Assembly (NCBI RefSeq): GCF_900156625.1
Contig: NZ_FTOB01000003.1
Location: 62,001 to 126,000, forward strand
DNA: 64,000 nucleotides
Reading direction: 5' to 3'
Origin: Zobellia uliginosa
GTDB lineage: Bacteria; Bacteroidota; Bacteroidia; Flavobacteriales; Flavobacteriaceae
The notes below the pieces were generated by a model. That model was not told where the DNA came from and searched no databases. It saw only the letters and a program-made list of their open reading frames with translations. The position numbers were made by a program, and so were the translations under genes. How positions within the stretch are numbered: the first letter of the stretch is position 1; each line of letters begins with the position of its first letter. This document shows, one piece after another, positions 1-64,000 of the stretch.

Positions 1-362
1 GGGCTGGGAGATAGCCAAAAGGTGTTGGATCGGATGAGTTTGAATTTTTTACTGTTGTAAAGAATAGGCGAAAATTCGCCTTTCTTCTTTCCGTCGTCCC
101 GGCCTACCCCAATGGAATTGTAATCTTCCAAGGCGTCATCCAAATAAGTCAATTGGTGGTACAGTACCTCTTGCATACCGATAAATTCTGGGGCATAATG
201 CTTTAAAAGCTTCACCATGTCCGCTTTGCGGTCGTTCCAATTGTTAAGGGTGTCGTTTACGTTGTCAAATTTAATGTTGTAGCTCATTACCTTGAGTTCT
301 TGGGCTTGCGATGTGTGCAGGGCAAGAAAAAGAAACAAAAGGAAAATAGTTCTTAAGGCCAT
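1..362 (-). CDS. Secreted endonuclease/exonuclease/phosphatase (EEP) family hydrolase, N-terminal part
   Basis: The gene runs off the left edge, so only the first 120 residues are seen. It opens with a signal peptide (MALRTIFLLFLFLALHTSQA, likely cut before QE). The EEP fold follows at once: MSYNIKFDN, with the conserved Asn, at about residues 26-34; IGMQEVL, with the metal-binding Glu near residue 65; and ILYNSKKF near residue 103. This family uses a divalent metal to hydrolyse phosphodiester or phosphomonoester bonds. Secreted flavobacterial members are extracellular nucleases or sugar-phosphate/phospholipid phosphatases, and the substrate cannot be told from this part. The start is the ATG that gives a clean signal peptide. 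The missing C-terminus should carry the catalytic His and Asp. Confidence 0.85.
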   Translation of the reverse strand, partial: MALRTIFLLFLFLALHTSQAQELKVMSYNIKFDNVNDTLNNWNDRKADMVKLLKHYAPEFIGMQEVLYHQLTYLDDALEDYNSIGVGRDDGKKKGEFSPILYNSKKFKLIRSNTFWLSPS

Positions 363-477
363 TTGATATAGTGGTATTGGTATATAAGGGCAATTTAAGT
401 ATTTCCCATTTTATATTTCTTAAGAAAAAGCTATTAAACGATTATTTTCTGGCTCCTGTGAAGCCTGGAAAAGAAGA

Positions 478-525
478 ACCGCAAGAAGAAAAAGACGCCT
501 ATTGGAATCGAGATCTTCTTGCGGT
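478..525 (-). terminator. Possible terminator hairpin after the RhlE-type helicase
   Basis: A 12-bp perfect inverted repeat (ACCGCAAGAAGA / TCTTCTTGCGGT) with a 24-base loop lies just past the helicase stop. On the minus strand it is followed by a pyrimidine-rich stretch rather than a clean T run, and the loop is long, so it is only a weak terminator candidate. Confidence 0.35.
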
Positions 526-560
526 AATTCTAATGGTCCAAAATGATGAACGACGGTAGT

Positions 561-1868
561 TTAATCGTCTCTACGCGGTCTACTTGAATTGTTGCGATTG
601 TTCGCACTCCTGTTGTTCGAGTTGCCCGAGCGATTTCTATTTCTGTTTCTATTTCTATTGTTGTTCCTTGAGCGGTTCGGGTTAGGTCTCTGCTGAGGTC
701 TTTTTTTCTCTTCGGTCCTTGGTTCGTCATCCCCATCGATAAATTGGTGTTCCGGCATACGCGGCACCTGTTGTTTGATGAGTTTTTCGATATCTTTTAA
801 ATACGGACGCTCTTCCCTATCGCAAAATGAAAGGGCTATACCACTGGCGCTGGCCCTTCCTGTTCTTCCGATACGGTGTACGTAGGTTTCGGGTACGTTT
901 GGTAGGTCGTAATTGATGACCAAGGAAAGGTCTTCCACATCTATTCCCCTTGCGGCAATATCCGTGGCGATCAATACGCGTAGTTTGCCGTCTTTAAAAT
1001 CGCCTAAAGCCTTTTGTCTGGCGGTCTGTGATTTGTTGCCATGTATGGCGGCCGACTTGATATCGGCCTGCGATAGTTTTTTGACTATTTTATTGGCGCC
1101 GTGTTTGGTACGTGAAAATACCAGAACCGAATCCGAAGGTCTTTCGTTGATCAGATGGATCAATAATTTAGGTTTGTTCAACTTGCTTACAAAAAAGAGA
1201 CCTTGGTCAACTTTCTCGGCAGTCGCCTGTTGCGGTTTTATGGTCACCCTTTCAAATGCGCCCAAAAGTGTTTTTGATAATTCCACGATGCTGGTCGGCA
1301 TGGTAGCCGAAAAGAAAAGGGACTGTCTTTGCTTGGGAAGCTTCGCGATAATTTTTTTGATATCGTGAATAAAGCCCATGTCGAGCATTTGGTCGGCTTC
1401 GTCCAAAACTACAAACTCGATATCCCTTAGGGAGATGATGTTTTGGTTCATTAGGTCTAACAACCTTCCGGGGGTGGCAATAAGCGCATCAACACCGTTG
1501 CGTAGGGCATTGACCTGTCGCTGCTGTTTTACCCCGCCAAAAATGACTGTATTTTTAACATGTGTATACTTGCTGTATGCGGTAAAATTATCGGCTATTT
1601 GAATGGCAAGTTCCCTAGTCGGGGTTACAATGAGCGTTCGTATACGCCGCTTGCCTTTGGTCTGCCCTTGGTTGTTGTGCAAATGGTGTATGATCGGAAT
1701 ACTGAAGGCCGCTGTCTTTCCGGTTCCTGTCTGTGCTACGCCTAAAAGGTCTTTTTTGTTTAGTAAAATGGGAATGGCTTGTTCCTGAATGGGGGTTGGA
1801 TTTGTATATCCTTGTTCCTCAATAGCTTTGAGTATAGGCAAAGCAATACCTAAATCTTTAAATGTCAT
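561..1868 (-). CDS. rhlE: DEAD-box ATP-dependent RNA helicase, RhlE type
   Basis: 435 residues. It shows the full DEAD-box set: a Q motif (YTNPTPIQEQ, residues 21-30), Walker A AQTGTGKT (45-52), PTREL (83-87), TPGR (132-135), DEAD (156-159), SAT (187-189), and in the second RecA domain ARGID and HRIGRTGR. These enzymes unwind short RNA duplexes, typically in ribosome assembly, RNA decay or cold adaptation. The last 50 residues or so form a disordered Arg/Asn tail typical of RNA-binding extensions in Bacteroidota RhlE-like proteins. The tail is partly built from a hexanucleotide repeat (634-657). A TATCTTTG -7 element lies 17 bases before the ATG, giving a very short leader. The RhlE subgroup is an assignment by resemblance. 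Confidence 0.92.
   Translation of the reverse strand: MTFKDLGIALPILKAIEEQGYTNPTPIQEQAIPILLNKKDLLGVAQTGTGKTAAFSIPIIHHLHNNQGQTKGKRRIRTLIVTPTRELAIQIADNFTAYSKYTHVKNTVIFGGVKQQRQVNALRNGVDALIATPGRLLDLMNQNIISLRDIEFVVLDEADQMLDMGFIHDIKKIIAKLPKQRQSLFFSATMPTSIVELSKTLLGAFERVTIKPQQATAEKVDQGLFFVSKLNKPKLLIHLINERPSDSVLVFSRTKHGANKIVKKLSQADIKSAAIHGNKSQTARQKALGDFKDGKLRVLIATDIAARGIDVEDLSLVINYDLPNVPETYVHRIGRTGRASASGIALSFCDREERPYLKDIEKLIKQQVPRMPEHQFIDGDDEPRTEEKKRPQQRPNPNRSRNNNRNRNRNRNRSGNSNNRSANNRNNSSRPRRDD
634..657. repeat. Hexanucleotide tandem repeat coding the Arg-Asn tail of the helicase
   Basis: Four tandem copies of TTTCTR (TTTCTA, TTTCTG, TTTCTA, TTTCTA) encode alternating Arg and Asn on the minus strand. 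A change in copy number would keep the reading frame and alter only tail length. Confidence 0.7.
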
Positions 1869-1885
1869 GTATGTTTAATAAGTGG

Positions 1886-1893
1886 CAAAGATA
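1886..1893 (-). promoter_or_regulatory. -7 promoter element of the RhlE-type helicase gene
   Basis: Read on the minus strand this is TATCTTTG, a perfect match to the Bacteroidota TAnnTTTG element, 17 bases before the helicase ATG. No good TTG -33 element is found at the usual spacing. Confidence 0.55.
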
Positions 1894-1924
1894 CGGCGAA
1901 TGTTTGGATAACCGTATAGGCTGG

Positions 1925-3478
1925 TTATAGACCTGCTGTGGCGGCTTCCGCACAGCGTTCCCCGTCCATTGCGGCCGAAACGATGCCCCCTGCATAACCA
2001 CCGCCTTCACCACAGGGAAATAGGCCTTCGATCTCGGGATGCTCCAATTTTTCATTTCTGGGGATGTTTACAGGTGACGAAGTACGCGATTCCACCCCTA
2101 CGATATTGGCCTCGTTCGTATAATAGCCCTTCATTTTGGCACCAAAAGCCTTAAAACCTTGACGAAGCCTTCCGCCTATGAGTTTGGGCAGTAAGGAGTG
2201 GAGGGGGGCGGAATTCAATCCGGGTTGGTAGGAGGTAGGGTTGAGGTCCGTCGATAGCTTTCCTTCTACAAAATCGCTCAAACGCTGGGCGGGTGCGGTT
2301 TGCGTCCTCCCGCCTGCGGTAAAAGCCAATCGCTCTAGGTCTTTCTGGTATTCCAATCCTTTTAAGACCCCAAAATGTTCGTATTTATAAAGGTCTTCAT
2401 CGGCATTGATTTCCACAACAATGCCCGAATTGGCAAATTTGTTGTTTCGTTTGGAGGGAGACATACCGTTTACGACCACTTCTCCCGGGGCGGTTGCCGC
2501 GGGAACGATAAATCCGCCGGGACACATACAGAAAGAATACACTCCACGGTTCTTCACTTGTTCTACTAGGCTATAGGCCGCTGCAGGAAGCAGTTCGTTG
2601 CGCTGTCCGGAACAATGGTATTGAATGGAATCGATGATTTGCTGTGGGTGCTCTACGCGAACCCCCATGGCGAAAGATTTGGCCTTAAGGCTGATTTTTT
2701 TGTCGTTCAACAAATAATAGATGTCACGGGCCGAATGTCCTGTGGCCAAAATCACCCGGTTTACCTTCATTTCATTTCCATTTTGTAGTTGAAGGCTTTC
2801 GATCTTATTGTCCTTTACGGTAAAATTGGTCAGTCTGGTGTTGAAATGTACTTCGCCGCCATGTTCGATTATGGTTTCTCGAATATTCTGTACGATTTTA
2901 GGAAGCTTATTGGTGCCGATATGTGGGTGCGCATCGATTAGAATTTGGTCGGTGGCCCCATGGTGTACCAAGCTTTCGAAAATTCGGCGTACGTCACCCC
3001 TCTTCAGGCTTCGGGTGTATAGCTTTCCGTCGGAATAGGTGCCGGCACCACCTTCGCCAAAACAATAGTTGGAATCTTCGTTTACCCTATGGTCTTGATT
3101 AATCGCCTTTAGGTCTCGCCGTCGGTCTTGAACGTTGTTTCCTCGTTCGAGAACAACAGGTTTGTATCCTAGCTCCAGGCAACGCAGTGCGGCCCACATA
3201 CCTGCAGGACCGAAGCCTATGATATGCACTTCTTTGGCCTTGGAAACGTCTAGGTATTTGAATTCGTAGTCGGGCGTTTTTGAAGGTTTCTCGTTAATGT
3301 AGACCTCCATCTTGTAGTTGAAGTAAATAGACGGTTTTCGGGCGTCGATGGATTTTCGCAGCACTTTAATGGTGATGTTCTTCTCATCTTCGCTCAAATA
3401 CTTGGCGGTTTTTTTTAAGAGGATGTTGGGCTGGCTTTCCTCTTTTAGCGATACCCGTAACTGAATTCTTCTGACCAT
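1925..3478 (-). CDS. FAD-dependent dehydrogenase of the COG2509 family
   Basis: 517 residues. After an 80-residue N-terminal domain with mixed charge comes a dinucleotide-binding Rossmann motif, IIGFGPAG (86-93), then VVLERG, the ribose-binding acidic end of the second strand. A conserved glycine-rich stretch, CFGEGGAGTYSDGKL, follows near residue 140. LATGHSARD and, near the C-terminus, FPCGEGGGYAGG complete the FAD-binding pattern. It resembles the uncharacterised COG2509 flavoproteins, which are widespread and have no established substrate. The gene sits head-to-tail after metE but is separated from it by a strong hairpin, and it has its own -7 element 4 bases before the ATG, so it is probably transcribed alone. 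The function beyond flavin-dependent oxidoreduction is unknown. Confidence 0.88.
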   Translation of the reverse strand: MVRRIQLRVSLKEESQPNILLKKTAKYLSEDEKNITIKVLRKSIDARKPSIYFNYKMEVYINEKPSKTPDYEFKYLDVSKAKEVHIIGFGPAGMWAALRCLELGYKPVVLERGNNVQDRRRDLKAINQDHRVNEDSNYCFGEGGAGTYSDGKLYTRSLKRGDVRRIFESLVHHGATDQILIDAHPHIGTNKLPKIVQNIRETIIEHGGEVHFNTRLTNFTVKDNKIESLQLQNGNEMKVNRVILATGHSARDIYYLLNDKKISLKAKSFAMGVRVEHPQQIIDSIQYHCSGQRNELLPAAAYSLVEQVKNRGVYSFCMCPGGFIVPAATAPGEVVVNGMSPSKRNNKFANSGIVVEINADEDLYKYEHFGVLKGLEYQKDLERLAFTAGGRTQTAPAQRLSDFVEGKLSTDLNPTSYQPGLNSAPLHSLLPKLIGGRLRQGFKAFGAKMKGYYTNEANIVGVESRTSSPVNIPRNEKLEHPEIEGLFPCGEGGGYAGGIVSAAMDGERCAEAATAGL

Positions 3479-3482
3479 GGTG

Positions 3483-3490
3483 CAAAGCTA
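3483..3490 (-). promoter_or_regulatory. -7 element of the COG2509 flavoprotein gene, suggesting a leaderless mRNA
   Basis: Minus-strand TAGCTTTG matches TAnnTTTG exactly and ends only 4 bases before the ATG at 3478. Transcription from it would start at or next to the start codon. Confidence 0.5.
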
Positions 3491-3506
3491 CTGCGCTTTA
3501 TGATAT

Positions 3507-3540
3507 AAAAAAATGCATCCCACGAATTGTAGGATGCATT
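3507..3540 (-). terminator. Rho-independent terminator of metE
   Basis: A 9-bp stem (AATGCATCC / GGATGCATT) with an 11-base loop, followed on the minus strand by a T run, 25 bases past the metE stop. Confidence 0.85.
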
Positions 3541-3564
3541 CTTTGTAAAATCGACCGAAGCGGA

Positions 3565-5889
3565 TTATGCCAAGACCGATTTTTTCTCTCGGCACTCCCT
3601 GGCTGCGGCCACCATTTCTATAAGGGCCTCCCTGGTCTCTGGCCAGTGCCTTGTTTTTAATCCGCAATCGGGATTGATCCAAAGTTGCTCCGTTGGAATC
3701 TGTTTGGCGGCTTTTTCCATCAAAGCGACCATCTCGGCACGTTCCGGAACCCGGGGTGAGTGGATGTCGTATACGCCAGGTCCGATCTCGTTCGGGTATT
3801 TAAAGGTCGCGAACACGTCCAATAGTTCCATTTGAGACCTCGAACACTCAATGGTGATCACGTCGGCGTCCATATCGGCTATGTTCGAGATGATATCGTT
3901 GAACTCGGAGTAGCACATGTGGGTGTGTATCTGCGTTTCGTCATTGACCCCGCTGGCGGAAATCCTAAAGGCTTTAATGGCCCAATCCAAATAGGTGTTC
4001 CAATCTTCTTTTCGCAACGGAAGTCCTTCGCGGATAGCAGGCTCATCGATTTGTATAACTTTCAGTCCGGCCTTTTCCAAATCTACTACTTCGTCCCGTA
4101 TGGCCAAGGCAATCTGTGTACAGGTTTCGGAACGCGGTTGGTCGTTTCGGACAAAGGACCATTGTAAGATGGTAACAGGGCCGGTCAACATCCCTTTTAC
4201 GGGCTTTTTGGTCAATGATTGTGCAAAAGCCGACCATTTAACGGTCATAGGGGCTTCCCTCGATACATCACCGTAAATGATGGGAGGTTTGACACATCTA
4301 CTGCCATAACTCTGTACCCAGCCAAAGCTGGTAAAGGCAAAGCCGTTTAATTGCTCCCCAAAGTACTCTACCATGTCGTTTCGCTCGAATTCCCCGTGGA
4401 CCAGTACGTCAAGGCCTGTACGCTCTTGGAATTCAATGGTCTCTTGGGTTTCTTTTTCAAGAAGGGTATTGTACTCTTCGGCAGAAAGGTTCCCTTTTTT
4501 AAAATTCGCCCTCCAACTACGCACCTCTTTGGTCTGGGGAAAGGAGCCGATGGTGGTTGTGGGGAAAAGCGGGAGGTCTAGGGCTTCTTTCTGAAGTCTT
4601 TGTCGAACCGGGAAAGGGCTTTTTCTTTGGTCGTCTTTCTGGGTCAAGGAGCTTACCCTTTGCTTTACTTTTTGGTTGTGGATAAGGCCTGCCGTTTTTT
4701 TGTAGGCATGTACCTCGCTATTTTTTCGGAGCTTTTCAAGGTTCTCGGAAAGGTTCTCCTTATTGGCCAGGGATTTGAGCGTGGCGACTTCCTCCAATTT
4801 TTGCTTGGCGAAGGCCAGCCATTGCTTGATTTCCCCGCTTAGATTCTCTTCCTTGGTCTCTAGGTCAAGGTCGCAAGGTGAATGCAACAATGAACATGAA
4901 GGCGCAATGAGGATACGGTCGCCTCCCAGGTGGTCAACCGCTTTTTGAATCAGTTTTAAAGATTCTTCAAAGTTGTTTTTCCAAACATTACGACCGTCGA
5001 CTACCCCAAGGGATAAATGGGTGTAACTATTTAGTTTATTTGACTCTAGAATATCGTCGAGTTGTAGAGGGCAGCGTACAAGATCTAGGTGTAAGGTGTG
5101 CACGGGTAGGGCTAATGCAGTATCGATATTCGCTCCGAAACAATCAAAATAGTTAGCTACGGTTATTTTTAGATTAGGGAATTTCGATACGAAATTGGCG
5201 TACGTTTGATGTATGGCCCTTTGTTCTTTTTCCGAAAGATCAAGCGCTAGATAGGGCTCGTCAAATTGAACGTATTCGGCTTCAATGTCCGATAATTGCT
5301 GAAGTATGTTTTCGTAGGCCGGTAATAGGCGCTCTAGTAAATCTATTCGGTGAAAACCGTCCTCCTTTTCTTTTCCTAACAACAGAAAGGAAACAGGGCC
5401 TATCAATACGGGTTTCGTCTTGATGTCTAAGGATAAGGCTTCTTTGTATTCATTGATGATTTTACCTGCAGATACCTTGAAAACTTGCTCCTTGGTAAAT
5501 TCGGGTACAATGTAGTGGTAGTTGGTATCGAACCATTTGGTCATTTCCATGGCGGTAATGTCAATGCCGTCTTTTTGAATTCCTCGCGCCATAGCGAAAT
5601 AGAGGTCGTAACTTGAGAAAGAAGGGTTGTTGGCCAGGGCTTGGTAACGTTCGGGAATACATCCCAAGGTCGTGCTAAGGTCCAATACCTGATCGTAAAG
5701 AGAAAAGTCGTTGCTCGGGATAAGGTCTATGCCTTGTTCCTTCTGTAGGAGCCAATTTTCCTTTCTGATGGCTTTAGCGGTATCCAGTAGGGCTTCTATG
5801 GTGGTGTTTCCTGACCAATACTGCTCTAGGGCTTTTTTTAATTCTCTTTTACTTCCAATTCTGGGGTAACCGAGGTTGGTAGTTTTCAT
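3565..5889 (-). CDS. metE: 5-methyltetrahydropteroyltriglutamate-homocysteine methyltransferase, cobalamin-independent methionine synthase
   Basis: 774 residues, the usual length for MetE. It transfers the methyl group from 5-methyl-tetrahydrofolate (polyglutamate) to homocysteine in the last step of methionine synthesis, without B12. It shows the duplicated barrel layout: the N-terminal half begins with [20 protein letters not shown], and the C-terminal catalytic half begins near residue 430 with [15 protein letters not shown]. The four zinc ligands are present with the spacing known from E. coli MetE: His657 and Cys659 (in THMCYSEF), Glu681 (in TIECSRS) and Cys742 (in NPDCGLKTR). It is transcribed divergently from an Lrp/AsnC gene from a TAGCTTTG promoter, and ends at a clear terminator. 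No SAM or cobalamin riboswitch is visible in the 159-base divergent spacer. Confidence 0.97.
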
Positions 5890-5916
5890 GCTATATTTTT
5901 TGAATTATTATCTGTG

Positions 5917-5924
5917 CAAAGCTA
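5917..5924 (-). promoter_or_regulatory. -7 promoter element of metE
   Basis: Minus-strand TAGCTTTG is a perfect TAnnTTTG element 27 bases before the metE ATG. The sequence about 19 bases upstream is ATG rather than the consensus TTG. The A+T-rich divergent spacer beyond it is where the neighbouring Lrp-type regulator would be expected to bind. Confidence 0.6.
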
Positions 5925-6048
5925 TTGATTAGGGTAATTTATCCATAATTACATATTATATTTAGTGTATTTAACTGTAAATAGGTATTTTTAAAGATTA
6001 AATAAAAAGTGAAGCCTCGATATTGGGCTTTTAAAAGAGGATTTATCT

Positions 6049-6510
6049 ATGGAAAATTTGGATCAGATCGATTTAGAGTTGTTAAAACAGCTTCAAAAAA
6101 ACTCGAATATTACTACAAAAGAGTTGGCCGCCATGGTGAATTTGTCGCCAACACCTGTTTATGAGCGGGTGCGAAAACTGGAAAAGGAGGGCTATATCAA
6201 AAAGTATATGGCATTGCTCGATGAGGAAAAGCTGGGGAGGGGACTCATTGTTTTTTGTGATATTACCTTAAAACAGCATACCAAGGAGATCGGTAATAAG
6301 TTCGTAGAGGATATCCGTTCCATAAAGGAGGTAATGGAATGTTATAACATTTCAGGCGATTATGACTTTAAGCTCAAGGTGCTGGTCAGGGATATGAAAG
6401 ATTATCAGGACTTCGTAATCAATACACTTGGTGCGGTCGAGAATATCGGTAGTGCCCATAGTACATTTGTTATCGGTACCATCAAACAAGAGTATGGTGT
6501 TCCGTTTTAG
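6049..6510 (+). CDS. Lrp/AsnC family transcriptional regulator, divergent from metE
   Basis: 153 residues, the standard length. The N-terminal AsnC-type helix-turn-helix covers about residues 4-60 (DQIDLELLKQLQKNS, then the recognition helix around LSPTPVYERVRKLEKEG). A flexible linker leads to the RAM/AsnC ligand-binding domain (about 68-145), with the characteristic GDYDFKLKVLVRDMKDYQDF near residue 105. Family members form octamers or dimers of dimers and answer to amino acids. The divergent pairing with metE suggests control of methionine synthesis, possibly with methionine as effector; this is inference from position. The ATG at 6049 is followed directly by the usual MENLDQID start of this family. 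Confidence 0.93.
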   Translation: MENLDQIDLELLKQLQKNSNITTKELAAMVNLSPTPVYERVRKLEKEGYIKKYMALLDEEKLGRGLIVFCDITLKQHTKEIGNKFVEDIRSIKEVMECYNISGDYDFKLKVLVRDMKDYQDFVINTLGAVENIGSAHSTFVIGTIKQEYGVPF

Positions 6511-6522
6511 TGGGGCGAGATC

Positions 6523-6593
6523 GCAGTTTAGTGTGGTTTATCTACAATTGGGTAGTATTCATTTTAAAAATAGGGTGTAGCAAGGCATCTTTG
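6523..6593 (+). promoter_or_regulatory. Promoter of the 2TM histidine kinase gene with tandem LytTR-type sites
   Basis: Two 9-base sites, GCAGTTTAG (6523-6531) and ACAATTGGG (6544-6552), each match the LytTR direct-repeat consensus [TA][AC][CA]GTTN[AG][TG] at 8 of 9 positions and are separated by exactly 12 bases. A CATCTTTG element (6586-6593, one mismatch to TAnnTTTG) begins 33 bases further on and 51 bases before the kinase ATG. The whole layout is repeated in front of the gene at 8126. Confidence 0.55.
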
Positions 6594-6636
6594 TGTCAAT
6601 ATTGGCAAGACAGGTACTTTTTAGAAAACCATAAAA

Positions 6637-7980
6637 ATGGAAGGTAACAGGATTTTAAAGGAGCTTTTTCGGGGTTTTATTATTGGGAATATCATCTTCT
6701 TTGGGTTTGGTGCGTATTACTATTTTACCGATGAACAAAGGTTTGACATGATCTTTCAAGACGTTTGGAGGGAGTATTTTACCAATCTCGTGTTTTCGGT
6801 AGTCTTGTACGTTGTAAATATGTATTGGTTCTATTTTCTTTTGAAAAAGTTCGAAAGAAATATATATACGGTCAAACGTATGCCTATTGGTGTGCTGGGT
6901 AATGCGATAATATCGTGTTTTGGGGTCTTTGTGGCTACTTTTATCGTTAGGGTAACACTTTATGATAAATCCGTTCAAGAGGCCTTATTGCATCATTCCA
7001 TAGATAATTACCAGCGCTCCACGGCAATTGCCTTGGTGGTGGCTTTAGTCTTTTATGCAATCTACTATTACCGTTATAGGCAGGAAAACAAGGTCAAGGA
7101 GCAAAAAATAATAGCCAATACGGCATCGGCAAAATTCGACGCCTTAAAGAATCAATTAGACCCCCATTTTCTGTTTAACAGCTTAAATGTATTGTCTAGT
7201 TTAATAGAAGAAGATCCTTATCAGGCACAAAAGTTTACCTCTTCCCTTTCAAAGGTTTACCGGTATGTACTTGAACAAAAAAGTAAAGACTTGGTACTTG
7301 TGGATGAGGAGCTTCAGTTTGCAAAAACCTATGTTCGACTTTTGAAAATGCGGTTTGAAGATAGTATCGTTTTTGATATCCCTGAAGCGGCTTTGAATCC
7401 TGAATCGAAGATTGTTCCGCTTTCGCTTCAGTTGCTTTTGGAGAATGCGGTAAAGCACAATGTGGTGACCGCTGGTAGACCTTTGCACTTAAGGGTTTTT
7501 GAACAAGAGGGGGCGCTTGTTGTGGTGAACAACCTTCAAGAAAAGCAAGTGGTGAAGAAAAGTAGTGGTGTGGGCCTGCATAATATTCGCGAGAGATATG
7601 CGCTTCTGACCGATAGAAGGGTTCAAATCGATAAGACCGCTACCGAGTTCAGGGTGAGCCTACCTGTTCTTTTAAAACAAATTTCAAGCATGGAAATGCA
7701 GCAAGAGTATATTGATGATAAGCGCTACGAAAAAGCTAAAAAACGTGTGGAGGCTATTAAAGGCTTTTATGGAAACCTTATGGCATATTGTATTGTGGTG
7801 CCCTTCTTGGCTTTTTTGAATTATAGGACCACGAGTTTTCCGTGGGTGATATTTCCTATTTTCGGTTGGGGCTTTGGGGTGGCTATGCATGCCATGGAGG
7901 CCTTTGGGGCCAATCCGCTTTGGGGTAAGCGATGGGAGGAGAAAAAGATGCGGGAGTATATGGACGATGATAATTTTTAA
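6637..7980 (+). CDS. LytS-like sensor histidine kinase with a C-terminal 2TM domain
   Basis: 447 residues. Four predicted membrane helices lie at about 12-30, 46-70, 83-108 and 127-146, with little extracytoplasmic sequence. A short linker leads to the His_kinase domain of the LytS type, with phosphoacceptor His177 in LDPHFLFNSL. A HATPase domain follows, with its N box in LLENAVKHN near residue 268. After the kinase, from about residue 365, comes a 2TM domain: a charged helix YEKAKKRVEAIKGFY, two membrane helices, then a WxxxKMREYM tail. The same domain is found alone in the next two genes. With the LytTR regulator at 8828 this makes a two-component system. A kinase domain followed by a further membrane domain is an unusual order, and the signal sensed is unknown. 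Confidence 0.9.
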   Translation: MEGNRILKELFRGFIIGNIIFFGFGAYYYFTDEQRFDMIFQDVWREYFTNLVFSVVLYVVNMYWFYFLLKKFERNIYTVKRMPIGVLGNAIISCFGVFVATFIVRVTLYDKSVQEALLHHSIDNYQRSTAIALVVALVFYAIYYYRYRQENKVKEQKIIANTASAKFDALKNQLDPHFLFNSLNVLSSLIEEDPYQAQKFTSSLSKVYRYVLEQKSKDLVLVDEELQFAKTYVRLLKMRFEDSIVFDIPEAALNPESKIVPLSLQLLLENAVKHNVVTAGRPLHLRVFEQEGALVVVNNLQEKQVVKKSSGVGLHNIRERYALLTDRRVQIDKTATEFRVSLPVLLKQISSMEMQQEYIDDKRYEKAKKRVEAIKGFYGNLMAYCIVVPFLAFLNYRTTSFPWVIFPIFGWGFGVAMHAMEAFGANPLWGKRWEEKKMREYMDDDNF

Positions 7981-8021
7981 ACGGACTTTTATCGTCCTTT
8001 GTGAGGTTCAACTAAAGGTTT

Positions 8022-8092
8022 ACAGTTCGGTCATAAAAAATTACAGTTCAGAAAGTAGTATTTTTAAAAGGAGGGTCTTTTGGCGAAATTTG
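8022..8092 (+). promoter_or_regulatory. Promoter of the first free 2TM gene with tandem LytTR-type sites
   Basis: ACAGTTCGG (8022-8030) and ACAGTTCAG (8043-8051) both match the LytTR consensus at all nine positions, with the canonical 12-base spacer. Exactly 33 bases further on lies GAAATTTG (8085-8092, one mismatch to TAnnTTTG), 33 bases before the ATG at 8126. An ATTTT(T)AAAA..AGGGT stretch between sites and -7 box is shared with the promoter at 6523. Confidence 0.65.
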
Positions 8093-8125
8093 AACTTGTA
8101 ATCAATAACCAAAAAAATATAAATC

Positions 8126-8419
8126 ATGGAAAGGGAAAGTAAGTATATCAGGGCAAAAGAAAGAGTGGAGCGAGAGAAAAAATTCTATAACGGGGTGATT
8201 TCTTACGTATTGACCATAAGCTTTTTGGCGGCTATAAATTACTACACCAATGGCTTTGCGTATGCTTGGTTTCTTTGGGCTGCCTTCGGTTGGGGGATAG
8301 GTATCGTTATTAGTGCGGTAAAGACCTTTGGTGGTAGTCCGTTTTTTGGACGTGATTGGGAGGAGCGCAAGATAAAACAATTCATGCAAGAGGACGAACA
8401 GGGAGGAAAGTGGCAATAA
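8126..8419 (+). CDS. 2TM domain protein (first free copy)
   Basis: 97 residues, made up of one 2TM domain. A charged amphipathic N-terminal helix (ERESKYIRAKERVEREKKFY) leads into two membrane helices at about 29-46 and 50-70. The signature tail GGSPFFGRDWEERKIKQFM follows. It is clearly homologous to the C-terminal domain of the kinase at 6637 and to the next protein. The domain's biochemical role is not established; in flavobacteria it is often found beside LytTR kinases. The gene is preceded by two perfect LytTR-type sites and is separated from the kinase gene by 145 bases, so it can be induced separately. It may act as a membrane partner of the kinase through its matching domain, which is inference. 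Confidence 0.88.
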   Translation: MERESKYIRAKERVEREKKFYNGVISYVLTISFLAAINYYTNGFAYAWFLWAAFGWGIGIVISAVKTFGGSPFFGRDWEERKIKQFMQEDEQGGKWQ

Positions 8420-8458
8420 TTTTTATTTCGGTTGGATTTAATATAAAAAAACACAAAA

Positions 8459-8797
8459 ATGGAATCATCATCATTAGATAGGAGGAGTAAGCGAGTCAGG
8501 GCTAAAAAAAGAATAGAACAGCTAAAAGGGTTTTATATTCATTTGGCAGTTTTTGTAATCGTAAATATTATGGTTATAACGGGAGCTGTTGTAGGTAATA
8601 TGGGCAATGGTGAAAGTTTTGTGGAAGCATTCTTTAATTTTGGAACCTTCTCTACTTTTTTCTTTTGGGGAATAGGGGTTGTTTTTCATGGGGTTAAGGT
8701 GTTTTCGTATAATCCTTTCTTCAGTAAGGCTTGGGAAGAACGTCAGATTCAAAAGTATATGGATGCGGATAGGGATGAAATGAAGAAGTACTCGTAA
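8459..8797 (+). CDS. 2TM domain protein (second free copy)
   Basis: 112 residues. It has the same plan as its neighbour: a basic N-terminal helix (RRSKRVRAKKRIEQLKGFY), two membrane helices (about 32-49 and 60-82) joined by a longer loop (NMGNGESFVEAFFNFG), then the conserved YNPFFSKAWEERQIQKYM tail. It starts 39 bases after the preceding 2TM gene with no terminator between, and the response regulator gene follows after 30 bases. Genes 8126-9583 therefore read as one operon. The longer loop and divergent sequence suggest it is an old duplicate with its own role rather than a redundant copy. Confidence 0.88.
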   Translation: MESSSLDRRSKRVRAKKRIEQLKGFYIHLAVFVIVNIMVITGAVVGNMGNGESFVEAFFNFGTFSTFFFWGIGVVFHGVKVFSYNPFFSKAWEERQIQKYMDADRDEMKKYS

Positions 8798-8827
8798 TCC
8801 ATTATTTTAATCAACCCACAACCAAAT

Positions 8828-9583
8828 ATGAAAACCATAGTTATAGAAGATGAAAAGCCGTCGGCAAGGCGATTATCACGTATGTTGTTTGATTTGAACG
8901 TAGAGGTTTCGCAGATGTTGCATTCTGTGGAGGAATCTGTTGAGTGGTTTCAAAACAACCCACATCCCGATTTGATTTTCCTGGATATTCAGCTTTCAGA
9001 CGGACTCTCGTTTGAGATTTTTGATGCCGTGGAGGTGAAGAGTGCCATTATATTTACTACGGCTTACGATGAGTACGCTTTGCAGGCCTTTAAGCTGAAT
9101 AGTATCGATTATTTGTTGAAGCCTATCGATGATGAGGAATTGGAGGCAGCCGTAAAAAAATACAGGTCTTTTAAACCTGAGGCGCGGCCTATGACGCTCA
9201 ATTTTGATGATATAAAAAGTCTTTTGGTGAATCCGTTGGAGCGTGAATACAAAAAGAGATTTACGGCAAGGGTGGGGCAGCACCTTAAAATTATAAATGC
9301 GGATGAAGTGGAGGGTTTTTACAGTGAAAACAAAGGAACTTATGCCGCTACTTCAGATGGTAGAAACTACCTTTTGGATACCACTTTGGAAAATTTGGAA
9401 AACGAGTTGGAACCCAAAACTTTCTTTCGGGTGAGCCGTAAATTTTACATCAATATTAATCATATTAAAGACATCGTTTCGTACGCCAATTCACGTCTTC
9501 AAATCAAATTAAATCATTATAATGGGCAAGAAATTATAGTAAGTCGGGAACGTGTACGGGACTTTAAGCTGTGGTTGGAGTAA
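8828..9583 (+). CDS. LytTR-family response regulator
   Basis: 251 residues. The receiver domain (1-120) has the acidic pair in VIEDEKPS, the phosphoacceptor Asp53 (IFLDIQLSDG), the conserved Thr in IIFTTAYDEYA, and Lys in LLKPID. After a linker the LytTR DNA-binding domain spans about 145-250, with RVGQHLKIINADEVEGFYSENKG near its start and FFRVSRKFYININHIKDI near 200. LytTR proteins bind pairs of 9-base direct repeats, and such pairs occur in front of the kinase gene and the first 2TM gene here, so positive autoregulation of the locus is likely. The cognate kinase is the protein at 6637. Confidence 0.95.
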   Translation: MKTIVIEDEKPSARRLSRMLFDLNVEVSQMLHSVEESVEWFQNNPHPDLIFLDIQLSDGLSFEIFDAVEVKSAIIFTTAYDEYALQAFKLNSIDYLLKPIDDEELEAAVKKYRSFKPEARPMTLNFDDIKSLLVNPLEREYKKRFTARVGQHLKIINADEVEGFYSENKGTYAATSDGRNYLLDTTLENLENELEPKTFFRVSRKFYININHIKDIVSYANSRLQIKLNHYNGQEIIVSRERVRDFKLWLE

Positions 9584-9615
9584 AGTAGTTTAATAACCTG
9601 ATTTTAAGCGCAATT

Positions 9616-9635
9616 AAATCTGTTATAGATTTTTC
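9616..9635 (+). terminator. Weak A+T-rich hairpin after the LytTR operon
   Basis: AAATCT / AGATTT form a 6-bp stem with a 5-base loop, followed by a short T-rich run. It lies between the convergent ends of the LytTR gene and the LETM1-like gene, but is too weak for confidence. Confidence 0.3.
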
Positions 9636-9663
9636 TTATAGTGGCTTTTTGAGGTAATTTCCC

Positions 9664-10857
9664 CTATTTTTCTACCCGATTTTCATCAAAGGAAGAAGGG
9701 AGTAACTTCGGAATCAATTTTATGAAAATCGGTAGTAAAACGGCCCCGCCTGGGAGGATAAAAATAGCCAAGGAAGGAATGCTTTTGAAGATGTCGATAA
9801 GTTGGTTTTGAACTTTTTTCTTTTCTTCGTCACTAAGGTCCTTCACTGTAGATTTAGAAAGTAGGAATACCAATTCCTTGCTTTCGGCCAATTCCTTTTG
9901 TAGTCGTTTGCTATTTCGTAAAATAAGCTTGTTGACCATTTTTGACATGCTTTCATAAAACTGAAGCGCTAAATTCGTGTCTTTGAGAAAGGGAATGGTT
10001 TTAGCGTTTTTGCTAAAAAAGACCTTGATTTCGTCAAGGGCTTTTGCAATCTCGTCGGGTTCGAAACCAAGATCTTTTCCAAGGCCGAAAATGAATTCCG
10101 ATTCTTGGTATTCCAGTGATTTGTCTTCCCATACGGTTAAGCATCCTACATCTAAGAAATACCTATTTTCCATGACCGAGCTATTGTTCAGGAGTTTTTC
10201 GCGATAGCTACCGTCAAAATTTTGCACGTCACTCTTGATAAAGGTCAGGGAAGAAGCAAAAAGTTGGGCAAGGCGTTCGTCGCTTTTGTTCATTTCCTTC
10301 GAGCTCAACGCGTGATAGGTAATGTTTATGGCGAGGTATTCGATGAGTTGGGCGTGTTGGCGTATATCTTCAGTATGGCTTAGGTATCGTTTGAAGAGCA
10401 GTACATCGATAAACAATAAGGAATTGGTGATGACCCTGTTGAAGGTCTTACTGATTAGGTTGTCTTCTAAAGAGACCCTCGAGTCCATGAGTTTTTCCAG
10501 CTGGGCGGAAGTCTTTGAGCCTGTTAGGATCTTGTTGAAGAAGGAAATGTGGTTCGCCTTTAAATCCGTGTAGAAATCAAAGACCTGTTTTAGAAAGGTA
10601 TCGAAACCCTTATCGGTTTTCGTCTCTTCAAGAACGAAAGTGCCGTATAGGGCGTTCAGTAGGTTGATTTTGGCCTTTTCATCGTCGGAAAGTTGATGCT
10701 CCGCATCGATGAAAGAAGGAATTTCAATGTTTATACCATATACAAATCCTGTTTGTTTTAAACTTAAATAAAGTTCGTCAAAATCGGAATACAGTTCCTT
10801 ATGGTCCTTTACAAGGGAGCCGAATTTATTGATCCAACCGGAAGCCGAGGGGTTCAT
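9664..10857 (-). CDS. LETM1-related (biofilm-associated type) protein
   Basis: 397 residues. The first 300 or so are mainly helical, without signal peptide or recognised motif. The last 80 resemble the membrane-proximal part of the LETM1 ribosome-binding domain: SKELVFLLSKSTVKDLSDEE, then DIFKSIPSLAIFILPGGAVLLP around one hydrophobic helix, ending in LIPKLLPSSF. In mitochondrial LETM1 the equivalent segment links an inner-membrane helix to ribosome binding and ion homeostasis. Bacteroidota homologues are annotated as LETM1-related biofilm-associated proteins, with no defined biochemistry. The N-terminal methionine is followed by a charged, non-secretory sequence, so the protein is probably cytoplasmic with a C-terminal membrane anchor. 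It is transcribed alone and convergent with the LytTR operon. Confidence 0.75.
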   Translation of the reverse strand: MNPSASGWINKFGSLVKDHKELYSDFDELYLSLKQTGFVYGINIEIPSFIDAEHQLSDDEKAKINLLNALYGTFVLEETKTDKGFDTFLKQVFDFYTDLKANHISFFNKILTGSKTSAQLEKLMDSRVSLEDNLISKTFNRVITNSLLFIDVLLFKRYLSHTEDIRQHAQLIEYLAINITYHALSSKEMNKSDERLAQLFASSLTFIKSDVQNFDGSYREKLLNNSSVMENRYFLDVGCLTVWEDKSLEYQESEFIFGLGKDLGFEPDEIAKALDEIKVFFSKNAKTIPFLKDTNLALQFYESMSKMVNKLILRNSKRLQKELAESKELVFLLSKSTVKDLSDEEKKKVQNQLIDIFKSIPSLAIFILPGGAVLLPIFIKLIPKLLPSSFDENRVEK

Positions 10858-12006
10858 AGTCTTATCGTTTCAAAACACCAAATTACATCAAAATGAGCAA
10901 ATGAAAAGGGCATAGCAGGCTTAATTCTAAATGAAGGGGCAACTTTTAGTAGATGTTGAATTTATGGGGTTATACTTGTCAAATTGTTGATCATAAGTGG
11001 GTTATGGGCTTGTGCCGTGTTTCCTTTAGTGTAAATTATACGGTTAAAAATGAAAGGCGGGGGGCGGGGTGTAATTTATAATCTATTTTTCTGCGGGTAA
11101 AAGGCGCTAAAATGGGATGTTGTTCGTTCATGTAATTCAAATGACCGATTGGCAGTCGATGGTAAAATCAATTTGTTCTTGCTTGATGAACTTATTTCTA
11201 TTTTATTCAGATTTTAAAAAAGCAAATTTTTGTGCTTTTTTTAACTTTAGCGTAGGAAATTACAAAATAAATAACTAAATTTATCTTCCAAATTATAACA
11301 TATGCTATTCTATGATATGTTGGTATTGTAGAATTTAGAGTAATTTAACCTAAATAAATCCCCGAAAAACCCAAACCGTTATGGAATACATTCTCTTCTT
11401 TATTTGGCTTTCTTTTATGTCCATCTTATTATACAGAGTTATATCGGCTCGGAAAGCGCTAAGAAAATTACTTAAAGCGGAGAAATAAATATCTGCGATT
11501 ACAATTGAATTACCTTCTGCGGTAAGCCTGTATTACCGTATCGTATCTTGCGCCATTCAGCAGTGTCGCTAATGATGCCCTGCCACGGCCCTGGTCGCCC
11601 TAAGCCCAACTTCTAAGCATGGCCATCAAACCTTGGATCAACGTCTTCATAAGTAGTCTGTGGGCTAATTGCTAAGTATTTGGGGAAATGTACTATAGCA
11701 GTGTATCCGTTGCGCTAAAGCCTTCTTTTGTCTGTGTGGTAAAAAAAATAGCCGCCTGTACTTGAATCTCCTTTCAAAACGGGAAAGGAATCGCAATAGA
11801 TACTATCCGTTGATGATAGGGATCTTAGTACTGAAAGTCCCGACTCCCAATCACTTTATTATTTAAAAGCAATTGCCGTGCATTACTTTTTTAAGCCAGT
11901 AATTTATGCATATGGAACAGCGCTTGCGGTTTTCCGGGGCTAAATTGCCCTGTGTATAATCATTGCCGGCCAAGATCTATTTATAGCGGGCGATTTAAAG
12001 CGTATA
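10858..12006. other. 1.1 kb gene-poor stretch
   Basis: No credible gene longer than 35 codons is found on either strand. The left half (to about 11380) is A+T-rich with some promoter-like TAACTTTAG sequence near 11240. A 35-codon reading frame is listed separately. The right half (11490-12000) is more mixed in composition and holds short inverted repeats, such as CCTTTC / GAAAGG near 11770, but no tRNA, known RNA or transposon end that I can recognise. A decayed gene or an unknown RNA is possible. Confidence 0.5.
11381..11488 (+). CDS. Possible 35-residue single-pass membrane peptide
   Basis: ATG at 11381 opens a 35-codon frame whose product begins MEYILFFIWLSFMSILLYRV, one hydrophobic helix, and continues with a basic tail (SARKALRKLLKAEK). 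That is a typical plan for small bacterial membrane peptides, and the positive-inside tail fits an N-out, C-in orientation. An A-rich stretch but no strong ribosome-binding site precedes it. It could equally be a chance frame, since it stands alone in a gene-poor stretch. No homologue is known to me. Confidence 0.4.
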   Translation: MEYILFFIWLSFMSILLYRVISARKALRKLLKAEK

Positions 12007-13107
12007 ATGGCCCATATCAACAAAATTTTAATGCTGGCACTGTGCCTTGTCCATAGCGGTCAATTAATGGCGCAAAAGCAAGCGCAAGGTAGTCAAGATT
12101 CCATTGTCAAAAACCTTAAGGTTTCCGCATTTCCCGTAGCGTTTTACACCCCCGAAACGGCATTTGGTTTTGGGGGAATCGGTATCGCCAATTTTTGGCT
12201 GAAGGGGGAACAAAGGGAAACCCGGCCTTCATCGGTACAACTGGGGTTGAGTTATACGACCAAAAGTCAGCTGTTGCTCTATATGCCCTTTGAATTCTAT
12301 AAGAAAAATGAGCGCTGGCGTTTGTTGGGGGAACTGGGTTTTTATAAGTATTTCTACAATTTTTATGGGGTAGGGATAGATAGTAGGGAGGAAGATGAGG
12401 AAACCTATGAGGTTACTTTTCCCAGGGCACGCTTGGCGCTGATGCGTGATGTATGGCCAAATTTCTACGTCGGGATAGGCTATGAATTCGATAGCTTCAG
12501 TAGTTTGAAAATTGAGGAAGGTGGAATTTTGGAAGCCTCCGATGTGCCGGGAAAACGAGACGGAACCCTATCGAACATTGGTATTCGCGTTTTTTATGAT
12601 ACACGTGACAATGTATTCTTTCCGACGGAGGGGGTATATATTCAAGGTAATTTGTTTACCTCAAGCAAGATCTTGGGGGCAAGTTTTAAATATTCGAAGT
12701 TCGAGCTCGACAGTCGCTATTACCAAAAGGTCGGTAAAAAACAGGTTATAGCCGCTAACCTATTCTTGGGAGGCAGTAGTAAAAATACCCCATTTTACGA
12801 TTTGTTCTATTTGGGGTCAAAACGGACACGTGGAATCAATAACCGTCGCTTTCAAGATACTTCGGAACTGAGTATGGTTTTGGAATATAGGTTTCCTATA
12901 GCAGGAAGGTTCGGGGGAGCCGTCTTTGGTTCTTCGGGTACTGTGACTCCTACTTTAAATGAGGCCTTCTCTTCAGCATATAAAAATGCCGGTGGTGTTG
13001 GAATACGGTATATAATCAACAAAAGGGATGGGGTGCGTATTCGCGCCGACTACGGTATGTCTGGCGAGGGCGGTAATTTTTACTTTACCATTAAGGAAGC
13101 TTTTTAA
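12007..13107 (+). CDS. Outer-membrane BamA/TamA-like surface antigen (Bac_surface_Ag) protein
   Basis: 366 residues. A signal peptide of about 22 residues (ending LMAQ) is followed by alternating strands that fit a C-terminal BamA-type barrel without POTRA domains. Supporting features are GLSYTTKSQLLLYMPFEFYKKNERWRLLGEL, a DTRDNVFFPTEGVYIQ segment near residue 200 that matches the DxRDNxxxPxxG pattern of this family, LGSKRTRGINNRRFQD near 272, and the final FYFTIKEAF ending in an aromatic residue as outer-membrane proteins do. The DTRDN and RG(I/Y) motifs support the Omp85 superfamily. Stand-alone barrels of this type in Bacteroidota are of unknown function and may insert or exchange outer-membrane lipid or protein. 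It has its own transcript ending at a bidirectional hairpin. Confidence 0.8.
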   Translation: MAHINKILMLALCLVHSGQLMAQKQAQGSQDSIVKNLKVSAFPVAFYTPETAFGFGGIGIANFWLKGEQRETRPSSVQLGLSYTTKSQLLLYMPFEFYKKNERWRLLGELGFYKYFYNFYGVGIDSREEDEETYEVTFPRARLALMRDVWPNFYVGIGYEFDSFSSLKIEEGGILEASDVPGKRDGTLSNIGIRVFYDTRDNVFFPTEGVYIQGNLFTSSKILGASFKYSKFELDSRYYQKVGKKQVIAANLFLGGSSKNTPFYDLFYLGSKRTRGINNRRFQDTSELSMVLEYRFPIAGRFGGAVFGSSGTVTPTLNEAFSSAYKNAGGVGIRYIINKRDGVRIRADYGMSGEGGNFYFTIKEAF

Positions 13108-13141
13108 GAATATCGTCCCCTGTATAGGGTGTTTAAGGAAT

Positions 13142-13171
13142 AAAAAAAGCCACTTTTACAGTGGCTTTTTT
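13142..13171. terminator. Bidirectional terminator between the barrel gene and sodC
   Basis: GCCAC / GTGGC stem extended by A5/T5, 7-base loop, with an A run on the left and a T run on the right. It can end transcription from both convergent genes. Confidence 0.85.
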
Positions 13172-13189
13172 GATGGGGTATTACCTCGT

Positions 13190-13795
13190 TTATTTGGTGA
13201 TTCCTGCACAAGCTATCCGTGAACCGGCATCGCCACTTGGTTGCGATGTAAAGTCATCTTGACCTTTGTGTACGATTACTGAGCGACCTATAATCTTCTT
13301 GTTGTCGTCGTTACAATCAATACACCACTCGTCCGTAGCAAAGGTAACGGTCGCCTGACCTTCCTGGTCGGCCGTAAAATTGCCTATATCACCTTTGTGG
13401 TAGCCTTTTTCAGAACCCCATTTGCCGTGGGCTTCCTTCGTAGGGTTCCAATGTCCGCCTGCCGACTTTCCGTCTTGCGATGAGCAATCGGCATTTTCGT
13501 GTAGGTGAATGGCGTGGGGGCCTTCGTCCAACCCGGTGAAGATGGCTTTCATTTTCACTTCACCGCCACTCTGTACAAATGAAATCGTACCGCTGACCCT
13601 ACTGTTGCTTTTTGAGCTCATGTTGACCGTGAGGGTGTCGTTTACCTGGACCTTTGTTTTTACAAGCTTTTCTTCTGTTGTGTCTAGGCTTTTGCCCGAG
13701 TTGTCTGGGCTTCCGTTCGTATCTTTTTTGGCTTCTTTACAATTGAGCATGGTCAGGGCCATTACTATGGCCAAACTGAATTTTATATGTTTCAT
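13190..13795 (-). CDS. sodC: Periplasmic Cu/Zn superoxide dismutase lipoprotein
   Basis: 201 residues. It starts with a lipoprotein signal (LTMLNC, lipidated Cys19) and a 40-residue linker. The dismutase domain has all metal ligands: Cu at His97 and His99 (in HAIHLHE) and His176 (VIVHKGQDD), the bridging His115 (GGHWNP), and Zn at His123, His133 and Asp136 (HGKWGS, GYHKGDIGN). Cys104 and Cys196 fit the family disulfide, and Arg193 the active-site Arg. It removes superoxide in the periplasm. An extra WCIDCNDDNK loop near residue 157 adds a second Cys pair not seen in the classical enzyme. It needs copper, which fits the copper-related locus 4 kb away, although nothing in the sequence ties their regulation together. 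Confidence 0.95.
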   Translation of the reverse strand: MKHIKFSLAIVMALTMLNCKEAKKDTNGSPDNSGKSLDTTEEKLVKTKVQVNDTLTVNMSSKSNSRVSGTISFVQSGGEVKMKAIFTGLDEGPHAIHLHENADCSSQDGKSAGGHWNPTKEAHGKWGSEKGYHKGDIGNFTADQEGQATVTFATDEWCIDCNDDNKKIIGRSVIVHKGQDDFTSQPSGDAGSRIACAGITK

Positions 13796-13908
13796 TGTGA
13801 CTAAATTTTATGATTCCATCCGAAATTAACCAGAAAATAACCGTTTTTCGGCTGTGTATTCATATGCGGCATCATTCTTATCTATAGTGTCAAAAATGAA
13901 AAGGACAT

Positions 13909-13952
13909 AAAAAAAATCCACTTTCCGTATAATCGGGAAAGTGGATTTTTTT
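13909..13952. terminator. Bidirectional-looking terminator after the YceI gene
   Basis: An 11-bp stem (ATCCACTTTCC / GGAAAGTGGAT) with a 9-base loop, flanked by an A run on the left and T run on the right. It follows the YceI gene on the minus strand. No real gene lies in the short frames that overlap it. Confidence 0.88.
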
Positions 13953-13995
13953 AATCGTATTGCGTTAAGGGAGTTTGTTTTTCCCTCTAGGGCGT

Positions 13996-14640
13996 CTAGT
14001 TTTTTTGAAGTAACACTTCGGCGTGAACGGCTACTTCGCTCCAAGTTTTGCTAACCCCGTCTTTGCCGGTATGTAGGGCTTCGCAGGCTTTGTTGATAGA
14101 AGCTACGGCGTCAAGGGCGTCCCAGTTCTCAAGGTTCATAACGCCGTCAAAGGCCAAGGCGGTATCAGAAACGGCTTTATGTGTAAGGGCAATGTTTTCG
14201 GTCTTGCCGTTCAGGGTTACGTCAATAGAACACTTGTTATCGGCAGATACTTTAAAGACACCTGAAATAAGTTCGGTGTTTTCCATAGCGCCAAAGAAGA
14301 ATTCCAAAATTTTAGGGTCACGGGTTCCAGTGGCATCATTAGTGAACAAGCTGCTCACCGGAATACTGAATTCAGTACCGTTTAAAGCTTCCAGGGCCGA
14401 AGCACCCTCACCGGCTTTAGTAATGTTTATTTTGGTGAACTTACCGCCAACAGGTAATTTTTCGGTAGTCTTATATGCCGTGAAGCTAACCTTTGTAGAG
14501 TCTTGTACTAGGTTATAGGTTTCCGTAGCGGCTTGTGCCTCGGTACTTTGTTCAGTGTTTTCCTTTTTGGCGTCTTTACAGCTAAAAGCACCAACTAACA
14601 ATAGCCCAAGGGCTAAAAGTGTAATTTTTTTCATGTTCAC
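13996..14640 (-). CDS. YceI-family lipoprotein
   Basis: 214 residues. A lipoprotein signal (LLVGAFSC, lipidated Cys21) is followed by an acidic linker and the YceI lipocalin-like barrel. Typical segments are YNLVQDSTKVSFTAYKTTEKLPVGGKF near residue 42, a conserved middle part with SSLFTNDATGTRDPKILEFFF, and the strand SADNKCSIDVTLNGKTENIAL. YceI barrels bind long isoprenoid or fatty-acid chains in the periplasm; the cargo here is unknown. The gene has one of the best promoters of the window (TTG-N19-TAACTTTG) and ends at a strong hairpin, so it forms its own transcription unit. Either of two in-frame ATG codons six bases apart could be the start. Confidence 0.9.
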   Translation of the reverse strand: MNMKKITLLALGLLLVGAFSCKDAKKENTEQSTEAQAATETYNLVQDSTKVSFTAYKTTEKLPVGGKFTKINITKAGEGASALEALNGTEFSIPVSSLFTNDATGTRDPKILEFFFGAMENTELISGVFKVSADNKCSIDVTLNGKTENIALTHKAVSDTALAFDGVMNLENWDALDAVASINKACEALHTGKDGVSKTWSEVAVHAEVLLQKN

Positions 14641-14662
14641 TGTGAATTTTTAGGTTTGACAT

Positions 14663-14692
14663 CAAAGTTAAACATTCTTACAGCTAAACCAA
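14663..14692 (-). promoter_or_regulatory. Promoter of the YceI gene
   Basis: On the minus strand: TTG (14690-14692), 19-base spacer, TAACTTTG (14663-14670), a full match to the Bacteroidota vegetative promoter. It lies 22 bases before the ATG. Confidence 0.75.
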
Positions 14693-14765
14693 GGTGAGAT
14701 CAAGACGATTTTAACACATAAGGGCCATTGTTCTTGTAGTTTGTTGGGGCGAAAGCTGAGATTTT

Positions 14766-15986
14766 TTAGTCAATAAGCTTGGTGATGACCTGTATTTGGC
14801 TGTGCAAAGTCTTGTGAACGGGACATTTGTCGGCAATTTGCAGAATACGCTTCTTTTGCTTTTCGTCTAGAGGGCCCGTTAACTTTATTTCCCGTTCAAA
14901 GGTGTCTATTTTAGAATCGTCCGATTCGCAATCCTGACAATCGGCCACATGGCTTCTGTTGTGGGAGGTGTGTACCTCTATATTGTCTATCACCCAAGCT
15001 TTTCTTTTAGCGTACATCTGAACGGTCATGGCCGTACAGGCCGAAAGACCGGCAGAAACAAGTTCGTACGGTGAGGGACCAAAATCATTTCCGCCGACAT
15101 CTACGGGCTCGTCTGCGGTAAGGAAGTGATTGCCTACTTTCATTTGGGTCGAAAAACCATCGTCGTGGTCTAGGCTGGCCACAACCTGGTGTTTCGTCTT
15201 CGGTTCCTCTTTACGTGTCGTGTCGAGATCCAAATAACGTTTGGCCCATCCTGAAATGACCTCGCCCGCATAGAAAGAGTCCCTTTTGTTCGATAACAGG
15301 TGGTCGGCACCATCTAATGAAATAAAGCTTTTGGGGTGTCGTGCGGCCACATAGATTTCTTCGGCATTTTTAATTTCAACGGTGGTATCTTGTGGGGAAT
15401 GCAATATCAGTATGGGTTTGCGGAGCTGTCCCAATGTTTGTGACAGCGGTTTGTGCTGCAGGTCGTCTAAAAATTGTTTTTTTATGGTGAAGTCCCTTCC
15501 GTTTAAGTTGACGACGGCTTTTCCGCTCTTTTCGATTTCGGGAATACCCTCTTGTAAAAGATGTTCTATATGGATAGGATTGGAAGGGGCACCTATGGTG
15601 GCCAAGGCTTTTATGGAGTCGATTCTATCGGCGGCAAATATTATGGCGGCCCCACCAAAGGAATGCCCGACCAATAGTGTTGGGGCTTGGTAATTTTTTT
15701 CAAGGTAATCGGAGGCGGCGATCAAATCTTCAACGTTTCCGGAAAAATTGGTGTTTTCAAAATCGCCGTCGCTTTCGCCTAAACCCGTAAAATCAAAACG
15801 AAGCACGCCAAAACCGTTTGACGTCAGGGCTTTACTGATATTGCGCACGGCCGTTAGGTTCTTGGTACAGGTAAAGCAGTGGGCGAATATGGCAAAATTA
15901 TGTGGGTGTCTATTGGCGGGTAGTTCCAGTCTTCCTACTAAATCTTGCCCGTCCTTATTCTTAAAACGTACTTTTTGAAGGCTCAT
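14766..15986 (-). CDS. Alpha/beta hydrolase-OsmC fusion protein
   Basis: 406 residues in two domains. The first (about 1-255) is an alpha/beta hydrolase: oxyanion segment FAHCFTCTKN, nucleophile elbow GHSFGG (about residue 107-112), Asp in HSPQDTTV and catalytic His in GADHLLS. The second (about 270-406) is an OsmC/Ohr-type peroxidase fold with the paired cysteines in SAGLSACTAMT and DKCPVHKTL. OsmC proteins reduce organic hydroperoxides through these thiols. Such fusions are known in many Bacteroidota and Proteobacteria as bifunctional hydrolase/OsmC proteins; one may release and the other detoxify lipid peroxides, which is inference. It has no signal peptide, so it should be cytoplasmic. 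Confidence 0.93.
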   Translation of the reverse strand: MSLQKVRFKNKDGQDLVGRLELPANRHPHNFAIFAHCFTCTKNLTAVRNISKALTSNGFGVLRFDFTGLGESDGDFENTNFSGNVEDLIAASDYLEKNYQAPTLLVGHSFGGAAIIFAADRIDSIKALATIGAPSNPIHIEHLLQEGIPEIEKSGKAVVNLNGRDFTIKKQFLDDLQHKPLSQTLGQLRKPILILHSPQDTTVEIKNAEEIYVAARHPKSFISLDGADHLLSNKRDSFYAGEVISGWAKRYLDLDTTRKEEPKTKHQVVASLDHDDGFSTQMKVGNHFLTADEPVDVGGNDFGPSPYELVSAGLSACTAMTVQMYAKRKAWVIDNIEVHTSHNRSHVADCQDCESDDSKIDTFEREIKLTGPLDEKQKKRILQIADKCPVHKTLHSQIQVITKLID

Positions 15987-16025
15987 CTGTGCTTTTTTTT
16001 AGTGTGATTGGACCGCTAGCGATTC

Positions 16026-16721
16026 TTAGCTGCCACTATCGTTCTTTTTGAATATACCCCTTAAGTCGGGGTTGTAGGTCACACCTATCTGTAGCCTGTC
16101 GAAATTTGCGGTAGAAAAGTGGTTTTTTAAATATCCGGCCTGTACACTCAGGTTGTGGGTAACATTAATGCCAAGGGCCGCATACAAACGGTTTTGACCA
16201 AAAACTTCATCTTGTAGGTTCAAGAAAATCTCATCGTAAAAATTCAGGAAAAACACGTCGGTAAGGGGTAGTGTTACCTGTAGTCGGTACCTTGCCCGGT
16301 GCTGTGTATCAGTAGCGTCGCCAAAATCTAGAAAGCGTTGTTCAAGTCTATAGCGATGTTCGAACAAAAATTCCCAAACCTTATTTTTAAGGATCAATTG
16401 CTCAAAAATACGGTGCTCTTTAGTGTTGGTTTCATCGGGGAATTCCTCAAAACTGCCATCGGTGGTAATATAGCCATAGCCCATAGTGGCAATGGCGTTT
16501 GGGTTGAGGTGGTAATTGAGCCCGGTTCGGAGCAAAAGCTGATTAAAGTTGTCGGCCTGTTCAAAATAGCGCAATTGACCTTCGGTATGAATGCTAAATC
16601 GGTCGGAAATTTTATTGGTGCCAAAATACATATGCCATGTGCCGAGACTGTTTTCCCCGGTCTCTTGGGCATTGGCAAAAATTGAACATAGAAAAATAAG
16701 ACTGAGTAGACTTCGCTTCAT
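16026..16721 (-). CDS. DUF2490 outer-membrane protein
   Basis: 231 residues from the ATG at 16721, chosen because it gives a clean signal peptide (MKRSLLSLIFLCSIFANA). The longer in-frame extension upstream would place non-signal sequence in front of it. The mature part is typical of DUF2490: WHMYFGTNKISDRFSIHTEGQ, then alternating strands with NQLLLRTGLNYHLNP, FLFEHRYRLEQRF and YRLQVTLPLTD. It is probably a small outer-membrane barrel. DUF2490 proteins have no established function. The gene lies 39 bases upstream of the hydrolase-OsmC gene on the same strand, so they may be co-transcribed. Confidence 0.82.
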   Translation of the reverse strand: MKRSLLSLIFLCSIFANAQETGENSLGTWHMYFGTNKISDRFSIHTEGQLRYFEQADNFNQLLLRTGLNYHLNPNAIATMGYGYITTDGSFEEFPDETNTKEHRIFEQLILKNKVWEFLFEHRYRLEQRFLDFGDATDTQHRARYRLQVTLPLTDVFFLNFYDEIFLNLQDEVFGQNRLYAALGINVTHNLSVQAGYLKNHFSTANFDRLQIGVTYNPDLRGIFKKNDSGS

Positions 16722-16868
16722 AAAAAATGAGGGATTTGGTTTAAAGAAAATAAGTTGGATCGTCAGTGACGAAAACCTTAAATATACCAAAAACTTTACA
16801 TCATAATTCTTAAAAAGCTGTTAACCCATAGAGTTGAAAAAGACTTTACTGTTTTTAGTATGGGGAAT

Positions 16869-16916
16869 AAAAAAAGTCCTGCTTTCGAATGACTATCAAA
16901 CATTGAAAACAGGACT
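16869..16916 (-). terminator. Terminator of the MbnP/MbnH operon
   Basis: AGTCCTG / CAGGACT stem with a partly paired CTTTC / GAAAA top and a large loop, followed by a T run on the minus strand. It stands 20 bases past the last gene of the operon. Confidence 0.75.
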
Positions 16917-16935
16917 ATGAAGAACAAAAATTAAT

Positions 16936-17955
16936 CTATAAATTAATGTTCATGTAAACTGAAACCCTATTGCGGAGTTCAACCTTATCGTCGTTTAGGT
17001 TTTGGCTGATAGGCAACATACCCGTCAGGCCCAATGAATATCTGTTGTAACTGGCTTCAATGCTAAGTTTTCCTAAGAAAACATCACCTTTGGTATGTGC
17101 TACCTCAATGCCTAATTCCCTGTTACTGGCGTAAATTTCCTCGGAAACCCCAACTATGGGGGTTAGGGCAACATCGGAGATGTAATAGGTTTTAAAGGCG
17201 TTGATGCCTAAATTCAACTGGTTCCCAAATTGGTAGTCTTTTGGGTTCTTGGTTTTTATGGTGTAGTTGGCCATAGTGCTAATGCCCCAGTTCCTATAGG
17301 TGAAACCGTAATTCATGGCCAACACGTAATCCCAACTGCCGTTTCCCAATTGAAAACTTGGGTTTACACTACCTTCGTTATTGGCTTTGTCATATTTCCC
17401 GGTAGGCATTTTAATACCACCGCCCAGTTGAAAGTAGTGTTCGGGTTTTATGGAAACGATGCTGTCGGGTGTGGCCGCAATTAGATTGTAGAATCCGAGA
17501 ACGCTAATATCGCCGAGGCCGCTGATGGTCTGTTCGGTATTGTCGGGTAGGCTTCTATTGTGAAATTGAAAGGGTACGATAACGTTCGCGATTATCCTTT
17601 TGCTAATCGGAAGGTTGGCCCAGGCCTGTATGGTGTTGAAGTTTTCGGTAATCCAAGGGGAATCGGCAAAAATTCCGTCACGTGATCGGTACTCTTGACC
17701 GATATAGCGCAGTCCGAAAAAATTATTGTTCAATCCCGTACCGTAGCCCATGCTTCCTCCGCTACTGCCACAGCCACAGGTGTCGCAGAAATCGAAATAT
17801 TCACCATCATAATGAATGTGCGTAGCGCATCCGCTTGGGGTCGGGCCGTCAATGTTCGGCTTATCGTTGCCGTAAGAAAGGCCGGTGTAAAAGCCAATGC
17901 ATACGAGCGTAAAAAAACGATACAGGTTTCTAGTATTCAGCAAATCGTTCGTCAT
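16936..17955 (-). CDS. Outer-membrane beta-barrel protein with a Cys/His-rich N-terminus, last gene of the MbnP/MbnH locus
   Basis: 339 residues. A signal sequence (NLYRFFTLVCIGFYTGLSYG) precedes a short region rich in metal-type ligands: CATHIHYDGEYFDFC followed by DTCGCGSSGG, giving four cysteines and two histidines within 30 residues. The rest alternates in strands and fits a 10- to 14-stranded outer-membrane barrel (LGLRYIGQEYRSRDG-like, YYFQLGGGIKMPTGKYD, a final RVSVYMNINL), similar in style to transporter or MetA-pathway barrels. Its start codon lies inside the 3' end of the MbnH gene (26-base overlap), so translation is coupled. From its position it may move copper or a copper complex across the outer membrane; this is inference. 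Confidence 0.75.
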   Translation of the reverse strand: MTNDLLNTRNLYRFFTLVCIGFYTGLSYGNDKPNIDGPTPSGCATHIHYDGEYFDFCDTCGCGSSGGSMGYGTGLNNNFFGLRYIGQEYRSRDGIFADSPWITENFNTIQAWANLPISKRIIANVIVPFQFHNRSLPDNTEQTISGLGDISVLGFYNLIAATPDSIVSIKPEHYFQLGGGIKMPTGKYDKANNEGSVNPSFQLGNGSWDYVLAMNYGFTYRNWGISTMANYTIKTKNPKDYQFGNQLNLGINAFKTYYISDVALTPIVGVSEEIYASNRELGIEVAHTKGDVFLGKLSIEASYNRYSLGLTGMLPISQNLNDDKVELRNRVSVYMNINL

Positions 17956-18976
17956 TTATATAAGTTTCATCCGTTAATGTCCCTAAAAAGGCCAGCAGTA
18001 CATTTTTTTCATTATCAGTTAAGGGAATGCCTAAACTACCCTCTTGTTTCAAAATGGGATCTAAAGTGGGGGAGTCTACGACCGACTCACTGTAAAAGTC
18101 AAGTACGGCTTCTAGTGAGCCGAACCTTCCATCGTGCATATAAGGGGCGGTAAGGGCCACGTTTCTTAAACTGGGTACTTTGAACTTGTATCGGTCGTCA
18201 GGGTAGCCGCTCACTTCTTCACGGCCTATGTCGTTGAGTGTTGGGTTGGGAGCTAATCCGTTATTTCTAAAAGCGTCATCGCTAAAAAGGTCAGTGGCAT
18301 GGCAAGAGGCACATTTGTTCTGGAAAACGGAGAGTCCTTCAAGTTCTTCTTCGGTAAATGTTCCGCCTTCTTCTTGCCGTACGTACTTATCGTACTTCGA
18401 ATCGGCCGAAATCATCATCACCATAAATTGGGAGAGGGCCTTGAAAAAGTTCTCGGTGTTCACTTCCTCATCTTCAAAGGCCAGGGCGAAGAGTTCTTGG
18501 TATTCGTCATCGCTCTTGATTTTAGCGATTACATTGCCTACCGTTTCGCCCATTTCAACCTCATTGGTAATGGGTATAATTGGAAATAGGTCTAAATGGC
18601 TTGTGGCGCCATCCCAGGTAAATTCTTTCATAAATGCCGCATTCTGTATTGCGGGAGTGTTTCTAACCCCTTCGAGGTCGTCTATACCGTGGCTGAATTG
18701 GTGGCCATGGTGTGTGAAAGCGGTACGTTGTTCATGGCAAAATCCGCATGAGATAAACCCATTGCTTGACAGTCGGCCATCGTAGAAGAGCTTTTTGCCC
18801 AGCTCAAAACCTACGGTAGTCGGAGGATTTGCCCCTAAGTCATAGATCGGCTCCGGAAAATTCGAGGGCACAGTAAATTCCAAGGGTTCGTTAACGGTCT
18901 GGTAGTCATCTGAGGACGAATCACAAGACCACAGCGCCAAGGTTACAAGTACTGCAAGTATACTGGATTTTTGCAT
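17930..18976 (-). CDS. Diheme cytochrome c peroxidase/MauG-family protein, MbnH-like
   Basis: 348 residues. It is a lipoprotein (LALWSC, Cys18). Two c-type heme sites are present: CGFCH (77-81) and CASCH (222-226), with the family segments GKKLFYDGRLSSNG, RNTPAIQNAAF, WDGATSHLD and, near residue 275, VPSLRNVALTAPYMHDGRF. Bacterial cytochrome c peroxidases reduce hydrogen peroxide, while the MauG and MbnH branches use a high-valent diheme state to oxidise protein side chains. MbnH is known to convert a tryptophan of its partner MbnP to kynurenine, and an MbnP gene lies 62 bases upstream in the same operon. The MbnH assignment therefore rests mainly on that partner; a simple peroxidase role is the alternative. 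Confidence 0.88.
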   Translation of the reverse strand: MQKSSILAVLVTLALWSCDSSSDDYQTVNEPLEFTVPSNFPEPIYDLGANPPTTVGFELGKKLFYDGRLSSNGFISCGFCHEQRTAFTHHGHQFSHGIDDLEGVRNTPAIQNAAFMKEFTWDGATSHLDLFPIIPITNEVEMGETVGNVIAKIKSDDEYQELFALAFEDEEVNTENFFKALSQFMVMMISADSKYDKYVRQEEGGTFTEEELEGLSVFQNKCASCHATDLFSDDAFRNNGLAPNPTLNDIGREEVSGYPDDRYKFKVPSLRNVALTAPYMHDGRFGSLEAVLDFYSESVVDSPTLDPILKQEGSLGIPLTDNEKNVLLAFLGTLTDETYINDERFAEY

Positions 18977-19038
18977 CTTAACTTTAGTTGTGATAACCGG
19001 CCTTTATTGGGCCGGTTATCAATTACTGTACTTTTGGC

Positions 19039-19842
19039 TTAGTGTCCCCCTCCGTTATGAATGTGGTCTACTTCGAACATTTCTGAAGTATTCACGGCGA
19101 TTTGAGGCGATTTTTCGGCATCGACCATAATCACCTGCTTTTCGGTAAGTGAAATACTGTTGGTGGCTCCTGCCAATATTTTTGAAGCGTCTATCTTTAA
19201 GTGGATATTCGAGTCGATTTCATCACTTACACGAACGTTCATCGGTAGTTGTAAAACGACTTCCTTGTAGTTGTCAAGTTCTGACCCGTGGCTACCCATA
19301 TGAATCTTAAATTCCGTAGCTTCGGTAATGCTCTCCGATGTAAAGGTGCCTTCAAAGTTCAAGAATTTATAACCTGCTTGCCATGACCACATCATATTGT
19401 TCTCTTCGGCCTCGACGAGGAAATCGCCTTGTCCTTCAGAACCTTGAAGATATTTTTCTTGATCGACACCAACACCGAATTTCAAGGTTGTGTATTCACC
19501 GGCAGGGATATCGTCAAGTTCTATTTGGTCTTCCTCTTTTTCTTGGCTGATGATAAAATAACTACTGTCTTTGTCGTAAGTGTACTCTTCACCGTCTTTG
19601 TTAACAAACCTTACGTTGCTGATGATGTAGTTAAAACGGTTGATGGTGATCTTTTCACCATTGGCATTGGCCGCGTTTTCGACGCCTAACACTAGGTCGT
19701 TACCATTGTAACCGTTATCGAATTTTATAGAAATTTCACCGCTTCCTGTTAGGGCATCGTCATCGTTCATGTCGTCATCACTTGAACAAGAGGTCATAAA
19801 AAGGGCGAATAGGGCCGAAAGGGCCAATAAAGAATGTTTCAT
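19039..19842 (-). CDS. MbnP-family copper-binding lipoprotein
   Basis: 267 residues, with a lipoprotein signal (FALFMTSC, Cys19) and an Asp-rich linker. The mature domain matches MbnP: ISIKFDNGYNG, then KITINRFNYIISNVRF near residue 65, GEYTTLKFGVGVD near 115, and the Trp-containing core MMWSWQAGYKFLNFEG with Trp152 and Trp154. FKIHMGSHG (about 179-186) and a His-rich C-terminus (VDHIHNGGGH) supply possible metal ligands. In methanotrophs MbnP binds Cu(I) near a kynurenine made from a Trp by the diheme enzyme MbnH, whose homologue is encoded next. No methanobactin peptide gene is visible, in line with the wide spread of MbnP/MbnH outside methanobactin operons. Confidence 0.88.
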   Translation of the reverse strand: MKHSLLALSALFALFMTSCSSDDDMNDDDALTGSGEISIKFDNGYNGNDLVLGVENAANANGEKITINRFNYIISNVRFVNKDGEEYTYDKDSSYFIISQEKEEDQIELDDIPAGEYTTLKFGVGVDQEKYLQGSEGQGDFLVEAEENNMMWSWQAGYKFLNFEGTFTSESITEATEFKIHMGSHGSELDNYKEVVLQLPMNVRVSDEIDSNIHLKIDASKILAGATNSISLTEKQVIMVDAEKSPQIAVNTSEMFEVDHIHNGGGH

Positions 19843-20056
19843 GGGTAAATATTTTTATGGGGAGGTAGACCTAGCAGCTTATGTTGATGCTATGTGTTCT
19901 AGGCATACCAGAACCCATCCGTATGTTATAATTTTATTTGAGCGACAAGGCTTTGTATCCTTAAAAAGGAAAAAACTGTCTATTTAATAAAGGGAAAATG
20001 CCCGCCCTGTTCGATTTAGGACACAGTTCGGCGTAGCTATCTTCTAAGGAAAGGTA

Positions 20057-20434
20057 TTATGCGCACTCGGGAGGCTCCGACAGGTCGGATGTTAAAAGAA
20101 GCGAAATTAAATTCGAATCAATTTTGTAGTTTTTGATCGAAGGAATATCGGTATCCAAACCAAATTCTATTTGTAATAGGGATTGAAAGAAAACAACTGG
20201 CTGTATTTCTACTTTCGCCTGTTTTTCCCCAAAAGGGTTTTTACTATTTTCTTCGGATTCTTTGGCGAGTTGTTTGGCCAAGTAACATTTACCGTCACAA
20301 TGAAGCATCGGTTTGTCACGGTTCTCGCAAAGTACGTTTTTGATATAGTCGTAGTTGGCGATATATTCCGCCACTGGCCAAAGTGGTTTGACCATCATTA
20401 TAAACGCCACGAAAAGCACTACGTACTGTTTCAT
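20057..20434 (-). CDS. Small Cys-rich membrane-anchored protein at the head of the MbnP/MbnH locus
   Basis: 125 residues from the ATG at 20434; upstream in-frame codons run through the promoter and are unlikely to be used. An N-terminal hydrophobic helix (MKQYVVLFVAFIMMVKPLWP) is followed by a cluster of three cysteines, LCENRDKPMLHCDGKCYLAKQL, about residues 32-54, then a charged region and a hydrophobic segment ending in PPEC with a fourth cysteine. The C-x(10)-C-x3-C spacing looks like a metal or thiol-redox site. I do not recognise a named family with a known role. It is first in the direction of transcription towards MbnP, MbnH and the barrel, though 214 bases separate it from MbnP. The promoter TATTTTTG ends 4 bases before its ATG. 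Confidence 0.7.
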   Translation of the reverse strand: MKQYVVLFVAFIMMVKPLWPVAEYIANYDYIKNVLCENRDKPMLHCDGKCYLAKQLAKESEENSKNPFGEKQAKVEIQPVVFFQSLLQIEFGLDTDIPSIKNYKIDSNLISLLLTSDLSEPPECA

Positions 20435-20438
20435 GCGG

Positions 20439-20467
20439 CAAAAATACTTTCTTTTTCCTTTAGACAA
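20439..20467 (-). promoter_or_regulatory. Promoter of the Cys-rich protein gene, probably leaderless
   Basis: Minus strand: TTG (20465-20467), 18-base spacer, TATTTTTG (20439-20446). Only 4 bases separate it from the ATG at 20434, so the transcript should begin at or very near the start codon. Confidence 0.6.
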
Positions 20468-20539
20468 AATAGAATTCGCCAAAAAGAATCGTTTTTGTGG
20501 TTACGGTAATACCATATAGAGGCCTTCGTACGAGATATT

Positions 20540-21133
20540 TTACTTTTTTACAAAAATACCAAAGAGCTCCTTATCCGCTCTTGGGCCTATCGAGTTGTAG
20601 CATCGGGTAAAAGTAGTTGTCTTGAAGAAAGGGCTTAGGTAGGTAAGGTATAATTCTTTTGAGCCGCCAAAAGGACGTTTTTCCATATCTCCTGTCAGTG
20701 GAATATCGAACCAAAGGCCTACCAGCTTTCCCTTGGGTTTTAAAAGTTTGGCTATTTGTTGCGCATAGGCATTGCGGTTTTTGTCGGTAGGAGGGAAAGA
20801 ACAGAAAAAGGTTTGCTCAAGAATAAGATCGTATTGCCCTTGGTGCTCAAAGAAGTTTTCCTGTAGCAATTGTGCTTTGGGGAAATCGGGATTTCTCTTG
20901 AGAAAATGTTCTAAAGGTATTTCCGAGACGTCCATCACAAAAACATTCCTAAAACCTTCTTTCCAAAGGTATTCGGCTTCATAGGCATTTCCGGCCCCGG
21001 GTATTAAAATAGAAAGGTTTTTGTCGGTAAGTTGGTCAACGTAGGCCTTTATGGGGGTAGAGGGGGAGCCGATATCCCATCCCGTATTGTGTTCTTTATA
21101 CCGTTGCGTCCAATATTCATGTTGGTCGTCCAT
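20540..21133 (-). CDS. TPMT-family SAM-dependent methyltransferase
   Basis: 197 residues, the whole length of a class I methyltransferase. The opening EYWTQRYKEHNTGWDIGSPS matches the thiopurine S-methyltransferase (TPMT) family, where the Trp-Asp segment lines the active site. Motif I is ILIPGAGNAYEAEYL (about 42-56), motif II VFVMDVSE, and motif IV LILEQTFFCSFPP near residue 105, a typical TPMT feature. Bacterial members methylate selenium, tellurium or sulfur compounds such as thiols and thiopurines; the substrate here is unknown. It is upstream of the Cys-rich gene on the same strand, 106 bases away, but with a promoter between them. Confidence 0.85.
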   Translation of the reverse strand: MDDQHEYWTQRYKEHNTGWDIGSPSTPIKAYVDQLTDKNLSILIPGAGNAYEAEYLWKEGFRNVFVMDVSEIPLEHFLKRNPDFPKAQLLQENFFEHQGQYDLILEQTFFCSFPPTDKNRNAYAQQIAKLLKPKGKLVGLWFDIPLTGDMEKRPFGGSKELYLTYLSPFFKTTTFTRCYNSIGPRADKELFGIFVKK

Positions 21134-21311
21134 CGTAATTTTTGCTTTAAAAAGTAATCTGAATTTTCAAGTTAGTATAAAATCCCGGTCAAACTGTATT
21201 AATATTTTCCCAAAATTGTATTTCTAACACTTCCTTTTGGGCGATTAGAAAGCTAATCCTTACATTTAAAACTTGTTTCAAACTAAACCAAATAAGTCAA
21301 GCATTTCATTT

Positions 21312-24300
21312 ATGAAGAAAACAGTATCCATTTTAGTCCTTATAGTAGGACTAATCCTTGCCGCTTGTGGTGATGGAAGCCAAAAAAGAGAGGGCAAACC
21401 CAAAGTTTTGGTTTTTTCAAAAACCTCGGGCTGGCACCACAAATCGATACCAGCCGGTATTGCCGCTATTCAAAAGTTGGGCGCAGAAAACGGCTTTCAG
21501 GTCGATACCACTATAAATTCGGAACTTTTTAATGAAGATAATTTAAAGCAGTATTCCGCAATTATCTTTTTGAGTACCACACTGAATGTGCTGGATGCCA
21601 AGCAAGAAGCTTCTTTTGAGCGTTATATACAGGCCGGTGGTGGTTTTGTAGGCATACACGCTGCAGCCGATACCGAGTACGACTGGGGCTGGTACACCAA
21701 ACTGGTGGGGGCTCAATTTGCAAGTCACCCGAAAGGGACACCAGAGGCCGATTTTATCGTTACCGATAAAAACTTTGCGGCAACGGAATTTTTTACCGAC
21801 TCTGTTTGGCATAGAAGCGATGAAATCTACAATTACAACAAGATCAATCCTGATGTGCACGTCGTAATGACCGTAGATGAATCTACCTATGAAGGTGGTA
21901 CCAACGGCGATTACCATCCGTTCGCTTGGTACCATGAGTTTGATGGGGGACGGGCCTTTTATACAGGTGCGGGCCATACCGATGAAACTTTTTCAGAAGA
22001 ACTTTTCTTGAAACATTTACTGGGAGGAATCAATTATGCCATCGGTGAAAACAAAGTATTGGACTATTCAAAGGCCACTACACAGATACCACCTGATGTA
22101 GACCGTTTTACAAAAAAACAATTGAGTGTTGGCGAGTTTTTTGAGCCTACTGAAATGGCCGTATTACCTAATAACGATGTGTTGATCGCGCAACGTCGCG
22201 GTCAGGTACTCCTGTATAACGATGCTACCCAAGAACTCAAGGAAGTGGCTTCGTTGGATGTCTACTATAAAACCTTGAACACCCCGGGGGTCAATGCGGA
22301 AGAAGGGTTAATGGGATTGCAGAAAGACCCTGATTTTGCTACGAACCATTGGATCTACCTTTATTATTCCCCTACGGGAGACAAGTGGGTGAACCGCCTG
22401 TCTCGTTTTCAATACAAAGACGGGGTTTTTGACCTGGCTTCGGAGCAGGTTATTTTGGAAGTGGATTCACAGCGTGAAATCTGCTGCCACACGGGAGGCT
22501 CCATCGCCTTTGGTCCTGATAAATTGCTCTACCTTTCAACGGGAGACAATTCTACTCCGTTCAACGAGAAAGGGGTAAAATATGTGAACAATGGTTATGC
22601 GCCTTTAAACGATATTCCGGGGCATGAGCAATATGATGCCCGTAGGTCTTCAGGTAACACTAACGACCTAAGAGGGAAAATCATTCGTATCAAAGTGAAC
22701 GAAGACGGTAGTTATGATATTCCTGAAGGCAATTTGTTTGCTAAGGGAACAGAAAAAACAAGGCCTGAAATCTATACGATGGGGCATAGAAACCCATATC
22801 GTATTTCGGTAGACCAGAAAAACAGTACCTTGTACTGGGGCGAGGTCGGACCTGATGCGCGTAATGATCAGTTTGAAAAACGAGGGCCAAAGGGTTACGA
22901 TGAAATGAACCGTGCAACGGAAGCCGGTAACTTTGGTTGGCCTTTGTTCGTTGCCGATAACAAACCTTATGTAGATTACGATTACGAAACCGGTGAAAGC
23001 GGCATTACTTTTGATCCCCAAAAACCTATTAACGATTCTAAGAACAATACGGGGCTCCGAGAGCTTCCTCCGGCAAAAGAGGCCTATATCTACTACCCTT
23101 ATGTCGATTCCAAAGAATTTCCGGAAGTAGGGTCGGGAGGAAGAAATGCCATGGCCGGACCTACCTATTATTCCGATATGTATCCTAATGGAGGAGGACT
23201 CCCAAGTTATTTCGATGGAAAAACCATTATTTATGATTGGATGCGTGGATGGATGAAAGCTGTTACCTTCTTTGAAGACGGGACCTTATATAAAATGGAG
23301 CCTTTTGCTTCCGATATTAAGGTAAATAGCCTGATCGATATGGAAATGGGCCCGAATGGTAGGGTCTACTTGTTGGAATACGGTAGTGGTTGGTTTACCC
23401 AAAACGAGAATTCCGGTTTGAGTTATATCGAGTACAATGGTGGTAACCGTCCACCGATTATTGACCATATGGTCGTAGATCATACTTCGGGGAAATTACC
23501 GCTTACGATCAATGCCAAGGTAGAGGCAAGAGATCGTGAAGACGATGCTATTTCCTATGTGTGGGATTTTGGCAATGGTGAGAGCAAGGAAACTACTGAA
23601 CCACAAATTAGCCACACCTACGACACGGCGGGTGATTATAGGATTTCCGTGGAAGTGAAAGACGATAAGGGCGATGCCGTAAAAAGCGATATGATTACCA
23701 TAGTGGCCGGAAATTCAAGACCGGAAGTGACCATTGCTTTAGAAGGAAACGCCGAGTTTTTTGAGAAAGGGATTCCCGTGAAATATGAGGTGAAGGCCAA
23801 GGATGCCGATGGAGATACCATAGACCCCAAAAACATTTTTGTTTCAGTCGATTATTTGGAAAGTTTTGATGAGCAGAATATGTCACTAGGGCATCAGCAG
23901 GTTTCCGCAGCCGTAACAGGAAAGGCCCTTACACAGGGAATGGACTGTAAAACGTGCCATAAAGAGAACGGTCCGTCTATTGGCCCGAATTATAGGGCCG
24001 TGGCAGATAAGTATAAGAAGGACAAAAAAGCCAAGGCCTACCTGCAGAAAAAAATCGTCTCAGGCGGCGGCGGTGTTTGGGGTGAAGTAGTAATGCCTGC
24101 ACATCCTAATATCACCAAAGATGAAACCCGACAGATCGTGGAGTACATCATGTCTTTGGCCGATACTTCGGTAAAGGAGAAGTCGCTTCCCGCTTCGGGT
24201 AGTATTGTACCGAAACCGACCAAAGATGACAAGGTGATGGTCATCACGGCAAGTTATACCGATAACGGCCAAGAAGGGGCCATACCGCTTACCGGTGTAC

Positions 24301-24347
24301 AAACTGTAGTATTGAAAGAAAAGGAAGCAGCGGATACGTCTAAGTAA
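21312..24347 (+). CDS. Four-domain lipoprotein: ThuA, glucose/sorbosone dehydrogenase, PKD and cytochrome c
   Basis: 1011 residues from the ATG at 21312, which gives a clean lipoprotein signal (LIVGLILAAC). Domains in order: ThuA-like trehalose-utilisation fold (about 30-245; VLVFSKTSGWHHKSI, GGGFVGIHAAAD); a six-bladed glucose/sorbosone dehydrogenase-type propeller (about 275-690; GLMGLQKDPDF, CCHTGGSIAFGPD, GHRNPYRISVD); a PKD domain (about 720-805; VWDFGNGES, SHTYDTAGDYRISVEVKD); and a monoheme cytochrome c (about 860-965; CKTCH at 879-883 and likely distal Met in VVMPAHP). A short strand-rich tail ends the protein. It looks like a self-contained periplasmic sugar or glycoside oxidase that passes electrons to its own heme. 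The gene stands alone. PQQ binding is expected for the propeller family but not shown here. Confidence 0.92.
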   Translation: MKKTVSILVLIVGLILAACGDGSQKREGKPKVLVFSKTSGWHHKSIPAGIAAIQKLGAENGFQVDTTINSELFNEDNLKQYSAIIFLSTTLNVLDAKQEASFERYIQAGGGFVGIHAAADTEYDWGWYTKLVGAQFASHPKGTPEADFIVTDKNFAATEFFTDSVWHRSDEIYNYNKINPDVHVVMTVDESTYEGGTNGDYHPFAWYHEFDGGRAFYTGAGHTDETFSEELFLKHLLGGINYAIGENKVLDYSKATTQIPPDVDRFTKKQLSVGEFFEPTEMAVLPNNDVLIAQRRGQVLLYNDATQELKEVASLDVYYKTLNTPGVNAEEGLMGLQKDPDFATNHWIYLYYSPTGDKWVNRLSRFQYKDGVFDLASEQVILEVDSQREICCHTGGSIAFGPDKLLYLSTGDNSTPFNEKGVKYVNNGYAPLNDIPGHEQYDARRSSGNTNDLRGKIIRIKVNEDGSYDIPEGNLFAKGTEKTRPEIYTMGHRNPYRISVDQKNSTLYWGEVGPDARNDQFEKRGPKGYDEMNRATEAGNFGWPLFVADNKPYVDYDYETGESGITFDPQKPINDSKNNTGLRELPPAKEAYIYYPYVDSKEFPEVGSGGRNAMAGPTYYSDMYPNGGGLPSYFDGKTIIYDWMRGWMKAVTFFEDGTLYKMEPFASDIKVNSLIDMEMGPNGRVYLLEYGSGWFTQNENSGLSYIEYNGGNRPPIIDHMVVDHTSGKLPLTINAKVEARDREDDAISYVWDFGNGESKETTEPQISHTYDTAGDYRISVEVKDDKGDAVKSDMITIVAGNSRPEVTIALEGNAEFFEKGIPVKYEVKAKDADGDTIDPKNIFVSVDYLESFDEQNMSLGHQQVSAAVTGKALTQGMDCKTCHKENGPSIGPNYRAVADKYKKDKKAKAYLQKKIVSGGGGVWGEVVMPAHPNITKDETRQIVEYIMSLADTSVKEKSLPASGSIVPKPTKDDKVMVITASYTDNGQEGAIPLTGVQTVVLKEKEAADTSK

Positions 24348-24368
24348 AACGTCTTTCCTTAAAAATAG

Positions 24369-24403
24369 AAAAGCGGCCTACATTTATGTGGGCCGCTTTT
24401 TTT
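24369..24403. terminator. Bidirectional terminator between convergent genes
   Basis: AAAAGCGGCC / GGCCGCTTTT with an inner TACAT / ATGTG extension, ending in a T run on the plus strand and with A-rich flank on the other. It serves the ThuA fusion gene and the M1 peptidase gene. Confidence 0.9.
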
Positions 24404-24424
24404 ATGGGGAGCAAGCAAATTACG

Positions 24425-26038
24425 CTAGGGTAAAACTTGCTGGTCTACGTAATAATTCCGGTCTACTTCTAATGTCGATAGGTCTCCATTCAGCTTTTGC
24501 TTTTTCCACTTTCCGGTAGGTTTGAGGATATGTGCCTTGCCATCAATCCAGATTTTTAAAGGCATATTAAATCCTGTGATGACGTTCGTATATCGGTATT
24601 TTATCTCGTTTCCATCTACCCCGTACTCGAACACGGGAATCTTTGCCGTACGTAAATATTGGTCGAACACCTTTGAAAGGTCCATTTTTGCGTGACGGGA
24701 AATATAATCTTCAATTTGATCGGTAGTTACCGTTTGATGGTAGAACTCACGGTTTAGCCCCCTAAGGGTCTCTCGCCATTTTTCATCGTCGTTTACTAGC
24801 TGTCTTATCGTATGTAGAAGGTTGGCCCCTTTATAGTACATATCTTTTGACCCCTCTACGTTTACGTTGTACGGGCCAATGATCGGTTTGTCGTTTTGAA
24901 TGCTTGTACGGGTACCGATTACATAATCGGCAGCAGCCTCTTTTCCATAGTAAAAGTCGACGAACAAATTTTCCGAATAGGCGGTAAACCCTTCATGTAC
25001 CCACATATCGGCCACATCTTTGTAGGTAATGTTGTTGGCGAACCACTCGTGTCCGGCTTCATGAATGATAATAAAATCGAATTTTAGCCCCCATCCGGTT
25101 CCTGAAAGGTCTCTTCCTAAATAACCTTTCATATATTGATTTCCATAGGTGACCGAACTTTGGTGTTCCATACCGAGGTAAGGTACTTCTACCAGTTTAA
25201 AACTGTCTTCGTAAAAAGGGTAGGGGCCGAACCAATGTTCAAAGGCCTTCATCATTTTTGGGGCGTCTTTAAAATGTTCCTTGGCCTTTTCAAGATTATC
25301 GCGTAGCACGTAATAATCCATGTCTAATATGCCTTTTTCCCCATTGTACTTTTCTCCAAAGTGTACATAGTCCCCTATATTGATATTTACGCCATAGTTG
25401 TTAATGGGGTTCGATACGAACCAGTGGTAGGTATTGGTGTCTTTGTCGACTTTTCTCAACCTGCCGTTGGAGACATCCATTAATCCTTTTGGGGCCTTTA
25501 CGCTGATAAGCATACTGTCTACCTCGTCGTACATATGGTCTTTGTTGGGCCACCACACGCTGGCTCCCAGGCCTTGGTTCGAGGTGGCTACGAAGTCTTT
25601 GCCCTTATTGTCTTTTTTCCAAGAGAATCCGCCGTCCCAGGGGGCTCTTACCGCTTCTTTGGGGTGACCGGAATAGTATACCTTGATTTCATTGAAATCT
25701 CCCTTTTTCTGGTTCTTTTTCAGATGTACGAAATGGGCATTGCCATTATGGGCTACCTGTAGTTCTTGGCCGTCTTGGGTTACCTTTTCTATGGTCATGG
25801 GAGGTTGTAGGTCAACCTGCATGACTTGGTTTTTCTTTAAGACTTTATAGCGAATGGTATTGCTACCTGAAATGAACTTTTTGTCGGGGTCTACTGCCAC
25901 GTCAAGATGGTAATAGTTAAGGTCCCACCATTCGCGTTCCGGGGTAATGCTTCCCCTCAGGCTGTCTTGTTCTGTAAATTGTTGGGCATAGGTTGCGGCG
26001 GCAACCATCATCATTGTTAAAATTGTTATCCGCTTCAT
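24425..26038 (-). CDS. M1-family zinc metallopeptidase, secreted
   Basis: 537 residues from the ATG at 26038, chosen since it starts a signal peptide (MKRITILTMMMVAAATYAQ); the upstream in-frame extension is charged and not secretory. The aminopeptidase N-type N-domain runs to about 210 (YYHLDVAVDPDKKFISGSNTIRY). The substrate motif equivalent to GAMEN is GMEHQSS. The zinc site is complete: His326, Glu327 and His330 in HEAGHEW, and Glu349 in WVHEGFTAYSE. A Tyr-containing YYKGANLLHTIR follows near residue 400. The enzyme removes N-terminal residues from peptides, in the periplasm or at the cell surface. It is shorter than E. coli PepN and lacks its large C-terminal helical domain, as secreted Bacteroidota relatives do. 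Confidence 0.93.
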   Translation of the reverse strand: MKRITILTMMMVAAATYAQQFTEQDSLRGSITPEREWWDLNYYHLDVAVDPDKKFISGSNTIRYKVLKKNQVMQVDLQPPMTIEKVTQDGQELQVAHNGNAHFVHLKKNQKKGDFNEIKVYYSGHPKEAVRAPWDGGFSWKKDNKGKDFVATSNQGLGASVWWPNKDHMYDEVDSMLISVKAPKGLMDVSNGRLRKVDKDTNTYHWFVSNPINNYGVNINIGDYVHFGEKYNGEKGILDMDYYVLRDNLEKAKEHFKDAPKMMKAFEHWFGPYPFYEDSFKLVEVPYLGMEHQSSVTYGNQYMKGYLGRDLSGTGWGLKFDFIIIHEAGHEWFANNITYKDVADMWVHEGFTAYSENLFVDFYYGKEAAADYVIGTRTSIQNDKPIIGPYNVNVEGSKDMYYKGANLLHTIRQLVNDDEKWRETLRGLNREFYHQTVTTDQIEDYISRHAKMDLSKVFDQYLRTAKIPVFEYGVDGNEIKYRYTNVITGFNMPLKIWIDGKAHILKPTGKWKKQKLNGDLSTLEVDRNYYVDQQVLP

Positions 26039-26161
26039 TGGTATTGGGTATATGGAAATAGAAACAGGTGCAAGATAGCGGTTTCCCCTTTTAGGTTCCG
26101 CTCTTATGTAAAATCTAAAGAAAGGCATGCTTTGATAGAACGTTTTTCTTTAAAGAATGTA

Positions 26162-27520
26162 TTACCTCTTTTTCCTGCTTTTTTTGTTTTGTATTTTGTC
26201 TCCTCGCTTTTGGGGTTTCTTGTATTTCTTTTTTAGTTTTCTCTCGTAGCTTTTTAGCTCCGGCTTTTTCTTGCGGTTCTTGGCCGATTTTTCATGAAAG
26301 GAGGCCCCGGCCTTGTGCGTTTGGTCATCGTCCAATTCATTGTTGGGGTCTATGGGCTTAACGTCTTCTTCGGGAGTGAGTTTTGAACTTATCTCCACTT
26401 CCTTTGGAAATTCATTGAAGGGGATGGCGTAATTCATCAACTCTTCAATGGCTTCTTTTAAAACCGTCTCTTTTTCATTATAAAGGAGGATAGATTTTCC
26501 CTTTTCCCCGGCCCTACCGGTCCTTCCTATACGGTGGATATAGTTTTCAGGATAATAAGGGGTGTCAAAACTGATTACGGTGCTAATTTTTTCTATATCG
26601 ATTCCGCGGGATATAACATCGGTAGCAATTAGGATCCTGCTTTTACCGCTTTCGAATTTTTCTATAGACTTGGTACGATGGTTTTGCTCCTTACCTGAAT
26701 GGATGACCGAGATTTCAGATTCAACATCGAGTACTTCAAATAACCTATCGGCATCGACCTTGCTTGCAACAAAAATCAAGACCTTGTTATATTCTTCACG
26801 GTCTTCCAACAAATGGTTCAACAGGTTGGCCTTGGTATAAAAATTAGGGGCCGCATAAGACTCTTGTTGTATGGTCTCTAAAGGTGTACCACTGATGGAG
26901 ATGGTTTTTTTAACGGGGTTGATCAGAAAATCGTCCGTTAATTCGTCTACGTAGGTCGTCATGGTAGCCGAAAAAAGAATGTTCTGCCGTTTCCTAGGAA
27001 GGTATTCAAAGATGTTCTTTAACTGTGTTTTGTAGCCAAAGTCGAGCATAATGTCAACTTCATCGATTACTAGTTTTTTAACCGATTTGAGGCGTAAGAC
27101 ATTGGCCAGAACCAAGTCGTACAACCTTTGGGGTGTACCTACGATGATGTCTTGCCCCTCTGCAACGGCTCTTTTTTGACGGTTAATGTTGTTAGAGCCT
27201 CCGAAGACACCAAGGGTCCTTACGCTAAGGTAGGGTGTTAGCTTTTCTATTTCTTCTACGATTTGAATTACAAGTTCGCGGGTCGGTGCCAAAATGACCA
27301 CCCGAGGATGTAATTGGTCCGAAAATTTCAAATCCTGTAAGATGGGCAGCAAGTATGCCATTGTTTTTCCGGTTCCGGTTTGTGCAATTCCCACAAAATC
27401 GGAGCCGCTAAGAATGGTTGAATACGACGCTTGTTGAATAGGGGTCGGCTTTTCAAACCCTAAATCAACAATGGCTTTTTTTAATTGTTTTTTAATCTTA
27501 AAATCATCGAAATTGTCCAT
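26162..27520 (-). CDS. DEAD/DEAH-box RNA helicase with a DEVD motif II
   Basis: 452 residues. Q motif FEKPTPIQQASY, Walker A AQTGTGKT, PTRELV, GTPQR, motif II DEVD (VIDEVDIMLDFG), SAT, RGIDIEKI and HRIGRTGRAG are all present, so it is an active-looking SF2 helicase of the DEAD-box class. Motif II reads DEVD in place of DEAD, a change in the third position that retains both metal- and water-coordinating acids. The C-terminal 80 residues are very basic with Lys/Arg clusters (KNRKKKPELKSYERKLKKKYKK) and likely bind RNA. It is the second such helicase in the window. It begins 104 bases after the MFS gene and is probably a separate unit. Confidence 0.9.
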   Translation of the reverse strand: MDNFDDFKIKKQLKKAIVDLGFEKPTPIQQASYSTILSGSDFVGIAQTGTGKTMAYLLPILQDLKFSDQLHPRVVILAPTRELVIQIVEEIEKLTPYLSVRTLGVFGGSNNINRQKRAVAEGQDIIVGTPQRLYDLVLANVLRLKSVKKLVIDEVDIMLDFGYKTQLKNIFEYLPRKRQNILFSATMTTYVDELTDDFLINPVKKTISISGTPLETIQQESYAAPNFYTKANLLNHLLEDREEYNKVLIFVASKVDADRLFEVLDVESEISVIHSGKEQNHRTKSIEKFESGKSRILIATDVISRGIDIEKISTVISFDTPYYPENYIHRIGRTGRAGEKGKSILLYNEKETVLKEAIEELMNYAIPFNEFPKEVEISSKLTPEEDVKPIDPNNELDDDQTHKAGASFHEKSAKNRKKKPELKSYERKLKKKYKKPQKRGDKIQNKKSRKKR

Positions 27521-27624
27521 TGTGTAAAAGTAATTAAGAAAAATCCTATTTGCGCGTGTATTTGTACTAATTATATGAATTATTGGGGAGATTGAAAGAA
27601 TGGCGATATCGTTTTACCGATATG

Positions 27625-28800
27625 TTATCGAACACTCCTGTGCTTTCTTCCGAGCAAGCCCAAGAGTCCGATGAAAGGGCCCAAGGCCAAAAGGGTAAAG
27701 AGGTAGGTAATCTCAAAGGTTTCCGCTAGGGAGGAAAGCAGTTGTATGCTGAAAATGCTAATCGCAAAACCGATGCAATTCACGAGGGTCAATGCCGTAC
27801 CCTTTAATTCGGGAGGAACCGAGGTAGCCACCAGGTTCGAAAATTGAGGGGAATCTGCGGTAACGGCCATTCCCCAAAAACACCATCCGGCCAAAAACAA
27901 TCCCGTGGGAAGGGTAAAGAGTAGGGGAGAAAGCAGGCAAAAGAGGCCGGAAAAAAGTAGTGAAACCACCGCCACTTTTCGACTTCTACTACGCAAGGAT
28001 AGCCATCCTCCAAATACGCAGGAAAATCCACCTAGGGCAATGATAATTCCTGTGGATAAGGGAACGGATAACTCCGAGGCCCACATTGTGTTATAGGTTT
28101 GAAGGGCAAGTGGGGTAAAGGCCCAAAAGGCGTAAAGTTCCCACATATGTCCAAAATAACCAAAAGCAGCCTGTCTAAAACCGTGCAATTTAAAAAGCAA
28201 GGGGCCCGCCCCTAGCGAAAGCTTGGAGCTGGGTTTACGGAAGGGTCCGTTGGGGACAAATGCCCATAGTACTATGCCTCCCGTAATGGCAAGGGCGGAG
28301 GTGATTTTTATGACCAAGGTAAAATCCTTGCCCAAAATAGTGCCGCTCACAAAATAGGGGAAGGCGGTTCCCAAGACAAGGGCGCCTACCAAATAGCCCA
28401 AGGCCTTTCCCAATCCTTTTTGGTAATAATCCGCCGCTATTTTCATGCCCACGGGATAGATGCCCGCAAGAAAAAATCCCGTGCCGAAACGGGCAAGGAG
28501 CAAGGTCCATTTCGATAAGGTTTCAGAGAGCAGTATAAAGTTGCAAAGCGCGGCTAAAAGGGAACAGATGAGAAACACTCGAGAGGGCGAAAATCGGTCG
28601 GAAATCATGAAAAGGCCAAAGACCAATGTGCCGATGATAAAGCCTAATTGTACCGAAGAGAGCACGTAGCCAATAATTTCAGGTCCTAATCCCGTTTTAA
28701 ACGTTAGTTCATCTACAATGGCATTGCCGGCAAACCATAAAGAGGTACAGGCAAATTGCGAGAGGATGATAATGGGGAGTATGTGGGTGCGCGGCTTCAA
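27625..28800 (-). CDS. Major facilitator superfamily transporter
   Basis: 391 residues with about 12 hydrophobic helices. Typical MFS loop sequences are present: GFIIGTLVFGLFMISDRFSPSRVF (motif A region, about 50-74) and the matching half-domain loop GGWLSLRSRSRKVAVV near residue 265. It resembles YbfB/CynX-like or nitrate/nitrite-type MFS exporters, but I cannot assign a substrate. It starts 6 bases after the PD40/SnoaL gene and is downstream of the trehalose synthesis gene, so the three may form one operon. Export or uptake of a sugar or osmolyte would fit, but that is only context. Confidence 0.88.
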   Translation of the reverse strand: MKPRTHILPIIILSQFACTSLWFAGNAIVDELTFKTGLGPEIIGYVLSSVQLGFIIGTLVFGLFMISDRFSPSRVFLICSLLAALCNFILLSETLSKWTLLLARFGTGFFLAGIYPVGMKIAADYYQKGLGKALGYLVGALVLGTAFPYFVSGTILGKDFTLVIKITSALAITGGIVLWAFVPNGPFRKPSSKLSLGAGPLLFKLHGFRQAAFGYFGHMWELYAFWAFTPLALQTYNTMWASELSVPLSTGIIIALGGFSCVFGGWLSLRSRSRKVAVVSLLFSGLFCLLSPLLFTLPTGLFLAGWCFWGMAVTADSPQFSNLVATSVPPELKGTALTLVNCIGFAISIFSIQLLSSLAETFEITYLFTLLALGPFIGLLGLLGRKHRSVR

Positions 28801-28806
28801 TCGGAT

Positions 28807-29994
28807 TTATCGAAGAAAGGTAAGCTTGGCAATTTTGCCGTTTTCAACCTCGTAAATGGCAACGGCCCAAAAGGTTTTGCCGTTAGCGGTAACCTTCTCT
28901 TTGTCTATAATTTTATTGCCGATGATAATGCGATTCTTGATCTTGCAATGTAGGTCGGGGGTCGACTCAAAGAAAGCTTTGTACCGTTCCTTTAAAGCAT
29001 CCTTGCCTACAAGGTTCGGTTCGTTCGGAAAATTGAATATTTGTATGTCTTCGGAATAGGTGTTCAAAAAGGCCTTTAAATTCCTGTCGTTATAGGCGTC
29101 CAATTGATTCTGTACAATGGCTTCGGGACTTTGTTCTACAACAAGGGACAAGTGGCTACCGTTGGGGCTTACGGCAATACGGCTAATGTTGTTCAATCCC
29201 TTTTTGTCCAACCGTAAAAAACGTTTCCATTCTTTGTTTTTCTCGGGGTCGATCTCCATCAAAGTCTTGTTGTCGGCCGCGATGATATGCCCGTTGGCAA
29301 GCCAACAGATATCATCGATATTCTTGAACATGGTGGTGATGGTCTTGATTTGGCCCGTTTTTGGGTTCAATGATTTTACTTTCCAAGGGTCACTGTTCTT
29401 ACTGATAAAACTGATGAGGTTTTTGCCGGGAATTTTATGCAGCGAACGCCCCACGTTATGATAAAGGGTGTCATGGCTACTGTCCTTGACCTTCGAAACG
29501 ACCAAACCTAGGCCTTCATTGCCCAGGGCAGCGGAAACGATGGTGGTCTCGTCGAACCAAACATGATAGCCTATTTTTAGGTCTTTGAGTATTTCGGTAG
29601 AAGAGCCGTCCCAAATGCTGTATTCATAGAGACGTTGGAGGCCCGTGGTATCCAAACGAATTGCCGAAAAGGAATTCTTTCCCGGAATTTTCAAGGGGGA
29701 GTATTCACTTCCTTGCGGCGTGTCGGAGATATAGGTGAGCGTATTTGTTTTTATGTCGTACTTGGCAATATCGGTCTGCCCCTTGCGGGTAGATGAGAAC
29801 AATATCGTATTCTCGTTATAGAACGAAGGTTGGTTATCGTAGCCCTCATTGTTCGAAATGTTTCTGGGCTTGACCATTTCGGTCTTGCCGTTTACCGTTT
29901 TGATGTCCAACAGGTATACTTCCGTATTCTCTTGGGGCAGAACCTTGTTCAGGGAAAACAGCAAGACTAAAATGGAAAGGTATTTTATGCTCAT
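28807..29994 (-). CDS. Secreted TolB/PD40-repeat protein with a C-terminal SnoaL-like domain
   Basis: 395 residues. A signal sequence (MSIKYLSILVLLFSLNKVLPQ) leads to a beta-propeller of WD40-like/PD40 repeats (about 25-280); typical strands are NQPSFYNENTILFSSTRKGQTDIAKYD and SRIAVSPNGSHLSLV. The last 110 residues form a SnoaL/NTF2-like fold: QLDAYNDRNLKAFLNTYSEDIQIFNFPNE, LKERYKAFFESTPDLHCKI and GKTFWAVAIYEVENGKIAKLTFLR. SnoaL-type pockets isomerise or bind small hydrophobic molecules, but no catalytic set is obvious here. A PD40 propeller joined to such a domain is an uncommon pair. It lies 15 bases after the OtsA-OtsB gene and 6 before the MFS gene, suggesting one transcript. Its role there is unknown. 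Confidence 0.8.
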   Translation of the reverse strand: MSIKYLSILVLLFSLNKVLPQENTEVYLLDIKTVNGKTEMVKPRNISNNEGYDNQPSFYNENTILFSSTRKGQTDIAKYDIKTNTLTYISDTPQGSEYSPLKIPGKNSFSAIRLDTTGLQRLYEYSIWDGSSTEILKDLKIGYHVWFDETTIVSAALGNEGLGLVVSKVKDSSHDTLYHNVGRSLHKIPGKNLISFISKNSDPWKVKSLNPKTGQIKTITTMFKNIDDICWLANGHIIAADNKTLMEIDPEKNKEWKRFLRLDKKGLNNISRIAVSPNGSHLSLVVEQSPEAIVQNQLDAYNDRNLKAFLNTYSEDIQIFNFPNEPNLVGKDALKERYKAFFESTPDLHCKIKNRIIIGNKIIDKEKVTANGKTFWAVAIYEVENGKIAKLTFLR

Positions 29995-30009
29995 TGGGTG
30001 GGGCGGCTT

Positions 30010-32220
30010 TTACAGTTGGGCAAATTTTTGCAGGAGGCCCCTAACTTTTTGGGTATTCTCTACATAATATTTGGCCGCTGTTTTTTGAATGCCCACTTTT
30101 ACGGTGACCGTGCTTTCCGGTAATTCTTGAAACATAAACTCGTCCGTCCAGTCATCCCCGATGGCAAAGACAAAATCGTATTCGTCCTCACCTAGGATTC
30201 GGACCGAAGCCCGCCCCTTGTTTACGTTACTGCTCTTTACCTCCACCACTTTATTTCCGTTGAGGAGGCTAAGGTCGTCCGTGCCGATAAGGCTGGTCAA
30301 GGTTGTGGAAAGCTCCATGGCGCGTTTGCTACCAAAATCGGGATCGGTTTTTCTGTAGTGCCAGGCCAAGCTATAGTTCTTTTCTTCGATAAAGCTTCCC
30401 GGTGTACGGTCAACAAAGGATTCCAGTACGGGGCGTACTTTTTCCATCCAGTCGTTCTTGACGTTTTCCAGCATTCTAAAGGGTTCCCCATTTTGCGAGA
30501 TCCATACGCCGTGCTCAACGATCATATTGTATTTTTTGGGCAAGAACCATTTGGTAAAGGTGTCTTTGTCCCTACCGCTTATTAAGTAAAGAACCGTATT
30601 GGGTTGCTCGTTCAATATATCCAACAGTTCGTATAATTGTTCGTCCGGACCTGCTTTTTGTGGATCGTTGTGAAAACCGGCGAGCGTTCCGTCATAATCG
30701 AGGAAGAGCAATCTCTTTTTCGCTTTGGAATATTTTACGGATATAGATTCCAATAACTTATCGGTCAGTTTACGCGAAACATTGGCGGCATCGCGTTCCT
30801 TTTGCGATTTCAGCGAGGTCATAAAGTCGTTGGCCCACTTTTCTACATTGTAGCGTGCCAATCTCTTTTGTAGTATTGCATTTCGGGCTTTTTGTTCTTC
30901 TAGCGGCATGTTTATCGCTTCGTGCAAGGCATCGGCCGTTTGCTCAAAGTTATTGGGGTTGACCAGTAGGGATTCGTTCATTTCGTTGGCCGATCCCGCC
31001 ATTTCGCTGAGGATCAAAACACCGGTTTTGTCGGTTCTGGTAGCGATATACTCTTTGGCCACCAAATTCATACCGTCGCGTAGCGGCGTAAGCCAGGCAA
31101 TATCACTGGAAGTATAAAGATCGATAAGGTTTTCAAAGGGCATGGATCGGTAGAAGTACCAGATGGGGGTCCAGCTTACGGTTGAAAACTCACCGTTAAT
31201 ACGGCCTACAAGCTCGTCTATCTCCCTCTTTAGCAATTGGTACTGTGGTACATTGGAACGTGAGGGGACGGCCAATATGATCAGCCTTACCTTTTCTTTA
31301 TACTGTGGATACTTGTTTAGGAAGTACTCAAAGGCATTCAATCGTTTGGCAATTCCCTTACTGTAGTCCAAACGGTCTATGGATAAAAAGAACTTGGCTT
31401 CGGGGTCGGTCTTTTTATGTGTATTTAGACGTTGCTGTAATTCCGATTGTTCATCTTCGGCGCGGTTGTAGTGTATTTTGGCCGCATCGCTGAACTTCTT
31501 GTAATCGATACCCATAGGGAAGGAGTCTACTTTGATCAGACGGTCTCCCATAGAAATATCGTTAAAGCTCACTTCCAGCCCTAACAAACGCCTTACGGAG
31601 CTAAGAAAGTGCCTTTCGTAGTCGTAGGTATGGAAGCCGATAAGGTCAGAGCCTAAAACGCCTTCCAACAGTTCTTCACGCCAAGGTAGTGTCCTGAAAA
31701 TCTCGAACGAAGGAAACGGGATGTGCAAAAAGAAGCCTATGGAAACATTGGGCCGTTCTTTGCGGACCATTTGCGGTACCAACATGAGTTGGTAGTCGTG
31801 TACCCAAATGGTATCGCCGTCTTCCGCTTTTGCCAAAATGGCGTCGGCAAATTTCTGGTTTACCTTCTTATAGGTATTCCAATAGTCCAGTTGAAACTCG
31901 GAGTACTCCAAAAAGTAGTGGAACAAAGGCCAGATAGTTCGGTTACTGAATCCGTAGTAAAAGCCGTCTACTTCTTTCTCGGTAAGCTTTACCTTGGAAG
32001 AACCATGTGCGGCAAGGGCCTCATCGATCTTAGGTTCCAACTCCGGTGCAATATCCTCTTCCGTGAGGCCACTCCACCCGATCCACAAGCTGTCTCCGCT
32101 CGAATGCACAGATTTCATACCTGTAGCTAAACCGCCAACACTCGGTATTGCGGTAATGGTTCCGTTGCTGATTTGCAACTGAACGGGTAGTCTATTTGAG
32201 ATTATGATAGTTTTGCCCAT
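30010..32220 (-). CDS. otsAB: Bifunctional trehalose-6-phosphate synthase/phosphatase (OtsA-OtsB fusion)
   Basis: 736 residues. The N-terminal 470 are a GT20 trehalose-6-phosphate synthase: TIIISNRLPVQL at the start, WIGWSGL, the DYQLMLVP loop, FFLHIPFPSFEIF near residue 160 and RDGMNLVAKEYIA near 380. The C-terminal 250 are a HAD-type trehalose-6-phosphate phosphatase with nucleophile Asp508 and acid/base Asp510 (LDYDGTLAG), the Ser/Lys motifs in between, and GDDWTDEFMF near the end. Together they make trehalose from UDP-glucose and glucose-6-phosphate in two steps, a fusion also known from yeast-type enzymes and common in Bacteroidota. It is divergent from a GH15 gene that may break trehalose down. 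Osmotic or desiccation protection is the likely use. Confidence 0.96.
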   Translation of the reverse strand: MGKTIIISNRLPVQLQISNGTITAIPSVGGLATGMKSVHSSGDSLWIGWSGLTEEDIAPELEPKIDEALAAHGSSKVKLTEKEVDGFYYGFSNRTIWPLFHYFLEYSEFQLDYWNTYKKVNQKFADAILAKAEDGDTIWVHDYQLMLVPQMVRKERPNVSIGFFLHIPFPSFEIFRTLPWREELLEGVLGSDLIGFHTYDYERHFLSSVRRLLGLEVSFNDISMGDRLIKVDSFPMGIDYKKFSDAAKIHYNRAEDEQSELQQRLNTHKKTDPEAKFFLSIDRLDYSKGIAKRLNAFEYFLNKYPQYKEKVRLIILAVPSRSNVPQYQLLKREIDELVGRINGEFSTVSWTPIWYFYRSMPFENLIDLYTSSDIAWLTPLRDGMNLVAKEYIATRTDKTGVLILSEMAGSANEMNESLLVNPNNFEQTADALHEAINMPLEEQKARNAILQKRLARYNVEKWANDFMTSLKSQKERDAANVSRKLTDKLLESISVKYSKAKKRLLFLDYDGTLAGFHNDPQKAGPDEQLYELLDILNEQPNTVLYLISGRDKDTFTKWFLPKKYNMIVEHGVWISQNGEPFRMLENVKNDWMEKVRPVLESFVDRTPGSFIEEKNYSLAWHYRKTDPDFGSKRAMELSTTLTSLIGTDDLSLLNGNKVVEVKSSNVNKGRASVRILGEDEYDFVFAIGDDWTDEFMFQELPESTVTVKVGIQKTAAKYYVENTQKVRGLLQKFAQL

Positions 32221-32322
32221 AAATCGGATATTTTGCGGTGTTTTATATTTTATTTCTCTAAATTTCGTGAAAAAGAAGGGTAATTACAATACGAACCCTG
32301 ATTGAATTAACAATTTTATCGA

Positions 32323-34125
32323 ATGGATAGTTTAGACTACGGAATAATAGGAAATTGTCGAAGTGCAGCGTTAATATCGAAGACGGGTAGTGTTGATTGG
32401 TGCTGTTTGCCAGAATTTGATTCACCTTCGGTATTTGCGAAACTTTTGGACGAGGAAATCGGAGGGAGTTTTGAGTTTTTGGTCGATGAAAAATATACTA
32501 TAGAACAACGATATGAACCACGTACCTGTATTTTAATAACTACGTTTACCGATGGTGATAATTGTTTTGAAGTCCATGATTTCATGCCACGTTATCATAA
32601 GGAAGACGGTAGTTATGTGGCTCCGCCCGAATTTATTAGATACATTAGATTGGTGGAAGGAAAGCCAAAGTTCAAGGTGCGTTACGACCCTAAATTGGAA
32701 TATGCCCAAGGGGAGACCCAAAGTTTTATAAAAGAAGATTTTATTGCCAGCCTTACCCATGAGGTCAAGTTCGATACGGTTTTCCTCTATACATCCTTTG
32801 ATAAGGAAGATGTACTTGAAGGAAGGGAACTGAGCTTGACGGAAGATGGCTTTTTCTTGATGGGATATAACGAAAAAATATTTCCTACCACAACGGCCAA
32901 GGCCTATTTAGAACTTGAAAGCACAAAGGTGTATTGGTTGAACTGGTCCGCCAGAACACCCACCTATAAGAAGTTCAACGATGAAATCTCAAGAAGTGCC
33001 CTAACCTTGAAACTGTTGAGTTACGACAAAACCGGGGCCGTATTGGCTGCCGCTACGACCTCTTTGCCCGAGACGATAGGCGAGGTAAGGAACTGGGATT
33101 ACCGTTTTTGCTGGATTCGCGATGCTTCCATGGTAATAAAGGTAGTGTCTGAGTTGGGGCATAAGAACATAGCCAGGCGCTATTTGAAGTTTATTATCGA
33201 CTTGATTCCCGATAAGGCGGAGAAACTGCAGATCATGTACGGGATCAACAAGGAGAAAAAATTGACCGAGGAAACCTTAGGGCATTTAAGCGGTTACAAG
33301 GGGTCAAAACCGGTACGTATCGGAAATGCCGCATATCACCAAAAACAGAACGATATTTATGGAATCCTTATGGATGTGATCTACGAGCAGATGGTAAAGT
33401 TTAGCGTAGATATCGAAAACGGTGAAGACTTGTGGTCGATTACCAAGGGAATCGTTTGGATCGTTGGAAACCACTGGCATGAGGCCGATAAGGGGATATG
33501 GGAATTCCGTACCGAAGACCGGCATTTTACCTTCTCGAAAGTACTGTGTTGGACGGCTTTGGATAGGGCCATAAAGGTGGCGGAAATGTTAGGAAAGCAC
33601 CATAAAATAGAAAAATGGAAGCCCTTGAGGGAGGAAATCTGGAACGATATCTACGAAAATGCCTGGAACGAGGAAGTAGGTGCATACACCCAATCTTACG
33701 GATCCAAACATTTGGATGCCTCCGTGCTATTGATGGAATCTTACGGTTGCGTTGATGCCTCCGACGAGCGTTATAAGAGCACGGTAAGGGCCATTGGTAA
33801 GGAGTTGAGCAATGATGGATTGTTGTATCGTTACAAGAATGAGGACGATTTTGGACTGCCTTCATCTTCGTTTACGGTCTGTACTTTTTGGTACGTGAAC
33901 AGCTTGTTCAAAATTGGGGAACACGACCAGGCGCTTGAGCTATTCGAAAAATTACTCGGGTATAGTAACCATTTGGGACTCTTCAGTGAAGATTTGGATT
34001 TTAAGACCAAAAGGTTGCTGGGAAACTTCCCGCAAGCTTATTCCCATTTGGCATTGATCGAATGTGCGGTTAACTTTTCAAAAAAGGACTCCAAAGAGGA
34101 TATCAAGGAATCTATGCGTGCGTAA
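32323..34125 (+). CDS. Glycoside hydrolase family 15 protein, possible trehalase
   Basis: 600 residues. An N-terminal beta-sandwich (about 1-220; IIGNCRSAALISKTGSVDWCCLPEFDSPS) precedes the (alpha/alpha)6 barrel. Barrel signatures: NWDYRFCWIRDASM near 258-272, GNAAYHQKQNDIYG near 328-341, the general acid Glu in GIWEFRTEDRHF near 390, and the general base Glu in LFSEDLD near 547, followed by NFPQAYSHLALI. GH15 holds glucoamylases, glucodextranases and trehalases, and the last are common in Actinobacteria and Archaea. No signal peptide is present, so the substrate is inside the cell. The divergent partner makes trehalose, hence trehalase is the best guess, but another alpha-glucoside is possible. 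The transcript ends at a perfect-palindrome hairpin. Confidence 0.9.
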   Translation: MDSLDYGIIGNCRSAALISKTGSVDWCCLPEFDSPSVFAKLLDEEIGGSFEFLVDEKYTIEQRYEPRTCILITTFTDGDNCFEVHDFMPRYHKEDGSYVAPPEFIRYIRLVEGKPKFKVRYDPKLEYAQGETQSFIKEDFIASLTHEVKFDTVFLYTSFDKEDVLEGRELSLTEDGFFLMGYNEKIFPTTTAKAYLELESTKVYWLNWSARTPTYKKFNDEISRSALTLKLLSYDKTGAVLAAATTSLPETIGEVRNWDYRFCWIRDASMVIKVVSELGHKNIARRYLKFIIDLIPDKAEKLQIMYGINKEKKLTEETLGHLSGYKGSKPVRIGNAAYHQKQNDIYGILMDVIYEQMVKFSVDIENGEDLWSITKGIVWIVGNHWHEADKGIWEFRTEDRHFTFSKVLCWTALDRAIKVAEMLGKHHKIEKWKPLREEIWNDIYENAWNEEVGAYTQSYGSKHLDASVLLMESYGCVDASDERYKSTVRAIGKELSNDGLLYRYKNEDDFGLPSSSFTVCTFWYVNSLFKIGEHDQALELFEKLLGYSNHLGLFSEDLDFKTKRLLGNFPQAYSHLALIECAVNFSKKDSKEDIKESMRA

Positions 34126-34154
34126 GTCCTTTTTTATCAAAGAAATCCTATAAT

Positions 34155-34182
34155 AAAAAAACACCCCGATCGGGGTGTTTTT
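34155..34182. terminator. Bidirectional terminator, perfect palindrome
   Basis: An unbroken 28-bp palindrome, AAAAAACACCCCGA and its complement, with T runs on both strands. It lies between the convergent GH15 and acyl-CoA dehydrogenase genes and can serve both. Confidence 0.92.
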
Positions 34183-34205
34183 TATTTCTCATCCATTCAT
34201 GAACA

Positions 34206-36002
34206 CTAGTCGAAAGTGTACCCGTTATCAGCGGCGATTCGATCTGCGATCTGTGTACGCAAGGCGGTCACATTGGGATTGTTCGTGTATTTGGTGAAAC
34301 GTTTCAAGCCCATAAGCATCATACGTTGCTCGTCACCTTCGGCAAAAGAGACAATGGCCTCTTTCCCTTTTTGGATTATGGTTTCGGTAGCATTGTATAG
34401 GTACAATTTAGACATGGCGATTTGGGTTTTTTGAGAATCTTCCCCAGAGCGTTTCGCGTTTTTCTCGGTTCTCAAGATGGTACTTTCGGCCATGTATACT
34501 TCAATCAATATATCGGCGGCGGCAAGCATCAATTGTTGGTGTTTTTCCAATTCAGGACCAAATTTTTGAACGGCACTTCCGGCAACCATTAAGAAGACCT
34601 TTTTCAATCTCTTGATCAAATCTTTTTCTTCGGCAAACAATTCTGAAAAATCGGGGGTTTCAAACGATGGGATTCCCATTAATTCTTCCCCTACAGCCGT
34701 AGCCGGACCTAATAGGTCTACATGGCCTTTCATTGCTTTTTTAACCAACATGCCAACGGCCAACATCCTGTTGATTTCGTTGGTTCCTTCATAAATACGG
34801 GCGATACGGGCATCTCTCCATGCCTTTTCCATTGGGGCATCGGCACTAAAGCCCATTCCTCCGAAGATCTGAATGCCTTCATCGGTGGTGTTTTGAACAT
34901 CTTCGGAAACGGCTACCTTTAAGATAGAACATTCGATGGCGTATTCTTCAACACCCTTTAATTCGGCCTCTTGATGCGAATTGCCTTCGGCTTCACGAAT
35001 GGCAATACGGTCTTCAATGTTCTTGGCGGCACGATAACTGGCCGATTCACCGGCGTAGGCATTGGTCGCCATATTGGCAATCTTGGCTTTGATCGCACCA
35101 AAATTGATGATCGGAGTCTTAAATTGAATGCGCTCATTGGCATAGGTCACCGCCTCTTTGATTACCCTTCTTTGGGCATCTAAGCAAGCTGCGGCCAATT
35201 TAATACGGCCTATGTTCAAGGCGTTCATCGCAATCTTGAACCCGTTGCCCCTTTCAGAGAGCATATTTTCTACCGGTACTTTGGTGTCGTTAAAGAACAC
35301 CTGACGGGTAGAGGAGGAGTGAATCCCCAATTTCTTTTCTTCATCACCGAACGAGATACCGTTTTCAGGGTCGTTTTCAACAATGAAACCGGTAATGTTC
35401 TTATCGTCTTCTATACGGGCAAAAACAATGAACAGGTTACAGAAACCGGCATTCGAAATCCACATTTTCTGTCCGGTAATGCTATAGTATTTTCCATCCT
35501 CGGAAAGTACCGCTTTTGTTTTACCCGAATTGGCGTCAGATCCCGCGCCAGGTTCGGTCAAACAATAGGCGCCGAACCATTCGCCAGAGGCCAACTTCGG
35601 AACATATTTCTGTTTTTGCTCTTCGGTTCCGTAAAGGGTAATTGGCATAGTACCAATACCTGTATGTGCACCGAAAGCGGTACTAAAAGAACCTGTAGCC
35701 CCCGAAATATAGTCACAGACCAACATGGTAGAAACAAAGCCCATGCCCATTCCTCCATAAGATTCGGGTACGGCAACACTTAAGAGTCCGAGTTCGCCCG
35801 CCTTGCGCATACACGCTTCGGTGTAGGCGTAATCTTTCTTTTCAAAGCGTTCCCAATGCGCCCATAGCTCGCGGTCAACGAACTCCTTGGTGCTTTCTCG
35901 CATCATTTTCTGCTCTTCGTTCAAGTCTTCTAAAGTGAAGATGTCTTCGCAATTGGTCTCTTTTACCAAAAACTGACCACCACGTAGAATTTCTTTGCTC
36001 AT
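34206..36002 (-). CDS. Acyl-CoA dehydrogenase
   Basis: 598 residues. The three-domain acyl-CoA dehydrogenase core (about 25-410) is followed by an additional C-terminal helical domain of about 180 residues, as in the long FadE-like or very-long-chain branch. Signatures: CLTEPGAGSDANSGKTKA with ITGQKMWISNAG, and RIYEGTNEINRML, whose Glu position is the likely catalytic base in this branch. It introduces the 2,3-double bond into acyl-CoA in the first step of beta-oxidation, with FAD and an electron-transfer flavoprotein as acceptor. It is the last gene of the MarR-fadB-fadA-dehydrogenase operon, 30 bases after the thiolase gene, and ends at the shared hairpin terminator. Confidence 0.95.
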   Translation of the reverse strand: MSKEILRGGQFLVKETNCEDIFTLEDLNEEQKMMRESTKEFVDRELWAHWERFEKKDYAYTEACMRKAGELGLLSVAVPESYGGMGMGFVSTMLVCDYISGATGSFSTAFGAHTGIGTMPITLYGTEEQKQKYVPKLASGEWFGAYCLTEPGAGSDANSGKTKAVLSEDGKYYSITGQKMWISNAGFCNLFIVFARIEDDKNITGFIVENDPENGISFGDEEKKLGIHSSSTRQVFFNDTKVPVENMLSERGNGFKIAMNALNIGRIKLAAACLDAQRRVIKEAVTYANERIQFKTPIINFGAIKAKIANMATNAYAGESASYRAAKNIEDRIAIREAEGNSHQEAELKGVEEYAIECSILKVAVSEDVQNTTDEGIQIFGGMGFSADAPMEKAWRDARIARIYEGTNEINRMLAVGMLVKKAMKGHVDLLGPATAVGEELMGIPSFETPDFSELFAEEKDLIKRLKKVFLMVAGSAVQKFGPELEKHQQLMLAAADILIEVYMAESTILRTEKNAKRSGEDSQKTQIAMSKLYLYNATETIIQKGKEAIVSFAEGDEQRMMLMGLKRFTKYTNNPNVTALRTQIADRIAADNGYTFD

Positions 36003-36032
36003 AGTTTTTTGCTTAATGTTAGTTTTCTTGTG

Positions 36033-37223
36033 TTAGTTCAAAAATTCGTAGATACCGGCAGCGCCTTGACCTGTACCTACACACATGGTTACCATGCCGT
36101 ACTTGCCTTGCATATTCCGTTTTCTCATCTCATCGAATAGTTGCACCGATAATTTGCCACCGGTACAGCCTAATGGGTGTCCTAGGGCAATAGCACCTCC
36201 GTTTACGTTTACGATGTCTTGGTTCAATCCGAGTTCGCGTATTACGGCAAGTGATTGTGAAGCGAAGGCCTCGTTCAACTCGATTAGCTCTATATCATCT
36301 TGTTTTAGGCCAGCCTGTTTTAAAGCTTTTGGAATGGCGGCAACAGGACCGATACCCATAATTCTCGGGGGCACACCGGCCGCGGCATAATTCACCAAAC
36401 GGGCGATAGGCTCAAGATTAAGTTCCTTGACCATATCTTCGCTCATTACCAATACAAATGCGGCACCATCGCTCATCTGCGAAGAGTTACCTGCAGTAAC
36501 GCTACCACCGGCCGCAAAAACGGGGCGTAATTTGTTCAGTACCTCTATTGAAGTTCCTTTTCTAGGGCCCTCATCTTTGGTCACGGTGTATTTTCTAGTG
36601 GCTTTTTTTCCATTTTCATCAATGTAGGTTTGCTCTACTTCAATAGGAACGATCTGATCTTGAAAACGGTCTTCCGCCTGGGCCTTTAAAGCCTTCATGT
36701 GCGAATTGTAAGCAAACTCATCTTGGTCTTCACGAGATACTTTGTACTCGTTGGCTACAGCTTCGGCAGTGTTTCCCATGCCCCAGTAGTAATCTTCGTG
36801 GCCTTCACTTACCAAATCGTAGTTCAATTCGGTTTTATATCCCGTCATGGGTACGGAACTCATACTTTCAGCCCCACCGGCTATAATACAATCGGCCATT
36901 CCCGCCTGGATTTTTGCAGTGGCAATACCTATGGTTTCTATGCCTGAAGAACAAAAACGGTTTACCGTAACCCCGGGAACATCAACAATGTCCAGTCCCA
37001 TTAAAGAAATCAATCGGGCCATGTTCAGGCCTTGTGACCCTTCTGGCATGGCGTTACCAACGATGACGTCATCGATCCGTTTTTTATCAAAATCGGGCAA
37101 TTCTTTCATCATGTATTCAATGGTCTCCGCGGCGAGCTCATCGGTTCGCTTAAACCTAAAAACACCTTTCGGAGCTTTTCCGACAGCCGTTCTGTATGCT
37201 TTAACTATATATGCAGTTTTCAT
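36033..37223 (-). CDS. fadA: Acetyl-CoA C-acyltransferase (3-ketoacyl-CoA thiolase)
   Basis: 396 residues, standard thiolase length. The nucleophilic Cys is in [12 protein letters not shown] near residue 90, the [14 protein letters not shown] box (His) is near 350, and the second catalytic Cys is in CVGTGQGAA close to the C-terminus. It cleaves 3-ketoacyl-CoA with CoA to acetyl-CoA and a shortened acyl-CoA, the last step of each beta-oxidation cycle. The gene starts 4 bases after the fused dehydrogenase/hydratase gene, in line with a two-subunit trifunctional complex. Biosynthetic acetyl-CoA acetyltransferase activity is possible in theory, but the operon argues for degradation. Confidence 0.95.
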
Positions 37224-37227
37224 GTGT

Positions 37228-39633
37228 TTAATTTCTTAAAGGTTTACCTGTCTTTAACATGTGTTGGATGCGCTCGAGCGTTTTACGTTCGGTACAAAGC
37301 GATAAGAAAGCCTCACGCTCTAAATCCAATAAATACTGTTCGTTTACCAAGGTAGGCTCCGATAGATCGCCACCGGCCATGACATAGGCCAATTTATTTG
37401 CGATTTTCTTGTCGTGCTCACTGATGTAGTGGCTAGCTTCCATAGAATCCGTGCCCACTAAGAACATACCCAAGGCTTGTTTGCCAAGTACTTTGATATC
37501 TTTTCGTTTTACGGGTTGTGTATATCCGGCTTCGGCCATCAGTTTGGCATGTGCCTTAGCTGTCGCAATCTGGCGGTCTTTGTTCACCACTACGATATCT
37601 TTTCCATGTTGAAGAATACCTAAATCATAGGCTTCGTAAGCCGAAGTAGAAACTTTGGCCATACCGATGGTCAAGAAATACTCTTGCAAAACGTTTAGTT
37701 CAACATCGTTCTTTTTGAAGGTATCCTGTGCTCTAACGGCAAACTCTTTTGAGCCACCGCCACCAGGGATAACACCAACACCAAATTCTACAAGACCGAT
37801 ATAGGTTTCGGCCGCGGCTACGACCTTATCGGCGTGAAGTGAAAGCTCACATCCACCACCAAGGGTCATGCCGTGTGGGGCAGAGACCGTAGGGATGGCC
37901 GAGTAGCGCATACGCATCATCGTATCTTGGAACATTTTAATAGCCATGTTAAGCTCGTCATATTCTTGCTCAACGGCCATCATAAAAATCATACCGATAT
38001 TGGCACCTACGGAGAAGTTTGCCGCTTGGTTACCGACAACCAAACCTTGGAAATCTTTCTCGGCAAGGTCAATGGCCTTGTTCAGACCGGCGAGGACGTC
38101 ACCGCCGATGGTGTTCATTTTCGACTGAAACTCGACATTTAGAATGCCATCGCCCAAATCTTCGATAACAACACCACTGTTTTTAAATACCTCTTTGGTC
38201 TTTCTGATATTATCTAAAATGATAAAGGCATCTTGTCCCGGAATCTTTTCCATGGACTTTTTAGGGATGTCATAGAAATAAGAAGCCCCATCTTTCACCG
38301 AATAGAATGAGTCGTGTCCGGAAGCTTTCATTTCTTTTACCCAAGCAGCAGCTTCCAGGCCCTCGGCTTGAACGAATTCCAATCCTTTATCCAAACCAAC
38401 GGCATCCCAAATTTGGAAAGGTCCGTGTTCCCATCCGAAGCCGGCTTTCATGGCATCGTCAATCTTGTAAAGTTCATCGGTTATTTCAGGAATCCTGTGC
38501 GATACGTAAGCGAATAATTGACCGAAGCTCTTTCGGTAAAACTCGCCGGCCTTATCTTTTCCTCCAACTAATACGGCAAAACGGTCGACCACCTTATCAA
38601 TGGTTTTGGTAAGCTCTAGCGTGGCGAACTTGGCGCTTTTCTTTGAACGGTAGTCCATTGTGTCCAAGTCCAAGGTCAAGATTTCCGTCTTTCCGTCTTT
38701 ATCTTTTGATTTCTTGTAGAACCCTTGTCCGGTTTTGCTTCCCAACCATTTGTTTTCCATCATGGTGTCGATGAAGTCGGGGAGTTTAAAAAGTTCTAAC
38801 CTTTCATCGTCTTTACAGTTTTCGTGAATACCGTTGGCCACGTGTACCAAGGTATCGAGTCCGACCACATCAACGGTTCTAAAGGTGGCCGACTTGGGTC
38901 TGCCGATAACGGGACCGGTAAGTTTGTCAACCTCTTCAATGGTCATGCCCATGTCTTTCACTGTGTGAAAAAGGCTTTGAATACTAAAAATCCCGATGCG
39001 GTTACCAATAAAGGCAGGGGTATCTTTGGCTACAACAGAAGTCTTTCCTAAGAATTTCTCCCCGTATCCGTTCAAAAAGTCAAGGACTTCTTGGGATGTT
39101 TTGGGACCCGGAATGATTTCAAAAAGTTTTAAGTACCGTGCCGGATTGAAGAAATGCGTTCCGCAGAAATGCTTTTGGAAGTCATCGCTACGGCCTTCAG
39201 ACATGAATTTGATCGGGATGCCCGAAGTGTTAGAGGTAATCAAGGTGCCGGGAGTACGGTGTTTTTCGAGATTTTCGAAAACCTTTTTCTTGATATCAAG
39301 ACGCTCGACCACAACTTCTATGATCCAGTCTACCTTACTCACCTTGGCAATATCGTCTTCAAGGTTTCCCGTGGTGATACGTGAGGCGAATTTTTGATGA
39401 TAGATGGGTGAAGGTTTAGATTTCAAGGCTGCCGTTAATGAATCGTTTACCAATCGATTGCGTACGGCCTTGTCTTCAAGGGTTAATCCTTTTGCTTTTT
39501 CCTTATCGTTCAATTCTCTAGGAACGATATCGAGCAATAACACTTCTACTCCGATATTGGCGAAATGGCAAGCAATGCCACTCCCCATGATTCCGGATCC
39601 AATGACTGCTACTTTTTTAATATGCTTGTTCAC
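37228..39633 (-). CDS. fadB: Fused 3-hydroxyacyl-CoA dehydrogenase/enoyl-CoA hydratase
   Basis: 801 residues. The 3-hydroxyacyl-CoA dehydrogenase comes first: Rossmann motif AVIGSGIMGSGIA (about 9-21), TSNTSGIPI, HFFNPARYLKLFEII near 160, and a second helical segment near 375-415. The enoyl-CoA hydratase/isomerase part follows at about 480-740: GNQAANFSVGANIG, HGMTLGGGCELSLHAD with the oxyanion glycines, and GVGVIPGGGGSKE. This order is reversed from E. coli FadB, in which the hydratase is N-terminal, but is common in Bacteroidota. The enzyme hydrates enoyl-CoA and oxidises the 3-hydroxyacyl-CoA with NAD. It lies between the MarR gene (22 bases upstream) and the thiolase gene (4 bases downstream). 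Confidence 0.94.
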   Translation of the reverse strand: MNKHIKKVAVIGSGIMGSGIACHFANIGVEVLLLDIVPRELNDKEKAKGLTLEDKAVRNRLVNDSLTAALKSKPSPIYHQKFASRITTGNLEDDIAKVSKVDWIIEVVVERLDIKKKVFENLEKHRTPGTLITSNTSGIPIKFMSEGRSDDFQKHFCGTHFFNPARYLKLFEIIPGPKTSQEVLDFLNGYGEKFLGKTSVVAKDTPAFIGNRIGIFSIQSLFHTVKDMGMTIEEVDKLTGPVIGRPKSATFRTVDVVGLDTLVHVANGIHENCKDDERLELFKLPDFIDTMMENKWLGSKTGQGFYKKSKDKDGKTEILTLDLDTMDYRSKKSAKFATLELTKTIDKVVDRFAVLVGGKDKAGEFYRKSFGQLFAYVSHRIPEITDELYKIDDAMKAGFGWEHGPFQIWDAVGLDKGLEFVQAEGLEAAAWVKEMKASGHDSFYSVKDGASYFYDIPKKSMEKIPGQDAFIILDNIRKTKEVFKNSGVVIEDLGDGILNVEFQSKMNTIGGDVLAGLNKAIDLAEKDFQGLVVGNQAANFSVGANIGMIFMMAVEQEYDELNMAIKMFQDTMMRMRYSAIPTVSAPHGMTLGGGCELSLHADKVVAAAETYIGLVEFGVGVIPGGGGSKEFAVRAQDTFKKNDVELNVLQEYFLTIGMAKVSTSAYEAYDLGILQHGKDIVVVNKDRQIATAKAHAKLMAEAGYTQPVKRKDIKVLGKQALGMFLVGTDSMEASHYISEHDKKIANKLAYVMAGGDLSEPTLVNEQYLLDLEREAFLSLCTERKTLERIQHMLKTGKPLRN

Positions 39634-39655
39634 GATGTAGTTATTGGGTTATTAA

Positions 39656-40138
39656 TTAATCTGTTTTTGGATCAAGTGTACCTTGACCGCCTATTGGGTT
39701 ATCGTTAGAATAAATTGTTTTTTCCGCTATGAGTTCATTTATGGTTTCCATAACTTCAAAAAAGGTATTTATCTTTTCTTCGGATAAACTGTTTCTGACC
39801 GATTCGTTAAATTTTAAGACCACGTTTTTTGAATCGTTTCTTTTTTCAAGACCGAAGTCCGTCAAATAGATAAGAACACCGCGCCCGTCATTAGGGTTGG
39901 GTTTTCGTTCAATAAGGCCTTGTTCTTCCATCCTCTTTAGAATACGCGATAAGCTCGTAGCCTCCATGCCCATTTTGGGCCCCAAGGCTGTGGAGGGAGT
40001 GCCGGTCTTTGGATCAACACTCAATAGGGTAAAACCCACGGCCATGGTAGAATCGAATTTTTTGGCTTCTTCATTGTACATACGGGCTACCGCTTGCCAT
40101 GTGGCACGCAACGCGTAGTCTATTGTAATATCTTTCAT
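39656..40138 (-). CDS. MarR-family transcriptional regulator of the beta-oxidation operon
   Basis: 160 residues with the winged helix-turn-helix of MarR: helix pair ALGPKMGMEATSLSRILKRMEEQGLIERKPNPNDGRGVLIYLTDFGLEKR (about 60-110), whose wing carries the NDGR segment typical of the family, flanked by dimerisation helices. It is the first gene of the operon and is followed by the fadB-like gene after 22 bases. A perfect 34-bp palindrome sits next to its promoter's -7 element and is the obvious operator, so the protein probably represses itself and the fad genes, with a fatty acyl-CoA as inducer; the ligand is inference. Confidence 0.92.
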   Translation of the reverse strand: MKDITIDYALRATWQAVARMYNEEAKKFDSTMAVGFTLLSVDPKTGTPSTALGPKMGMEATSLSRILKRMEEQGLIERKPNPNDGRGVLIYLTDFGLEKRNDSKNVVLKFNESVRNSLSEEKINTFFEVMETINELIAEKTIYSNDNPIGGQGTLDPKTD

Positions 40139-40161
40139 ACATAAGGTGGGTTGTCGGTTAT

Positions 40162-40169
40162 CAAATATA
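40162..40169 (-). promoter_or_regulatory. -7 element of the MarR-fad operon
   Basis: Minus-strand TATATTTG, a perfect TAnnTTTG match, 23 bases before the MarR ATG. It abuts the 34-bp palindrome, so a bound regulator would block polymerase. No TTG -33 element appears at the right distance because that region is inside the palindrome. Confidence 0.6.
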
Positions 40170-40203
40170 CAAAAATATATTATGCATGCATAATATATTT
40201 TTG
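40170..40203. promoter_or_regulatory. Perfect 34-bp palindromic operator upstream of the MarR-fad operon
   Basis: An uninterrupted inverted repeat; each arm reads CAAAAATATATTATGCA, centred between 40186 and 40187. The centre is ATGCATGCAT. A perfect palindrome of 34 bp is very unlikely by chance, even in A+T-rich DNA, and its place beside the -7 element suits a MarR dimer, or two dimers, repressing transcription. Confidence 0.8.
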
Positions 40204-40323
40204 ATTTTTTAAACCAATTAAATAACCTTCCTACGAAGAAATTACCTTATTCGTAAAGGGATAGGGGCCTTTTTGGGAAAAGAATATTTTCGGGCGCAAA
40301 TCTATAGCGCCCGAAGGGAGTGC

Positions 40324-42099
40324 CTATGAACGCCCATAGATGTCGTTATAGAGATCCATGTATTTTTCTTTTACAATTTTACGTCGGAGTTTTAGGGTAG
40401 GGGTAAGATGACCTTCATTAATACTCCAAACATCGGGGGTTAGGCGAAATTGCTTCACTTTCTCCCACTTGGCAAATTTTTCGTTAGCCAGGTCGACCTC
40501 TTGTTGGTAGCGTGCCAAGACCTGTTCGTTCTTAATAATCTCGGAATTGCTTGAAGCCGTTATGTTGTGTTTAGAGGCCCATTCGTGTAAAAAGTCGAAA
40601 TCGGGCTGAATAAGGGCCGCTGGCATTTTTTCTCCCTCACCGACTACCATGATCTGTTCGATAAAACGAGATTGCTTAAAGCGGTTCTCTAAGAGTTGGG
40701 GCGCAACGTACTTGCCACCCGAAGTCTTGAACATTTCTTTTTTACGGTCGGTAATCTTTAAAAAGCCGTCACTATCCAACTCTCCGATATCGCCGGTGTG
40801 AAAATAGCCGTCTATAATCACCTCTTCGGTTTTTTGTGGGTCTTTGTAATAGCCCAACATGACCTGTGGGCCTTTTATACAGATTTCCCCGTCACTGGCA
40901 ATCTTTACTTCGGTACGGTCTATAGGTTTTCCGACCGTTCCTATACGAAAACCTCCATCGCGCATGTCGTTTACCGAAATGACCGGTGATGTTTCTGAAA
41001 GGCCGTAACCTTCCATAAGTCCGAATTCAGCAGCGTTGAAGATACGTGATAAACGGGGCTGTAAGGCCGCACTTCCTGAAGCGATCAAGCTTAGGTTGCC
41101 GCCTAGGCCTTCCTTCCATTTGCTGAAAATTAATTTTCTGGCGAGGGACAATTGCTGTTCGTACCACCAACCGTTCTTGCCATAGGGCTCATATTTTAAC
41201 CCTAGGTTTACCGCCCAAAAGAACAAGGCTTTTTTAAGGCCTGATAGTTCGGCGCCCTTGGCGTATATTTTATCGTACACTTTCTCTAGAAGCCTAGGTA
41301 CGGCCGTCATTACATGAGGTTGTGTTTCTTTAAGGTTCTCACTGATCTTATCGAGTGACTCCGCATAGTATATGGTTACGCCCCTGAATTGGTACAAATA
41401 GATCAACATGCGCTCGTACACATGGCATAAAGGCAAGAAACTAAGGGCCTTGGTCTTACCGTCTTCTATGGGAAAACGTTTTGAGCTTTCCAGGGCGTTG
41501 CTGACCAGGTTATTATGTGATAACATCACCCCTTTGGGTTTTCCGGTGGTTCCCGAAGTATAGATAAGGGTAGCCAAATCGTCTGACTTGACCTGATTTT
41601 TTAATTGTTCTACTTCCTCCTGATTTGAGGTGTCGGCCCCGAGTTCAAGTACTTTCTTCCAATTATCGCATTCGCCGATTTCATCAAAGGAATAAATATG
41701 TTCAAGACTCGGTACTTGGTCTTTTACCGAACTCACCTTTTTGTAGACCTCTTCGCAAGACACAAAACAAAATTTAGCCTCCGAATGGTTCAAGACATAA
41801 GCATATTCTTCTTCCGAAATTGTGGGGTAAATAGGAACGTTTTGCGCACCTAGTTGAAGAATGCCGATATCCATGATATTCCATTCCGTTCGGTTCGTCA
41901 TCGATATGACGGCAATTTTATCATTAGGACGTACCCCCATTCGCAGTAGGGCACGGCTCATGGCGTTGGCTTGGTCTATATATTCTTGGGTCGATGTGGA
42001 AACCCACTTGCCATCCTTTTTGGAGACGAGTGATTTTTCCAGATTGAATTTTTCCAACTGATAGTAGGGGAAATCAAAAAGTCGGCTAATTTCTTGCAT
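40324..42099 (-). CDS. Long-chain fatty acid-CoA ligase (AMP-binding)
   Basis: 591 residues. The AMP-binding (ANL) core has the phosphate loop LIYTSGTTGKPKGVMLSH near residue 177, EGYGLSETSPV near 358, YFHTGDIGELDSDGFLKITDRKKEM near 430-455 and the C-terminal catalytic Lys region HLTPTLKLRRKIV. The linker and the length fit long-chain (FadD/ACSL-like) ligases of the eukaryote-like branch found in Bacteroidota. It activates fatty acids to acyl-CoA at the inner membrane, feeding the beta-oxidation operon downstream. It lies upstream of the MarR operon on the same strand, with 185 bases between, so it probably has its own promoter. Confidence 0.94.
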   Translation of the reverse strand: MQEISRLFDFPYYQLEKFNLEKSLVSKKDGKWVSTSTQEYIDQANAMSRALLRMGVRPNDKIAVISMTNRTEWNIMDIGILQLGAQNVPIYPTISEEEYAYVLNHSEAKFCFVSCEEVYKKVSSVKDQVPSLEHIYSFDEIGECDNWKKVLELGADTSNQEEVEQLKNQVKSDDLATLIYTSGTTGKPKGVMLSHNNLVSNALESSKRFPIEDGKTKALSFLPLCHVYERMLIYLYQFRGVTIYYAESLDKISENLKETQPHVMTAVPRLLEKVYDKIYAKGAELSGLKKALFFWAVNLGLKYEPYGKNGWWYEQQLSLARKLIFSKWKEGLGGNLSLIASGSAALQPRLSRIFNAAEFGLMEGYGLSETSPVISVNDMRDGGFRIGTVGKPIDRTEVKIASDGEICIKGPQVMLGYYKDPQKTEEVIIDGYFHTGDIGELDSDGFLKITDRKKEMFKTSGGKYVAPQLLENRFKQSRFIEQIMVVGEGEKMPAALIQPDFDFLHEWASKHNITASSNSEIIKNEQVLARYQQEVDLANEKFAKWEKVKQFRLTPDVWSINEGHLTPTLKLRRKIVKEKYMDLYNDIYGRS

Positions 42100-42160
42100 A
42101 GTATATATCTAAAAGGTCCTTGCAAATTAGGGAAAGAACACGGGATTTTAAAACAGCTTT

Positions 42161-42184
42161 CATAAAATTGATATTGATTTTATG
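42161..42184. promoter_or_regulatory. Inverted repeat upstream of the acyl-CoA ligase gene
   Basis: CATAAAAT and ATTTTATG separated by 8 bases, 62 bases before the ligase ATG. It could be an operator. It does not share the core of the MarR palindrome at 40170. Confidence 0.3.
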
Positions 42185-42370
42185 AGAAATCACTATTTCA
42201 CTTACTAAGAACGTTCTTTTTGATCGATAATTTTATAAGACCGCAATAAAAAGAAAATGAAATAGTTATATCTTTTTACAAAGCCTTGAAGTAAGAAAAA
42301 ACATACGCTTTTAAAATAATTCTTACTCCTTCCATTTTTATACTCAAAGTATGCCCTAAAACTACTTCTT

Positions 42371-44944
42371 ATGAAATTCTTTTTACAAAAATTAACGTAT
42401 CTGATGATATTATCGAGTGTCATAGGGCAATCACAGTCCACTCCGTTCGATTGTGATTTCAATGCGTATTTATTTCAATATAATGATATTTACGCACTAG
42501 ACCTAGCTTCCGGTAGTTCATATTTGGTATCGGAAAATATTACGCCCGGGAATGTTAATGCGGTAGCCTATAATAGTACCGATGGTTATATCTGGGGGTA
42601 TTTGTCAACCCCTTCACAATCTATTGTTCGCATAGGGAAGGATTTCAAGGTAGAGCAATATACGATTCCTGAATTGCCTACGGGGAACAAATATGTAGGC
42701 GATATTTCAACGGAAGGTATCTATTACTTTAAGGCGGGAGGCTCTTCTTATTATAAAATCGATTTAAACCCTGAATCTGAAACATACCTCGAATATTTAG
42801 GGCAGTTCTCCCTGAGCCAAGGTCTTTCAATAGCCGACTGGGCCTTTAATGCCCAAGATAGTAAGCTTTATACGGTAGAGCGGGGAACGAATGTACTGTA
42901 CCGAATTTCAGCAGAAACGGGAGTAGTGGAACCTTTGGGGGAAGTCCCGATTTTAGAAGGACTGAATTATACCTTTGGTGCCGTTTATTTTGATGTAGAT
43001 GGCAATTTTTATATTTCGGCCAACCAAACCGGGGCTGTTTATAAAATCGATAGGGTTCAAGACATTGTTTCCGGTGCCATCAAATCCAATATTTTTGCCT
43101 TTGGCCCTGCGGCCTCAAGTAATGATGGGGCAAGGTGCCCTACGGCCCCTGTACCCCAGGAAGATTGTATCAACGGGGTAGATGATGATGGGGACGGACT
43201 TGTAGATTGCGATGACCCTTCGTGTTCGGGAGTAGCTTCTTGTCCGACCATAAACCTTACGTCGGGAGCCAATGACGGGGGACTCGAAAGCAATGACCGG
43301 CTATCTTCCCTTATCGGAAAGCGGAATTACAACCGGGCCAAAACCAATTATAAGTTTGATAAGCTTAGCGCCAAAAGGGTGATGAAAGGTTCAACCTATG
43401 CCAAAACGGGAAAATTTGCGGCAGACGCTATTCCTTTGGAGCAATTGGTTCCCTTAGATGTGGTCGGTGAAACCAGTACCATAGAGTCTTCCCCGGCCGA
43501 TCTTTTAGACCTTACGAATGCTTCCGATATCTACTCGGTAGATTATTTAAGGAAGGACGAGAATATAGGTGCATTGATGGTCATCAAGACCGATAACGAG
43601 GTGTACGAACACAGTAAGTTTATTTGTGATAGGTTCCTTGGGGCCCAATTGTTATCGGTTTCTACCATACAGTTAAGGGAGAAAGACTTTATTAAGTCGA
43701 TCATCAAACAACCCGATGGAAATACCGAATTTGCATTGACCTTTTCGGTGCGATTGGATGCCAACGAGCAATTTGTGGTAGAATCGCATTGGAATATTGA
43801 TGCCTATGCCGAGAACTCGGCCTATTATAATTTTCAGATATGGTCCAATACGGTAGATGATCTTTTATTGCTTGCAGATGAGATTTTGAACCTTTTGGAA
43901 GTACATAGTCCAATTTCTGAATTTAAGGCTTCTACACCACCACCGGTTTTTGTAAAATCGGCTAAGTATGCCAAAGGAGAGGTGGTGCTTAATTTGGTGA
44001 ACAACAATAAAACGGAGAAAATACAATTGGAAGGAGGCCTTAAAAAGACGGAAACCAGTGATACGGAGAACATAACCCTAAGTGCGCCAATAGAAGGCTA
44101 CTTAGATTCAGTGGCTTTAAGTACGGGGAATATTTTTGATTTCGGCTTTAGGGTAAGTATCGCCAATGGTACTCCCGATGACCTATTTGTGGCCGATGCC
44201 CCATGGGGGTTAGATGCTTCGTCGGAAGGTACTACGGTAGATAACTATGAAGTAAAACCTGTACATGCACCTTATATCGAAGATGGCTATCCGGTAGAAC
44301 GAAATGTTGAGCTGAGTGGAAAAACATCTAGTTATATTGGGGTATATCGTGCATTGAGTCCACGGTTTACACCGGTAAATTTATCGGATTACGGCAAGTT
44401 GACATTTGACGCAAGTGGAACAGGGGTCTTGGAAGTAAAATTACTAAAAGGCGATGGGGCATCGTATGTGGCCCAAGTGAATTTAACGGCCGAGACCAAA
44501 ACTTACGATGTGCTGTATACCGATTTTAAAAGTACCACCAATGCGACAACCGATTTCTCGAGTTTGAAAGTCATTAATTTTAATCTACTGTCCGAAGATG
44601 GAAGTCTGGAAAGCAAGCAAATGAGCCTATCGAATATTTCCTTTAATAACAATGAGGAAGAAAGAATTTTTATTTCCGAAGACACTTCGGAGTCTCTTGT
44701 GCTTCCCAACCCCATGCAAGCAGAATCCCATCTCTATTTTTACGAGGAAGATGCGGGAAGCTATACGTTGGAACTCTTCAATATGGCCGGTAAAAAGATC
44801 TCATCGCATGATATGGGCGGGGATACCAAGGCAGGACAGAATAGTATTGTCTTGAAAAGGGGGAATTTGACTTCGGGACTCTATTTTTATAAGATCACGA
44901 GCAGCAATGATAAAATATGGAGCAATAAATTGATGGTGAAATAA
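42371..44944 (+). CDS. Large secreted protein with a type IX secretion C-terminal sorting domain
   Basis: 857 residues. A signal peptide (LTYLMILSSVIGQSQS) is followed by a DUF6923-like propeller (about 25-260) with repeats such as SDGYIWGYLSTPSQ-like DGYIWGYL and NAQDSKLYTVERG. A Cys/Asp-rich linker near 275-297 (DCINGVDDDGDGLVDCDD) looks like a calcium-binding segment. The middle part (about 330-740) is novel to me: it resembles the DUF4114/extracellular-lectin type in its strands but I cannot name it. The C-terminal 80 residues are a T9SS type A domain: VLPNPMQAESHLYFYEEDAGSY, LELFNMAGKKI, LTSGLYFYKI and the final Lys. Export through the PorSS and attachment to the cell surface is expected. 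Confidence 0.88.
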   Translation: MKFFLQKLTYLMILSSVIGQSQSTPFDCDFNAYLFQYNDIYALDLASGSSYLVSENITPGNVNAVAYNSTDGYIWGYLSTPSQSIVRIGKDFKVEQYTIPELPTGNKYVGDISTEGIYYFKAGGSSYYKIDLNPESETYLEYLGQFSLSQGLSIADWAFNAQDSKLYTVERGTNVLYRISAETGVVEPLGEVPILEGLNYTFGAVYFDVDGNFYISANQTGAVYKIDRVQDIVSGAIKSNIFAFGPAASSNDGARCPTAPVPQEDCINGVDDDGDGLVDCDDPSCSGVASCPTINLTSGANDGGLESNDRLSSLIGKRNYNRAKTNYKFDKLSAKRVMKGSTYAKTGKFAADAIPLEQLVPLDVVGETSTIESSPADLLDLTNASDIYSVDYLRKDENIGALMVIKTDNEVYEHSKFICDRFLGAQLLSVSTIQLREKDFIKSIIKQPDGNTEFALTFSVRLDANEQFVVESHWNIDAYAENSAYYNFQIWSNTVDDLLLLADEILNLLEVHSPISEFKASTPPPVFVKSAKYAKGEVVLNLVNNNKTEKIQLEGGLKKTETSDTENITLSAPIEGYLDSVALSTGNIFDFGFRVSIANGTPDDLFVADAPWGLDASSEGTTVDNYEVKPVHAPYIEDGYPVERNVELSGKTSSYIGVYRALSPRFTPVNLSDYGKLTFDASGTGVLEVKLLKGDGASYVAQVNLTAETKTYDVLYTDFKSTTNATTDFSSLKVINFNLLSEDGSLESKQMSLSNISFNNNEEERIFISEDTSESLVLPNPMQAESHLYFYEEDAGSYTLELFNMAGKKISSHDMGGDTKAGQNSIVLKRGNLTSGLYFYKITSSNDKIWSNKLMVK

Positions 44945-45087
44945 GACGTTTTAGGCTTTTACGGGGTTTTAGAGATGTAGTTTTATGCTCTTGTGACCAG
45001 TCAACCTAAATATATAAAACCACGATCCTTAGTTTTGGCTTCAAAGGCATTGTAATATTTTGGACTTTAGATATCCAACTAAACTAT

Positions 45088-45122
45088 AAAAAAAGCAGCG
45101 TGCCCTTTTAAGTACACGCTGC
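45088..45122 (-). terminator. Terminator of purL
   Basis: GCAGCGTG / CACGCTGC stem with a 12-base loop and a run of seven T on the minus strand, 32 bases past the purL stop. Confidence 0.9.
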
Positions 45123-45153
45123 CATAAGATTTGAATAAGTGTGTTTTAGAGGG

Positions 45154-48100
45154 CTATTTGTTTTCCAAAATCCATTTTCGTGCATTTACAAAAGCCTCTA
45201 ACCATGGTGATACCATATCGGTAGAACCTTCTGGATAATACGCCCAGTTCCAAGGGAAGATAGAGCGTTCGATATGGGGCATGGTCACCAAATGGCGGCC
45301 AGTCGTATCACAAAGCATGGCCGTGTTGAAATCACTTCCGTTCGGATTGGCAGGATAGCCTTCGTAACCGTATTTGGCAACGATCTCATACTGATCCTCA
45401 TTATGCGGAAGGCTGAATTTGCCTTCGCCATGTGAGATCCAAACGCCTAAGGTGCTTCCGGCCAGACTTGAAAGCATTACCGAGTTGTTCTCTTGTATTT
45501 TAACCGAAGTAAAATTACTCTCGTGCTTGTGCGAATCGTTATAGGTCATTCTGCCATGGGTCTCGTGTTCAGGATTGATCAAATCCAATTCCATAAACAA
45601 CTGACAGCCGTTACAGATACCGATGGATAAGGTATCAGGCCTTGCAAAGAAGTTTTTAAGGGCGGCATTGGCCTTTTCGTTGTACTTAAAAGCACCTGCC
45701 CAACCCTTGGCGCTTCCCAAAACGTCGGAGTTGGAAAATCCACCAACGGCACCGATAAATTGAATGTCCTCAAGGGTTTCGCGGCCCGAGATCAGGTCGG
45801 TCATATGAACGTCCTTAACATCAAAACCGGCCAAATACATGGCATTGGCCATTTCGCGTTCAGAATTACTTCCCTTTTCGCGAAGGATGGCTGCTTTGGG
45901 TCGTTGTGCAGTCTTTGCAGGAAGCGTACTTAAATCAAGGTTTTCAGGGAATTTATACTGAAGCGGTTGGTTTTTATAGTTGTCATATCGGTCTTTGGCC
46001 AAATTGCCGGCCGTTTGCTTGCTGTCTAACAAATAGGAAGTCTTAAACCAAGTATCCCTTAACGATGCTATGTTCAAGCCCATTTCCATTCCTCCATTCT
46101 TGATTTTCAAAACGGTATCGGAAACTACGCTTCCTATTTTCTTGAAATCTATGTTGAGGTTCGCTAATTTTTCCTCTACCGAAGCATTTTTCGCTTGAAA
46201 AACAATTCCGGAGTTTTCGGAGAAAAGTAGTTTGATCGTATCTTCCTCACCTAAGCTTGAAAGGTCTAGTTCCGCGGCCAAATTATTGTCGGCGAAGCAC
46301 ATTTCCAATAAGGTAGTGATCAATCCGCCTGAAGCTACATCGTGTCCTGCAACGATTCCCCCTTCTTTTATCAGGTCTTGAATAGCGTTGAAAACGGTCT
46401 TAAAATAAGAAGCGTCCTTAATACTTGGGGCTTCGTTACCGATGGTATTGCGAATCTGGGCGAAGGATGAGCCTCCTAGTTTATACGAATCTTTAGATAG
46501 GTTGATGTAGTAGACCGAACCGCCATTTTTTTGGAATACGGGCTCTACTACTTGGGTGATATCATTACAATTTCCGGCTGCGGAAATAACGACCGTACCG
46601 GGCGCAATGACATCCCCATCTTTATATTTTTGCTTCATTGAAAGCGAGTCCTTTCCTGTAGGCACATTGATGCCCAAGGCGATGGTGAATTCGGAAACGG
46701 CTTCAACGGCCTTGTACAATCGGGCATCTTCGCCTTCGTTCTTACAGGGCCACATCCAGTTGGCGGATAGGGAAACGGATTTTAAATTGTCTTTTAACGG
46801 AGCCCAGACGATATTGGTCAAGGCTTCCGCAATACTGTTAAGGCTCCCTGCGGCCGGATCGATAAGTCCGGAAATAGGCGAGTGGCCGATACTGGTGGCA
46901 ATTCCCTCTTTTCCTTTGAAGTCGAGGGCCATAACACCGCAATTGTTCATAGGGAGTTGTAAGGGGCCGGCACATTGTTGCTTGGCAACACGTCCACCAA
47001 CACAACGGTCAACTTTGTTCGTTAGCCAGTCTTTACAGGCAACGGCTTCCAGTTGTAATAGTTGTTCCAAATAATCGTGGAAGAACTCTAAAGAGTACTC
47101 GGGATCGGTGTAGTTTCTTTGAACGGTAGTGTCGGTCAATACGGTCTTTGGGGAACTTCCGAACATATCCTCTAAATTCATATCCATAGGTTTTTCACCT
47201 GTGGTGGCCGATTCGAAAGTAAATTTATGGTCGCCGCTTACATCGCCAACCTCGTACATAGGTGAGCGCTCGCGTTCGGCGATACGATGTAATAAATCGA
47301 CATCTTTTTGGCCGATGACCAAGCCCATACGTTCTTGGGATTCGTTACCGATGATTTCCTTGGCCGAGAGGGTAGGGTCTCCTACGGGAAGTTTGTCCAA
47401 ATCGATTTTTCCACCCGTATCTTCTATCAATTCGGAAAGGCAGTTGAGGTGTCCGCCCGCACCGTGGTCATGAATTGAGACAATCGGATTCATATCATTT
47501 TCTACCATACCTCTGACAGCGTTTGAGGCCCTTTTCTGCATTTCGGGATTCGAACGTTGTATGGCGTTTAACTCGATAGCGGAGCTAAATGCACCGGTAT
47601 CGGCACTTGAAACGGCTGCACCGCCCATACCGATACGGTAGTTATCGCCTCCTAAGATGACGATCTTGTCCCCTTCCTTCGGGGTGTCTTTTAGAGCTTG
47701 TTCCGCTTTTCCGTAACCAATACCACCGGCTTGCATAATTACCTTATCAAAACCTAGTTTTCTGCTATTCTTTGCGTTGCCGTCTTTCGATTCGTCATGT
47801 TCAAAAGTCAATACCGAACCTGTAATAAGGGGCTGGCCGAACTTATTTCCAAAGTCTGAAGCACCATTAGATGCTTTGATAAGGATGTCCATTGGAGTCT
47901 GGTAGAGCCATTCCCTTTCCGGAAAGGCTTTTTCCCATGGGCGGTCTTGTTCCAAACGCGAATAGGCGGTCATGTAGACGGCCGTACCGGCCAAGGGCAA
48001 TGAACCTTTACCACCGGCCAAACGATCTCGGATTTCACCTCCGGAGCCTGTGGCGGCCCCGTTAAAGGGCTCTACGGTAGTCGGGAAGTTGTGTGTTTCC

Positions 48101-48837
48101 GCTTTTAGGGAAATTACCGAATCGAACTCCTTTTCTTGGTAAAAATCGGGTTTATCGGCACTTTTGGGGGCAAATTGGGTCACTTTTGGCCCTTTTACAA
48201 AAGCCACATTGTCTTTATAGGCCGAAACGATATCGTTCGGATGCTCTTGTGATGTTTTTTTGATCAGCTTAAAGAGCGAAACGGGTTTTTCCTCTCCGTC
48301 GATAACGAAGCTTCCGTTGAATATTTTGTGTCTACAGTGTTCTGAATTTACCTGACTGAAGCCGAAAACCTCGGAATCGGTCAATTTTCTATCGATTTTT
48401 TTCGAGAGGTTCTCTAGGTAGATCACTTCTTCATCACTAAGGGCCAAGCCTTCCTTTTGGTTGTATTCGGCAATATCGTCTATCTCTAGAATCGCTTCGG
48501 GAACCACATCGATTTGAAAGATGCTTTGTGAGAGTCTCTCATACTTTTCCGAAAGCATTGGGTCGAAATCGGTAAACTCTTCGCTAACCGCTTTGAACTC
48601 TTCTATCCTTATAATGCCCTCGATGCCCATGTTTTGGGTGATTTCGGTAGCATTGGTGCTCCAAGGCGTAATCATGGCCGCCCTAGGGCCAACAAAAAAG
48701 GCGTCGATAGACGCCGTGTTTATTTTAGGTAGGTTGCCGAACAACCATGTCAATTTATTTGTGTTTTCCTGCGAAAGTTCGTTTACCGTTTGAACGGCAA
48801 AGACTTTAGTGGCTGCATCCCCGAAGAAGTGAATCAT
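45154..48837 (-). CDS. purL: Phosphoribosylformylglycinamidine synthase, single-chain long form
   Basis: 1227 residues from the ATG at 48837 (MIHFFGD), the usual family start; the longer frame runs back through the promoter. It holds the complete single-chain PurL: the N-terminal PurS-like part, two ATP-binding AIRS halves (ETHNFPTTVEPFNGAATGSGGEIRDRLA, DHGAGGHLNCLSEL and the matching GHDVASGGLITTLLEMCF), and the C-terminal class I glutaminase (about 975-1227) with the nucleophile Cys in ICNGCQLFMEL and His/Glu in MPHIERSIF. It converts FGAR, ATP and glutamine to FGAM in step four of purine synthesis. The TAAATTTG promoter lies 33 bases before the start and a strong terminator follows. Confidence 0.97.
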   Translation of the reverse strand: MIHFFGDAATKVFAVQTVNELSQENTNKLTWLFGNLPKINTASIDAFFVGPRAAMITPWSTNATEITQNMGIEGIIRIEEFKAVSEEFTDFDPMLSEKYERLSQSIFQIDVVPEAILEIDDIAEYNQKEGLALSDEEVIYLENLSKKIDRKLTDSEVFGFSQVNSEHCRHKIFNGSFVIDGEEKPVSLFKLIKKTSQEHPNDIVSAYKDNVAFVKGPKVTQFAPKSADKPDFYQEKEFDSVISLKAETHNFPTTVEPFNGAATGSGGEIRDRLAGGKGSLPLAGTAVYMTAYSRLEQDRPWEKAFPEREWLYQTPMDILIKASNGASDFGNKFGQPLITGSVLTFEHDESKDGNAKNSRKLGFDKVIMQAGGIGYGKAEQALKDTPKEGDKIVILGGDNYRIGMGGAAVSSADTGAFSSAIELNAIQRSNPEMQKRASNAVRGMVENDMNPIVSIHDHGAGGHLNCLSELIEDTGGKIDLDKLPVGDPTLSAKEIIGNESQERMGLVIGQKDVDLLHRIAERERSPMYEVGDVSGDHKFTFESATTGEKPMDMNLEDMFGSSPKTVLTDTTVQRNYTDPEYSLEFFHDYLEQLLQLEAVACKDWLTNKVDRCVGGRVAKQQCAGPLQLPMNNCGVMALDFKGKEGIATSIGHSPISGLIDPAAGSLNSIAEALTNIVWAPLKDNLKSVSLSANWMWPCKNEGEDARLYKAVEAVSEFTIALGINVPTGKDSLSMKQKYKDGDVIAPGTVVISAAGNCNDITQVVEPVFQKNGGSVYYINLSKDSYKLGGSSFAQIRNTIGNEAPSIKDASYFKTVFNAIQDLIKEGGIVAGHDVASGGLITTLLEMCFADNNLAAELDLSSLGEEDTIKLLFSENSGIVFQAKNASVEEKLANLNIDFKKIGSVVSDTVLKIKNGGMEMGLNIASLRDTWFKTSYLLDSKQTAGNLAKDRYDNYKNQPLQYKFPENLDLSTLPAKTAQRPKAAILREKGSNSEREMANAMYLAGFDVKDVHMTDLISGRETLEDIQFIGAVGGFSNSDVLGSAKGWAGAFKYNEKANAALKNFFARPDTLSIGICNGCQLFMELDLINPEHETHGRMTYNDSHKHESNFTSVKIQENNSVMLSSLAGSTLGVWISHGEGKFSLPHNEDQYEIVAKYGYEGYPANPNGSDFNTAMLCDTTGRHLVTMPHIERSIFPWNWAYYPEGSTDMVSPWLEAFVNARKWILENK

Positions 48838-48870
48838 TGAGCTTGTGAATTGATAGGTTTTGAGAAAAGG

Positions 48871-48878
48871 CAAATTTA
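48871..48878 (-). promoter_or_regulatory. -7 element of purL
   Basis: Minus-strand TAAATTTG, a perfect match, 33 bases before the ATG at 48837. A TTG lies 23 bases upstream. This position also supports the start codon at 48837, because the longer reading frame would begin inside the element. Confidence 0.65.
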
Positions 48879-48936
48879 CAGCTTTTCGCGCAATGATTAC
48901 ACAAGAAAAGTTAACAGTATTTTCAGGAATTGTTGA

Positions 48937-50148
48937 TTACTTCTTTTCTAGCAATGCCATGTAAAAACCATCAAACCCACTTTTGGAGGCATATATCTTT
49001 TTCTCCTTGACCAAACTGAAGTCTTTTCCTTCTTCCGAAGCTAGAAAAGATTGTACCTGGTCATTGTTTTCTTGAGGAAGGATAGAGCAGGTGGCATACA
49101 CCATTTTTCCGCCCGGTTTAACGATTTTACTATAGTTGCGAATGATTTCGTACTGCGTTTTCGTAATCTTTTCAAGAAACTCGGGTTGCATTTTCCATTT
49201 GCTATCCGGATTTCTACGAAGCACGCCAAGACCGGTACAAGGGGCATCTATCAAAACGCGATCGGCACTGCCGTATAGTTTTTTATAGACCTTGGTAGAA
49301 TCGATTTCACGGGTTTCGATATTATGGGCATTGTTTCTTCTGGCACGTCTTTTTAGTTCCTTGAGCTTGCTGCCATAGATGTCCAAAGAGATAAGTTGCC
49401 CCTTGTTTTCCATAAGGGCGGCCAAGTGAAGCGATTTCCCACCGGCACCGGCGCAGGTGTCGACCACACGTTGTCCTGGTTTTACATCCAAGAATGCGGC
49501 CACCAACTGAGAAGAGGCATCTTGTACCTCAAAATATCCTTTTTTGAACGACTCGGTAACGAAAACATTGGCGCGTTCGGGTAATCGTAGGGCATCGGCG
49601 TAGCCTTTGATAGGTTCGACAACGATACCTTCATCCAATAAGGCCTTGCGAAGGGGCTCTTTTTTGATCTTTAAGGTATTGGTCCTCAAAATTACTTCGG
49701 CCTGTTGGTTGAGTGCGGCACTTTCTTCGTTCCATAGCTTTTCCCCTAAAGCCTTAAGACAGATCTCATCGATCCAGTCAGGAAGGGACTCGCGGTATTT
49801 CCTGATTTTCGAAAGTTCGTCAAAACGTCCTTTGATACGACGTTCAGGTGTAGGTTCAAGTTGCTTCCAATCTGGAAGTTTTATTCCTTTTAAAACCGCC
49901 CATACGGCCCACATTCTAAAAAGGTCGGGTCTACTGAAGGGAGCCTTTACTTCGGCAATTTCGGTGTATAAACGTTTGTAGCGGACCATTTCATAAGTGG
50001 TCTCGGCAATAAAACCGCGATCCCGGGCACCCCAACGTTTATCGAACTTTAGTACTTTTTGTACCACCTTATCGGCATATTCCCCTTCGTTAAAAATCAA
50101 GTTCAAGGCATCGATTACCGCGAAAACCAAGTTTCTATGTAGCTTCAT
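48937..50148 (-). CDS. RsmB/NOP-family RNA (cytosine-C5) methyltransferase
   Basis: 403 residues. An N-terminal NusB-like helical part (about 1-150) is followed by the methyltransferase domain: SAM loop DTCAGAGGKSLHLAALMENKG near 230, DIYGSKL, the PCTGLG catalytic motif (IDAPCTGLGVLRRNPD, near 300), and the second Cys in VYATCSILPQEN near 355, where the two cysteines are the nucleophile and the product-releasing residue. Family members methylate cytosine C5 in 16S rRNA (RsmB, C967) or tRNA. The NusB-like domain favours the RsmB branch, although the flavobacterial group is broad. The gene has a perfect TACCTTTG -7 element 18 bases before the ATG, divergent from the BNR lipoprotein gene. Confidence 0.93.
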   Translation of the reverse strand: MKLHRNLVFAVIDALNLIFNEGEYADKVVQKVLKFDKRWGARDRGFIAETTYEMVRYKRLYTEIAEVKAPFSRPDLFRMWAVWAVLKGIKLPDWKQLEPTPERRIKGRFDELSKIRKYRESLPDWIDEICLKALGEKLWNEESAALNQQAEVILRTNTLKIKKEPLRKALLDEGIVVEPIKGYADALRLPERANVFVTESFKKGYFEVQDASSQLVAAFLDVKPGQRVVDTCAGAGGKSLHLAALMENKGQLISLDIYGSKLKELKRRARRNNAHNIETREIDSTKVYKKLYGSADRVLIDAPCTGLGVLRRNPDSKWKMQPEFLEKITKTQYEIIRNYSKIVKPGGKMVYATCSILPQENNDQVQSFLASEEGKDFSLVKEKKIYASKSGFDGFYMALLEKK

Positions 50149-50166
50149 TACAAAAAATTAAGGCTG

Positions 50167-50174
50167 CAAAGGTA
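50167..50174 (-). promoter_or_regulatory. -7 element of the RsmB-family gene
   Basis: Minus-strand TACCTTTG, 18 bases before the ATG at 50148. It overlaps the upstream part of the divergent promoter for the lipoprotein gene at 50221. Confidence 0.55.
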
Positions 50175-50205
50175 TTGTTTTGCCATTGGATTACCTGTAT
50201 TTTTG
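50175..50205 (+). promoter_or_regulatory. Promoter of the BNR-repeat lipoprotein gene
   Basis: TTG (50175-50177), a 20-base spacer and TATTTTTG (50198-50205), a full match to the Bacteroidota promoter. The start codon chosen at 50221 is 15 bases further on, so the leader is only about 10 bases. Confidence 0.65.
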
Positions 50206-50220
50206 AGAAACTTTGTACGT

Positions 50221-51249
50221 ATGCGCACTCTATTTCCTTTTTTACTTGTTGTTCTCTTGGTTTCATGTTCCGAAAAACAGAAGGCCCCGTCATTTACATC
50301 GGTCGATGTTCAAACGGTATATGAAGATTCAGTAAGTATCCGGGCCATAGAGCTTATGGGCAATAGCTTGGGCTATGCGGGGAATAACGGCGTATTTGGC
50401 AGTATAGATCTGGCTACGGGCAAGGTGATGGAAAGCGTTCAGGAATATCGAGATAGCCTACCCGAGTTTCGCTCTATAGCGCATACTTCCTCCGATTTTT
50501 TCATGCTTTCGATAGCGAATCCGGCCTTGCTGTACAAAACGGGCGATAAGGGGCGTATGCAATTGGTATACAAAGAAGAGGACGAAAACGTGTTTTACGA
50601 TGCCATGAGTTTTTGGAACGACAAGGAGGGGATTGCCATTGGAGACAGTATGAACGGATGTCTGAGTATTCTGATCACAAGGGACGGGGGAAATACATGG
50701 AAAAAAATACCCTGTTCCGAATTACCGGAAGGAGTGGAAGGTGAAGGGGCCTTTGCGGCCAGCAATACGAATATTAAGGTTTTGGGGGATAAGGCGTGGG
50801 TAGCCACCACCAAGGGCCGCATTTATTTTTCAGCTGATAAGGGCAAGACATGGCAAATACAAAAGACCCCGATTAGTAGCGAAGCGCCGACCCAAGGTAT
50901 TTTTTCCATTGATTTTTACAGTGAAAAGCTAGGGGTGGCTATTGGGGGCGATTTCACCCGGCCTGAAATCAACAAGGCGAACAAGGCCATTACCGAAGAC
51001 GGTGGTAAAACCTGGCAGTTGATTGCCGACGGTCAAAACCCCCAATACAAAAGTTGTATACAATTTGTGCCGGGCTCAGAAGGCAATGGCCTTGTGGCTA
51101 TCGGTTTTACCGGAATATCCTACTCGAACGATAGGGGGCTAACTTGGAAGTCGTTATCGGACGAACCCTTTTATACCCTCCGTTTTTTCGATTCCAATAC
51201 AGCCTATGCTGCAGGTAAGCACAGAATCGCCAAACTCGTTTTTAAATAG
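50221..51249 (+). CDS. BNR/YCF48-type beta-propeller lipoprotein
   Basis: 342 residues from the ATG at 50221. An earlier in-frame TTG lies inside the promoter and is rejected. The lipoprotein signal (FLLVVLLVSC) is followed by repeated BNR/Asp-box motifs of the form S-x-D-x-G-x-T-W: ITRDGGNTWKKIP, FSADKGKTWQIQ, ITEDGGKTWQL and YSNDRGLTWKSL, evenly spaced at roughly 50-60 residues. These mark a beta-propeller related to YCF48/HCF136 photosystem assembly factors and sialidase-like folds, but without sialidase active-site residues. In non-photosynthetic Bacteroidota such proteins are annotated as oxidoreductases or assembly factors without proof. It is probably anchored to the outer membrane. 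Confidence 0.88.
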   Translation: MRTLFPFLLVVLLVSCSEKQKAPSFTSVDVQTVYEDSVSIRAIELMGNSLGYAGNNGVFGSIDLATGKVMESVQEYRDSLPEFRSIAHTSSDFFMLSIANPALLYKTGDKGRMQLVYKEEDENVFYDAMSFWNDKEGIAIGDSMNGCLSILITRDGGNTWKKIPCSELPEGVEGEGAFAASNTNIKVLGDKAWVATTKGRIYFSADKGKTWQIQKTPISSEAPTQGIFSIDFYSEKLGVAIGGDFTRPEINKANKAITEDGGKTWQLIADGQNPQYKSCIQFVPGSEGNGLVAIGFTGISYSNDRGLTWKSLSDEPFYTLRFFDSNTAYAAGKHRIAKLVFK

Positions 51250-51260
51250 GTTTAGAAAAT

Positions 51261-51731
51261 TTAGGGTCTGTTTTTGTTGCTTTCACTGCGCTTTTGGTGG
51301 TACTTTCTGATCAGCTGTCTTTTAAACTCTTCTTCGGAACGTAAGAGTAAAAGGGTTTTCTTGGCCGTAATTACCCCTGCCGCTTTTTTGATGAAGTCCT
51401 TTCTAATGTCTTCCTCTTTTTGCTCGAATTCAAGAAACAGTTCAACAACGGCACTCGCCTCTTTTTCCGAAAGTTTTTCCGGGTTTTTTACTTTTGGGTA
51501 AACTTGGGTGTGCTCTTTCTCCCTGAGTTTTCCTCGATTGTTCTCGTACTCGTTATAAATGGGCCAAAAGGCTTGTGCTTCCTTACTGCTCAAGTTCAAC
51601 CGTTCGGTCAGGAAAGCTATTTTCAACGATTTGATCTTGTCGTAATCATGTGGTTTCTGGGCGTAAAATTGCGCAGATACAAATAGGAGGAGCACGACTA
51701 TTATGTATTTTAATCTATTCATCATATTCAA
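51261..51731 (-). CDS. Spy/CpxP-like periplasmic helical protein
   Basis: 156 residues. A signal peptide (YIIVVLLLFVSAQFYA) precedes an all-helical, highly charged mature part that resembles Spy/CpxP: KSLKIAFLTERLNLSSKEAQAFWPIYNEYENNRGKLREKE, in which the L(T/S)xEQ-like pattern reads LNLSSKEAQAFWPIY, then further coiled helices and a Lys/Arg-rich end. Spy and CpxP act as periplasmic chaperones or stress sensors. It is the third gene of the ECF sigma module and its start overlaps the end of the preceding membrane protein gene by 17 bases. In Bacteroidota this kind of gene often follows an anti-sigma-like gene. Confidence 0.8.
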   Translation of the reverse strand: MNMMNRLKYIIVVLLLFVSAQFYAQKPHDYDKIKSLKIAFLTERLNLSSKEAQAFWPIYNEYENNRGKLREKEHTQVYPKVKNPEKLSEKEASAVVELFLEFEQKEEDIRKDFIKKAAGVITAKKTLLLLRSEEEFKRQLIRKYHQKRSESNKNRP

Positions 51732-52230
51732 GATTTAATTCATCAATATAATCTGTATTTTCATCAAGGTAGTCGATCACGTAATCTTCGCTAAAACTAC
51801 TCTCGAACATGTCGGTGATTTCTAGTTCGCTTATGGGCACGACCTCTGCTATTTCATAGCTGCTAAGGTCTAGTTCATTTTGGTCGAAATAGTATTCAAT
51901 ATCTGCTTGGGCCAGGTCATCAAAATCTACCTCGTTGGTTTTGTTCAGGTTCAGTACCAATGCTACGACCAAAACTGCGGCGGCGGCCGCTATGGCGTAA
52001 TAGTATTTTTTATAGGATTTTAAAGGGGTGACCTTGCCTGATTCTTCTTCGTTTAATTTTTGCTGAAGCTTATTACCCAAAGTATCAAAGTAGCCCTCAG
52101 GAAGCTTAAAGCCTTCCGTTTCGGGTATGCCCGAGCGCTTTTCGGAAAGCTTTTCAAAAAGTCTTTCATCGAACTTTTCAAAATACCCTTCAGGGGTCTT
52201 AAACGGATTTTTTTTATCGAATGGCTTCAT
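51715..52230 (-). CDS. Single-pass membrane anti-sigma-like protein with an internal repeat
   Basis: 171 residues. The cytoplasmic N-terminus carries two copies of the motif F-K-x-P-E-G-Y-F-(D/E), at residues 10-18 and 41-49, each followed by a helix (KFDERLFEKL and TLGNKLQQKL). A single membrane helix (about 76-95; YYYAIAAAAAVLVVALVLNL) is followed by a very acidic periplasmic tail ending in LDENTDYIDELNLEYDE. It has no recognised anti-sigma domain, but position between an ECF sigma gene (12 bases upstream) and a Spy-like gene suggests that it holds the sigma factor at the membrane. The repeated PEGYF element is the best candidate for sigma contact. Confidence 0.7.
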   Translation of the reverse strand: MKPFDKKNPFKTPEGYFEKFDERLFEKLSEKRSGIPETEGFKLPEGYFDTLGNKLQQKLNEEESGKVTPLKSYKKYYYAIAAAAAVLVVALVLNLNKTNEVDFDDLAQADIEYYFDQNELDLSSYEIAEVVPISELEITDMFESSFSEDYVIDYLDENTDYIDELNLEYDE

Positions 52231-52241
52231 ATGCTATGCTT

Positions 52242-52796
52242 CTAAAGATATTCTTTTTGTTCTTTTAGGTAAGCTTCTATCTTCTTGGTGGCCAAGTGGT
52301 AAGAAGCTTTTAGTCCCCCGACCGATGTTTCAAGTATCTCTGAAATCTCTTCGTATTTCAGTTCTTGAAAGTATTTCATGTTGAACACTAGTTTTTGTTT
52401 TTCGGGCAGTGTTGCAATGGCCCGTTGTAATTTTAATTGAATTTCTTCCCCTTCAAAATATACGTCTGCTTTCAGGTTTGCGACTAGGCGGTCTTGTAAT
52501 TCGCTGTCACCGACACCCATCATTCTTGATTTATTCTTGAGAAAGGAGAGGGCTTCATTGGTCGCTATCCTGTACATCCAAGAATATAACTTACTATCGC
52601 CCTTAAAATTTGAAATGTTTTTGTAAACCTTGATAAAGGTATTCTGCAGAATATCATCGGTATCGTCGTGGTTCAACACAATTCTACGTATGTGCCAGTA
52701 CAACCTTTCTTTGTAGGTATCTACAAGCACCCCAAAGGCGCTGGCCTGGGTTTCTGCTCGCTGTAACTGATTTACTAAGGTTTCCTCTGCAATCAA
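52242..52796 (-). CDS. ECF-type RNA polymerase sigma factor
   Basis: 184 residues with sigma region 2 (DDTDDILQNTFIKVYKNISNFKGDSKLYSWMYRIATNEAL, about 42-81) and region 4 (LPEKQKLVFNMKYFQELKYEEISEILETSVGGLKASYHLATKKI, about 132-175), no region 3, hence extracytoplasmic-function type. It directs polymerase to a small regulon, probably cell-envelope stress, since the two genes downstream encode a membrane-anchored anti-sigma-like protein and a Spy-like periplasmic protein. The upstream region holds a near-consensus TAAATTTA and a TATAGT-TAAG-ACTATA inverted repeat, so the promoter could be self-controlled. Confidence 0.93.
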   Translation of the reverse strand: MIAEETLVNQLQRAETQASAFGVLVDTYKERLYWHIRRIVLNHDDTDDILQNTFIKVYKNISNFKGDSKLYSWMYRIATNEALSFLKNKSRMMGVGDSELQDRLVANLKADVYFEGEEIQLKLQRAIATLPEKQKLVFNMKYFQELKYEEISEILETSVGGLKASYHLATKKIEAYLKEQKEYL

Positions 52797-52815
52797 ATGT
52801 TTCGGGCTTAAAATG

Positions 52816-52831
52816 TATAGTTAAGACTATA
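52816..52831. promoter_or_regulatory. Inverted repeat before the ECF sigma gene
   Basis: TATAGT and ACTATA separated by TAAG, 20 bases upstream of the sigma ATG. It could be an operator or simply A+T-rich chance. Confidence 0.3.
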
Positions 52832-52854
52832 AATTTAAGAAAAGGTTTAATGGC

Positions 52855-54678
52855 CTAGCCCAAAGATTGCATTTGCACCAGTTTTTTATAGGTACCATCT
52901 TTTGCAAGAAGCTCGTCGTGTGAGCCTTGTTCCACGATTACGCCTTTTTGAAGAACGACGATGGTATTGGCGTTTTGAATGGTCGATAACCTATGGGCTA
53001 TGACTATGGATGTTCTGTTGCGCATCATTTTTTCGAGTGCATCCTGTACCAAGCGTTCGCTCTCGGTATCGAGGGCCGAGGTGGCCTCGTCGAGTATCAT
53101 GATGGGCGGATTCTTTAGTACGGCCCTGGCTATGGATAGACGCTGCTTTTGGCCGCCACTCAACTTGTTTCCGCTATCGCCTATATTGGTGTCGTAGCCA
53201 TGGGGAAGCTCGACAATGAATTCGTGGGCATTGGCAATTTTTGCCGCTTCAATGATCTCTTCTTGGGTAGCGTTTTCCTTACCTAAGGCAATATTGTGGG
53301 CTACCGTATCATTAAATAAAATGGAATCTTGGGTAACGAGCCCCATAAGGCCACGCAATGATTTTTTAGAGATATCCTTGATATTGTGCCCATCGATTGA
53401 AATGGAACCTTCGTTCACGTCGTAGAAGCGGGTAATGAGATTGGCAATAGTACTTTTGCCACTTCCTGACTGTCCTACCAAGGCTACTGTGTCGCCTTTG
53501 GGAACGGAAAGGTTGAAGTTTTTTAGTACGTATTCATCTTCATATTTAAAGGAAATATCTTCAAGACTTATACCGCTGTCAAAACTAGGTTTGTTTACGG
53601 CATCGATTTTGTCTACAATTGGGTTCTCGGTCTCTAAAATCTCTAAGACCCTTTCGGCGGCAGCATTCCCTTTCTTTACGCCGTAGGAAGCTTTACTGAT
53701 AGCTTTTGCGGGCGTCAAGATGTTATATGCCAGCCCCATATAGGCAATGAATGAAGAGGGGTCTAAGGTTTTGTCGACCAAGACCATTTTTCCACCGAAC
53801 CATAGAAGTACGCCTATGACCAAAATACCCAAAAACTCACCGGTGGGCGAGGCTAGGTTTTGTCGGTTTAAAAGGGAATTCGAAAAGCGAAAGAACCTAT
53901 TGGTCGATTTTTCAAAAACACGTGAAAAGTAAGATTCCGAGTTAAAAGCCTTTATAACACGGAGTCCGCCCAAGGTTTCCTCAACAATGGAAAGGAATTC
54001 GCCTTGTTCCTTTTGTACACGGTCCGATTTTTTTTTCAATGATTTACCAATCCTTGAAATGATGGTACCTGCAATAGGTATGAACACAAAAACAAAAATG
54101 GTCAGCTTGGTGCTGATACCGAACATGATAACGATGGTAAACAATATGGTCAGGGGTTCTCGTACGATCAGTTCCAAGACCGAAAGAAAGGAATGTTGAA
54201 TCTCAAGAACGTCTGAGGTGATACGGGCAATAACGTCACCCTTTCTTTTTTCGGAATAAAAAGAGATGGGCAACTCAACAATTTTTTTGTACATCTTGTT
54301 GCGAATGTCCTTCAGTACGCCGTTCCTTAGAAAGGTAATGAAGTACATGGCCAAATAGTTGAAAAAATTCTTTAGAAGGAAAAGCACGAGTACCAGACCA
54401 ATGACCAATATCAGTCCTTTCATCTCATCATCGCCCGAATATTCGTTAACCCTGAAATTGATGTAGGCCTGGAGATAATCCTTTAAACTGCCCATACCTG
54501 TATACACAGGTTCTTGCAAAACCCTGTTTTCAGGCTTGAACAAGACATCGAGCATTGGAATCAGTGCCGCAAACGAAAGGGCACTGAACAATGCGTAGAG
54601 GATGTTAAAAAAAATATTTAGATATCCGTATTTGCTATAAGGCTTTGCAAAACGAAGAATTTTTTTGAAATATTCCAT
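52855..54678 (-). CDS. MsbA-type ABC exporter, fused permease and ATPase
   Basis: 607 residues. Six membrane helices (about 20-320; FNILYALFSALSFAALIPML, LVIGLVLVLFLLKNFFNYLAM and others) precede a nucleotide-binding domain with Walker A GQSGSGKST (about 394-402), Q-loop VTQDSILF, signature LSGGQKQRLSIAR and Walker B ILDEATSALD. It exports lipids, lipid A or another hydrophobic compound as a homodimer; MsbA is the nearest well-known relative. Its start overlaps the stop of the phosphohexomutase gene by one base (TAATG), so the two are translationally coupled, which hints at a polysaccharide or lipid-linked sugar role. Confidence 0.93.
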   Translation of the reverse strand: MEYFKKILRFAKPYSKYGYLNIFFNILYALFSALSFAALIPMLDVLFKPENRVLQEPVYTGMGSLKDYLQAYINFRVNEYSGDDEMKGLILVIGLVLVLFLLKNFFNYLAMYFITFLRNGVLKDIRNKMYKKIVELPISFYSEKRKGDVIARITSDVLEIQHSFLSVLELIVREPLTILFTIVIMFGISTKLTIFVFVFIPIAGTIISRIGKSLKKKSDRVQKEQGEFLSIVEETLGGLRVIKAFNSESYFSRVFEKSTNRFFRFSNSLLNRQNLASPTGEFLGILVIGVLLWFGGKMVLVDKTLDPSSFIAYMGLAYNILTPAKAISKASYGVKKGNAAAERVLEILETENPIVDKIDAVNKPSFDSGISLEDISFKYEDEYVLKNFNLSVPKGDTVALVGQSGSGKSTIANLITRFYDVNEGSISIDGHNIKDISKKSLRGLMGLVTQDSILFNDTVAHNIALGKENATQEEIIEAAKIANAHEFIVELPHGYDTNIGDSGNKLSGGQKQRLSIARAVLKNPPIMILDEATSALDTESERLVQDALEKMMRNRTSIVIAHRLSTIQNANTIVVLQKGVIVEQGSHDELLAKDGTYKKLVQMQSLG

Positions 54679-56387
54679 TAACCGAGATTAAGCTCTGTAA
54701 GAATGTTTTGGATTTTATCATCCAATTCTTTTGAGACTTTTTTGAAATCTTCCGCTTTTTCCAACTTCGTATTCGTGCTGATGTAAAACTTTACCTTAGG
54801 TTCGGTTCCACTTGGCCTTGCGGCTATACGTGTGCCATCTTCGGTTTCGTAGATCAGTACGTTCGACTTTGGAATATCGATTGCCTTTTCTTCACCCGTA
54901 AGTACGTTCTTGGCAATGGAAGTGTTGTAATCTTCGATCCATTTTACCTTTGAACCGGCCACGGAAGAAACGGGGTTTTCCTTGAAATCCTTCAGCATTT
55001 GTTTGATTTCCTCGGCACCGCTCATCCCTTTTTTGGTAATGGAGATCAGTTTTTCCTTATAGAAACCATAATCGACATAACAACCGATTAATTCTTTGTA
55101 GAACGAACTACCATTGGCCTTGGCCTGGGCAGCAATCTCACATGCCAATAGGGTGGAGGTTACGGCATCTTTGTCACGTACAAAATCGCCTACCATATAA
55201 CCAAAACTTTCTTCTCCGCCACCGATAAAATTCGACTCGGGGAAATCTTTTATCATCTTTCCGATCCATTTAAAACCGGTTAGGGCGGTCTTGAACTCTA
55301 CGCCATATGCTTTGGCCATGGCTTCCATCATAGGGGTTGAAACAATGGTAGTAGCTATAAATTCATTACCCTTAAAGCCTTTTTGTTTTTGTTGTTCCAA
55401 AAGGAACTTGGTCATCAGGATCATGGCTTGGTTGCCGTTGACGATTTCCATTTTTCCGTCAAGGTTTCGAATTGCAATACCTAAACGGTCGCTATCGGGG
55501 TCTGTACCGACTACCATGTCCGCACCGATTTCTTCCGCTTTGGCAACGGCCATAGAGAGCGCTTCGGGCTCTTCTGGGTTCGGTGATTTTACGGTAGGGA
55601 AGTTTCCGTCGGGCTTGGCCTGTTCCTCTATAATGGTCACGTTCTTATAACCGGCCCTTTTTAAGACTTCGGGAATAGCGGTGATGGATGTACCGTGTAG
55701 CGAGGTGAAAACAATTTTAAAATCGTCTTTACCGGCAGCGTTAAAATTTCCGTTGGCAACGGACTCCTTAATGAAAGCCTCGTCTACGTCTTTATCTATA
55801 AGCTCAATGAGCGCATTGTTTGCCTCAAAATTGATGTCCTCAAAAGAAAGGGAATTGATTTCGGCAATTATCTCGCCGTCCTGTGGCGGTACAATTTGCC
55901 CCCCGTCGGTCCAATATACCTTGTATCCGTTGTATTCGGGCGGGTTGTGCGATGCGGTCAAAACGATACCCGCATGGCAGCCTAAATGCCTAACGGCAAA
56001 GGAAAGTTCGGGGGTCGTGCGAAGTTCCGAAAAAAGGAAGACCTTAATACCGTTTGCAGAAAGCACTTCGGCCACGGTTCTTGCCAAGGTGTCGCTATTG
56101 TGACGGCAATCGAAGGCAATAACCACTTTGATATCTTCGTCGGTATAGGTCTTTTTTAAGTAGTTGCTAAGGCCCTGGGTACTTTTGCCCAAGGTGTATT
56201 TGTTTATTCTGTTGGTTCCGACTCCCATAACTCCGCGCATGCCACCGGTTCCGAATTCCATATGCTTGTAAAAACGGTCTTTCAGTTCATCGGTATCGTT
56301 GTCGATTAGGTTTTGGACCTCTTTTTTTACTTCTGGGTCAAAAAAATCGGTCAACCAAGATTTGGCGGTATTGAGAATGGCGTCCAT
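54678..56387 (-). CDS. Phosphohexomutase (phosphoglucomutase/phosphomannomutase)
   Basis: 569 residues. The phosphoserine loop TASHNPPEYNGYKVYW holds the catalytic Ser near residue 140, metal-binding DPDSDRLGI is near 300, the sugar-binding GGGEESFGYM is near 395 and the phosphate-binding RPSGTEPKVKFYIS is close to the C-terminus. It interconverts glucose (or mannose) 1- and 6-phosphates and feeds sugar nucleotides, glycogen or trehalose synthesis. It resembles the long PGM2/PgcA-type enzyme. It is the first gene of a pair with an ABC exporter, and the glycosyltransferase gene lies 39 bases upstream on the same strand. Confidence 0.93.
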   Translation of the reverse strand: MDAILNTAKSWLTDFFDPEVKKEVQNLIDNDTDELKDRFYKHMEFGTGGMRGVMGVGTNRINKYTLGKSTQGLSNYLKKTYTDEDIKVVIAFDCRHNSDTLARTVAEVLSANGIKVFLFSELRTTPELSFAVRHLGCHAGIVLTASHNPPEYNGYKVYWTDGGQIVPPQDGEIIAEINSLSFEDINFEANNALIELIDKDVDEAFIKESVANGNFNAAGKDDFKIVFTSLHGTSITAIPEVLKRAGYKNVTIIEEQAKPDGNFPTVKSPNPEEPEALSMAVAKAEEIGADMVVGTDPDSDRLGIAIRNLDGKMEIVNGNQAMILMTKFLLEQQKQKGFKGNEFIATTIVSTPMMEAMAKAYGVEFKTALTGFKWIGKMIKDFPESNFIGGGEESFGYMVGDFVRDKDAVTSTLLACEIAAQAKANGSSFYKELIGCYVDYGFYKEKLISITKKGMSGAEEIKQMLKDFKENPVSSVAGSKVKWIEDYNTSIAKNVLTGEEKAIDIPKSNVLIYETEDGTRIAARPSGTEPKVKFYISTNTKLEKAEDFKKVSKELDDKIQNILTELNLG

Positions 56388-56426
56388 AGTAGTGTCTATA
56401 TTAGGTATGTTAATTAGTGCATAAAA

Positions 56427-57401
56427 TTACGAAGAATATTCATTTGCTTTTTGCTCTGGGTCTATTTCTTCGGAAATGGTATAACGAGTCTCGTTTTTTC
56501 GTGATCTTATTAAAATTTCGCCTAAAAATCCGGCCAAAAATAATTGGGTGCCAATTATCATTGCGGTAAGTGCAATAAAAAATTGGGGGCGATCGGTAAT
56601 GAGTCGACCGTAGGGGTTGATAAAAAGTTTATCGATACCGAGATAAATGGCGAAGCCAAAACCGATTATGAACATAAGAACGCCCAAGGCCCCGAACAAA
56701 TGCATGGGTTGGCGTCCGAATTTAGAGACGAACCATATGGTCAAGAGGTCTAAAAAACCGTTTATAAAGCGTTCCATGCCAAATTTGGTCTTGCCATATT
56801 TTCGGGCCTGATGCTTAACGATTTTTTCGCCTATGTTGCCATAACCTGCATTTTTGGCCAAAACGGGAATATAGCGGTGCATTTCGCCAGAAACCTCAAT
56901 ACTTTTGATGACTTTTTGGTCAAAAGCCTTTAAACCGCAATTGAAATCGTGCAATTTTACGCCTGAGGTCTGTCTAGCCGCCCAGTTGAACAGTTTGGAA
57001 GGCATATTCTTGAAAAGAACCGAATCGTATCGTTTTTTCTTCCAGCCCGAAACCAAATCGAACTTGTCTTCTTTTATCAATCGGTACAGTTCCGGAATTT
57101 CTTCGGGATTGTCTTGCAGGTCGGCATCCATGGTAATGACCACATTGCCTTTAGCTGCTTTAAAACCGGCGTGAAGCGCCTGTGATTTTCCGAAATTCGT
57201 ATTGAACCGTATGCCCTTTATGTTAGGGTTCGAACGGGAGAGCTCCGTAATGGTCTTCCAAGATCCATCGGTACTGCCATCGTCGATAAAAAGAATCTCA
57301 TAGGTGAATTGATTGGAGCGCATGACTTTTACGATCCAATCATGGAGTTCTTCTAAAGATTCTTCTTCGTTAAGTAAGGGTATAATTATGGATAGATCCA
57401 T
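56427..57401 (-). CDS. GtrB/DPM1-like family 2 glycosyltransferase with two membrane helices
   Basis: 324 residues. The GT2 domain (1-230) has IIPLLNEEESLEEL, FIDDGSTDGSW, the metal-binding DADLQDNPEEIPEL (DxD-type) and the SGWKKKRYDS acceptor loop. Two C-terminal membrane helices (about 235-258 and 270-295) tie it to the inner membrane. GtrB/ArnC-type enzymes move a sugar from a nucleotide to polyprenyl phosphate for use at the outer face of the membrane. A good promoter (TTG-N22-TATTTTTG) precedes it. It may be in one run with the mutase and ABC genes downstream, which would link sugar supply, lipid-linked sugar and export, though this is inference. Confidence 0.92.
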   Translation of the reverse strand: MDLSIIIPLLNEEESLEELHDWIVKVMRSNQFTYEILFIDDGSTDGSWKTITELSRSNPNIKGIRFNTNFGKSQALHAGFKAAKGNVVITMDADLQDNPEEIPELYRLIKEDKFDLVSGWKKKRYDSVLFKNMPSKLFNWAARQTSGVKLHDFNCGLKAFDQKVIKSIEVSGEMHRYIPVLAKNAGYGNIGEKIVKHQARKYGKTKFGMERFINGFLDLLTIWFVSKFGRQPMHLFGALGVLMFIIGFGFAIYLGIDKLFINPYGRLITDRPQFFIALTAMIIGTQLFLAGFLGEILIRSRKNETRYTISEEIDPEQKANEYSS

Positions 57402-57423
57402 TCACAGTTTCTATAAATCAGAC

Positions 57424-57456
57424 CAAAAATACAATTTTGATCTAGAAGTCATCCAA
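57424..57456 (-). promoter_or_regulatory. Promoter of the GtrB-like gene
   Basis: Minus strand: TTG (57454-57456), 22-base spacer, TATTTTTG (57424-57431), 22 bases before the ATG at 57401. Confidence 0.65.
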
Positions 57457-57598
57457 ACTTTTCAGGTATAAGCCTTCTTTATCGTCCCTTAGTGGGGACA
57501 TATATAGAATATCTAAAAATAAAAATAAGATAACTATCTGTATTTTAGTGTGCTATGTGTGTTTTTAGAGTTGTGGCTACATATTCTGAAAAGGCTGC

Positions 57599-58120
57599 CT
57601 AATACGTAGGTTTTTCTTTCCTTAGAATAAGACCCACCACAAGCCCTACGACCAAGCCGATGATAATGTTCATGATCAGAATGATAGGGTAGGTCATCCA
57701 AGCGAACTGTTTTTGCATCTCGATACCTTGGTTAAGCTGCTCTTCGGTCAGCTTCGGGTTGTTGTCCAAGGCCTGTTGTTTTCCGATCTCGTACATATGG
57801 TCCATAAAATCGGGCTCTACATAATTTGAAAAAACATAAAAATAGAGTAGTCCCATAATTGCAGCTATAAGGGCAACGCCGGCCCCTACCTTTAAAGCTT
57901 CCGAGATGGTTAGAAAGCCTGAATTGGCTTTTCTGAACTGATAGATGCCCAATACGATACCTGCCACCAAAATCAATGTTTGGGTACCTTGAACGGCAAT
58001 GCCGCGCTCATAGTGCATATCCATAGTGTATAGCATAATACCGAAGGCTATGCCGATAACACCTACCATTAGACCGTGATTAAGGGCAAACTTTCCTGTT
58101 TTAGCTTGTATTTCTTCCAT
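57599..58120 (-). CDS. DUF4199 membrane protein
   Basis: 173 residues with four clear membrane helices (about 13-32, 41-58, 75-98 and 137-163; AVALIAAIMGLLYFYVFS is one) and short loops. The charged loop between helices 3 and 4 (EIGKQQALDNNPKLTEEQLNQGIEMQKQ) and the YMEPDFMDHMY-type YVEPDFMDHMY segment are typical of DUF4199, a Bacteroidota family without known function. Two such genes often stand near glycosyltransferase genes, and here a GtrB-like gene follows on the same strand after 197 bases. A GTT repeat lies 14 bases before the ATG. Confidence 0.88.
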   Translation of the reverse strand: MEEIQAKTGKFALNHGLMVGVIGIAFGIMLYTMDMHYERGIAVQGTQTLILVAGIVLGIYQFRKANSGFLTISEALKVGAGVALIAAIMGLLYFYVFSNYVEPDFMDHMYEIGKQQALDNNPKLTEEQLNQGIEMQKQFAWMTYPIILIMNIIIGLVVGLVVGLILRKEKPTY

Positions 58121-58134
58121 TTTAGTATATTTAG

Positions 58135-58154
58135 GTTGTTGTTGTTGTTGTTGT
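58135..58154. repeat. GTT microsatellite in the leader of the DUF4199 gene
   Basis: Six and two-thirds tandem GTT units (CAA/ACA on the coding strand) immediately upstream of the DUF4199 start. Slippage would change the distance between promoter and start codon. Confidence 0.75.
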
Positions 58155-58737
58155 ACGGTTATATATGTGATTTAAACCATCTTTTTGTTACATTGTAGGT
58201 GATTAAAATCTTAATTTGGATTGAAATATAGGGTTTTGAGTATTTTTGATAAAAGATGTAATCATCTTAAAAACAATTGTTTATGTGTTGTTCTCGACAA
58301 AGATAGGATAGAAAAGGAAAATGTTCCTTCTATTCCGTAAACAAAATGGGCATTTTCTTCAACGGTTCCCCCGACCGTAAATCTTCAATGTGTTATTCTG
58401 TAGCCCTAAATAGGGTAAAATGGAGCCGAATTCCGTGAAGGGCCCTTTTATGGGCGTCACTTCGCTATAAATCGCTCTATCGGCATTACTGTTCGAACAG
58501 TCTCTTTTGATGGGGCGGTACGGCCCGTAATACCAATAAAGACGAATGCCTTAACGAGACACCATAGGGCCGGCGATAGGCGTAGGGCATACCAAGCTTG
58601 GGGATGTCGCCGAACCGACCTGATAAGGGCAAAGGGAGTTGGGAAAGAGGTAGCGGTCTGCTTTTTTGTGGTACGGGTAGAAGAAAAATGAGTAAGAATT
58701 AGAGTTCAAATATGCATTAACGTTGTAAATTTTAAAA
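58155..58737. other. 0.58 kb gene-poor stretch
   Basis: No credible gene on either strand. It shows small hairpins, such as ACGGT / ACCGT around TCCCCCG near 58368, and mixed composition between 58350 and 58700. I see no tRNA, transposon end or known RNA. Confidence 0.45.
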
Positions 58738-59106
58738 ATGAAAACAAGATTATTATTCCCATTACTATTGATAATTATAAATATGGGGTGTATCCAAGAC
58801 GATGGGGAAGAAGAACAATCGGAATGTGCCAAGGAATGGATCGAATACTTGGAAAATATGGAAGAAAGCTACGATCAACAAATTGCGGAAATCAGAAATC
58901 CCGACGGTACCTATTATACCTTGGAACAGTGTGAGGCCCAATTGCGACTTGCCAATGAGTTTTTGGCTCTCGCGGAAGGAAACGAAGAAGACTTTAACAC
59001 CGATTCCCGTTGTAGGGATAAGGAAAAATTTGATATCAACAATATTTTTGAGAGGCTGATATTGGAATATGAGGCGGATGTGGCTATCACCTATGATTGT
59101 GGGTAA
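58738..59106 (+). CDS. Orphan acidic lipoprotein with four further cysteines
   Basis: 122 residues. A lipoprotein signal (MKTRLLFPLLLIIINMGC, Cys18) precedes an acidic, mostly helical mature part. Four further cysteines are present: Cys29 (SECAKEW), one in EQCEAQL, one in SRCRDKE and the second residue from the end (YDCG). Their even spread suggests two disulfides. A predicted coiled helix EWIEYLENMEESYDQQIAEI is followed by GTYYTLEQCEAQLRLANEF. I recognise no family. It stands alone between gene-poor DNA and the bL31 gene, without a clear promoter (TAAATTTT lies just upstream). A role at the cell envelope is all that can be said. Confidence 0.7.
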   Translation: MKTRLLFPLLLIIINMGCIQDDGEEEQSECAKEWIEYLENMEESYDQQIAEIRNPDGTYYTLEQCEAQLRLANEFLALAEGNEEDFNTDSRCRDKEKFDINNIFERLILEYEADVAITYDCG

Positions 59107-59326
59107 AGCGGAGGTTTTAAGCCATATTGGTTGTTTGTCTTGGGGTGGAGGCATCTTCGGTCCAAGGTTTGTTGGTGTTTTTGGGATTCGGAAGCGGTAC
59201 AGTTGCTAAGCTGTTGGCGCAAACCCGTATACCTTGCCCTTTTTGTTATCGCAAAGGTCGGCGCGCCCTTATTTGGTGGCCTTAATTTTTTTTGGGTACT
59301 AATTGGTTCTTTTTTTAGCAATAAGA

Positions 59327-59356
59327 TTGTAGATTAAGGAAAATTAATTAAATTTG
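59327..59356 (+). promoter_or_regulatory. Promoter of the bL31 gene
   Basis: TTG (59327-59329), a 19-base spacer, and TAAATTTG (59349-59356): full consensus. The leader of about 45 bases includes part of a GGGTGC segment that could pair with GCACCC at 59356-59361. The stretch from 59107 to this promoter holds nothing else that I can recognise. Confidence 0.75.
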
Positions 59357-59407
59357 CACCCTTAAAATGAGTGCCTGTTGGAATGGGTGCGTAAAATTTT
59401 AATTAGA

Positions 59408-59704
59408 ATGAAAAAAGGAATACACCCAGAAAATTATAGATTAGTCGCTTTTAAAGACATGTCAAATGACGAGGTTTTTTTGACTAAATCTACAGCAAAC
59501 ACCAAAGAAACATTAGAAGTTGACGGTGTTGAATACCCTTTGGTAAAATTGGAAATCTCAAGAACATCTCACCCTTTCTATACTGGTAAGGCGAAATTCT
59601 TGGATACTGCCGGACGTATTGATAAGTTCAAAAGTAAATACGAAAAGTTCAAGAAGAAACCTGCTGCAGCCAAAGAAGAAAAAGCTGATAAAGAAGAAAA
59701 GTAA
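59408..59704 (+). CDS. rpmE2: Large ribosomal subunit protein bL31, type B (zinc-free)
   Basis: 98 residues from the ATG at 59408 ([11 protein letters not shown]), the canonical start; the longer frame would add unrelated residues. It is a bL31 of the type B branch: the CxxC zinc pair is absent, and KTxHPFYTG appears as [13 protein letters not shown] with the [10 protein letters not shown]-type [14 protein letters not shown]. It has a Lys/Glu/Ala-rich C-terminal extension of about 18 residues. Type B forms replace the zinc-bound type A protein in the ribosome when zinc is scarce; in many Bacteroidota this is the only bL31. A full-consensus promoter and a strong terminator show a single-gene unit. 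Confidence 0.96.
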
Positions 59705-59727
59705 TTTCTTGTACACGATATTTTTAG

Positions 59728-59759
59728 AAAAGCCTCCACAATTGTCGGAGGCTTTTTTT
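59728..59759 (+). terminator. Terminator of the bL31 gene
   Basis: AGCCTCC / GGAGGCT stem with A/T extension and a run of seven T on the plus strand. Confidence 0.92.
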
Positions 59760-59816
59760 GTTTATAGCATAGGCCAATTACAATTGTGGTCTATCTGACG
59801 AGAGAAACAGAATGTC

Positions 59817-59824
59817 TATTTTTG
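59817..59824 (+). promoter_or_regulatory. -7 element of the GlmU-like gene
   Basis: TATTTTTG, perfect, 17 bases before the ATG at 59842. Nineteen bases upstream lies CTG, one mismatch from TTG. Confidence 0.5.
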
Positions 59825-59841
59825 CAGAAACATAACCAGCA

Positions 59842-61017
59842 ATGAACTATATACTTTTTGATGGTACCGTAAGGGAAAACCTGCTGCCGTTCACTTTTAC
59901 AAGGCCGGTTGCCGATATACGAATAGGGATATTGACCATACGTGAAAAATGGGAAAAGTACCTTGGTAATACCACTACCACGATTACTGAAGAGTATCTG
60001 TCGGAAAAGTACCCGATGGTCGAAATGGAAGAGAACGTATTGATAAATGCTTCTTTTTTGCCCAATGAAAAGTTGGTCGGCCTGATTCAAGACCTAAAGG
60101 AAAACGAAGCTATTTTTAAAGGGGAGGAAGTTATAGCTTTCTTTACCAGGGAAACACAGGAAGAGGTAGATTTTACCTCGTACCGACATATCGATTTTGA
60201 GGATGATGTTATGCAGGTGGTGAATACTTGGGATATCTTCTCAAAAAATGGGGAAGCCCTACAGGCCGATTTTGATTTGGTCACCGCAGGAAGAAAAAGT
60301 GCACCTATACCGAAGAGTAATACCCTGATCCATCCAGAGCGTATCTTTATGGAGGAAGGGGCGCAGGTAGAGCACAGTATTTTAAACGCCACTGACGGTC
60401 CCATTTATTTGGGCAAAGATTCACAGGTGTGGGAAGGCAACTTGATTCGGGGTGCCTTTGCGCTGTGTAATAATGCAGTGGTGAAAATGGGGGCCAAGAT
60501 TTATGGCGCAACAACCATAGGTCCCTACGGGAAGGTGTGCGGCGAAATCAGCAACTCGGTAATATTTGGCTACTCAAGTAAAGGTCATGAAGGTTACTTG
60601 GGTAATGCGGTATTGGGGGAATGGTGTAATATTGGCGCCGATTCGAACAACTCGAATCTTAAGAACAATTACGCTAAGGTCCGTTTATGGAATTACGCCT
60701 CTGAAAGTTTTGAACAGACCGGATTGCAATTTTGCGGCCTAATGATGGGAGACCATAGTAAAACGGCCATAAACACAATGTTCAATACCGGTACGGTAAT
60801 CGGGGTGAACTGTAACATTTACGTGCCGGGATTTCCTCGTAATTTCGTGCCAAGTTTTAGTTGGGGCGGGGCTTCGGGCTTTTCTACCTATAGCACGACC
60901 AAAGCTTTTGATGCGGCCAAAGTGATGATGGCGAGAAGAAATGTGGAGTTTGATGATAAGGAGGCCCGTATTTTGGAACATGTCTTTGAGCTGACTAAAA
61001 AATGGCGTAACTATTAG
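59842..61017 (+). CDS. GlmU-like nucleotidyltransferase/left-handed beta-helix protein
   Basis: 391 residues. The N-terminal half (about 1-190) is a degenerate nucleotidyltransferase-like domain beginning MNYILFDGTVRENLLPFTFTRPVADIRIG, which lacks the usual GxGxRMxP loop. The C-terminal half (about 195-391) is a left-handed beta-helix with hexapeptide repeats: DGPIYLGKDSQVWEGNLIRGAF, KMGAKIYGATTIGPYGKVCGE, SNSVIFGYSSKGHEGYLGNAVLGEWCNIG and MFNTGTVIGVNCNIYVPGF. It matches the GlmU-family proteins that flavobacteria carry beside their true GlmU, whose sugar-nucleotide substrate is unproven. Loss of the pyrophosphorylase loop suggests a binding or acyltransferase role rather than nucleotide transfer. 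Confidence 0.88.
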   Translation: MNYILFDGTVRENLLPFTFTRPVADIRIGILTIREKWEKYLGNTTTTITEEYLSEKYPMVEMEENVLINASFLPNEKLVGLIQDLKENEAIFKGEEVIAFFTRETQEEVDFTSYRHIDFEDDVMQVVNTWDIFSKNGEALQADFDLVTAGRKSAPIPKSNTLIHPERIFMEEGAQVEHSILNATDGPIYLGKDSQVWEGNLIRGAFALCNNAVVKMGAKIYGATTIGPYGKVCGEISNSVIFGYSSKGHEGYLGNAVLGEWCNIGADSNNSNLKNNYAKVRLWNYASESFEQTGLQFCGLMMGDHSKTAINTMFNTGTVIGVNCNIYVPGFPRNFVPSFSWGGASGFSTYSTTKAFDAAKVMMARRNVEFDDKEARILEHVFELTKKWRNY

Positions 61018-61096
61018 TTTGATTAAGGCTAGGTGTCTTTTAAAAGGATAGGGGATCGACCTCTTTGGGGAATGTTACGGGGTCGATTCAAGTTTG

Positions 61097-61104
61097 TATA
61101 TTTG
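61097..61104 (+). promoter_or_regulatory. -7 element of the mtaB gene
   Basis: TATATTTG, perfect, 51 bases before the ATG at 61156. A TTA lies 19 bases upstream in place of TTG. Confidence 0.5.
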
Positions 61105-61155
61105 TGACCTTAAAAAAAGCGTCAATTGAATACGAATGCAGAAAGGGAAAAGGGT

Positions 61156-62484
61156 ATGAAAAAGAAAGTTGCTTTTTATACATTGGGTTGTAAACTCAAT
61201 TTTTCCGAAACTTCAACTATTGCCAGAGGGTTTCAGGATGAGGGTTTCGAACGTGTAGATTTTGCCGAATCGGCCGATATGTATGTGATAAATACCTGTT
61301 CGGTAACCGAAAACGCCGACAAAAGGTTCAAGACCATTGTAAAACAGGCCCAGAAAGTAAACCCTGATGCCTTTGTGGCGGCTATCGGCTGCTATGCACA
61401 GCTGAAACCGGAGGAATTGGCCGCTGTAGATGGCGTGGACTTGGTGTTGGGGGCAACCGAAAAATTTAAGATTACCGACTATATCAACGACCTTACCAAA
61501 AACGATTTTGGCGAAGTGCATTCCTGTGAGATCCACGAAGCCGATTTTTATGTGGGTAGCTATGCCATCGGAGACCGTACACGTGCTTTTTTAAAGGTAC
61601 AGGACGGATGTGACTATAAGTGTACCTATTGCACGATTCCCTTGGCTAGGGGCATCTCTAGAAGCGATACCTTGCAGAACGTTTTGGACAATGCGGCTGA
61701 AATATCGGCAAAAGGCATTAAGGAAATTGTACTGACCGGTGTGAATATCGGTGATTACGGTAAAGGTGAGTTTGGGAACAAGAAGCACGAGCATACGTTT
61801 TTAGACTTGGTAAAGGCCTTGGATAGGGTAGAGGGCATACACCGTCTGCGGATATCTTCTATTGAGCCGAACCTGCTAAAGAACGAAACTATAGACTTTG
61901 TATCGCAGAGCGACTCCTTCGTTCCTCATTTTCATATTCCCTTACAGAGTGGGAGTGATGCTATTTTAAAGCTGATGCGTCGTAGGTATATGAGTGACCT
62001 ATATGTAGATAGGGTCAGAAAGATCAAGGAGGTTATGCCGCATGCGTGTATCGGTGTCGATGTTATTGTCGGGTTTCCGGGGGAAACTGACGAACACTTT
62101 CTTGAAACTTACCATTTTTTAAACGAGCTCGATATATCGTATTTGCACGTTTTTACCTATTCTGAACGTGATAATACGGCTGCGGCAGATATGGCTGGTG
62201 TTGTACCGAAACAGGTTAGGAACAAGCGTAGTAAGATGTTACGTGGACTTTCGGTAAAGAAACGAAGGGCTTTTTATGAAAGTCAGTTGGGGCGTACACA
62301 TCAGGTATTGTTCGAAGGCGAGAATAAAGAAGGATACATTCATGGTTTTACGGCCAACTACGTCAAGGTAAAATCGCCGTGGAACCCAGAATTGGTAAAT
62401 ACCCTTCACGAGGTAGTCTTGACCGATATAGATACCGATGGTCTAGTGCGTTTTGAATTCGCTAAAAGTACAGCGGAAGTATAA
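61156..62484 (+). CDS. mtaB: tRNA (N6-L-threonylcarbamoyladenosine(37)-C2)-methylthiotransferase
   Basis: 442 residues from the ATG at 61156, with a GAAAGGGAAAAGGG-type purine-rich ribosome-binding site; an earlier TTG in frame is rejected. The N-terminal methylthiotransferase domain carries three cysteines for the auxiliary cluster (TLGCKLNFSET, NTCSVTENAD, IGCYAQLKPEE). The radical SAM cluster motif CDYKCTYCTIPLARG lies near residue 150, and a TRAM domain ends the protein. It adds a methylthio group to t6A37 of tRNAs that read ANN codons. Family choice among MiaB, RimO and MtaB rests on the GCKLN opening and the QSGSD segment, which favour MtaB. A -7 element is seen at 61097, and no hairpin follows on its own strand. 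Confidence 0.94.
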   Translation: MKKKVAFYTLGCKLNFSETSTIARGFQDEGFERVDFAESADMYVINTCSVTENADKRFKTIVKQAQKVNPDAFVAAIGCYAQLKPEELAAVDGVDLVLGATEKFKITDYINDLTKNDFGEVHSCEIHEADFYVGSYAIGDRTRAFLKVQDGCDYKCTYCTIPLARGISRSDTLQNVLDNAAEISAKGIKEIVLTGVNIGDYGKGEFGNKKHEHTFLDLVKALDRVEGIHRLRISSIEPNLLKNETIDFVSQSDSFVPHFHIPLQSGSDAILKLMRRRYMSDLYVDRVRKIKEVMPHACIGVDVIVGFPGETDEHFLETYHFLNELDISYLHVFTYSERDNTAAADMAGVVPKQVRNKRSKMLRGLSVKKRRAFYESQLGRTHQVLFEGENKEGYIHGFTANYVKVKSPWNPELVNTLHEVVLTDIDTDGLVRFEFAKSTAEV

Positions 62485-62488
62485 GGAT

Positions 62489-62515
62489 AAAAAAAATCCC
62501 GCTTCGTGCGGGATT
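62489..62515 (-). terminator. Terminator of the small GNAT gene
   Basis: ATCCCGC / GCGGGAT stem, 5-base TTCGT loop, T run on the minus strand. It stands after the 97-residue acetyltransferase gene; the plus side lacks a T run. Confidence 0.85.
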
Positions 62516-62542
62516 CATCTTCAAAAAAACTCTGAAATTCGA

Positions 62543-62836
62543 TTAGATTCTAATACCTACGGGTAGCATCTCTTTGTATTGTCTGTTTTTACGTAAAAAA
62601 CCGGCAATTTGAGGACTTGTAGGAACCACTCTCTGGTTTTGCTCTTGAATGTGGTGAAGAACGGATTTGATAAAATCTTCTTTGAAACCTTCTTTAGTGA
62701 TTTCTTCAGGCACTACTAATTTTGTTAGAAATACTTTGCGTTCTTGCGAAGAATATTCGATCTTGGCTAAATGACCTTCAACCTTGGTTTCGAATTGGCG
62801 CAAGAAACTGTTGTCAATAATTTCTACTTCATTCAT
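62543..62836 (-). CDS. Small GNAT-fold N-acetyltransferase, YjdJ-like
   Basis: 97 residues. It matches the short Gcn5-related family (PF14542): EVEIIDNSFLRQFETKVEGHLAKIEYSSQERKVFLTKLVVPEEITKEG, then KSVLHHIQEQNQRVVPTSPQIAGFLRKNRQY, which contains the conserved PxSPxIAxFLRKxxxY pattern. These short proteins bind acetyl-CoA; substrates are mostly unknown. A possible minus-strand -7 element (TACTTTTG, 62953-62960) is 117 bases upstream, and the terminator at 62489 follows. Confidence 0.85.
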   Translation of the reverse strand: MNEVEIIDNSFLRQFETKVEGHLAKIEYSSQERKVFLTKLVVPEEITKEGFKEDFIKSVLHHIQEQNQRVVPTSPQIAGFLRKNRQYKEMLPVGIRI

Positions 62837-63005
62837 ATAGTTTGATTTTAGATGACGGCAAGAGGTAAGAAAATTACGGTGTTCTCAAATCGCAATTTTA
62901 TATACTTTTGCTCAGATTTGTATAAACAATGGATTAACCCCAAAGTCGACAGCAAAAGTAGTGAAAAAAATGTTAATTTCCTAACAATTCCTATGCTTAT
63001 TCAAA

Positions 63006-63668
63006 ATGCGCAGTACTAAGGTTCATGTCTATTTTATGCCGGGAATGGCGGCAAACCCTTCCATTTTCAAACATATCCGATTGCCCGAAGATACCTTTGA
63101 GCAACATCTGCTGGAGTGGTTCGTACCCGAACGGGATATGTCACTTTCCGACTATGCCAAAAAAATGAATGAATATGTATTTCATGACAATGCCGTTTTG
63201 GTCGGTGTATCATTTGGGGGAATGCTCGCACAGGAAATGGCGAGGTTCAAATCGTTTAGAAAGGTCGTGTTGGTATCAAGTGTAAAAGAGGCCTCAGAGC
63301 TACCGAAGCGCATGATATTCGCTAAGTATACAAAGGTGCATAAACTTTTGCCCACCGGGCTTGTCAACAATATTGAGCTTCTGGCGAAATACGCTTTCGG
63401 CGAGACGGTAACCAAGCGGTTGGCGCTTTATGAAGAATACCTTTCCATCCGTGATAAATACTATATCGACTGGTCTATTGATCAAATCGTCAATTGGAAG
63501 CCGGTCGAGCCCGTGCCCAACCTTGTTCATATTCATGGTGATAAAGATGCTGTTTTTCCTATTGAAAAAATAAAGCATTGCATTACGGTGAAAAGTGGCA
63601 CGCATACGATGATCATTCACAGGGCTCGGTGGTTTAATGAGCATCTACCTACAATTATTTTGGAATAA
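63006..63668 (+). CDS. Alpha/beta hydrolase
   Basis: 220 residues. Nucleophile elbow GVSFGGML with Ser69, catalytic Asp in HIHGDKDAVFPIEK near residue 178, and His in VKSGTHTMIIHRA near 199. No signal peptide is seen, so it is cytoplasmic. The lid region (about 95-160) is small and mostly helical, with TKVHKLLPTGLVNN. The family is broad and the substrate unknown; related short bacterial hydrolases are esterases. A TACTTTTG element at 62903 could serve it with a long leader. Confidence 0.88.
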   Translation: MRSTKVHVYFMPGMAANPSIFKHIRLPEDTFEQHLLEWFVPERDMSLSDYAKKMNEYVFHDNAVLVGVSFGGMLAQEMARFKSFRKVVLVSSVKEASELPKRMIFAKYTKVHKLLPTGLVNNIELLAKYAFGETVTKRLALYEEYLSIRDKYYIDWSIDQIVNWKPVEPVPNLVHIHGDKDAVFPIEKIKHCITVKSGTHTMIIHRARWFNEHLPTIILE

Positions 63669-63828
63669 ACGAGTTGTAGTATTAGATTCATCTCTACCTG
63701 AAGATCTCCCGTTTGAATTTGATTATAAGCGTTGTTGTAATCACTGTCTTTTAGTGGGGTTATGGCAAAGCAAAAGTTAAACCTCAATAAGTAAGGGGTC
63801 AGGGTAGAAAAATTCAAAAAGAGTTTAC

Positions 63829-63836
63829 TAACTTTG
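63829..63836 (+). promoter_or_regulatory. -7 element of the last, partial gene
   Basis: TAACTTTG, perfect, 23 bases before the ATG at 63860. No TTG is found at the usual distance. Confidence 0.5.
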
Positions 63837-63859
63837 AATAAACCGAACAATACCAAAAA

Positions 63860-64000
63860 ATGAAGATTTTAAAGAATGTATTGATGCTCTTGGGCGTCTT
63901 TTTTGTCGTAAGTACTTTGATATTTGCCGTACAAAATAATGTGGAACCGAGTAAAGGCGATGCCGATGTTGCCGAAAACGAGATTGAAGTAAACGATAAG
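63860..64000 (+). CDS. N-terminal part of a membrane or secreted protein, unknown
   Basis: The first 47 residues before the window ends. A hydrophobic helix (VLMLLGVFFVVSTLIFAV, about residues 7-24) follows a short basic start MKILKN, then an acidic stretch DADVAENEIEVND. It may be a signal anchor or uncleaved signal peptide. No family can be assigned from this part. The gene has a clear -7 element just upstream. Confidence 0.6.
   Translation, partial: MKILKNVLMLLGVFFVVSTLIFAVQNNVEPSKGDADVAENEIEVNDK

Follow-up and report, generated by a model that had tools for sequence, protein, structure and literature searches.

Among described systems, the closest are the LRS operons, such as HdrRM and BrsRM of Streptococcus mutans, whose operators consist of 9-bp repeats separated mostly by a 12-bp spacer in the available parts of the LRS study (PMC6193735). 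According to the same parts, the repeats lie most often 10 bp from the −35 element, which, with a 6-bp −35 element and a 16- to 17-bp gap, places them 32 to 33 bp from the −10 element, and HdrR has been demonstrated to bind and directly activate its own operon. In Bacteroides thetaiotaomicron and B. ovatus, LRS-like operons have a Bacteroidetes promoter that ends in TATCTTTG and lies 11 bp downstream of direct repeats, with 11+4+19 = 34 bp from the repeat end to the −7 element (PMC6193735, Table 3, as far as available). The layout that we describe below is not novel, since published LytTR operons share it.

We analyzed a kinase/2TM/LytTR locus in a 64-kb window, by which we mean the whole stretch of DNA under study (Table 1). 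Each of its two promoter regions, P1 before the kinase gene and P2 before the first free 2TM gene, contains two 9-bp direct repeats, a spacer of 12 bases, within the 11- to 13-bp range, and a distance of about 33 bp to the −10/−7 element. Repeat length, spacer, and distance are thus like those of LRS operons, which have autoregulation, as is proposed here, and, as here, a membrane protein in the operon (PMC6193735, in part). Unlike in LRS operons, the regulator here has a receiver domain, a histidine kinase is encoded next to it, the promoter is probably of the Bacteroidetes −33/−7 type, and the repeat words are ACARTTCRG rather than, for example, ACCACTTAC. In LRS operons the regulator gene lies upstream of that for the membrane inhibitor, whereas here small 2TM genes precede the regulator gene. 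The Bacteroides operons differ in their 11-bp repeats, 11-bp spacer, and TCCGGTATTCA words, in the transmembrane segments of their regulators, and in their NfeD/DUF2154 membrane partner (PMC6193735, as available). As judged from its sequence, the locus encodes a two-component system of the LytS/LytTR kind whose operator is of the LRS type; by gene content, it is no LRS.

The pairing of a LytS-type kinase with a receiver-LytTR regulator is shared with BtsS/BtsR and YpdA/YpdB, as described in the available parts of PMC5552118 and PMC4847170. In a comparison with NCBIfam, the LytR and BtsR models ranked at the top, yet far under their cut-offs. To our knowledge, neither a C-terminal 2TM domain nor free 2TM proteins are known for BtsS/BtsR or YpdA/YpdB, and the targets of those systems differ from those predicted here. 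We found no description of the present system, or of a LytTR operator or regulon for Flavobacteriaceae, in the literature searched, which covered few subscription journals. LytTR and kinase mutations were reported in a coevolution study of Flavobacterium johnsoniae (PMC10197871, in part); we do not assume orthology of those genes to the ones analyzed here.

Table 1. Coordinates of promoter elements and genes at the locus, in positions of the window
Feature	Position	Strand	Basis or remark
P1 left LytTR repeat GCAGTTTAG	6523..6531	+	Sequence; P1 in 9/9 genus genomes
P1 right LytTR repeat ACAATTGGG	6544..6552	+	Sequence, cross-genus conservation
P1 T/A tract ATTTTAAAA	6561..6569	+	Approximately at the place of the −33 element; tract kept in other genera
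P1 −7 box CATCTTTG	6586..6593	+	33 bases past right repeat
P2 left LytTR repeat ACAGTTCGG	8022..8030	+	Sequence; P2 in 9/9 genus genomes
P2 right LytTR repeat ACAGTTCAG	8043..8051	+	Sequence, cross-genus conservation
P2 T/A tract ATTTTTAAAA	8060..8069	+	Sequence, cross-genus conservation
P2 −7 box GAAATTTG	8085..8092	+	33 bases past right repeat
Possible third, weaker P1 repeat CCGTTTTAG	6502..6510	+	One 21-base period 5' of left repeat
Lrp/AsnC-type regulator (lrp-like)	6049-6510		Next to P1
LytS/YpdA-type histidine kinase	6637..7980	+	PF06580, C-terminal 2TM domain PF13239, about four N-terminal hydrophobic segments
Free 2TM protein 1 (97 aa)	8126..8419	+	PF13239
Free 2TM protein 2 (112 aa)	8459..8797	+	PF13239
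Response regulator, proposed activator	8828..9583	+	Receiver PF00072 (Asp53), LytTR PF04397

Direct re-reading of the sequence bore out the letters and positions that a preliminary description had given for both double sites and both −7 boxes, and the 33 bases from the second repeat to the −7 box were exact in P1 and P2. Compared with TAnnTTTG, both −7 boxes lack the first T and agree at the other five of the six fixed positions. Using the position of the box at −12 to −5 relative to the start (PMC9723704, in its available part), we predicted transcription starts at 6598 for P1 and 8097 for P2. A T/A tract followed by AGGGT, described earlier as common to both spacers, is shifted by 1 base relative to the repeats between P1 and P2. 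The T/A tract is broadly kept across genera (positions 38 to 46), and the AGGGT is not: positions 47 to 54 hold at most 0.13 bits and are unconserved outside the genus, and we dropped AGGGT as a part of the operator. The candidate third repeat of P1 overlaps the end and stop codon of the lrp-like gene (pair score 12.0 in L149), and its conservation may be coding conservation alone.

Within the window, a layout pattern that had been written to fit P1 and P2 matched only these two sites on either strand, and 200 simulated first-order Markov windows contained no instance of it. The double site NCARTTNRG-N12-ACARTTSRG with zero mismatches occurs in the whole 5.3-Mb genome (27 contigs) solely at P1 and P2. 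With up to two mismatches, 95 double-site matches were obtained genome-wide versus 41 for a reversed control. Three of the seven 1-mismatch matches in this genome were inspected; C6:63791 and C16:637367 overlap open reading frames without NAnnTTT at 33 and were dismissed, and C12:48633 is the DUF2807 site described below.

To follow the layout beyond this genome, we collected 83 kinase loci, 74 from other genera and nine from the genus. Ten genus units, the P1 and P2 repeats among them, served as the seed of the half-site matrix, so that the genus loci are not independent of it and the 74 other loci are. With a spacer of 12, the mean best half-site score over the 83 loci was 20.7, and 78 loci scored above 14; the other spacer lengths between 6 and 19 (13 in all) gave means of 9.2 to 10.7 with 2 to 13 loci above 14, and the minus strand gave 0 to 4. 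When sites were picked on the repeats alone, 65 of the 74 non-genus loci had NAnnTTTG at an offset of exactly 33, far beyond chance given its background frequency of 0.25%, and all remaining offsets from 15 to 59 yielded a single match, at 24. The other nine best sites lacked an exact NAnnTTTG at 33. The conserved columns in these 74 loci read ACARTTCAK-C, an A-rich mid-spacer, ACARTTSRG-T, a T tract at positions 38 to 42, and SAnnTTTG. The repeats are of the LytTR kind, as had been claimed, except that the strict G of the quoted consensus at the fourth position does not hold, this position being R (A in 33 and G in 39 of 74 right repeats).

The −7 boxes of the 74 loci fit the TAnnTTTG box of Bacteroidetes sigma-A promoters in part: the A and the first two Ts are present in all of them, the third T in 71, and the G in 68. 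Its first base is G in 41 loci, C in 23, T in seven, and A in three, compared with A 494, T 308, G 270, and C 248 for background NAnnTTTG. Such avoidance of the consensus T would be expected if the promoters need help.

To examine where the operator is placed, we relaxed the cut-off and required NAnnTTT at 33 in the 72 non-genus loci that have an annotated kinase frame; L105 and L140, for which no long kinase frame is annotated, were excluded. All 72 loci contained the operator, 55 only upstream of the kinase gene, 16 both upstream and internally, and one only internally, between the kinase and 2TM genes. Against the 71 of 72 loci with an upstream operator, eight other offsets and six other spacers each gave 0 to 2 loci, and the minus strand gave none. 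Where an internal operator was found (17 loci), the gap from the kinase to the next gene was always at least 89 bases; six loci with a gap of at least 85 bases had no internal operator. Upstream of the kinase, a DUF2141 and/or TPR-like gene was found in the eight non-genus loci that were read, out of 74, and in other genera the upstream operator lies in front of these genes. The label "TPR-like" is a guess made from the sequence; the gene had no match in Pfam and none in the source genome, where the kinase gene follows the lrp-like gene and the locus has two promoters.

The kinase matches PF06580 (E 4.9e-25) with its His, N, and G boxes all present (DPHFLFN, LLENAVKHN, and GVGLHNI), and the regulator combines the receiver Asp with a LytTR domain, as in LytS/LytTR two-component systems. 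The kinase is present in 9/9 genus genomes, and a homologue (E 1e-70 or better) was found in 76 of 100 family genomes, two of these 76 being genus members. The order kinase-2TM-regulator was kept in 73 of the 83 loci, the exceptions being seven without a regulator in the collected stretch, one without a 2TM gene, and two without a long kinase frame. All seven genomes without a regulator in the stretch have one elsewhere (62 to 81% identity), which adjoins the stretch in three of them and lies on another contig or at least tens of kilobases off in four. Because the gene order is kept in most loci, the kinase would be coupled to the regulator by phosphorelay. In the four genomes in which the regulator is far from the kinase, the operator is still found at the kinase, as expected for control in trans.

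We next compared the presence of the operator with that of the kinase by use of a 76-base operator model (R1). From 90 non-redundant sites, 65 were aligned for the model and 25 were dropped by hand for a shorter list. The training operators came from these loci and were filtered for NAnnTTT at 33, so that matches at kinase loci are partly circular, and matches elsewhere and absences are not. The family scan used stricter filters, and its per-genome tally is complete. R1 sites were found in 79 of the 100 family genomes, comprising 76/76 with the kinase and 3/24 without it (Fisher p ~1e-18, a value that overstates the association because the genomes share ancestry). Three genomes (G068, G014, and G029) without an operator encode regulators with 40 to 52% identity and kinases with 32 to 38% identity, the match stopping before the 2TM domain. 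With other kinases and no operator, they were set aside as not the same system.

The check on orthologous loci that the preliminary description had called for found the repeats conserved, with the layout present in other genera, which supports its view of a real, specific operator. It had further attributed autoregulation to the LytTR protein encoded at 8828. The main competing explanation is cross-regulation, in which one or more other LytTR proteins of the cell, rather than mainly the one encoded at the locus, bind the sites. The source genome has 16 LytTR matches in total, and in three family genomes (G013, G053, and G058) sites occur without a kinase or close regulator match. Against this, the site tracks the kinase over 100 genomes, and a scan of one strand, covering some 5 kb ahead of each of the 15 other LytTR genes, did not detect the operator; the best scores there were 6.0 to 10.8 versus 23.7 and 27.4 at the P1/P2 locus. 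In addition, one paralogous kinase locus uses different repeat words in a similar layout.

In G013, one of the genomes with a site and no kinase, the search for the kinase at 1e-25 gave nothing, and the best match to the regulator had only 33% identity. The operator and the DUF2141 frame are still present, followed by a shortened TPR-like gene with stop codons (L179 2062-2340), and nothing significant for the kinase, the 2TM proteins, or the regulator was detected in the L179 stretch. Because of the broken TPR-like gene, the missing kinase match, and the distant regulator, the G013 site is likely a remnant left after recent loss of the system, which also speaks against cross-regulation. The same contig contains two further operator matches. 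G058 (88% complete) has one operator site and G053 has two weak, partial sites, and neither genome gave a regulator match at 1e-20 or a kinase match at 1e-25. Considering both sides, we judge cross-regulation to be unlikely. Since the operator tracks the kinase and was not found at the 15 other LytTR loci, autoregulation by the protein encoded at 8828 is the best reading.

These findings support a model where P1 and P2 are, with high probability, operators of the locus-encoded LytTR regulator, which would activate weak sigma-A promoters including its own. We infer binding, activation, the kinase-to-regulator phosphorelay, and an envelope role. A signal would reach the kinase and pass by phosphorelay to the regulator, a dimer of which would bind the two 9-bp repeats, whose 21-bp period corresponds to two helical turns, just upstream of the −33 region. 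The bound dimer would then recruit sigma-A RNA polymerase to intrinsically weak promoters. Their weakness is suggested by two features: a T tract stands where a clear −33 element would be expected, and the first −7 base is mostly G or C and not T. P1 would drive the kinase gene, and P2 would drive the 2TM-2TM-LytTR genes and thereby close a positive feedback loop, with further copies of the operator giving a small envelope regulon. Speculatively, the kinase might be tuned by the free 2TM proteins via its homologous 2TM domain. The distance to the promoter is about equal to that in LRS operons despite the probable Bacteroidetes promoter, which supports the same contact geometry and suggests that the LytTR-to-promoter distance of Firmicutes holds with a divergent Bacteroidetes promoter.

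The sequence by itself is compatible with either direction of control, and the regulator might instead bind and repress, forming a negative autoregulation switch. We consider this improbable, and more so than cross-regulation, since known LytTR activator promoters (PMC6193735, in part) have their repeats at the same distance upstream of the −33 region, and the T tract at −33 and the G or C as first −7 base in 64 of 74 loci make the promoters look help-dependent. That the Lrp/AsnC-type regulator, whose gene ends 12 bases before the left repeat of P1, is the repeat-binding factor is hardly credible, as in eight non-genus loci inspected no Lrp-like gene was seen to separate the operator from the kinase or to directly precede them, and the repeats match the LytTR motif and geometry.

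Activation by the locus-encoded regulator would extend to genes outside the locus. Extra genus sites lie before a gene for a 218-aa membrane protein in 8/9 genomes, the source genome being the exception (one frame starts later), and before genes that we named, from reading of the sequence, alpha/beta hydrolase (two genomes) and beta-lactamase-like (one genome). A weaker site between a PspC/LiaF-TM/Toastrack gene and a DUF2807 gene is listed in 8/9 genus genomes; it was read in the source genome and G004 and assigned by score and place in the other six. In the source genome this extra site outside the locus (C12:48593-48661) is weak, with an E value of 0.84. Its place directly behind the PspC/LiaF-TM/Toastrack gene recalls the PspC/Toastrack envelope-stress modules, and LytTR genes occur in Toastrack operons of Firmicutes (PMC11237479, in part). 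Unlike in those operons, the link here is an operator shared at a distance and not an operon with a LytTR gene.

From the family scan, we took 20 further sites, hand-picked and non-random among the matches listed, and all 20 precede a gene start. The targets are DUF2141 genes (eight sites), TonB-receptor-like genes with a carboxypeptidase-like domain (seven), DUF2807 genes (three, with a small gene intervening first in one case), and two others; one or two members of each type were compared with Pfam, and the rest were assigned by likeness. Five of these DUF2141 loci (L171, L174, L176, L182, and L185), out of eight, have a gene for a LysR-type regulator resembling OxyR, named by likeness, downstream on the same strand.

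Because copies of the operator precede DUF2141, TonB-receptor-like, and DUF2807 genes, the circuit probably serves cell-envelope upkeep, and recurrence of the layout in most sampled family members points to a self-regulating circuit for cell-envelope genes. As a tentative and rather doubtful extension, the system could be an envelope-homeostasis switch found throughout the Flavobacteriaceae, in which a two-component system is combined with LRS-like 2TM antagonists that pair with the 2TM domain of the kinase, with a special class of SAnnTTTG (S = G or C) sigma-A promoters that would be silent in the absence of the regulator, and with a compact regulon of DUF2141, DUF2807/PspC, and TonB-receptor-like genes. 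A precise 76-base operator model and a small, recurring predicted regulon are now available, together with a role prediction for three protein families, 2TM, DUF2141, and DUF2807.

In a class scan of 198 genomes, operator matches occurred in 12, five of them from this family and seven from outside it. One of the seven outside matches reached 42.7 bits, and the others had 25.6 to 28.7 bits, some of them partial. The 42.7-bit match (G168:C31:42916-42989) is in a genome of another family in the class, and transfer and an older origin are both possible explanations for it.

At one paralogous kinase locus (L018, G003:C35), TCRTTTCAC tandem repeats with a 12-base spacer lie on the minus strand near 580 to 655, with TACATTTG 34 bases on. 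This layout suggests that flavobacterial LytTR systems may share the geometry in general. Of the paralogous kinase loci, the closest (L239 3353-3425; in the source genome on C13 before the kinase/LytTR pair near 93 to 95 kb; also L021 and L019) has tandem TGAATCGGG repeats with a 21-base period, followed by a third, altered copy and, at a distance of about 33 bases, by GAATTTTA; the layout is thus the same with different repeat words. The TGAATCGGG unit resembles a LytTR repeat when read on the opposite strand.
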